From a virus, in the IMG/VR virus record IMGVR_UViG_3300033146_001722, positions 1 to 26,422 of that record: a stretch of 26,422 nucleotides of DNA; one strand, 5' to 3'. Made by a program: the position numbers and the translations under genes. Numbering within the stretch: the first letter of the stretch is position 1; each line of letters begins with the position of its first letter. This document shows, piece after piece, positions 1 to 26,422 of the stretch. The notes beneath the pieces were generated by a model. That model did not search any database and was not told the DNA's origin. It saw only the letters and a list, made by a program, of their open reading frames with translations.

Positions 1-1
1 T

Positions 2-139
2 ACTTCAATAGTGCATGGAGTTCACGTTTCTACTGGTATGTTTGATATGACAGATAATTCCACAGGTGCAGCTACGGTTGTAAATCAACCAGTAGCAATG
101 CAATTGGATACAAATAATATGATAGTAGCAAATAGTTAA
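2..139 (+). CDS. C-terminal fragment of a tail fiber-like protein (5' end outside window)
   Basis: An open frame runs from the window edge to a TAA at 137-139 and encodes the last 45 residues of a protein rich in Thr, Asn, Val and Met, ending NNMIVANS. No domain is recognisable in so short a piece. Placement just upstream of three fiber/adhesin-type genes suggests it is the tip of another fiber. If the window is circular, the incomplete last codon at 26421-26422 plus base 1 gives Ser. This frame then continues directly from the collagen-like fiber gene starting at 26058, making a protein of about 167 aa, close to the 162 aa of the neighbouring collagen-like protein. That continuity is seen in the sequence; that it is one gene is inference. 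Confidence 0.6.
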   Translation, partial: TSIVHGVHVSTGMFDMTDNSTGAATVVNQPVAMQLDTNNMIVANS

Positions 140-146
140 AAATAAT

Positions 147-166
147 AAATTATATATATAGATAAG
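147..166 (+). promoter_or_regulatory. Putative late promoter element, copy 1
   Basis: The 20-mer AAATTATATATATAGATAAG lies between two fiber genes, about 45 nt before the start at 211. It is identical over all 20 bases to the copy at 17409-17428. Shorter versions occur at 11483, 15070, 21134 and 26020. The TATATATA core resembles the T4 late promoter box TATAAATA, and a gp55-like sigma factor is encoded at 4425-5246. The promoter role is inferred. Confidence 0.5.
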
Positions 167-210
167 TTCGCAATCTTTTAGATTGTGTTAAAAAAAAAAC
201 AAAAGGAACA

Positions 211-699
211 ATGGGAAATTTATATTCAACAACAAAGATATTAAATAGTGTATATTCAGGGGAAACTTTGAATGTATATGATTATGGATCAGGGACCGAT
301 GTATTAAATATGGTTTATGATGATACGAAAAATGCTCTAAGAGTGAATTTATCTGGTTATACAGGTGGAGGTGGAACAGGGACATCAGGAACATCAGGAA
401 CAGATGGAACATCGGGAGTTGATGGAAATTTCTATGGATCATCAGGAACTTCAGGAACAGATGGTAGTTCAGGAACTTCAGGAACAGATGGTAGTTCAGG
501 AACATCAGGATTAGATGGCACTTTAAGTGGTATAACAAGTGATACGGACCTTACTTATAGTGGTGATGTTTTATCTACACCAAATCTATTAATATCAACT
601 GACCCTGGAACTGGTAGTGTTTTTCAAATGTATAACACAACAGGAACTTTATACAATATAACGATAGTTGGTTCAACTTTAACAGCAACATCAGCATAA
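211..699 (+). CDS. Collagen-like tail fiber protein
   Basis: A 162-aa protein. Residues 1-50 form a non-repetitive head, about residues 51-104 are collagen-like Gly-X-Y triplets built from GTSG, GTDG and GSSG units, and residues 105-162 form a Ser/Thr-rich C-terminal region that may be a small trimeric tip. Collagen-like stretches of this sort are typical of trimeric phage fibers, where they give a stiff shaft. The start at 211 follows an A-rich leader (acaaaaggaaca) usual for this genome. The gene lies downstream of a putative late promoter at 147-166 and is followed after 16 nt by a glycine-rich protein gene. Its repeat DNA is shared with the fiber gene at 26058 (a 38-bp exact match). The adhesin role is inferred from composition and neighbours. 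Confidence 0.75.
   Translation: MGNLYSTTKILNSVYSGETLNVYDYGSGTDVLNMVYDDTKNALRVNLSGYTGGGGTGTSGTSGTDGTSGVDGNFYGSSGTSGTDGSSGTSGTDGSSGTSGLDGTLSGITSDTDLTYSGDVLSTPNLLISTDPGTGSVFQMYNTTGTLYNITIVGSTLTATSA
442..495 (+). repeat. Two perfect 27-bp tandem repeats encoding collagen-like triplets
   Basis: Positions 442-468 and 469-495 are identical 27-mers encoding nine residues of the GTSGTDGSS type. A third, diverged unit begins at 496. The larger block 454-491 is also exactly repeated at 26331-26368 in another fiber gene. Such repeats can change copy number by slippage and can recombine between fiber genes. Confidence 0.9.
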
Positions 700-715
700 A
701 AAATAAAATAGAATA

Positions 716-1519
716 ATGGCAGAAATATATTATAATGATATAACAAATAAATTATTACTAACTGGGAACACTTATATCGTAATAGAAAAAACAATAGGTT
801 TAGATATATTATCAGTCGGTGCTGGTGGTGGTGGAAGAGGAACAATTGGAGGCGGCGGCGGCGGCGGTCAAGTATCTTATTTAGAAAATCAAAATTGGGG
901 AGATGATAATATAACAATAACTATCGGGATAGGTTCGGATGGTTCAAATGGTGGTAGTAGTATTGTTGGTTCATATGTAACATCCATAGGAGGCGGTCAT
1001 GGTGGAGAATACAATGGTGATGGTGGAAATGGTGCTTCTGGTGGTGGTGCCGGAGTTCCTAATATGATAGGTGGTATAGGTAGTGTTGGTGGAAATGGTG
1101 GGAATTCCAATGGTGGTGCTGGTGGTGGTGGAGGCGGAGCCGGTGGAAATGGAGATAACGCAACAGAACCATTTGATAAAAATGGTGGAAATGGTGGAAT
1201 TGGTATATCATCAAATATAAGCGGAACTAACACCTACTATGGTGGTGGTGGAGGTGGATCAACAGGAGATAGTATATATGGCACAGGAACACATGGTGGT
1301 GGAGATGGATTCCCAAATATGGAAAATGGTGAACCCAATACCGGTGGTGGTGGTGGCGGTGGTGGACTTAATGGCACTAAAACCACAGGAGGTTCTGGTA
1401 TAGTGATTCTTCGTTACAAATCACCGACTCAATTAGCAACAGGAGGAACAATCACAACAAGCGGAGGATATTATATACATACTTTCACTTCAAATGGGAT
1501 ATTTTCTAAAAATCAATAA
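716..1519 (+). CDS. Glycine-rich tail fiber/adhesin protein
   Basis: A 267-aa protein dominated by Gly runs (up to eight in a row) alternating with Asn, Ser and Asp patches from about residue 35 to 225. It ends in a conserved-looking segment with GGSGIVILRY and then an ATGGTITTSGGYYIHTF stretch. This Gly-rich core plus GSGIVI(L)RY and a terminal beta-rich HTFTSNGIF motif is a known arrangement in phage tail glycine-rich domain proteins. In Gp38-type adhesins such cores pack as polyglycine-II helices. It sits between a collagen-like fiber and a lectin-like protein, so host-surface binding is the likely role. The start at 716 has an A-rich leader and lies 16 nt after the previous stop. A simple structural spacer role is the alternative. 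Confidence 0.7.
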   Translation: MAEIYYNDITNKLLLTGNTYIVIEKTIGLDILSVGAGGGGRGTIGGGGGGGQVSYLENQNWGDDNITITIGIGSDGSNGGSSIVGSYVTSIGGGHGGEYNGDGGNGASGGGAGVPNMIGGIGSVGGNGGNSNGGAGGGGGGAGGNGDNATEPFDKNGGNGGIGISSNISGTNTYYGGGGGGSTGDSIYGTGTHGGGDGFPNMENGEPNTGGGGGGGGLNGTKTTGGSGIVILRYKSPTQLATGGTITTSGGYYIHTFTSNGIFSKNQ

Positions 1520-1527
1520 AAGAAATT

Positions 1528-2646
1528 ATGGGTAATGGATATGTATATTTAACAGAAAATGGTAAGGTAATATATAATGAAGATAGATATGATCAAGTTA
1601 TGTTATTTGATATAGAAGATACTAAAGATGTATGGACTAATAATAATTTTATCAATACTGGTTGGGATAGTGAACTTACTATTTGGTGGGAAGGAACATC
1701 ACCAGTTAAAATAGATATGTTTTCTGGGACTACCTTTCTGGATAATGTCATAGAAAATACATCAGGGAATACATCAGGTTCAAATAGTTATTACACTCTC
1801 ACTGGTTATACAATAAATCAAATCATAGGGAATAATCACGGAGATAATTATAATTTCAAAGTAACTGAACTTGTTGGACACAAACGGGGACATACTTTTG
1901 AAACTTGGTTTAATGATCCATTGATAAATAATGGGACAGAAGAAAATACACAAAACCATAGATACAAATGGACTGGTATGAGATATTGGTTCCCGTTTAG
2001 TAAGGACTTATCAGATCCAAAGATAGAAAGAGGTGGTGATTTCCCATATGATAATTATAGTAAAGTATGTAAAACATTAGAGGTTTGGAGAGATGATGAT
2101 TCTTTAATTAATGGAGTAACAGGAACAACTTATACTACTTATACAGAAGATCATTTGGATAGAGAAGAAAAGGCATTAGTAGGTGGAGTATCTTTAGTAA
2201 GTGATTATAACCACGATATAACAGGAACTACTGATATAGCTGCTTCATTTTGGACTTATGTTCCAGCTGGACCTGTTGATAGAGTTAAAGGAATATGGGC
2301 ATTGGGTTCAGTTTTTAATAGGTGGAATTGTTTTTTAAATGAATATCACGAAGTCATTTTAAACACAACTGGTTCTTCTGGTGGATTAATTAGACCTGGA
2401 AGTGCAATGACTACTGGGTGGCACCATATAGTATATAATAGAATTGATGGTTGGACTTCATTGTGGATTGATGGGACATTTTTAAGAAAAGAACCCGATA
2501 GTGCGAATTTACCAGCTGATAAAATTATCATAGGTAAGTGGAATAATACTAATGAATGGACAGATGATATGAAATTGAGTAATTTAATTTTATATAATAG
2601 ATCTTTAAGTAATAATGAAATTAGTAGATTATATAATAATACTTAA
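1528..2646 (+). CDS. LamG/concanavalin-like lectin domain tail protein
   Basis: A 372-aa protein. The N-terminal half (to about residue 215) has no recognised domain but is rich in aromatic and Gly/Thr residues. From about residue 228 the pattern fits a laminin G-like jelly roll: a beta strand ASFWTYVP, the GWHHIVYNRIDG motif followed by SLWIDGTFL, then KIIIGKWN and the closing LSNLILYNRSLSNNEISRLYN. The paired W-H-x-x-V and IDG motifs plus the final YNRSLS...EI..LYN helix are hallmarks of LamG_3-type lectin folds. In a phage tail cluster this suggests binding of host capsule or surface glycan; enzymatic activity is not excluded but no catalytic residues are evident. It begins 8 nt after the previous gene and is probably cotranscribed with it. 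Confidence 0.7.
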   Translation: MGNGYVYLTENGKVIYNEDRYDQVMLFDIEDTKDVWTNNNFINTGWDSELTIWWEGTSPVKIDMFSGTTFLDNVIENTSGNTSGSNSYYTLTGYTINQIIGNNHGDNYNFKVTELVGHKRGHTFETWFNDPLINNGTEENTQNHRYKWTGMRYWFPFSKDLSDPKIERGGDFPYDNYSKVCKTLEVWRDDDSLINGVTGTTYTTYTEDHLDREEKALVGGVSLVSDYNHDITGTTDIAASFWTYVPAGPVDRVKGIWALGSVFNRWNCFLNEYHEVILNTTGSSGGLIRPGSAMTTGWHHIVYNRIDGWTSLWIDGTFLRKEPDSANLPADKIIIGKWNNTNEWTDDMKLSNLILYNRSLSNNEISRLYNNT

Positions 2647-2666
2647 AAAAAAAATTAAAATACGTT

Positions 2667-2957
2667 ATGGAGCCTTTACAATGGGTAGATATATTGACAA
2701 TGTTTGGGATTTTTATGGCAAACATTACAGTAGTTATGGTCGCTTGGAATAATACCCAAGTAAAAATTAAACAAATTGACGTTCAATTACAAAATCTAAA
2801 AGAAAGAATGGAAACTCATATTAAAGTAAATGATAAAAAATTCGAAGATATAATAAAAGATGATTCTTTAGAACATAAAGCTATAATGGTTAAACAAGAT
2901 AATCTTTTGGAAAAACTTACAGATTTTCAAATATATATGGAACAAAGATTAAAGTAA
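2667..2957 (+). CDS. Small membrane-anchored coiled-coil protein (possible lysis-associated)
   Basis: A 96-aa protein. Residues 8-28 form one hydrophobic transmembrane helix (WVDILTMFGIFMANITVVMV). Residues 30-96 are charged and predicted coiled coil, with heptad-like hydrophobic spacing in KIKQIDVQLQNLKERME and DNLLEKLTDFQIYME. This architecture (one N-terminal membrane span plus a coiled coil) is seen in XhlA-like lysis proteins and in small accessory proteins at the ends of phage tail operons. It is the last gene before a strong terminator (3013-3058), a position where lysis genes often lie. No endolysin is recognisable next to it, so a holin or lysis role is only a suggestion. The start follows a short A/T-rich leader. 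Confidence 0.6.
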   Translation: MEPLQWVDILTMFGIFMANITVVMVAWNNTQVKIKQIDVQLQNLKERMETHIKVNDKKFEDIIKDDSLEHKAIMVKQDNLLEKLTDFQIYMEQRLK

Positions 2958-3012
2958 AACTTTATATCTTTTCTGTAGTATATAAGATACTATTTAGTTC
3001 ATAATTTAGTGT

Positions 3013-3058
3013 ATCTCCATCTTTAATTCCAACCCAATTAAAATGGAGATTTTTTTTT
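3013..3058 (+). terminator. Rho-independent terminator after the fiber module
   Basis: ATCTCCAT (3013-3020) pairs with ATGGAGAT (3043-3050). After a single bulged C at 3021 a further 7 bp pair (3022-3028 with 3036-3042) around a C-rich 7-nt loop. Eight T residues follow at 3051-3058. This is a classic intrinsic terminator, 55 nt after the stop of the 2667-2957 gene, and probably ends the late fiber transcript. Confidence 0.9.
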
Positions 3059-3082
3059 AATATATAAAAATAAAAATCAGTT

Positions 3083-3394
3083 ATGATAATAGAAGCAATA
3101 AGACCATATAACACACACTCTTTTGATGATATACTTGATGTATATAATGATAATAGAAGTAATAAAACATTAATAACATATTGTAAGATTAAAAAAGAAA
3201 ATCTACAAATCCCAGATATAATGAAAAGATATGAAATGTCATATGAAGAATGTTTCTTATTTGTGTTTAACCAACAAAGATTATTAGATAGAAAACCAAT
3301 GGCAGAATCATACCAAGAAATGTATCATATAATCGATACAGAATTTCTTGGTAATCCACCACCAACTGATGATGAAATGGATTTTGATTTTTAA
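3083..3394 (+). CDS. Hypothetical protein, single-gene unit
   Basis: A 103-aa soluble protein, not recognised. The N-terminal half is mixed charged (YNDNRSNKTLITYCKIKKENL). A predicted helical middle follows (IMKRYEMSYEECFLFVFNQQRLL), and the C-terminus is Pro/acidic (GNPPPTDDEMDFDF). No membrane helix or signal peptide is seen. The gene stands alone between two strong intrinsic terminators (3013-3058 and 3467-3498), so it should have its own promoter in the A/T-rich 24 nt before its start, where TATATAAAAATA lies at 3060-3071. The isolated transcription and acidic tail would suit an early host-takeover or regulatory protein, but that is speculation. Confidence 0.65.
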   Translation: MIIEAIRPYNTHSFDDILDVYNDNRSNKTLITYCKIKKENLQIPDIMKRYEMSYEECFLFVFNQQRLLDRKPMAESYQEMYHIIDTEFLGNPPPTDDEMDFDF

Positions 3395-3466
3395 TACATA
3401 TCTTATCCCAGATCAATTATCTTATTAAAGATATAGAATATATCCAAACCATATAAAATGAACCTT

Positions 3467-3498
3467 AAACCTATTAAAATTGTTGATGGGTTTTTTTT
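3467..3498 (+). terminator. Rho-independent terminator after the 3083-3394 gene
   Basis: AAACCTA (3467-3473) pairs with TGGGTTT (3487-3493, one G-U), optionally extended by T3474-A3486, around a short AT-rich loop. It runs straight into eight T residues at 3491-3498. The stem is short but the structure is canonical. It lies 73 nt after the stop at 3394 and separates this gene from the regulatory genes that follow. Confidence 0.8.
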
Positions 3499-3576
3499 AT
3501 GCCTTATTTAGAATAAAAATAAATTACGATAAAAATGAAAAAAAGATGGAAAAAATGGACTTTTCATATAAAAATG

Positions 3577-3587
3577 TTTATATATAG
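3577..3587 (+). promoter_or_regulatory. Possible promoter element (weak variant)
   Basis: TTTATATATAG at 3577-3587 is a shortened version of the recurrent TTATATATATA element. It lies 34 nt before the preferred ATG at 3622. It is embedded in the upstream part of a longer open frame (from 3535) whose translation looks like noise, which supports the downstream start. It lacks the AAATT prefix of the full copies. Confidence 0.3.
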
Positions 3588-3621
3588 TATAACAAAAGGA
3601 ACAACAAAAAACAAAAGAACG

Positions 3622-3762
3622 ATGGAAAACAAAGTATTAAAAGGATTTAGAATCAAACAAACAATGTGGGATGAATTCAAATTTGTATGTGATAATAAAG
3701 ATACAATCCCAAGTAAAGTAATGAGAAGATTAGTAGCTTCTTATATAAAAAAAAACAAATAA
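3622..3762 (+). CDS. Small ribbon-helix-helix-like DNA-binding protein, paralogue A
   Basis: A 46-aa protein in the preferred reading (ATG at 3622 after an A-rich leader). An upstream ATG at 3535 would add 29 residues, mostly Lys/aromatic and overlapping a promoter-like element. The core follows a ribbon-helix-helix plan: a beta strand (KGFRIKQ), helix A (MWDEFKFVCDNK), a turn with TIPS and helix B (KVMRRLVASYIKK). It aligns closely with the 47-aa protein at 7433-7576: both share W-x-x-F-K-x-x-C-D-x-K-x-T-I-P-S and a closing YIK. A related segment forms the C-terminus of the GIY-YIG endonuclease at 7584-8007. RHH proteins bind operators as dimers, so a transcriptional regulator is likely; the target is unknown. 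Confidence 0.65.
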   Translation: MENKVLKGFRIKQTMWDEFKFVCDNKDTIPSKVMRRLVASYIKKNK

Positions 3763-3766
3763 AATT

Positions 3767-4057
3767 ATGTATGAACTAATGTTAGAATTTTTCAAAGAGA
3801 ACAAAGAAAAGAAAATCACTGGTGATAGTCTTAAAGATTTATTTAATATAAATCACATCGGGGTCCAATCATTAATACACAAGATGAGGGTTAATAGAGA
3901 ACCAATCCTTTCCCACGGAAATTTAGGATACTCATATTCTACTGATAAAGAAGATATTGAAAAATGTTATTTAAGTTTGATGGGTAGAGCAATAAGTATA
4001 ATAAAATCTGCTGAAGGATTAAAAAATTATTTAGATGAAAGGACTGATGATGTATAA
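3767..4057 (+). CDS. Winged-helix-like DNA-binding protein
   Basis: A 96-aa protein starting 4 nt after the preceding RHH gene. Residues 1-60 read as a winged helix: a helix (YELMLEFFKEN), then KKITGDSLKDLFNI (positioning helix), NHIGVQSLIHKMR (recognition helix) and a hairpin wing ending HGNLGYSYS. The pattern resembles HTH_11/BirA-type domains, in which a glycine/tyrosine wing follows the recognition helix. The C-terminal third (IEKCYLSLMGRAISIIKSAEGLKNYL) is helical and could mediate dimerisation or partner binding. Its position between an RHH protein and small genes upstream of a sigma factor suggests a role in early/late transcription control or replication. The specific function is not known. 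Confidence 0.6.
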   Translation: MYELMLEFFKENKEKKITGDSLKDLFNINHIGVQSLIHKMRVNREPILSHGNLGYSYSTDKEDIEKCYLSLMGRAISIIKSAEGLKNYLDERTDDV

Positions 4058-4250
4058 AATAAGAATCTATAACCCACACCCCTTTACTAGCCCAAAGGAA
4101 TATACTAAAAAGGAGTGTAATAAATTTATTAGAAAAGTAATTGAATCAGGTAAAGGTTCAATAGAAATCTATAAAATAGAAAGTAACGGGTGGAGGACTA
4201 AAGTGTTCTCCCACTATACCAAGAACGAATTTTGGTTAAAAAAGAATTAA
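4035..4250 (+). CDS. Hypothetical small protein
   Basis: A 71-aa protein, not recognised, overlapping the end of the previous gene by 23 nt. ATG codons at 4047 or 4050 would give shorter overlaps and are equally possible starts. It is a small alpha/beta-looking protein (KIRIYNPHPF, then a helix ECNKFIRKVIES, then SIEIYKIESNGWRTKVF). The strand-helix-strand order and the basic, aromatic C-terminus could fit a small nucleic acid-binding or anti-host protein, but nothing specific can be claimed. The tight coupling places it in the same transcript as its neighbours. Confidence 0.55.
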   Translation: MKGLMMYKIRIYNPHPFTSPKEYTKKECNKFIRKVIESGKGSIEIYKIESNGWRTKVFSHYTKNEFWLKKN

Positions 4251-4254
4251 AAAG

Positions 4255-4428
4255 ATGAAAGTTATAACAGAGATAGACATATTAAAGTATCATATGGATA
4301 GAATTGAAAATCTATTGAAAGAACAATTATTATTCGAGGATAAAAAAGAAATGACTGATTATATACAAGAAATTTATGCAAGTCATATATCAGTTAAAGT
4401 GATTTTAGAAAATTATTTTAAGATATGA
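4255..4428 (+). CDS. Hypothetical 57-aa helical protein
   Basis: The ORF starts at ATG 4255, 4 nt after the previous stop, and ends with TGA at 4426-4428, overlapping the next ATG (4425) as ATGA. That overlap is a strong sign of translational coupling to the sigma-like gene. The product is almost entirely helical and charged (DILKYHMDRIENLLKEQLL, then EMTDYIQEIYASH), with heptad-like Leu/Ile spacing that suggests a coiled coil or helical hairpin. No family is recognised. Coupling to a sigma-factor gene makes a partner or modulator role conceivable, but this is inference. Confidence 0.55.
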   Translation: MKVITEIDILKYHMDRIENLLKEQLLFEDKKEMTDYIQEIYASHISVKVILENYFKI

Positions 4429-5246
4429 TAAAGTGGATAAAAAATCTTTTCAAGAAAAAAGAAAAGGTAAAGAAAAAAAGAAAAGTAAAGTTGGATACGA
4501 AAGAACAAGCTAGGAGAAAATATGTTAAAAAGAAACTTAAAGAAAATCCTGATTGGAAACCTCGTGTGAAGAAAACACCAGAAGAAGTAATACAAGCAAG
4601 AAAAGATAGATATTGGAAAAATAAAAAACCCAGATTAATCGATAAAAGAAAAACCCTTTCCCACTTAACACCAGAAGAAAAGGTTGCCCGTAAGAAAAAG
4701 ATACAGAGAGATAAGTATGTTGAAAAGAAACTTAAAGAAAATCCTGATTGGAAACCTCGTGTAAAGAAAACACCAGAAGAGCAAAGAATCTATATAAATG
4801 AATATAACCGAAAGATAAGAGAAAAGAAAGGTTGTAAGCCAAGAGTAAAGAAAATCAAAATAGATAAACCTAAAAAGAAAAGGTATCTTAATGATAAAGA
4901 TTTAAGAAAAGAAATTATGATTTCAAAAGAAAATGGAAAGACAACAGAAAAACTTAAATTGATGTTGTTTGAAATGTGTAAAAGAATAAATAGTAGATTT
5001 AATTATTATGATGAAGATATGAGATATGATATTATGATGTCTTCTTATGTTGATGTAATGATTTGGTATCCACAATTTAATCCAAAATACGAAAAATCTT
5101 TTCCTTATATAACTGAACTCATTAAACGATCACACGCTAATCATTTCAAACAACAAGTAACCAAAGGATTAAAAGGATTAGGTGATAACTATGGAGATAT
5201 TAAAAAGACAGGGTTTGTAAGCCAAACTGAAATACACAACTTATAA
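4425..5246 (+). CDS. T4 gp55-like late sigma factor with basic repeat N-terminus
   Basis: A 273-aa protein. Residues 1-153 are extremely Lys/Arg-rich and contain a near-identical 22-residue duplication (33-54 and 98-119) with KKLKENPDWKPRVKKTPEE. Residues 154-245 resemble phage T4 late sigma factor gp55. They start YLNDKDLRKEI (gp55 has YVNNKELLQAI, from memory). A helical segment, RFNYYDEDMRYDIMMSSYVD and then FNPKYEKSFPYITELIKRS follow, matching gp55's RFNF..., DETKYKNPHAYITQ... order. This is the sigma region 2 core that binds RNA polymerase and the -10-like box. No region 4 is visible, as in gp55. The likely role is to redirect host RNA polymerase to late promoters; recurrent TATATATA boxes before structural genes are the candidate targets. 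The basic N-terminal extension is unusual. Confidence 0.7.
   Translation: MIKWIKNLFKKKEKVKKKRKVKLDTKEQARRKYVKKKLKENPDWKPRVKKTPEEVIQARKDRYWKNKKPRLIDKRKTLSHLTPEEKVARKKKIQRDKYVEKKLKENPDWKPRVKKTPEEQRIYINEYNRKIREKKGCKPRVKKIKIDKPKKKRYLNDKDLRKEIMISKENGKTTEKLKLMLFEMCKRINSRFNYYDEDMRYDIMMSSYVDVMIWYPQFNPKYEKSFPYITELIKRSHANHFKQQVTKGLKGLGDNYGDIKKTGFVSQTEIHNL
4521..4781 (+). repeat. 66-bp internal duplication in the sigma-like gene
   Basis: Positions 4521-4586 and 4716-4781 are alike at 63 of 66 bases by my count and lie exactly 195 bp (65 codons) apart, so the reading frame is kept. They encode the YVxKKLKENPDWKPRVKKTPEE unit. The high DNA identity points to recent duplication or ongoing gene conversion. 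Confidence 0.85.
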
Positions 5247-5261
5247 AAAAAAACAAGAAAT

Positions 5262-6266
5262 ATGAAAGAAATAGTAGAAAGTGGAGAAATTGAAAATCGT
5301 TATTATAGTAAATTAGTTTTAGATAATAGTAGTGATTATATAATAGATAATGAATTATATTCTATCTATCGTAAAGGTATAGAAATTATATCAGTTCCCT
5401 TGTGGAACGAACCAAGTAAAAATACTTATGATAAATTTGTAGGTGAAAACTGGAAATATAACTTACCAAGAATATATACTTTATATAAATTGAATGGTTA
5501 TAAAAATTCAAAATCTATTCTACCATTTATGAAATACCAATATAAAATGACAGATGATAAATTTGAAAAATTAAAAACCCAATATAATAGATTCCAAAAG
5601 GTTTTAGAGTTAAGTAATGTAGTTAGTTTTTCTTATAACCCACCTTACAATGTAGAATCAAGGGAAATTGAAGAATTGTTTTGTGATGATGGAAATTACC
5701 ATATAGAAAAACGGATGGTATATTCAACACAAGATAAAATACGATTAAAAAAGAATGGAGAATATAATGAAAGATACAAGAAACTTAAAAAGAAAATCAT
5801 AAGTGCCGCGGTTGTATATAAAGAACAAATTAAAAATTTAGAATTCAATAAAGATGATTTATCAGTTAAGAAAATTAATGATATATTACAGATACTTAAA
5901 AGATATTTTAATGAAAAGTATATCATAAAAGAAACAAGATATATTATCTTAAACAAAGAACGAGGGTGGAAAAGTTTATTCTATACAAATAAAGAATATA
6001 AATTCTTATCTGTAAATTACTATAACCATAAAAAACCCGAAGATAAGAAAAGGATGATTGAAATAGAAAGAGAATATCTTAACAAAGGAATTGGTTTATT
6101 AAAAGAAGAACAAAATGAGAATTTAATAAATTATGGAATAACTTGGCTTCAAGATAAAGTTAAAATAACTAATCAAGGATTATCTGGTGTAACTGGTTTA
6201 TCAAAACCAACTATAAGTAAATATAGGAAAAAAAATTGGAGAGATGATAATGAAAAGTTATTTTAA
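5262..6266 (+). CDS. Hypothetical protein with C-terminal helix-turn-helix
   Basis: A 334-aa soluble, Lys-, Tyr- and Asn-rich protein, not recognised over most of its length. The N-terminal 110 residues are mixed alpha/beta. The middle (about 160-270) is mostly charged helices (YKKLKKKIISAAVVYKEQIKN, KKINDILQILKRYF). Residues about 300-325 form a good HTH: TNQGLSGVTGLSKPTISKYRKK, with the Gly-Leu-Ser turn and Pro-Thr-Ile-Ser recognition helix typical of phage and transposase-type HTHs. It starts 15 nt after the sigma-like gene and is followed at once by a large inverted repeat. It could be a replication initiator or a regulator acting on that palindrome; neither is shown. It is the largest non-structural gene in the window. 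Confidence 0.6.
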   Translation: MKEIVESGEIENRYYSKLVLDNSSDYIIDNELYSIYRKGIEIISVPLWNEPSKNTYDKFVGENWKYNLPRIYTLYKLNGYKNSKSILPFMKYQYKMTDDKFEKLKTQYNRFQKVLELSNVVSFSYNPPYNVESREIEELFCDDGNYHIEKRMVYSTQDKIRLKKNGEYNERYKKLKKKIISAAVVYKEQIKNLEFNKDDLSVKKINDILQILKRYFNEKYIIKETRYIILNKERGWKSLFYTNKEYKFLSVNYYNHKKPEDKKRMIEIEREYLNKGIGLLKEEQNENLINYGITWLQDKVKITNQGLSGVTGLSKPTISKYRKKNWRDDNEKLF

Positions 6267-6269
6267 TGA

Positions 6270-6368
6270 AAAAAGGCAAATCCCTTATATTATTATATTA
6301 CATATAGAGAGATTAAGAAAAAAGGCCTTTTATATGTAATATAATAATATAAGGGATTTGCCCTTTTT
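6270..6368 (+). terminator. Very long perfect inverted repeat / hairpin, possible terminator
   Basis: Left arm 6275-6306 and right arm 6331-6362 are perfectly complementary over 32 bp. Five A-T pairs extend the stem outward (6270-6274 with 6364-6368) past one unpaired C at 6363. The 24-nt loop contains a further 10-bp palindrome, AAAGGCCTTT (6321-6330). A T5 run closes the right arm, so intrinsic termination is possible, but the stem is far longer than a terminator needs. Alternatives are an RNase III processing site, a protein-binding or replication palindrome, or a small mobile-element remnant; I see no target-site duplication. It starts 3 nt after the stop of the HTH protein gene. Confidence 0.85.
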
Positions 6369-6399
6369 GAAAAATCACTTAAAAAACAATAACTAAACT

Positions 6400-6564
6400 A
6401 TGAACGAAAAGATACTTAAATTTGAAAATGACGCAGAATATGAAGAATGGTTAAATAATAAACCAGGATTACTTGAACTGATAAAATCAGCACACGATAA
6501 AGATAATATACTTATAATACAGATAGGAGAAAATATCTATCGTAGAATAATACCACAGAAATAA
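6400..6564 (+). CDS. Hypothetical 54-aa protein
   Basis: The ORF starts at ATG 6400, 32 nt past the large hairpin, in an A-rich context. The product is small and acidic with an alpha/beta look: EYEEWLNNKPGLLELIKSA reads as two helices, then NILIIQIGENIYRRII as a beta strand pair. No family is recognised. Codon use and start context match the neighbouring genes. It is followed by a 62-nt gap before the next gene that contains TATAAT-like sequence (GATATAATATAC at 6613-6624). Confidence 0.5.
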   Translation: MNEKILKFENDAEYEEWLNNKPGLLELIKSAHDKDNILIIQIGENIYRRIIPQK

Positions 6565-6626
6565 ACCAGGATATACTTTATTTTAATTCTGGGACACTAT
6601 CTTATATAAAATGATATAATATACAT

Positions 6627-7055
6627 ATGACACAAATTTCACTTAAAATCAATAGAAAAATTAATAAAGAAGAATTCTTAAAGATAATGAAGGATTGGTA
6701 TGAAAAAGTTCCAGTGAAAGTTAAAGAAAAAAAGATTAAAAAAGAATATCTACCAATCCCAGATGTATCACCAGAAGAAATAATAGAAATTAAAAAACAA
6801 AGAAGAAAAGAATACTACGAAAAAAACAAAGAAGAAATAAAAAGAAAAGAAAGGGAAAAATATAAAGAAAAAAATATAACCACTTATAAAAAACAAACAA
6901 CTATAACAGATGACGAACGAAAAGAAAAAATAAAAAAATACCAAGAAGAATATAGAAGGAACAAAGGAATAAAACCCAGGATTAAAATGACAAAGGAAGA
7001 ACAAAAACAAAGAAGAAAAGAATACTATGAAAAAAATAAGAATAGAAAAAAATGA
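6627..7055 (+). CDS. Lys/Glu-rich repeat protein (homing-endonuclease N-terminal type module)
   Basis: A 142-aa highly charged, helical protein. It contains two copies of an RRKEYYEKNK motif, near residue 60 and at the C-terminus, plus a central EEYRRNKGIKPRIKMTKEEQ segment. The YYEKNK repeats match the three YYEKNK repeats in the N-terminus of the HNH endonuclease at 8391-9080. The NKGIKPRIK segment resembles KKGCKPRVK in the sigma-like protein at 4425-5246. Such tandem basic repeats commonly precede HNH domains in phage endonucleases, where they probably contact DNA. No catalytic domain follows here, so this may be a truncated endonuclease or a free-standing DNA-binding protein. The start at 6627 was chosen because no earlier in-frame ATG fits. 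Confidence 0.55.
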   Translation: MTQISLKINRKINKEEFLKIMKDWYEKVPVKVKEKKIKKEYLPIPDVSPEEIIEIKKQRRKEYYEKNKEEIKRKEREKYKEKNITTYKKQTTITDDERKEKIKKYQEEYRRNKGIKPRIKMTKEEQKQRRKEYYEKNKNRKK

Positions 7056-7071
7056 CATTAGTAAATTACTA

Positions 7072-7085
7072 TATAAATATAAATA
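7072..7085 (+). promoter_or_regulatory. Two overlapping TATAAATA boxes (possible promoter)
   Basis: TATAAATA occurs at 7072-7079 and again at 7078-7085, in the gap between two genes. This is the exact T4 late consensus. In DNA this AT-rich, chance occurrence is possible, but the location upstream of the 7121 gene is suitable. Confidence 0.3.
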
Positions 7086-7120
7086 AATTAAAATTAAAAT
7101 GGAATGGAGGATATATATAG

Positions 7121-7414
7121 ATGATAATATACAAAGCAACAAATAAGAATAATGATAATATTCAATGGTTGAGAACCCACTATACTTATTTAAGTATGGA
7201 TAGGGAAGGAAATTTTCATCATACACACAAAAAAGAAATTGGAGAACATATACCAGGGTGGTATCTTATATCATATAATCCAATTAGTTATTTTGATATA
7301 GATATATTTACTAAAAAAATGGATAAAAAATACAGAGTTAAAGATTTATATTTAATAAAAAAAGAATATGAAAATCTTTTAAACCACATCACTGAATTTG
7401 GTGTATCGATATAA
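7121..7414 (+). CDS. Hypothetical protein
   Basis: A 97-aa protein, not recognised. It begins MIIYKATN, superficially like the start of a GIY-YIG domain, but the YIG/YVG strand and the rest of the fold are missing. Later features are aromatic-rich: a Trp/Tyr segment (GWYLISYNPISYFDIDIF) and a C-terminal helix (KDLYLIKKEYENLLNHI). A GGAGG at 7106-7110, 10 nt before the start, is one of the few real Shine-Dalgarno-like sites in this window. An alternative ATG at 7099, in the same leader context as the RHH gene at 7433, opens only a 15-codon frame in another phase. Confidence 0.5.
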   Translation: MIIYKATNKNNDNIQWLRTHYTYLSMDREGNFHHTHKKEIGEHIPGWYLISYNPISYFDIDIFTKKMDKKYRVKDLYLIKKEYENLLNHITEFGVSI

Positions 7415-7432
7415 AAAAAAATTAAAATTAAA

Positions 7433-7576
7433 ATGGGGATAGATAAACCAAAACGAATGAGAGGAGTTGTAATCTATGATGAATTGTGGGAAAAATTCAA
7501 AAAGAAATGTGATGAAAAAGCAACTATACCAAGTAGAATAATTCGTAAATCAATAGAAGAATATATAAAAAATTAA
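7433..7576 (+). CDS. Small ribbon-helix-helix-like DNA-binding protein, paralogue B
   Basis: A 47-aa protein from ATG 7433, preceded by an A-rich leader (18 bases identical to those before the ATG at 7099). It reads MGIDKPKRMRGVVIYDELW..., with a strand (RGVVIY), helix A (DELWEKFKKKCDEK), a TIPS turn and helix B (RIIRKSIEEYIKN). It aligns without gaps to the protein at 3622-3762 through W-x-x-F-K-x-x-C-D-x-K-x-T-I-P-S-x-[VI]-[MI]-R-[RK], and also resembles the C-terminal 35 residues of the adjacent GIY-YIG endonuclease. An RHH operator-binding regulator is likely. It lies 7 nt upstream of the endonuclease gene, so it may control that gene or derive from it. Confidence 0.6.
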   Translation: MGIDKPKRMRGVVIYDELWEKFKKKCDEKATIPSRIIRKSIEEYIKN

Positions 7577-7583
7577 ATAAGAT

Positions 7584-8007
7584 ATGATAATATATAAGAC
7601 GACTAACTTAATAGATGGTAAAATATATGTTGGGAAACACGATGATGAAAATACCCAATACGATTATGATAAGAATTACCTTGGTAGTGGAACTCTACTA
7701 AAAAAAAATGGTAAGGAAATATGGTAAGGAAAACTTTAAGAGAGATATAATTGAAACTAATATAAGTAAATCAAAATCTAACGAAAGAGAACATTACTGG
7801 ATAAAAAACCTAAAATCGTATGATAGAAGTATAGGATATAATTTAAGATGTGTTGGATTAAATAAAAAAAAACAAGGAGAAAAATATATGTTTCTTATGG
7901 AAAATAAGCACGATTTCAAGGAGTTTTGTGATTTGAATGGGGATAATATGACTGATGTTCTAAATGATTTTATTAAAAAATATGTAGAAGAAAATAAAAT
8001 AACTTAA
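7584..8007 (+). pseudogene. GIY-YIG homing endonuclease with RHH-like C-terminus, frameshifted
   Basis: Two frames together encode a GIY-YIG nuclease. The first (7584-7727) gives MIIYKTTNLIDGKIYVGKHD...NYLGSGTLLKK, with both active-site tyrosines (the Tyr of IIYK and the Tyr of YVG), then stops at TAA 7725-7727. The second (7708-8007) continues MVRKYGKENFKRDII, then NEREHYWIKNL with the expected catalytic Glu, and GYNLRCVG. They are offset by one base at an A8 run (7701-7708). Removing one A fuses them into the normal LLKK-x-V-x-K-YGKENFKR pattern. The last 35 residues (HDFKEFCD...VLNDFIKKYVEEN) look RHH-like and would give DNA specificity. It may be a decayed mobile intron-less nuclease, a sequencing indel, or a gene read by slippage on A8. 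Confidence 0.7.
7708..8007 (+). CDS. C-terminal ORF of the split GIY-YIG endonuclease
   Basis: A 99-aa open frame beginning at an ATG immediately after the A8 run, a start context typical of this phage, so it could be translated alone. It holds the second half of the GIY-YIG fold (YGKENFKRDI, EREHYWI, GYNL) and an RHH-like C-terminal domain (about residues 62-95) related to the small proteins at 3622 and 7433. Alone it lacks the catalytic tyrosines and should be nuclease-dead, but it could still bind DNA, for example as a repressor. It ends one base before the TerS start, so it sits at the edge of the packaging module. Confidence 0.55.
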   Translation: MVRKYGKENFKRDIIETNISKSKSNEREHYWIKNLKSYDRSIGYNLRCVGLNKKKQGEKYMFLMENKHDFKEFCDLNGDNMTDVLNDFIKKYVEENKIT

Positions 8008-8008
8008 T

Positions 8009-8416
8009 ATGCCAAAAAGATCAATAAGTAAGTTTAAGATTAAGAAATTAAAGGAACAGATACTTGATGGGATGAATAATAATCTTGGTATTGTTACTCC
8101 TGTGTTGAAACAAGTAGGTATATCATTTAACACTTATAAGAAATGGTTGAGTGAAGATGAAACATTTAAGAATGATGTAGAGAGTATAGATGTTGCTACT
8201 ATTGAATGGGTTGCATCAAAATTATATGAAAACATAAAAAATAATGATAAAACATCTATTATTTATTTCCTAAAAAGTAAAGGGAAGAAATTTGGATGGG
8301 CAGAACGAACCGAAATCAATCAAACTACTAAATTTGAAGAGCCAATAAAATTAAATATAATCTTACCAGAACAAAAAAGAATAGACAGTAATGAACCTAA
8401 AAAACTTAACAAGTAA
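8009..8416 (+). CDS. terS: Terminase small subunit
   Basis: A 135-aa protein. It has an N-terminal basic helix, then a HTH (about residues 28-50: IVTPVLKQVGISFNTYKKWLSED), then the helical oligomerisation region (ETFKNDVESIDVATIEWVASKLYENIKNNDKTSIIYFLKSKGKKFGW) and a flexible tail. This order, with the conserved T.Y.W...D..F sequence and a YFLK..GK..GW motif, is typical of phage terminase small subunits that recognise the packaging site and form a ring recruiting TerL. It would normally be adjacent to terL, but an HNH endonuclease gene separates them here. Its last 26 nt overlap the start of that HNH gene. Assignment rests on the HTH pattern and position. Confidence 0.8.
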   Translation: MPKRSISKFKIKKLKEQILDGMNNNLGIVTPVLKQVGISFNTYKKWLSEDETFKNDVESIDVATIEWVASKLYENIKNNDKTSIIYFLKSKGKKFGWAERTEINQTTKFEEPIKLNIILPEQKRIDSNEPKKLNK

Positions 8417-9080
8417 AATAGATAAGGAAAGAAGTAGATTATATTATGAAAAAAATAAAGATAGGATAAAAGAAAGAAGTAGATTATATTATGAAAAAAA
8501 TAAAGAAAAAATTTTAAGTAATAAAAAAGGTAAAAGAAATGATTATCAAAAAGAATATAGGATAATTAATATAGAGAAAGAAATAGAAAGAAATAGATTA
8601 TATTATGAAAAAAATAAAGAAGTTATAAATAAAAAATATAGAATTAAGTATAATGAAAATAAAGATTTTTATATAGAAAAAAGTAAAAAATACCAAAAAG
8701 AAAACCCACAAAAAAGAATTCTTAATCATAAAAAAAGAATGAAAGATGACAACTTATATCGAATTTCTACGAATATCAGGAAGAACATATGGAATTCTTT
8801 TAAGAATAAAAAATATACTAAAAAATCAAGAACTCACGAAATTCTTGGTTGTGATTATGAATTATTTGAATTCTATATTGAATTACAATTTGATACCTGG
8901 ATGAACTGGGATAATTATGGTAAGTATAATGGAGAATTAAATTTTGGTTGGGATTTGGATCATATAATTCCTATATCATCAGCAAAGACGGAAGAAGAAA
9001 TTACCAAATTGAATCATTATACAAATTTTCAACCACTTTGTAGTAAAGTAAATAGAGATATAAAAAAAGATAAGATATAA
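8391..9080 (+). CDS. HNH homing endonuclease between terS and terL
   Basis: A 229-aa protein. Residues 12-80 carry three ERxRLYYEKNK repeats, and further basic helices run to about 140. The C-terminal HNH domain (about 150-229) shows GWDLDHIIPIS (Asp190-His191), LNHYTNFQPL (Asn212) and KVNRDIKKDK (Asn221), the expected His-Asn-Asn/His metal site of the McrA-like HNH family. The gene lies exactly between terS and terL, a frequent insertion point for free-standing homing endonucleases. Its start overlaps terS by 26 nt, and its stop is 2 nt before the TTG of terL. A role in packaging is the alternative, since some phages need an HNH protein beside terL for genome cleavage. The YYEKNK repeats favour homing. 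Confidence 0.8.
   Translation: MNLKNLTSKIDKERSRLYYEKNKDRIKERSRLYYEKNKEKILSNKKGKRNDYQKEYRIINIEKEIERNRLYYEKNKEVINKKYRIKYNENKDFYIEKSKKYQKENPQKRILNHKKRMKDDNLYRISTNIRKNIWNSFKNKKYTKKSRTHEILGCDYELFEFYIELQFDTWMNWDNYGKYNGELNFGWDLDHIIPISSAKTEEEITKLNHYTNFQPLCSKVNRDIKKDKI
8426..8619 (+). repeat. Three 35-bp direct repeats inside the HNH gene
   Basis: Near-identical 35-mers at 8426-8460, 8471-8505 and 8585-8619 encode the RLYYEKNK unit. The first two are 45 bp (15 codons) apart; the third has one A/G change relative to the second. Similar but more diverged coding repeats occur in the gene at 6627-7055. Confidence 0.8.
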
Positions 9081-9082
9081 AG

Positions 9083-10384
9083 TTGGAAATAACCTTTGAA
9101 CCACAACCAATCCAATACGAAGCTTGGGAATTTCTATTTGATAAAACTACCACTCAATTACTTTTCGGTGGATCAGTTAGGAGTGGGAAAAGTTTTTTGG
9201 CAGTATCTTGGGTGACTATTTATTGTTTAATGTATCCCAATATACATATGGCAATTTGTAGAGCTAGATTATCTTCACTAAAAAAAACCACATTACAGAC
9301 ATTATTTGAATTTTTTAGAATATATAAATTAAAAGAAGATGAACACTATACTTTCAATAGAAGTGATATGATTATCACCTTCAATAATGGATCAAAAATT
9401 TTCTTTTTGGAATTATATTCAAACCCTAGTGATCCCAATTTTGATCGTATAATGAGTTTATCCTTGACGGCGGCTGTGGTTGATGAAGTTAGTGAGATTT
9501 CTAATGACGCTATTGGAAAATTACAAACTAGATTATCTCATATGTTGATAGAATATAATTTAGTTCCTAAATTATTACTTGTAACTAACCCAAGTAGAAC
9601 TTGGTTATATACAGATTACTATAAACCATTTATGGAAGGAACACTTCCACCATTTAGAAAAGTTGTTCTTGGATTACCACAAGATAATAAATATGTTAGT
9701 GAAACCTATATTAAAAATCTTGAACAAACACTCGATGGGGTTACTAAAAGTAGGTTATTATATGGGAGTTGGGATTATAGTGATGATGATGCGTCGTTAT
9801 TCTCTTATGATGATATTTTACAAATGTTTTATAATGATATTGTTCCAGGTGAAAAATATATAAGTTGTGATGTTGCAAATGTGGGAAAAGATAAAACAGT
9901 TATTTGTGTATGGAATGGTTTGGAGGTAGTGAATATATATTCTTATACTAAAATAATAACACCTGAAATTGTAAAAATTATTAAAGAGAAGATGTCTGTT
10001 TTCAAAGTTCCAATTAAGCATGTAATTATTGATGCTGATGGTTTGGGTATAGGTGTAGCTGATTACTTAAAAGGTTGTGTCGCGTTCAAAGGTGGAAGTA
10101 GTGCTTTGAATAAAGAAAATTATATGAATTTAAGATCACAGTGTTTCTACAAATTGAGTGAAAAAGTCAATGAAATAAAATTAATAGATAAATTTAAGGA
10201 TGAAATCATACAAGAATTACAAACAATTAAAACAGTAAATATAGATACTGATGGTAAAACCCAAGTAGTATCAAAAGATAAGATTAAATTGAAAATTGGA
10301 AGATCACCAGATTATACAGATTGTCTTATGATGAGAATGTATTTCGAAATACAAAGAAAACGAATTAGAACTTATGTTCTTTGA
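9083..10384 (+). CDS. terL: Terminase large subunit
   Basis: A 433-aa protein, complete. The ATPase domain has Walker A GGSVRSGKS (29-37), Walker B AVVDE (131-135) and coupling motif LLVTNPS (165-171). The RNase H-like nuclease domain has Asp263 (SCDVANVGKDKT), Asp317 (IIDADGLG) and Asp410/Asp413 (SPDYTDCLMM). It pumps DNA into the prohead and cuts the concatemer. The only reasonable start is TTG at 9083: no ATG lies upstream before the in-frame stop at 9071-9073, and the next internal ATG would remove Walker A. TTG is otherwise unused here, and the HNH gene ends 2 nt before, suggesting that the inserted gene replaced the original start region. The ECF-sigma-like gene follows after 6 nt. Confidence 0.95.
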   Translation: MEITFEPQPIQYEAWEFLFDKTTTQLLFGGSVRSGKSFLAVSWVTIYCLMYPNIHMAICRARLSSLKKTTLQTLFEFFRIYKLKEDEHYTFNRSDMIITFNNGSKIFFLELYSNPSDPNFDRIMSLSLTAAVVDEVSEISNDAIGKLQTRLSHMLIEYNLVPKLLLVTNPSRTWLYTDYYKPFMEGTLPPFRKVVLGLPQDNKYVSETYIKNLEQTLDGVTKSRLLYGSWDYSDDDASLFSYDDILQMFYNDIVPGEKYISCDVANVGKDKTVICVWNGLEVVNIYSYTKIITPEIVKIIKEKMSVFKVPIKHVIIDADGLGIGVADYLKGCVAFKGGSSALNKENYMNLRSQCFYKLSEKVNEIKLIDKFKDEIIQELQTIKTVNIDTDGKTQVVSKDKIKLKIGRSPDYTDCLMMRMYFEIQRKRIRTYVL

Positions 10385-10390
10385 TAAAAA

Positions 10391-10921
10391 ATGATAAGTT
10401 TAAGTATGTTAAACACATCGGTTTGGATTGAAAATAATTATCTTGAATTGAGAAAAAGATTATCTAAAATAAAATCTAATGAGTGGGATGATATTTTCCA
10501 TCACGTTTTAATTTCTTTTTTATTAATGGATAAGAAAAAATCTTCAAGGTTGATACGAGATGGAAATGCGTTTAAGTATATCTATGGGATATTTTATATC
10601 AATGCCACTCAACCAACTGCTCCTTATAACTGGAAGTATAACCGAATGAAATTCAGTGATATAGATACAAGTTTATATGAAAAGGAACAGGAACAGGACG
10701 AACCGGATCAATTGGTATGTTTAGCAGATATAGATAATGCGTTGGATGATGTTGATGAATTTTTTGTTTATAAGGTTTTATATTTTGATTACTTGAATAA
10801 AAAAATAAACACACCATCTTATAGTGTAAAGAAAATTTCTATTGATGCCGATATACCAAAACAAACATTAGTTGTAAAATTTATAGATATAGTGAAGGAA
10901 TTGAAAAAAATAATTAAATAA
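10391..10921 (+). CDS. ECF sigma factor-like protein adjacent to terL
   Basis: A 176-aa protein. Residues about 12-90 are helical and resemble a reduced sigma region 2: WDDIFHHVLISFLL (the ED-x-x-QE-like helix), a stretch ending in GNAFKYIYGIFYIN, then SPY-like APYNWKYNR. An acidic linker follows (about 97-125). The C-terminal part (about 145-172, YSVKKISIDADIPKQTLVVKFIDIVKELKK) reads as a region 4-like HTH. Similar small sigma-like proteins sit next to terL in many Bacteroidota phages, to my knowledge. It may direct host polymerase to a subset of phage promoters, or may be an HTH packaging accessory. With the gp55-like protein it would be the second sigma-type protein in the window. It is close-packed between terL and the next gene (1-nt gap). 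Confidence 0.55.
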   Translation: MISLSMLNTSVWIENNYLELRKRLSKIKSNEWDDIFHHVLISFLLMDKKKSSRLIRDGNAFKYIYGIFYINATQPTAPYNWKYNRMKFSDIDTSLYEKEQEQDEPDQLVCLADIDNALDDVDEFFVYKVLYFDYLNKKINTPSYSVKKISIDADIPKQTLVVKFIDIVKELKKIIK

Positions 10922-10922
10922 T

Positions 10923-11276
10923 ATGAAAAAGAATGAAATGATAAAAAATTTAGAGGATAAGGGGATTGATGTTCCGGATTTAAAGTGGAAAGAATTTCAA
11001 ATATATTATAAAGAAAAGATGGAAACAGAACAACCTGAACCTGAACCAGTTATAGATACAAGGACTAAACTACAAAAGGATAGAGATGAATTATTCCCAC
11101 AGATAGTAGATTTGATGAAACAATTAAAGGGTAAGACCAATGCAACAAGGGAAGAGTTAGATGAAATGTTTAGATTATATAACAGATTTTATTTAAGAAA
11201 TGATAAACCTACTTGTGGAACTTGTGTATCGAGAGTGTGGCAAACATTCAAAAAGATTACGAAAGGGAGAGCATAA
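10923..11276 (+). CDS. Hypothetical protein with C-terminal CxxC motif
   Basis: A 117-aa protein starting 1 nt after the previous stop. Layout: an N-terminal basic helix (MKKNEMIKNLEDKGIDVPDLKWKEF), an acidic Pro/Glu linker (TEQPEPEPVID) and a helical segment (ELFPQIVDLMKQL...REELDEMFRLYNRFYL). The C-terminus CGTCVSRVWQTFKKITKGRA has a CxxC pair. Only one Cys pair is present, so a full zinc finger would need a partner or dimer. The N-terminal KNLEDKGIDVPD pattern recalls small peptide-recognition/SAP-like helices, but this is not secure. Genes of this type are found between terminase and structural genes; the role is unknown. Its TAA overlaps the ATG of a truncated homing endonuclease relic. 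Confidence 0.6.
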   Translation: MKKNEMIKNLEDKGIDVPDLKWKEFQIYYKEKMETEQPEPEPVIDTRTKLQKDRDELFPQIVDLMKQLKGKTNATREELDEMFRLYNRFYLRNDKPTCGTCVSRVWQTFKKITKGRA

Positions 11277-11332
11277 TGGAAAAATGGAAAGATATAGATG
11301 GATATGATGGTAAATATAAGATAAGTTCATAA
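11276..11332 (+). pseudogene. NUMOD4 homing-endonuclease relic
   Basis: An 18-codon frame, starting at an ATG that overlaps the previous stop (TAATG), reads MEKWKDIDGYDGKYKISS and then hits two stops (TAATAA). This is the N-terminal NUMOD4 signature (W-K-D-I-x-G-Y-x-G-x-Y-x-I-S). It matches the start of the intact HNH endonuclease at 21151 (MKWKDINGYEGEYHISN), with clear DNA similarity too. The rest of the NUMOD4, the HNH domain and any AP2 domain are missing, so this is best read as the remnant of a deleted homing endonuclease gene. Confidence 0.7.
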
Positions 11333-11352
11333 TAAAAAAAAATCAAATAGTT

Positions 11353-11481
11353 ATGGGAATAGAATTACCACATCCAAAGAATAGGATACCCAAATGTCGG
11401 GAAATCAACCATAGGGTTAAGAAAAAGAAAAGAGAACTTTCTAAATTTAGAAAGTGGTTAAAGGAATGGAATGATTTATAA
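11353..11481 (+). CDS. Hypothetical 42-aa basic protein
   Basis: The ORF starts at ATG 11353 and ends with TAA at 11479-11481. The product is strongly basic (HRVKKKKRELSKFRKWLKEWN) with a short Pro-containing N-terminus (ELPHPKNRIPKC). It could be a small nucleic acid-binding peptide. No family is recognised. The frame is open across a region otherwise lacking genes and its end abuts the putative late promoter at 11483, which supports it modestly. It may alternatively be leftover sequence from the neighbouring endonuclease relic. Confidence 0.4.
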   Translation: MGIELPHPKNRIPKCREINHRVKKKKRELSKFRKWLKEWNDL

Positions 11482-11482
11482 A

Positions 11483-11500
11483 AAATTATATATATAAGAG
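11483..11500 (+). promoter_or_regulatory. Putative late promoter element, copy 2
   Basis: AAATTATATATATAAGAG lies directly before the tail chaperone gene, whose ATG is at 11503. It shares its first 14 bases with copies at 147 and 17409. If the TATATATA box works as a -10 element, transcription would start at or very near the ATG, giving a leaderless or near-leaderless mRNA. Confidence 0.5.
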
Positions 11501-11502
11501 TA

Positions 11503-12114
11503 ATGATAAGAATTAAAATAAAAAATAAAAAATTTATTGTTCCTAACGATTTTAAGGAATTGACGATAGGTAAGTATCAGGAGTTAAATAAAATCAAGTT
11601 AGATGAAAAGAAAGATATATTAGATTACATAAATATCTTGACTGGTATAAGTAAGGATATGATTAATCTAATGGATATAGGTGATGTTAAAAATATCACA
11701 GATAATTTATTAAAGTTCTTTGATAAAGAAAAATATGATCTTGTAGATGCTGTAAAGATAGAAAAAGATACTTATGTTTTTGATAGGAATTTGGATAGTA
11801 TGAGATTTGAAATGTTTATAGATTTAGAGGAACTAACAAAGGATCAGGATAGTATAATAGATAATCTACATATCATAATGGCAATTTTATATCGTCCAAT
11901 GATAAAGAAAAGATTTTATCAAAGGGATATAAAGGAGGAGGAATATAATTCTATAAATATAAAACAGAGGGCAGAATTCTTTAAGGACAATATGATGATG
12001 GATAAGGTTTTAGGAGCGTTGTTTTTTTTTATCAATTTAAGAACGAAATATATAACAACTATTCTGGATTATTCAACGAACGACAAGAAAACCCAGATGG
12101 AGACGATGATTTAG
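11503..12114 (+). CDS. Tail assembly chaperone, short (zero-frame) product
   Basis: A 203-aa soluble, mainly helical protein with a small N-terminal beta segment (IRIKIKNKKFIVPNDFKELTIGKYQEL), then alternating helices and a hydrophobic end (VLGALFFFINLRTKY). A gene of this size just before the tape measure gene, followed by an overlapping ORF with no start of its own, is the hallmark of siphovirus tail assembly chaperones (lambda G/GT type). These coat the tape measure during tail building. The family assignment comes from this context and from the form of the downstream ORF, not from a strong motif. It lies just behind a putative late promoter. The stop is at 12112-12114; a -1 shift upstream gives the long form. 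Confidence 0.7.
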   Translation: MIRIKIKNKKFIVPNDFKELTIGKYQELNKIKLDEKKDILDYINILTGISKDMINLMDIGDVKNITDNLLKFFDKEKYDLVDAVKIEKDTYVFDRNLDSMRFEMFIDLEELTKDQDSIIDNLHIIMAILYRPMIKKRFYQRDIKEEEYNSINIKQRAEFFKDNMMMDKVLGALFFFINLRTKYITTILDYSTNDKKTQMETMI

Positions 12115-12284
12115 AGGACACAAGAATAGAAAGTTATTATAAGAAATGGGGATGGTTTTTAGTTCTATATAATTTAGTAGATGGAGATTTGACCAAGATA
12201 GATTTGATAGGTAAGAAACAATTACTTGAAGTTTTAAATTGGATGTCGTTAATTCGTGAGAAATCTATATATGAAAAAAAATAA
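12006..12284 (+). CDS. Tail assembly chaperone -1 frameshift extension (GT-like)
   Basis: This frame is open from 12006 to the TAA at 12282-12284 and is -1 relative to the chaperone frame. It has no ATG except one near its end, so it needs frameshifting. Its specific part reads NERQENPDGDDDLEDTRIE, then KKWGWFLVLYNLVDGDLTKID and KKQLLEVLNWMSLIREK. The K-[WY]-G-W-x-x-[LV]-x-x-L-x-x-G-D-x-x-K-x-[DE] core and final helix match what I know of T-domain extensions in Bacteroidota phage tail chaperones. A T9 run at 12022-12030, read as TTT TTT TTT in zero frame, is a good slippery site. The extension should recruit tape measure protein. Confidence 0.7.
   Translation, partial: GFRSVVFFYQFKNEIYNNYSGLFNERQENPDGDDDLEDTRIESYYKKWGWFLVLYNLVDGDLTKIDLIGKKQLLEVLNWMSLIREKSIYEKK
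12022..12030 (+). promoter_or_regulatory. Candidate -1 slippery site (T9)
   Basis: Nine T residues in phase as TTT TTT TTT contain the classic T_TTT_TTT heptamer. They lie within the 12006-12114 overlap, where both the chaperone frame and the -1 frame are open. Ribosomal -1 slippage or polymerase slippage here would give the long chaperone. A shift nearer 12085-12092 is an alternative, but no canonical heptamer was found there. Confidence 0.5.
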
Positions 12285-12287
12285 TAT

Positions 12288-12410
12288 ATGAAAAACCAGG
12301 ATAAAGAAAAATCAAATGAATTGGTTATACAATTTGAAACATTAGATAAATTTATATCTTTAAGTTTTGTTGGTATAGCTGAAATCATTTTTGATAAAAA
12401 TAAAAGATAA
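12288..12410 (+). CDS. Hypothetical 40-aa protein between chaperone and tape measure
   Basis: The ORF begins at ATG 12288, 3 nt after the chaperone extension, and ends 2 nt before the tape measure start. The product has a polar N-terminus and a hydrophobic C-terminal half (LDKFISLSFVGIAEIIFDKNKR). The tight packing and matching codon use make translation likely. No family is recognised. It could be a small tail assembly factor. Confidence 0.45.
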   Translation: MKNQDKEKSNELVIQFETLDKFISLSFVGIAEIIFDKNKR

Positions 12411-12412
12411 AG

Positions 12413-14293
12413 ATGGCACAAGATATAAAGATTAAAGTTGATATAGATACTGATGATGCCAACAAGGATTTGAAGGGGTTAAATAAAAACCTTGATAAGA
12501 CTGGTAAGGAGTTAGATGATGTAGGTAAGGCTGGGAAAAAATCCAAAGGTGGATTAGGAGCGATGGCGTCTGGTTTTAAGGGTATTGGTATGGCGATAAA
12601 GGCGGCTGGGATAGGGTTGGTTTTAAGTTTGATAGCAGGATTGTTTTCGTTACTCAAAGAGAATCAAGTGGTAATGGATTTTATGAATAAGGCAACTCGA
12701 ACAATGAGTATATTATTTAATAAATTACTTGAATCTATATTACCAATGAAAGAAGCTATCAGTGGTCTTTTTGATAATCCCACTGAAAGTTTGAAAAATT
12801 TTATTGATGGGGTTAAAAATTGGTTAATGACTTCAATTAATGGTTGGTTAGATACTTTCAAATTTCTTGGGAAAACATTGGAATCAGTTTTCGAATTGGA
12901 TTGGGAAGGTGTTAAAGAAAATAGTAAAAAGGTAGGTGAGAGTATCTTACAAGCCACAACAGGTATAGATGATTTACCTGGTAAAGTAAAGAAAATTGGT
13001 GTAGAAATAGTAAAAACATTTGAGGAATCAACTACGGCTGCCGATAAATATGTAAAGAAACAAAATGAATTGAAACTTGCGGAAGCAGAATTAAATAAAT
13101 ACGTTGCTGGTAATAGATTAGAATTGGAAAAATTAAAAGGAGTTCGTGAAGATGAAACAAAAAGTATGGACGAAAGAATTGCTGCCAGTGATAGAATGAA
13201 CGAATTGATACAAGAGGAACAAGATAGGGCTATTTCTTTACAGGAGGAAAAGATTAAGTTGATGTTACTTGATAAAGAACAAACACAAACTACTAATGAA
13301 GATTTAATAGCGATTATGAACGCGGAAGCAGAACTTGATAAGTTAAGAACTGATGCGGCTGTTAGAAATACAGAGAATATGAAATTTGCCAACACTTTAA
13401 GGAAACAGGAGGCTGCTGATAAAGAAGCCGAAGTTGCTAAACAAGATGAGTTAAATGAATTGGAGATAGAACGATTACAGGAGTTTAGAGATAGGAAAAA
13501 GGATTTAGAAAATGAATGGAAATTAGAAGACGCTGAAACCGATGAAGAGTTTTACGAACAATTAAAGGACCAAGAAAAGGAACGATTCGAATTAGAATTG
13601 AAAAATGAAAAACTCACTAATGAGGAAAAACTATTTTTGAAAAAGGAACACGAAAGAAATATCCACGATATAGATAAGGAATCATTAAAATCCAAACAAA
13701 AAATTGACGCTGAAAAAAGAGCGAGTGATGCACGAAATTTAGCATCGGCTTCACAAACACTTGGTAATATGGCTTCTTTATTTGAAGAAAACACTGTTGC
13801 TTATAAGGCTTTCGCATCAGCACAAGTTATAATAGATACAGCAAGGGCGATAATGGGATTTACAGCAGGTTATTCTACTATACCAGTTGCGGGTCAGGCA
13901 CTTGCGATTGCTGCATCGGTTGCAACTGCTGCGATGGGGGCTGCTTCATTAGCAAAGATAAATGGAGTTGAGTTCGCCAAGGGTGGTGTTCTACAAGGAC
14001 CATCACATGCACAAGGTGGAATACTTACACCATACGGAGAACTTGAAGGTGGTGAGGGTGTTATTAATAATTCATCTATGGCGTCCCCAGATTTAAGAAA
14101 TATGGCTTCAATTGCAAACGTAGCCGGTGGAGGTGCAGATTTTTCTACTGGTGATGGTTCAGTTAGGTTAAGTTCAGCAAGTATATCACAAATCGTTAAT
14201 GGTATAAATAATAAGAAGGTTTATGTTAGTGAAAGTGATATTACTGAAGTTCAAAATAAAGTGTCTGTTATAGAACAGGAAAGTTTCTTATAA
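12413..14293 (+). CDS. Tail tape measure protein
   Basis: A 626-aa protein, the second longest in the window. N-terminal residues 1-45 are charged helix (DTDDANKDLKGLNKNLDKTGKEL). Residues 48-80 form a Gly/Ala-rich hydrophobic stretch. A long coiled coil runs from about 200 to 440 (Glu/Lys/Arg/Leu-rich). A second hydrophobic Ala/Gly segment spans about 462-515. The C-terminus has the motif FAKGGVLQGPSHAQGGI...GEGVINNSSM, typical of tape measure proteins. It sets tail length and may enter the host membrane during DNA delivery. At about 0.15 nm per residue it predicts a tail of about 90 nm (estimate). It follows the tail chaperone, as expected, but lies before the head genes, which is unusual. 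Confidence 0.9.
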   Translation: MAQDIKIKVDIDTDDANKDLKGLNKNLDKTGKELDDVGKAGKKSKGGLGAMASGFKGIGMAIKAAGIGLVLSLIAGLFSLLKENQVVMDFMNKATRTMSILFNKLLESILPMKEAISGLFDNPTESLKNFIDGVKNWLMTSINGWLDTFKFLGKTLESVFELDWEGVKENSKKVGESILQATTGIDDLPGKVKKIGVEIVKTFEESTTAADKYVKKQNELKLAEAELNKYVAGNRLELEKLKGVREDETKSMDERIAASDRMNELIQEEQDRAISLQEEKIKLMLLDKEQTQTTNEDLIAIMNAEAELDKLRTDAAVRNTENMKFANTLRKQEAADKEAEVAKQDELNELEIERLQEFRDRKKDLENEWKLEDAETDEEFYEQLKDQEKERFELELKNEKLTNEEKLFLKKEHERNIHDIDKESLKSKQKIDAEKRASDARNLASASQTLGNMASLFEENTVAYKAFASAQVIIDTARAIMGFTAGYSTIPVAGQALAIAASVATAAMGAASLAKINGVEFAKGGVLQGPSHAQGGILTPYGELEGGEGVINNSSMASPDLRNMASIANVAGGGADFSTGDGSVRLSSASISQIVNGINNKKVYVSESDITEVQNKVSVIEQESFL

Positions 14294-14442
14294 TGAATGA
14301 AAAATTGTTAGAATTGATAAAAGAGAACAAGGTTCTTATTATCGAAAAAGGGGAACCAGTAAGATTTACTGATGAATGGAAAAAGGAATTGAATAAGTGG
14401 AAACTCAAAAAACAAAACAAACGAAATGAAAAAACAACTTAA
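14293..14442 (+). CDS. Hypothetical 49-aa protein
   Basis: The ATG at 14293 overlaps the tape measure stop (TAATG), and the stop at 14440-14442 lies inside the protease gene, which starts at 14426. Both overlaps indicate coupled translation. The product is short and charged: a helix (NEKLLELIKENK), a strand (VLIIEKGEPVRF) and a basic tail (TDEWKKELNKWKLKKQNK). No family is recognised. It could be a structural accessory. Confidence 0.5.
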   Translation: MNEKLLELIKENKVLIIEKGEPVRFTDEWKKELNKWKLKKQNKRNEKTT

Positions 14443-15016
14443 AGAAATAGAATTAATAGTTGATGGTGAAAATGATGGTTTGAGTGCTATGAGCTTCGTT
14501 TCATACGCTGCTATCGAAAAGTCATTAGTATATTTTGGTGATGATAGAAACAATTACACCTTTGGTAAAGAAATAGAAGAAGGAATAATTGTTTCACCGG
14601 CATTGATTGCTGAAAAAAGAATATATAGATATGATCCTGAAACAAACCAGGAATACTATGTATGGTTCAGTGCTGAAACTATTAAAAAATTATCACAAGG
14701 ATTTCTTATGAGTGAAAATTTTAAGAATAAAACGGAACAACACGACAATGAAATCCAAGGTGTAAATTTAATTTACTCGTGGCTTGTAGAAAATCAGGAG
14801 GATCAATTAATGACCAAGTATGGTTTTACAGATATACCTAATGGTAGTTGGGCGGTTGCGTATAAGATTGATAATGAGGACATTAAAGAGAAAATCAAAA
14901 GTGGTGAAATAACTGGGTTAAGTGTGGAAGCTTATTTAAGTGAAAAATATAGTAAACACTTATCGAAAGATGAACGTAAAGTTCAACAGATTAAAGACTT
15001 ACTTGATAGTCTTTAA
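14426..15016 (+). CDS. XkdF-like prohead protease
   Basis: A 196-aa protein. It matches the XkdF-type serine prohead protease plan: an N-terminal SFVSYAAIEKS segment, a strand-rich core (IIVSPALIAEKRIYRYD...YYVWFSAETIKKLS), the catalytic His in TEQHD (His106), then NLIYSWLVENQEDQLMTKYGFTDIPNGSWAVAYKIDN and the catalytic Ser in TGLSVEAYL (Ser166). XkdF-like enzymes, in the herpesvirus/HK97-type protease fold, cut scaffold and sometimes capsid N-termini during head maturation. Its neighbours support this: the scaffold and major capsid genes follow. The start overlaps the previous small ORF by 17 nt. The C-terminal tail (KHLSKDERKVQQIKDLLDSL) is helical. Confidence 0.85.
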   Translation: MKKQLKEIELIVDGENDGLSAMSFVSYAAIEKSLVYFGDDRNNYTFGKEIEEGIIVSPALIAEKRIYRYDPETNQEYYVWFSAETIKKLSQGFLMSENFKNKTEQHDNEIQGVNLIYSWLVENQEDQLMTKYGFTDIPNGSWAVAYKIDNEDIKEKIKSGEITGLSVEAYLSEKYSKHLSKDERKVQQIKDLLDSL

Positions 15017-15069
15017 TCTATATTTTAATTTTCCCAATTGTTTAGGAAAATATAAAGAAATCACACTTT

Positions 15070-15082
15070 TTATATATATAAG
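15070..15082 (+). promoter_or_regulatory. Putative late promoter element, copy 3
   Basis: TTATATATATAAG lies in the 92-nt gap between the protease and scaffold genes, 26 nt before the scaffold ATG. It has the same TTATATATATA core as the other copies but TTT rather than AAA upstream. It would give extra transcription of scaffold and capsid protein, the products needed in the largest amounts. Confidence 0.5.
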
Positions 15083-15108
15083 TAACAAGTAAAAAACAAT
15101 ATATTCAT

Positions 15109-15744
15109 ATGGACAAGAATTACAAGACTGTATTTGATAAGATTAGATCAATCTTAAATATGGAGACAGTAGAAGAAATTGACGAAACGACTAATGTTGT
15201 TGAGTTAGAAGAAATTGTAGATGTTGTAGATGTTGTAGAATTGGAACCAGAAGTAGTAGAAGACAAACCAGAAATAATTTTAAGTCAATCAACATTGGAA
15301 GATGGCACGATTGTATATTATGATGGAGAGTTGGGAGCAGAGGTTGCTGTTTTTACAGACGAAGCGATGGAAATTTTAATTGAAGATGGAGACTATGTTT
15401 TAGAAAATGGGGATACTTTCAGTGTAGTTAATGGGGTGATAAGTGTTTATACACCTATCGTAGTTGATGAGACACCAGAGGTTGTTCCAGAAGAAGAAGC
15501 GTTAGAAGAAGTCAATTTTGAGGAAAAGTATAATGAAATTAAAGTCATTGTAGATGAACTTAAAGAGAAATTAGAAATGTTTAATAAACAAGAAGTTAAA
15601 CTAAAAGCGGAAATTGAAAAATTAAACGCAGAACCAGAGGTAGAAAGTATTACACAGAAACCAACGGAAACAAGAGAACTAACCCAATTAGAAAAAAGGT
15701 TAGAGCATTTAGATTCATTAAGAAAATTAGTGAATAAAAAATAA
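15109..15744 (+). CDS. Probable head scaffolding protein
   Basis: A 211-aa acidic protein directly upstream of the major capsid gene. Residues 1-55 contain a helix, then a Val/Glu/Asp low-complexity stretch (VVDVVDVVELEPEVVEDKPE). Residues about 60-115 form a beta-rich module (STLEDGTIVYYDGELGAEVAVF...DGDYVLENGDTFSVVNGVISVY). Residues about 130-175 are coiled coil (EEKYNEIKVIVDELKEKLEMFNKQEVKLKAEIEKL). The end is a basic helix (LEKRLEHLDSLRKLVNKK), fit to bind the capsid shell. Acidic coiled-coil protein with a basic C-terminal helix, placed between protease and capsid, is the standard scaffold arrangement. The central beta module is common in Bacteroidota phages but its role is unknown. Confidence 0.7.
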   Translation: MDKNYKTVFDKIRSILNMETVEEIDETTNVVELEEIVDVVDVVELEPEVVEDKPEIILSQSTLEDGTIVYYDGELGAEVAVFTDEAMEILIEDGDYVLENGDTFSVVNGVISVYTPIVVDETPEVVPEEEALEEVNFEEKYNEIKVIVDELKEKLEMFNKQEVKLKAEIEKLNAEPEVESITQKPTETRELTQLEKRLEHLDSLRKLVNKK

Positions 15745-15753
15745 AATAAAACA

Positions 15754-16698
15754 ATGGCAAACAAAAAATATGATTTTGGTTTTAATGTAACTGGTTTAGC
15801 AGAGTATATCGACCAAAGTGGAGATTTAATCGGTGAAATGATTTATAAGGCACAAACTTTACAAATCCCTGGTATTCAGGTGATTGTAGGTAAGAAGCAT
15901 GATTTCAAACTCACTAGAAATGACAATGATGTTTATTTACAAGCAGATAGTTGTGGATGGTCAACATCAGGATCAACTAATTTTGATCAGGTGACTATTC
16001 CAATTAGTCCAGTGAAATTCCAAGAGGAGTTATGTCCAACTGATTTTGACGATAAGTATTTAGGTCAGCAATCAATTGGTTCGAAACCTGAAACATTCCC
16101 TTACGAACAATTTATCGTATCACTTAAAACTGAAAAGATGACTAGTGAAATTGATAGAATTGCTTGGTTAGGAAATACTACAAGTGGAGTTGGTAATTTA
16201 TCACAAGCGGATGGTTGGTTAAGTTTCATTAGTGGTTCAACAGAAACTACTTATGTGGCGGCTGCATCAGGACCATCAACAGTGACAACAATTATGGCAA
16301 AGGTAGAAGCTATGATTGCCGCTTGCGATGAGAGAGTATATACTAAGGAAGACTTAGTAATGTTTATGAGTGTTGCTAATTACAGATTAGTAGTTAATGC
16401 TCAAAAGAAAGAAAACTATGTGAATTATAACATTGGTATTGATGGTAAGACGTTAGAGACTACTATTGATGTTGATGGTGTAAAGATTATGGGACTACAT
16501 GCGTTAAGAGGAACAGATAATTTTATTTTAACTCCTTTATCAAATATGATATTCGCAACAGACTTACTTGACGAAACATCTTATATAGATGCTTGGTTCG
16601 AAAGAAAAGAAAGTCAAGTATTAATCGAAAGTAAATTCAAACTTGGTTTTGGTTTTGAATTCGATTGGATGGTAACACATAACAATCCAGATTTATAA
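15754..16698 (+). CDS. Major capsid protein (HK97-like)
   Basis: A 314-aa protein. No short diagnostic motif exists, but length, position after protease and scaffold, and the alternating beta/helix pattern fit an HK97-fold capsid protein. It has an N-terminal helix (LAEYIDQSGDLIGEMIYKA), an extended arm region with QIPGIQVIVGKKHDF, an Ala-rich spine-like helix region (STVTTIMAKVEAMIAACDERVYTKEDLVMFMS) and a C-terminal beta domain (TDNFILTPLSNMIFATDL...ERKESQVLIESKFKLGFGFEFDW). The FILTPLSNMIFATDL and WFERKESQVLIESKFKLG strands closely resemble capsid P-domain endings. It starts 9 nt after scaffold with an A-rich leader and is followed by a hairpin. Confidence 0.8.
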   Translation: MANKKYDFGFNVTGLAEYIDQSGDLIGEMIYKAQTLQIPGIQVIVGKKHDFKLTRNDNDVYLQADSCGWSTSGSTNFDQVTIPISPVKFQEELCPTDFDDKYLGQQSIGSKPETFPYEQFIVSLKTEKMTSEIDRIAWLGNTTSGVGNLSQADGWLSFISGSTETTYVAAASGPSTVTTIMAKVEAMIAACDERVYTKEDLVMFMSVANYRLVVNAQKKENYVNYNIGIDGKTLETTIDVDGVKIMGLHALRGTDNFILTPLSNMIFATDLLDETSYIDAWFERKESQVLIESKFKLGFGFEFDWMVTHNNPDL

Positions 16699-16714
16699 AA
16701 TATATCAAGGAATA

Positions 16715-16742
16715 AATAAGGGGGATTGATTTTCCCCTTATT
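16715..16742 (+). other. Stable hairpin after the capsid gene (not a classic terminator)
   Basis: AATAAGGGG (16715-16723) pairs perfectly with CCCCTTATT (16734-16742) around a 10-nt loop. It is followed on the + strand by a long A run, not T, so intrinsic termination is unlikely. It may protect the 3' end of the capsid mRNA or act as a processing site. It sits 17 nt after the capsid stop and 22 nt before the next start. Confidence 0.7.
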
Positions 16743-16764
16743 AAAAAAAAAAACAAAAACAAAA

Positions 16765-17286
16765 ATGGGATGCATAAGCAATCAAGGATACACAAAAGGA
16801 TGTGATAGTTCTTATGGAGGTATTAAAAAAGTAGGCATTTTTGAGAAAGCAGGATTGGACCTTGATAATATGACTGTGGTTGATGGAGATATAACAGCAT
16901 TATCTGTTAATGCCGGATACACAGGATACACATATGATTTCTTAAAGGATAATTCGAACTGGACTGAACCAATTGTAGGTGATGGAATAGTTGCGACTGT
17001 CCATTGGACACCTCAAGTGAATTTAATTTTCAGGAGAATGAGTGTTACTTTAAGAAATGAAATAATGGAATTATCAAAAGGGGATTTAGTTATTCTCATT
17101 AAAGATAGAAACGATATAACTTGGGTTATTGGAACGGATATGGGTATGCAGTTAGCTGCATCAGCCGGTAGTCAATCAGGAACTCTGTTAGAAGAATTAA
17201 ATGGTGAAACCTTGTTATTCACAGGGACAGAATCATACAAAGCATACACAACAGCAATAGGAGATACACTTATTACTGATTGGTAA
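16765..17286 (+). CDS. Probable tail tube / major tail protein
   Basis: A 173-aa protein in the preferred reading. An upstream ATG at 16726 lies inside a hairpin and would add 13 residues of low quality, while ATG 16765 has the expected A-rich leader. It starts MGCISNQGYTKGCDSSYGGIKKV, and the rest is beta-rich: TALSVNAGYTGYTYDF, VATVHWTPQVNLIFRRMSVTLRNEI, LVILIKDRNDITWVIG, GMQLAASAGSQSG and a final ETLLFTGTESYKAY. The I-K-K-V strand after a Gly pair, the MELSKGDLVILIKDRN element and the late TLLFTGTE strand resemble tail tube proteins of Bacteroidota siphoviruses. It follows the capsid gene and ends before a double terminator. Alternative: a head decoration protein. Confidence 0.55.
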   Translation: MGCISNQGYTKGCDSSYGGIKKVGIFEKAGLDLDNMTVVDGDITALSVNAGYTGYTYDFLKDNSNWTEPIVGDGIVATVHWTPQVNLIFRRMSVTLRNEIMELSKGDLVILIKDRNDITWVIGTDMGMQLAASAGSQSGTLLEELNGETLLFTGTESYKAYTTAIGDTLITDW

Positions 17287-17290
17287 AAAC

Positions 17291-17320
17291 ATTACCTTTG
17301 TGGTAATTTTTTATTTTTTT
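17291..17320 (+). terminator. Rho-independent terminator 1 after the tail tube gene
   Basis: ATTACC (17291-17296) pairs with GGTAAT (17302-17307) around a 5-nt loop. It is followed by T-rich sequence to 17320, broken by one A at 17313. It lies just after the stop at 17284-17286. Confidence 0.75.
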
Positions 17321-17327
17321 CATATTG

Positions 17328-17360
17328 AAAAGGGGTTTATTGAGTTAAACCCCTTTTTTT
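17328..17360 (+). terminator. Rho-independent terminator 2 (12-bp stem)
   Basis: AAAAGGGGTTTA (17328-17339) pairs perfectly with TAAACCCCTTTT (17346-17357) around a 6-nt loop, with T residues to 17360. With terminator 1 directly upstream, this should end the head transcript almost completely, so the next gene (17447) needs its own promoter, which the element at 17409 could supply. Confidence 0.9.
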
Positions 17361-17408
17361 GTGGGGTTTTTTATAGTTTTTATGGGGTTTTATATAACAA
17401 AACCAATA

Positions 17409-17428
17409 AAATTATATATATAGATAAG
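17409..17428 (+). promoter_or_regulatory. Putative late promoter element, copy 4
   Basis: AAATTATATATATAGATAAG, identical over 20 bases to copy 1 at 147-166. It lies between a double terminator and the propeller gene, 18 nt before its ATG at 17447. This is the strongest positional case for a promoter, since no upstream transcript should cross the terminators. Confidence 0.6.
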
Positions 17429-17446
17429 AAAAAACAATTAATCAAA

Positions 17447-18673
17447 ATGAGTATAAGAATTTTTTATAGTGGTTCAACAGATTTTCATTTATTCATAGAT
17501 AAAGATGGGTTGGTAGAAAATGATATTTACAAATTTGAATTGGTTGGTGATACAACAGAATATACTTTTCTAAAAGATAGTAGTAGATATGTTGATACAT
17601 ATTCTACTTTTACAATATCTACTTTATCAACAGGGGGAATAGATTGGGTTGAAACAAGAGAAGATGAAAGATATAATAATGTAGTCTTATCATCAACAGG
17701 TCAGTATCAAACAACTTCAATTAGAGGTGGTTATGTAATCATATCAAGTGATTATGGTTTAACTTGGAAAGATGTAGGGACAGAACAAATGTGGCACAAT
17801 GTAGATATGACTGATAGTGCTTCAATACAAGTTGCTGTTGGTTGGGAAGGTGATATTTATATGTCTACAAATTATGGTGAAGATTGGGTTGGTTTAACAG
17901 GTGTAGATAGGAATTATACCAATGTTGCCATATCAGGTTTAGATAGGGAGATAGGTGTTGATATGTATATTCTTGCTTGTGATAGTGAGGGATTTGTATA
18001 TCGAAGCACTGATGGTGGTTATTCATTTGATCCAATTTTAACCGAACAATGGTGGAAAAGTGTAAGTATATCTACAACAGGACAATATCAAATTGCTCTT
18101 GCACTTGGGGAACATATCTATACGTCAAATACTTATGGAGAAACTTGGAACAGATGGGATATAGATGGATATTGGTTCGCATCAAGTATTTCATCAACAG
18201 GACAATATCAAGTAATAGGAGAGTGGGATGGTATATTAAAAGTTTCCAATGACTATGGAGAAACTTGGACAGATATTAATATAACACAACGATGGAATAA
18301 TATATCTATGAGTGAAGATGGGAAATATATGTATGCGACTTCGTATGGTATAAACCCAGGTCATTATATTTATTATTCTAATGATTATGGAGTTACTTGG
18401 ATTGCAGATACTTTACAACACAATTGGCATGGTATAGGTTGTTCGGGTGATGGTTTAATTTTAACATCTACCAGTTGGGAAGGACCTTTATATACATCAA
18501 CGAGAGATGTGATTAATATAAATGAAGGTTGGTATAAATATAACTTATATAAAGAAGATGAATTATTAAAAACTGGTCAATGTTACGTCTTTGATGATGA
18601 AGATAATGTTGAAAATTCACCAACAGATACATCTTACGGTGATACAAAAACGACTTATGTATATAAAAAATAA
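17447..18673 (+). CDS. Asp-box beta-propeller structural protein (probable carbohydrate binder)
   Basis: A 408-aa protein in the preferred reading (ATG 17447, behind the promoter element; an open frame from 17300 runs back through the terminators and is not credible). Residues 1-65 and 356-408 look like two halves of one beta-sandwich domain. The middle holds six Asp-box motifs (S-x-D-x-G-x-x-W type) starting near residues 100, 140, 187, 227, 267 and 311, for example SSDYGLTW, SNDYGETW and SNDYGVTW, plus a seventh degenerate repeat. That implies a six- or seven-bladed sialidase/Vps10-like propeller inserted into a host domain. Likely role: glycan binding on the capsid or tail. Sialidase activity is doubtful, since no Arg triad is apparent. 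Confidence 0.75.
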   Translation: MSIRIFYSGSTDFHLFIDKDGLVENDIYKFELVGDTTEYTFLKDSSRYVDTYSTFTISTLSTGGIDWVETREDERYNNVVLSSTGQYQTTSIRGGYVIISSDYGLTWKDVGTEQMWHNVDMTDSASIQVAVGWEGDIYMSTNYGEDWVGLTGVDRNYTNVAISGLDREIGVDMYILACDSEGFVYRSTDGGYSFDPILTEQWWKSVSISTTGQYQIALALGEHIYTSNTYGETWNRWDIDGYWFASSISSTGQYQVIGEWDGILKVSNDYGETWTDINITQRWNNISMSEDGKYMYATSYGINPGHYIYYSNDYGVTWIADTLQHNWHGIGCSGDGLILTSTSWEGPLYTSTRDVININEGWYKYNLYKEDELLKTGQCYVFDDEDNVENSPTDTSYGDTKTTYVYKK

Positions 18674-18682
18674 CGAAATGAA

Positions 18683-20281
18683 ATGGAATTAAAAACAGAA
18701 AAAAATGAAGGTAGATTTATGTTTTCAGCACTATCTTATCAAAATGACATCGTTTTACCATCGTTTAATGAGCAGAATAACTTATCTTGGGTTAAATATG
18801 GTGATGATAATAAATTTCCAGATGAATTACTAACTTTATTTAATAAATCTGGGATACACAATGCTATTATAGAGAGTAAAACTCGTATGATGGTGGGAGA
18901 TGGTATAAAACAAGTTGAAGATGTTGGGTTTAGTGAAAAAACAGAAAAATTTATCAATAAACCAAATCAATTTGAAACAATGGATCAGATATATAAGAAA
19001 TGTTCTATGGACTTTGAGTTATATGGACTTGCTTATATTGAGGTTTTATGGGGGAAAGGACACAAACAGATTGCCGAAATCCACCATATAGATGCCACAA
19101 AAATCCGTTGGGGTAAAGTAAATGATAAAAACAGAATAGATACTTACTGGTATAGTCGTGATTGGAGTAATTATAGAAAAGAACAATATATTCCAGTTGG
19201 GATACCAGTTTTAAATGATAAGAATAAGGAATCAAGACAGATTATTCCAATTGTAAGATATACTCCGGGGTTAGATTACTATTCCTACCCAGATTACATT
19301 GCATCTACTAAATGGATTCATATTGATACAGAGATTGCAAATTTCCACTTTAATAATCTTAAAAATGGTATGACCCCGAGTATATTTTTTGGTTTCCCAG
19401 TTGGGGAAACTACAAATGAGGAAAGAAAACAGATTGAGGAAAAGATTGATGATAAATACAAAGGAACGAATAACGCAAGTAAGTTTATTCTTGCCTTTTA
19501 TGATGCAGAGGGAGAATCAAAACCAGAGGTTACTATTCTTGAAACATCGAACGCTGATAAACTCTATGACTTATTAAATAAAACAACACTACAACAAATA
19601 TTAATAGGGCACAAGGTAGTAAATGAAAATTTAGTAGGTATATCAACCCCAGGGAAATTGGGTTCGTCTAGTGATATATTACAGAATTATGAATTATATT
19701 TTAATACAGTGGTTAAACCAGAACAACAAAAGGTTTTAGAAACGTTTAAGAAAATAATGTTGATAAATGGTATGAACGATATTTATATTCTTGATAATAA
19801 ACCATTGAGTATGGAATTTAGTGAAAATATAATGAAAGAAATACTAACCCGTGATGAGATGAGAGAAATTGTTGGTTATGAACCATTGGAAGTTGAAGAT
19901 GAAGTCATTGAAGATGATATAATTGATGAAGATGATATAATTGAAAACGATGAAAGTATAATTGTTAAACAGGTTGAATTTAAAAAGGATTTTGCTGGTG
20001 TAAGGACAATTGATAAAGGAAATGCTGCGGTGAATATACCAAAGGCGGATTTGAATTCAAAATATATGTGGAGGATTACTACTGGTGAAAAGGACAATTG
20101 TCCAGTTTGCTTAGAAAGAAATGGTAAGACAAGGACTTTGGGTAATTGGCTTCATATAGGAATTCCAGGGATCCCAACAGGTATGAATTTTGGTGATGAT
20201 AGAATTACAAATTTCGCAACTGCTCCCTATTCGAGTTTTTGTGAAGATGCATGTAATTGCAAACTACAAAAAATTGGATAA
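18683..20281 (+). CDS. Portal protein with C-terminal MuF-like Cys-rich tail
   Basis: A 532-aa protein. The first 410 residues follow the phage portal pattern: NLSWVKYGDDNKFPDELL, a helix with NAIIESKTRMMVGDGI, CSMDFELYGLAYIEVLW, the IHHIDATKIRWGK strand, and the late helix FNTVVKPEQQKVLETFKKIM. An acidic linker follows (EVEDEVIEDDIIDEDDI). The last 75 residues resemble the end of Mu gpF-type minor head proteins: WRITTGEKDNCPVCLERNGKTRT, GIPGIPTG and FCEDACNCKL, with five cysteines arranged CxxC, then CxxxCxC, likely binding zinc. So portal and a MuF remnant are fused. The portal forms the dodecameric ring through which DNA enters. Its position after capsid and tail tube genes is unusual. Confidence 0.85.
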   Translation: MELKTEKNEGRFMFSALSYQNDIVLPSFNEQNNLSWVKYGDDNKFPDELLTLFNKSGIHNAIIESKTRMMVGDGIKQVEDVGFSEKTEKFINKPNQFETMDQIYKKCSMDFELYGLAYIEVLWGKGHKQIAEIHHIDATKIRWGKVNDKNRIDTYWYSRDWSNYRKEQYIPVGIPVLNDKNKESRQIIPIVRYTPGLDYYSYPDYIASTKWIHIDTEIANFHFNNLKNGMTPSIFFGFPVGETTNEERKQIEEKIDDKYKGTNNASKFILAFYDAEGESKPEVTILETSNADKLYDLLNKTTLQQILIGHKVVNENLVGISTPGKLGSSSDILQNYELYFNTVVKPEQQKVLETFKKIMLINGMNDIYILDNKPLSMEFSENIMKEILTRDEMREIVGYEPLEVEDEVIEDDIIDEDDIIENDESIIVKQVEFKKDFAGVRTIDKGNAAVNIPKADLNSKYMWRITTGEKDNCPVCLERNGKTRTLGNWLHIGIPGIPTGMNFGDDRITNFATAPYSSFCEDACNCKLQKIG

Positions 20282-20298
20282 AAAAATAAATAAAAACA

Positions 20299-20817
20299 AT
20301 GACAGATAGAGTTTTTTTCATAAGTGTAAATGATTTACAAGAATATACTACAATAAATTACGCGACGGAGCCATCTTTATTAGAAAATAGTATATATGAC
20401 GGACAACAAATTGATATACAGGCGATTATAGGAACAAGGTTGTATGATAAATTGGAACAAATGATTACAGGTTCAACAGTATCAGGTTATTATAAGACTT
20501 TACTTGATGATTATATCTTTAATACTCTTATTAAATCAGCAGAAAAGAGGACTTTATTGTGGGTTTATGCTAAAATCCGTAATAAAGGTATTGTAAATCA
20601 GGAGGGAGATACGGATGTAACAGTGGATATAACTATCTTAAACAAGATGAGACAGGAATTAAATGACGATTTTGAGTATTATTCTAACAAATTAAAGTCT
20701 TATCTATGCGAAAATAAGGATAATATACCTGAATATCGTGATTATAACCCTCAATCATTAGATTACTATACTAAACCTGATAAAGATGATAGTTATTTTA
20801 GTGGAATCGTGTTATAA
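20299..20817 (+). CDS. Head-tail connector-like protein
   Basis: A 172-aa helical protein 17 nt after the portal gene. It has a pattern common to connector/adaptor proteins: ISVNDLQEYTTINYATEPSLLENSI, then QIDIQAIIGTRLYDKLEQMI (the helix with IxxxIGxxLYxxL) and GYYKTLLDDYIFNTLIKSAEKRTLLWVYAKI. The C-terminal half is helical and ends in a Tyr/Asp-rich tail. It resembles DUF6712-type proteins of Bacteroidota phages, which I believe are gp6/gp15-like connectors binding the portal. Function is inferred from pattern and position beside portal and neck genes. Confidence 0.55.
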   Translation: MTDRVFFISVNDLQEYTTINYATEPSLLENSIYDGQQIDIQAIIGTRLYDKLEQMITGSTVSGYYKTLLDDYIFNTLIKSAEKRTLLWVYAKIRNKGIVNQEGDTDVTVDITILNKMRQELNDDFEYYSNKLKSYLCENKDNIPEYRDYNPQSLDYYTKPDKDDSYFSGIVL

Positions 20818-20832
20818 AAAATAAAATTTGAT

Positions 20833-21120
20833 ATGGAATTGTGGATTTTTATATTAATGACTTGGGGAATTTCTAATATATTGGTAAATGAGTATATTTT
20901 AAGGAACCCGATTGATTGGTTGAGTTCAAAAAGTAAATTTCTAAATGGTTTATTCAGTTGTGAGACTTGTATAAGTTTATATGTTGGTATATTCGTTGGT
21001 TTATTAATTAGTTTTGATATAACTGGTTATATACTATTAAATATAATATGTTATGGTTTTATAGGAACTGGTAGTTCCAACATAATATCTTATCTACGAA
21101 ATAAGATAGAAATTTATTAA
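20833..21120 (+). CDS. Small membrane protein with CxxC (DUF1360-like)
   Basis: A 95-aa protein with at least two membrane spans: residues 3-17 (LWIFILMTWGISNIL) and 50-85 (LYVGIFVGLLISFDITGYILLNIICYGFIG, probably one long or two short helices). Between them lies LFSCETCISLYVG, resembling the C-x-x-C...G motif of DUF1360-type membrane proteins found in phages. Placed between connector and neck genes, it is not a standard virion component. It may act in superinfection exclusion, lysis or membrane association of the assembly line; no function is established from sequence. Confidence 0.55.
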   Translation: MELWIFILMTWGISNILVNEYILRNPIDWLSSKSKFLNGLFSCETCISLYVGIFVGLLISFDITGYILLNIICYGFIGTGSSNIISYLRNKIEIY

Positions 21121-21133
21121 AAAATTACAAAAT

Positions 21134-21150
21134 AAATTATATATATAAAT
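21134..21150 (+). promoter_or_regulatory. Putative late promoter element, copy 5
   Basis: AAATTATATATATAAAT ends directly at the ATG (21151) of the homing endonuclease. Its first 14 bases match copies 1, 2 and 4. It may originally have served the neck gene downstream, with the endonuclease gene inserted between promoter and neck gene. If used, the transcript start would fall at or inside the endonuclease start codon. Confidence 0.45.
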
Positions 21151-21645
21151 ATGAAATGGAAAGATATAAATGGTTATGAAGGTGAATACCATATAAGTAA
21201 TTGTGGTAAAGTAAAAAGTTTGAAATTCAGTAAGGAAAGGATATTAAAACCAAATAAAGATAAAGTTGGTTATTATAATGTAAATTTATCAAAGGAAGGA
21301 AAAAAGAAAATCTTTAAGATACATTTATTAGTGTGGGATCATTTTGGTTCAGGAAAAAGAAATGGTATGAAATTACAGGTAGATCATATTAAAGAAAAAG
21401 ATAAATCAAATAATCATATAGATAATTTACAATTACTTAATCCAAGATATAATATCATTAAGTCAAAAGATAAAACTAAAACATCTTCAAAATATCTTGG
21501 TGTGAGTTGGTCTAAACGGGATAATAAATGGTTATCGTCCATTTATATAAATGGAAAATACAAATATCTTGGTTATTTTGATAATGAGTATGATGCTCAT
21601 TTAGCCTATAAAAAAGAATTAGAAACCTATGTTGAAAAGTTATAA
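21151..21645 (+). CDS. NUMOD4-HNH-AP2 homing endonuclease
   Basis: A 164-aa protein. Residues 1-45 form NUMOD4 (KWKDINGYEGEYHISNCGKVKS). The HNH core runs about 55-102, with His58 in KIHLLVWDHF, Asp78-His79 in VDHI, Asn92 in HIDNLQLL and Asn101. An AP2-like DNA-binding domain follows (about 114-158: SKYLGVSWSKRDNKWLSSIYINGKYKYLGYFDNEYDAHLAY). All parts are intact, so it should be active: a free-standing nuclease that cuts alleles lacking the gene and promotes its own spread. It separates the membrane protein gene from the tail-terminator-like gene. A relic of a relative lies at 11276-11332. Confidence 0.9.
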   Translation: MKWKDINGYEGEYHISNCGKVKSLKFSKERILKPNKDKVGYYNVNLSKEGKKKIFKIHLLVWDHFGSGKRNGMKLQVDHIKEKDKSNNHIDNLQLLNPRYNIIKSKDKTKTSSKYLGVSWSKRDNKWLSSIYINGKYKYLGYFDNEYDAHLAYKKELETYVEKL

Positions 21646-21661
21646 GAGAGTTTTAGAAAAA

Positions 21662-22081
21662 ATGGCAACTATCGCCTTATCAGGTGTTAGTGAAAGTGTA
21701 GTGGAATCAGTTTATGAGGTCGCTACAACAGCCAGGAAATATCCTTTATGTATAATTGATCCTTTATATAAAAATCATACTTATCAAAATGGTATGTTAA
21801 ATTTGAATATAGATTTGTATTTTGTGGATTTGACTTATCAGGATCGTTCAAACGAATTGGATACTATAAGCGATATGGTGGAAACAGGAATACCTTTTGT
21901 GAATTACTTACGAGACAAGGAAGATGAATTTGGTTTTTATTTTAGAAAAGATACAGGGACTATAATAAATTTTGAAAGTTTTCATATGAAATGGGCAGAC
22001 TACGTGGCAGGTATCAAGATTGTATTGAATATATCTATACCCGATGATGGTAATATGTGTAAAACAATTTATGGAATATAA
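21662..22081 (+). CDS. Tail terminator / neck-like protein
   Basis: A 139-aa protein from ATG 21662, which has an A-rich leader. An upstream ATG at 21629, overlapping the endonuclease end, would add 11 residues (MLKSYKRVLEK) and cannot be excluded. The pattern YPLCIIDPL, then NGMLNLNIDLYFVDLTYQDRSNELDTISDMVETGIPFVNYL and WADYVAGIKIVLNISIPDDGNMC resembles tail-completion/terminator proteins of Bacteroidota siphoviruses: a beta strand, a conserved D-x-x-[ND]-E...I helix region, then D-x-V-x-G strand and a late Cys. It would cap the tail tube and join it to the head. It overlaps the next gene by 1 nt (TAATG). Confidence 0.5.
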   Translation: MATIALSGVSESVVESVYEVATTARKYPLCIIDPLYKNHTYQNGMLNLNIDLYFVDLTYQDRSNELDTISDMVETGIPFVNYLRDKEDEFGFYFRKDTGTIINFESFHMKWADYVAGIKIVLNISIPDDGNMCKTIYGI

Positions 22082-22443
22082 TGGCAAGGATACATTGGAA
22101 AAGATTAAATAATGCTTTAATAAAGTATGGAGAATTTGTTAGTGGAGAAATGAGAGATACTCTTATGGACCAGGGTCATATCGATACAGACGAATTGAGG
22201 AAATCTATTAAACCTTATACAGAATTAGAGGACAATAGAAAATTTCTATATGTTTCATTTAAGGATTATGGGCAGTTTAGTGATAGATGGTTTCGTAAAG
22301 GAACTACACAGAGGGATGTCCCAACATTTATAATGGATTGGTATGATAATGTAGATGAATTAAATGATATAATTGAGGATAGTGCCCGTGATGATATAGA
22401 GAATAACATTAATGAATTCATTAGAGAATTCAATAATAGATAA
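22081..22443 (+). CDS. HK97 gp10-like neck/tail completion protein
   Basis: A 120-aa protein coupled to the previous gene by a 1-nt overlap. The N-terminal helix (KRLNNALIKYGEFVSGEMRDTLMDQGHIDTDELRKSIKPY) has the hallmark of HK97 gp10-like proteins: a helix with KYGE, then a short L...G...T.ELRKSI segment. A strand (FLYVSFKDYG), an extended W/F region (RWFRKGTTQRDVPTFIMDWYDN) and an acidic helix follow. Gp10-like proteins are involved in head-tail joining or tail completion. The assignment rests on motif-like pattern and its place between neck and tail genes. Confidence 0.55.
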   Translation: MARIHWKRLNNALIKYGEFVSGEMRDTLMDQGHIDTDELRKSIKPYTELEDNRKFLYVSFKDYGQFSDRWFRKGTTQRDVPTFIMDWYDNVDELNDIIEDSARDDIENNINEFIREFNNR

Positions 22444-22461
22444 AAAAAATAAAAATATAAA

Positions 22462-23682
22462 ATGAGTTTATCGTTGATACAAGTTCCAGAATATATAACA
22501 CCAGTTAATAATCCTGTTCCAATAGTTTTTGATTCATCTTTCGCAACTGAAAATGGGTTTAGATATAAAGTTACACTTACAGATGGGTATGGTAATGATA
22601 GTGATATATGGATTTACCCTGATACTGACAACAATAATTATTGTATATATGATTTTAGTATGATATTGAGTGATAGTATTGGTTCAAATAAAGATAATTA
22701 CAATGTTACCAAAATAGAATCCGCAGATGAAAGTATCTTACACTATTGGTTTCGTGTTACTGAATATATTGGTTCAACATCAGGGGATACTTATTTTGAT
22801 ACAGATATGAGGACTGTATTTAGGGGGGTTAAACAATATGGAGACTTCTGGGATATGGATGACTATACTATGACTGGATCAACTGGTCAGTTTTTAAGTG
22901 AAAAATCTTCAAGGAAATATAAATTGAGTGAATATGGGTCTATTAATGCGTTAAAGGGACCATTTGGTAGTAATAATTCTAACTGGGATACAGTAGTTTT
23001 AGATTTATATAATGGATCATATTTGAATAGATATAGTTTTAATGAATTTCCATCCAGTTACACTTTACCAAATATATTTACTATACCAATTGGTCCAGTT
23101 CAAATTAATCAAATGAGTAATGCTGGTTTGATTATCAATAGTGGAACAACTTTACCAGTGGTAGGTGATCTTTTAGATGAAACAAGTATTTATTACGATA
23201 TTCATTTACAAGATGGATCAGATGTATCAAGTGAAACAAAAAGAATTTATTTAGACCATGATTGTTATAGATGGGATGGTGTAGAATTTTTATATCTTGG
23301 TGATTTATCTACATATGAAACATTTACAGCAAGATTTTCAAAAACAAAATCTTTCAAGACAGGTCGTAGTGAGGTCAAATCAAATTATTATGGTATAAAT
23401 TCTACACAATATAATTATTCTATTGGTGACAGGGGAAGACAGAATATAAACATACAAAGTCAAGAAACTAATAAGGTTTTAACTGGTTGGTTGAACGATA
23501 ATCAATCAACAGATTTGATGGAACTTTTTCGTTCAACTGATGTATATATTATAGAAGATGGAAATGTATATCCTATAATAATAACTAATACTTCGTATGT
23601 AGAAAAGAAAGTTTTAACTGATAAATTATTCAATTATACAATATCATATGAAATGTCGTATCAAAAATTAAGCAATTCTTAA
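22462..23682 (+). CDS. Distal tail protein-like structural protein
   Basis: A 406-aa, beta-rich, largely soluble protein with Asp, Asn, Ser and Tyr throughout and no membrane segment. Near residue 265 it has YLDHDCYRWDGVEFLYLGDLSTYETFTARFSK, followed by KSFKTGRSEVKSNYYGINSTQYNYSIGDRGRQ and a C-terminal domain (DLMELFRSTDVYIIEDGNVYPIIITNTSYVEKK). This resembles distal-tail or baseplate proteins in Bacteroidota siphoviruses, where a domain with (F/Y)-E-x-F...F-x-x-x-K is followed by a GRQ...N-I segment. Position between neck and large tail-tip gene supports a tail-end structural role. Exact function is uncertain. It overlaps the next gene by 1 nt. Confidence 0.55.
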   Translation: MSLSLIQVPEYITPVNNPVPIVFDSSFATENGFRYKVTLTDGYGNDSDIWIYPDTDNNNYCIYDFSMILSDSIGSNKDNYNVTKIESADESILHYWFRVTEYIGSTSGDTYFDTDMRTVFRGVKQYGDFWDMDDYTMTGSTGQFLSEKSSRKYKLSEYGSINALKGPFGSNNSNWDTVVLDLYNGSYLNRYSFNEFPSSYTLPNIFTIPIGPVQINQMSNAGLIINSGTTLPVVGDLLDETSIYYDIHLQDGSDVSSETKRIYLDHDCYRWDGVEFLYLGDLSTYETFTARFSKTKSFKTGRSEVKSNYYGINSTQYNYSIGDRGRQNINIQSQETNKVLTGWLNDNQSTDLMELFRSTDVYIIEDGNVYPIIITNTSYVEKKVLTDKLFNYTISYEMSYQKLSNS

Positions 23683-26021
23683 TGGTGAATTTTATAGAAA
23701 TTTTAGTAAAGGGTGTAGGGTCATTAGATATAAATACTAAAGATAGTGATGAATTTGGTATACCGCTTACATTTAATATAAGTGATATAAAGGATGTTGG
23801 TTCAAGGAAGGCATCGTTTAGTAAAACGATAAAAGTCCTTGGGACTAAAAACAACAACCTGATTTTCAATCATTTATACGAAATCAAAGGACAGAATTTT
23901 GATTTTAAGATGACAAGGAAACACGATGCGGTATTATTGGTAAATAAAAATCCAGTTTTAGATGGGTTTTTAGTTTTGAAAAAGATTACTAAGTTACTTG
24001 TTGGGACTAAATATGAGGTTGTTTATGAAATAAATTTATTTGATGAGGTTAAAAATTTCTTTGATTATTTAGGGGAAAAGAAATTGAGTGATTTAGATTT
24101 TTCAAGTGGTTTTACTTTTCAAGGTAATACTTATGATGTAGGTGATCATATATTAAACCCACAAACAATCGGGGATAGGATGGAGTTAAATTCAACATTT
24201 ACAAATGTTTATGATTACCCTATAATAGATTATGGATACAATGTAAATGGCACTTACCCAATTGGTTTAACGACTACAAGTAATTTATTATATCCTGCTG
24301 TTTATCAACGATCTATATTAGATAGATTATTTTATGAAAGTAGTGGTTTTACATATAATAGTGAATACTTTGATGGTGTATCATATGCTGGTTTTTTTAC
24401 AAATATGTTGAATTTATACAATAAATCAAATGAATTTCAAAATCTTAACTTGGCACAATATAATAGTGATGGTGGTTTTTCCACTGGAATAGGAATTAAT
24501 TGGGATGGTCCTTTGGGTTTAACATCTTGTGTTATTAATGGTGTATATAATAATTATTATACTATTGATCCCGATGAAACTTATGATGATGTATTCCCAT
24601 CAGGTTCAACAACAATTTTTACAAAGGGATTAAGAGCACCTGTTGAAGGAAACTACGAATTAAATATAAAAATAGATATAACTGATGATAGTGGTGGTGA
24701 TTATGAATTACTTGGAGAACCTTGTGCAGTAGATACCAATTATCAAATAAAAAGATCAAGACAGGGTTTATTTAGCACATTACGAAATTGGACTTCAACA
24801 GATTTAGGAATGGCAACAGGTGGTTCATCTGGTTTTCTTGATGCGACAATTAGTATTGAAGATGTTGAAGAAGGTGATATGTTTTGGATTAGAATTATAC
24901 CTGGTGTTTATGGTATGGAGGGATATACACCAACGGATCCTTGTATTGGTGAAGTTGTTAATGTTAGTTGTAATGGTGCATCATTGGAGTTGATATTTGT
25001 TAAAGAATTGGATGAAAGTATTACCACCAATTCTGCTGATATTAAAATTAATGAGATAATACCAGATATGAAACAAAGTGATTTTATGAAAAATCATATA
25101 AAGATTGCTAATTTATATATTTGGGCTGATAAGGTAGATAGTAAAAGATTAAATATAGAACCGAGAGATGAATTTTTTAGAGCAGGTGAAACTATAAATT
25201 GGAGTGATAAAGTGGATTACAATAAAAGAATAACTATAAAAACATTAAATAATGAAATATCACAAGATATGGTATTTGAATTGAGTGAAGGTGAAGATTT
25301 TTATTCACAACAATATAAAAATATTTACGATGATATATATGGATCAAAGGGAGTTAAATTAGATAATTCTAGTTTAGATGAAGAACAATCTATTAAGATT
25401 GATTATCAAAGTTATATGATGAAAAACAATTCAAGAGGACCTTATCCAATGTTATATGGTGAAGAAAGTGATCATACTTGGTTTGACGAAAGAGGAGAAT
25501 ATAAACCTCTTCTTGGGTTTATATATAGAGATCATGCTCAATATAGATTGGGACAATTTTCAGGTGGAACAACATATAATAAATCTATAAGTGGTGTTCC
25601 AATTGCAACTCATGCAAAAATAATGGGTGGTAAGTCATTTGATTTGAATTATGAAACCACCGGGGAAACTTTTAGTTTATCCAATTACGATAATGAAAGA
25701 GGATTATATAAAGTTTTTTGGGAGAATTATATTGGAAATTTAATACACGAAGATGCAAGAATAGTAGAATACTATATCAACTTAACTATAAATGATATAC
25801 TAAACCTGGATTTTAGAAATAGAATTTTTATAGATGGACAGGTATATTATTTAGAAAAGGTAAATTATGATCCAACTAAGACAGGACCCAGTAAGGTTAC
25901 CTTATTAAAAGAAATCGATACTTTGGATGAAGGTTCATTTGAAACTTTCTTCTTATTGAAAAATGATTTGGGAGATTATGTTTTAACTGATGCTCCATAT
26001 GATAGGATAATAATAAATTAA
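23682..26021 (+). CDS. Large tail-tip / baseplate hub-like protein
   Basis: A 779-aa protein, the longest in the window. The N-terminal region (FIEILVKGVGSLDINTKDSDEFGIPLTFNISDIKDVGSRKASFSKTIKVLGTKNNN) has the conserved IKDVGSRKASFSKTIK(V)LGTKNN pattern seen in tail proteins of Bacteroidota phages. The next 80 residues are strand-rich. The middle (about 300-430) holds beta-sandwich-like regions with cysteines, possibly carbohydrate-binding. The C-terminal third includes KVDSKRLNIEPRDEFF and a final YLEKVNYDPTKTGPSKVTLLKE segment, reminiscent of hub domains. It is probably the tail-tip hub that carries fibers; no lytic domain was seen. Translation is coupled to the previous gene by TAATG. Confidence 0.65.
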   Translation: MVNFIEILVKGVGSLDINTKDSDEFGIPLTFNISDIKDVGSRKASFSKTIKVLGTKNNNLIFNHLYEIKGQNFDFKMTRKHDAVLLVNKNPVLDGFLVLKKITKLLVGTKYEVVYEINLFDEVKNFFDYLGEKKLSDLDFSSGFTFQGNTYDVGDHILNPQTIGDRMELNSTFTNVYDYPIIDYGYNVNGTYPIGLTTTSNLLYPAVYQRSILDRLFYESSGFTYNSEYFDGVSYAGFFTNMLNLYNKSNEFQNLNLAQYNSDGGFSTGIGINWDGPLGLTSCVINGVYNNYYTIDPDETYDDVFPSGSTTIFTKGLRAPVEGNYELNIKIDITDDSGGDYELLGEPCAVDTNYQIKRSRQGLFSTLRNWTSTDLGMATGGSSGFLDATISIEDVEEGDMFWIRIIPGVYGMEGYTPTDPCIGEVVNVSCNGASLELIFVKELDESITTNSADIKINEIIPDMKQSDFMKNHIKIANLYIWADKVDSKRLNIEPRDEFFRAGETINWSDKVDYNKRITIKTLNNEISQDMVFELSEGEDFYSQQYKNIYDDIYGSKGVKLDNSSLDEEQSIKIDYQSYMMKNNSRGPYPMLYGEESDHTWFDERGEYKPLLGFIYRDHAQYRLGQFSGGTTYNKSISGVPIATHAKIMGGKSFDLNYETTGETFSLSNYDNERGLYKVFWENYIGNLIHEDARIVEYYINLTINDILNLDFRNRIFIDGQVYYLEKVNYDPTKTGPSKVTLLKEIDTLDEGSFETFFLLKNDLGDYVLTDAPYDRIIIN

Positions 26022-26038
26022 ATTATATATATTAATAG
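26020..26038 (+). promoter_or_regulatory. Putative late promoter element, copy 6
   Basis: AAATTATATATATTAATAG lies in the 36-nt gap after the tail-tip gene, 19 nt before the fiber ATG at 26058. It matches the other copies over the first 13 bases. It would provide separate fiber expression. Confidence 0.45.
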
Positions 26039-26057
26039 AAAAAAGAAATAAATAGAT

Positions 26058-26422
26058 ATGAGTGATTCAAGGATCAGAAATTTAACATTTGAACCAACAC
26101 CAACAGGAACAACTTTATTCGTAATAGATAAATCTACTTATAGTAATGCAAGGTATTCAACATTAGATAATATAAAAGATTATATACTTGATGGTTTATC
26201 AGTAGGAGATACTTATACAACTGGTTTAACATTTGATACAGGAACAGGAATTTTAACAGGACATAGAAACGATGGAAATGTTTATTTTGTTGATTTAGAT
26301 GGGAGATACTTAACTGGAACGACTGGTGGTGGAACAGATGGTAGTTCAGGAACTTCAGGAACAGATGGAATTGGAACAGATGGTAGTTCAGGAACAAGTG
26401 GTATGGATGGGTTTGGTAGTTC
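26058..26422 (+). CDS. Collagen-like fiber protein, N-terminal part (3' end outside window)
   Basis: An open frame of 121 codons runs to the window end. The head (residues 1-90) starts MSDSRIRNLTFEPTPTGTTLFVIDKSTYSNARYSTLDNIKDYIL, a pattern often found at the N-terminus of tail fibers in this type of phage. It attaches the fiber and is followed by a beta segment (GNVYFVDLDGRYLTGTT). From about residue 92 collagen-like GTDG, GSSG and GTSG units begin. Bases 26331-26368 are identical to 454-491. The gene may continue at base 2 of the window if the molecule is circular. Likely a receptor-binding fiber. It lies behind a putative late promoter. Confidence 0.75.
   Translation, partial: MSDSRIRNLTFEPTPTGTTLFVIDKSTYSNARYSTLDNIKDYILDGLSVGDTYTTGLTFDTGTGILTGHRNDGNVYFVDLDGRYLTGTTGGGTDGSSGTSGTDGIGTDGSSGTSGMDGFGS

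Follow-up and report, generated by a model that had tools for sequence, protein, structure and literature searches.

The window, as we call the whole analysed stretch of 26,422 nucleotides (virus record IMGVR_UViG_3300033146_001722), carries at positions 17447 to 18673 of the plus strand a gene for a 408-amino-acid protein that is predicted to be a small beta-sandwich with an inserted beta-propeller. The genes at the locus follow the order major capsid, tail-tube-like, sandwich gene and portal. The upstream neighbor (16765 to 17286, plus strand) falls into phrog_19091, a family of unknown function, and its name of tail-tube-like protein was taken from an initial annotation of this DNA. The portal gene (18683 to 20281, plus strand) begins with an ATG at 18683, 9 nt past the stop of the sandwich gene at 18673, and the sandwich gene is the head of a run that continues into portal. 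The protein begins with MSIR. A longer frame from a GTG at 17300, which crosses the hairpins upstream of the gene, is not supported, because the proteins of the relatives start from the corresponding ATG and open with MS[ILF]R.

Relatives (loci numbered with the prefix L) were found in viral contigs by means of the portal protein. The initial annotation had placed the gene between tail tube and portal, and the same order was observed in the window and in these relatives. The best isolate match by portal was a Nonlabens phage; this match and the gene content of the window (DUF6712) suggest that the hosts of the phage family are probably Bacteroidota. Contig scans found no relatives in genome contigs, and phage isolates gave no match to the whole protein, to a propeller encoded at L103 or to the short homologues of L009, L065 and L093. 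The Nonlabens phage P12024S has a 125-amino-acid ORF before portal, which by eye is unlike the short sandwich family described below.

The major capsid protein of the window (15754 to 16698) shared 56% identity with that of L059 and only 42% with that of L002, although the portal protein shared 75% identity with L002 and 60% with L059; an exchange of the capsid gene is probable. A homing-endonuclease-like gene with NUMOD4, HNH and AP2 domains lies at 21151 to 21645 of the window, and L002 has a similar-looking gene directly after portal instead. In L022 (2293 to 3674) and related loci, the short sandwich gene is separated from the tail-tube-like gene by two extra genes, which have no Pfam match and look glycosyltransferase-like by eye. 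The gene after portal in L008 (1459 to 2154) gave a weak match to glycosyltransferase family 11, slightly below the cut-off (E 8.5e-5). Collagen-like GTSGTDGTSG repeats occur in fibre-like genes near both ends of the record (211 to 699 and 26058 to 26422), the former with a sub-threshold match to Pfam Collagen.

Six Asp boxes were found in the protein, at residues 100, 140, 187, 227, 267 and 311 with a spacing of 40 to 47 residues. All lie on the plus strand: SSDYGLTW (17744 to 17767), STNYGEDW (17864 to 17887), STDGGYSF (18005 to 18028), SNTYGETW (18125 to 18148), SNDYGETW (18245 to 18268) and SNDYGVTW (18377 to 18400). Shuffled versions of the protein contained a mean of 0.018 and at most 2 such motifs (20,000 shuffles). 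A repeated S-x-D-x-G-x-T-W motif at blade spacing is the mark of Asp-box/BNR propellers, and AlphaFold2 predicted a seven-bladed propeller in which blade 7 is without an Asp box; the proposal that six Asp boxes form a propeller is supported by motif count and by model. The Pfam matches of the window protein to BNR, BNR_6 and Sortilin-Vps10 were all slightly below the cut-off, and BNR_6 exceeded it in the homologues at L083 and L077. At L103, another phage contig, the same repeat forms a free-standing propeller gene of 296 amino acids (4977 to 5867), which lies directly 3′ of a 959-amino-acid gene, is 33% identical to the window protein over residues 64 to 362 and matches BNR_6 with 63 bits. 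Propellers of this kind therefore circulate beyond the sandwich family.

In the AlphaFold2 model of the window protein (mean pLDDT 78, pTM 0.75), five sandwich strands precede the propeller and two follow it. The N-terminal half of the sandwich (17447 to 17626, plus strand) comprises residues 1 to 60 with strands at 2-6, 10-15, 27-33, 37-44 and 53-58; the C-terminal half (18512 to 18673 including the stop, plus strand) comprises residues 356 to 408 with strands at 361-369 and 372-382. Between them, residues 61 to about 355 (17627 to 18511, plus strand) would form a self-contained folding module in the loop that connects strand 5 of the sandwich to strand 6, and a PDB structure comparison matched exactly this part to seven-bladed propellers (Z 28 to 30), with the flanks excluded. 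A continuous propeller that takes in the flanks, the alternative to an insertion, was not predicted, and the propeller match is confined to residues 61 to 355. Strand 67-71 (17645 to 17659, plus strand) probably closes blade 7, judging from the strand order, and the ends of the insert would then meet. The alignment behind the model was shallow, with 17 rows of which only two were full length with a propeller. When the short proteins were aligned over their full length, their N halves came out in the wrong place; N and C pieces were therefore entered separately, leaving no row that pairs both halves of a short homologue.

Uninterrupted counterparts of the flanks were found in the relatives at the same locus as short proteins of 115 to 140 amino acids: 121 in L002 to L005, 124 in L006, 137 in L053, 115 in L054 and L056, 130 in L059, 140 in L061 and L075, and 126 in L063. 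At L076 (4190 to 4602) the short gene is apparently split into two frames of 45 and 86 amino acids. When residues 1 to 61 and 356 to 408 were joined and aligned with the 121-amino-acid L002 protein, the score was 240, while shuffled sequences reached 51 at most (z 19.3). This z is somewhat generous, given that the cut points were picked by a best-score scan and the shuffles were scored only there; the margin far exceeds the bias from that choice. The short L002 protein was predicted with seven strands (pLDDT 74), the same 5+2 set that flanks the propeller in the window protein. The initial annotation had regarded the flanks as halves of one beta domain and the end of the protein as resembling short structural proteins of related phages, and both ideas were borne out. 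The domain insertion is backed by sequence, synteny and structure prediction; comparison of proteins shows the insertion itself, and its fold is predicted by modelling.

More distant phages also encode short proteins directly before portal, and eight of these (125 to 137 amino acids) were taken for a profile. Near and distant short proteins form one family (hhalign probability 98%, E 2.8e-13). Searches of Pfam and PHROGs with the members tested gave no convincing family match, and PDB structure comparison of the short domain gave matches at Z of at most 7 and no identification. The sandwich gene is a resident, conserved small-protein gene of the head/portal module, and the propeller version is a variable allele of it.

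Upstream of the gene, two terminator-like hairpins were observed on the plus strand, one at 17283 to 17314 that is followed by a T run (-8.2 kcal/mol, z -3.2) and one at 17327 to 17358 (-17.1 kcal/mol, z -4.8). A terminator scanner with its own stem and tail rules did not list either of them. An AT-rich 20-mer, AAATTATATATATAGATAAG, follows at 17409 to 17428 (plus strand) and recurs exactly at 147 to 166, where 0.08 copies were expected, and with two mismatches at 21134 to 21153; it is a candidate phage promoter. The initial annotation had described the gene as isolated by two terminators with its own promoter element. The hairpins and the 20-mer are real, but both hairpins lie upstream and do not enclose the gene, and no terminator-like signal was found between the sandwich gene and portal. 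Read by eye, the short gene of the relatives is also preceded by an AT-rich element and by a hairpin that resembles a terminator. Since relatives with a short gene carry similar signals, these belong to the site and do not mark a moron, an extra gene that relatives lack and that brings its own promoter and terminator. The proposed moron-like gain of a separately expressed unit was therefore abandoned: the sandwich gene is present in the surveyed relatives and runs into portal, and its upstream signals are old at the site.

The propeller is carried by 4 or 5 of about 13 alleles, namely, those of the window (408 amino acids), L007 (414) and L083 (420), the 5′ part at L057 and the 3′ part at L077. 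The last two come from one metagenome, do not overlap and may represent one virus. Carriers are interspersed with noncarriers in the portal tree, which calls for four or more changes, and the grouping of all carriers in one clade was rejected (p-AU 3e-39). Similarity between scaffold halves reflects the phage tree, irrespective of whether a propeller is present: the C half of the window protein is 60% identical to that of the empty L002 compared to 40% for the carrier L007, and L007 is 63% identical to the empty L056. A direct comparison was offered by L056, with a short allele, and L057/L077, with a long one. These phages are 96 to 99% identical over long stretches outside the gene, whereas identity drops sharply to about 55 to 60% inside it, in a stretch that begins near the gene start and stops about 85 nt short of the gene end. 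Because the middle of the scaffold differs as well, the exchange involved whole alleles rather than a clean insert. The gene at L057:996-2990 also differs in the L056/L057 pair (54% identity). Long and short alleles are thus swapped by recombination between close relatives, as seen in this one pair.

A single ancestral insertion followed by many losses, in place of repeated gain or exchange, would account for the use of the same insertion loop in all carriers and for the similar divergence of propeller and scaffold between the window and L007 (38 to 42%). The number of changes in the portal tree and the direct exchange in one pair argue against it, as does the observation that blades 1 and 2 are equidistant (33 to 35%) among the three carriers compared, despite an N scaffold of L057 that is 50% identical to that of L007 and only 28% to that of the window. 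We regard such a history as possible but doubtful.

Modules placed within short virion proteins are known from other phages. Internal carbohydrate-binding insertions in Dit alter adsorption, and recombinant phages adsorbed well to hosts bearing exopolysaccharide (PMC10688798). The closest likeness is to the evolved distal tail proteins (evoDit) of siphophages, among them lactococcal skunaviruses (PMC10688798, PMC6669499), in which a module likewise interrupts a virion protein that is short and conserved, the parts on its N and C sides align to a full uninterrupted homologue, as both termini of the window protein do, and presence varies among close relatives. In the window protein, the inserted module is a propeller with seven blades and Asp boxes, in contrast to the BppA-like carbohydrate-binding module of evoDit, and the protein that receives it is a small sandwich of probable Bacteroidota phages with no sign of being Dit. 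Unlike the gene for Dit, a hexameric tail-tip ring usually encoded after the tape measure, the sandwich gene lies between the tail-tube-like gene and portal. PDB matches to phage baseplate proteins (e.g., 6v8i_AJ, Z 5.3) fall in the uninformative range. A second parallel is the neck passage structure of lactococcal phages, which carries binding modules (PMC6669499). In 936 and TP901-1 phages it combines a ring of BppU N-terminal sandwiches with distal binding modules, again a small sandwich with a putative module displayed; in those phages a coiled coil precedes the module, which is C-terminal, whereas here it lies inside a loop, and the TP901-1 nps gene is near lysis genes, whereas the sandwich gene adjoins portal. 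One BFVD fold match was to the BppU_N protein of Lactococcus phage phi7 (E 2.7e-3). A comparison of the sandwich with two shallow BppU/NPS sets gave an hhalign probability below 1%, and Pfam BppU_N was not matched. The receptor-binding protein of Staphylococcus aureus phage phi11 contains a propeller proposed to hold the host glycan (PMC4901313), which is five-bladed and belongs to a baseplate protein.

From these comparisons we propose that a sandwich protein resident in the head/portal module takes up, in some alleles, a propeller in its strand 5/6 loop. With adjoining insert ends, brought about by strand 67-71 closing the last blade, the sandwich could still fold and assemble, and related phages would swap long and short alleles by recombination in flanking sequence. 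We infer from gene order that the protein is part of the virion; the sandwich would attach it to the particle close to the portal vertex or perhaps at the neck, as gene order and a weak fold similarity suggest. The propeller would face outward and act as an accessory adhesin whose ligand on the host surface would probably be a glycan. By analogy to Dit insertions and neck-protein modules, such display is most likely, and the glycan-binding module on the particle put forward initially is plausible on the same grounds. To the whole account of a resident sandwich, an exchangeable propeller and a particle-borne accessory adhesin we assign a probability of about 0.6. A further idea, that the portal-proximal sandwich is a standing docking site and that allele swaps via conserved ends between nearly identical genomes toggle an off-tip adhesin at the population level, is offered only tentatively.

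The propeller could instead be a structural or protein-protein interaction module that serves as a decoration, stabilizer or virion contact. Propellers widely act as interaction platforms, the tail conduits of some phages contain them, for example the nozzles of T7 and SU10, and no ligand site or catalytic signature was found in the present one. Its presence differs, however, between phages that are 96 to 99% identical around the gene; the propeller is therefore dispensable for assembly and better fits an accessory part in host interaction, which makes a structural role rather unlikely. An enzyme that cuts surface polysaccharides is the least probable of the alternatives. Asp boxes occur in many glycosidases, and sialidases, GH74 xyloglucanases and Vps10/sortilin share both the repeat and the propeller fold; a GH74 xyloglucanase was also the top PDB sequence match (E 7e-4). 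In contrast to these proteins, the window protein has no catalytic motif that we could find and a propeller embedded in a phage sandwich. The seven predicted blades and the absence of a RIP motif speak against a GH33 sialidase, with its six blades and (F/Y)RIP, and the single propeller speaks against a GH74 enzyme, in which the active site lies between two seven-bladed propellers. It is slightly less improbable, and still quite unlikely, that the gene encodes an early or host-directed factor that came to lie in the structural module by chance. The terminator and promoter-like element upstream divide it from the tail-tube-like gene, as would suit such a factor, but its place directly before portal is conserved in near and distant phages, with 9 nt between the two genes in the window.

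Display of an accessory adhesin remains the best-supported reading, and the two versions are swapped in a way that looks as if the particle exchanged a module for host binding. With a short and a long allele at the same locus, the gene shows how a phage can gain a large ready-made binding fold while its structural protein stays intact, by way of a propeller with meeting ends placed in a single loop. L056 and L057/L077 form a natural pair for studying the effect of the accessory adhesin, and the unannotated family just upstream of portal is likely a surface-exposed and variable part of these phages.
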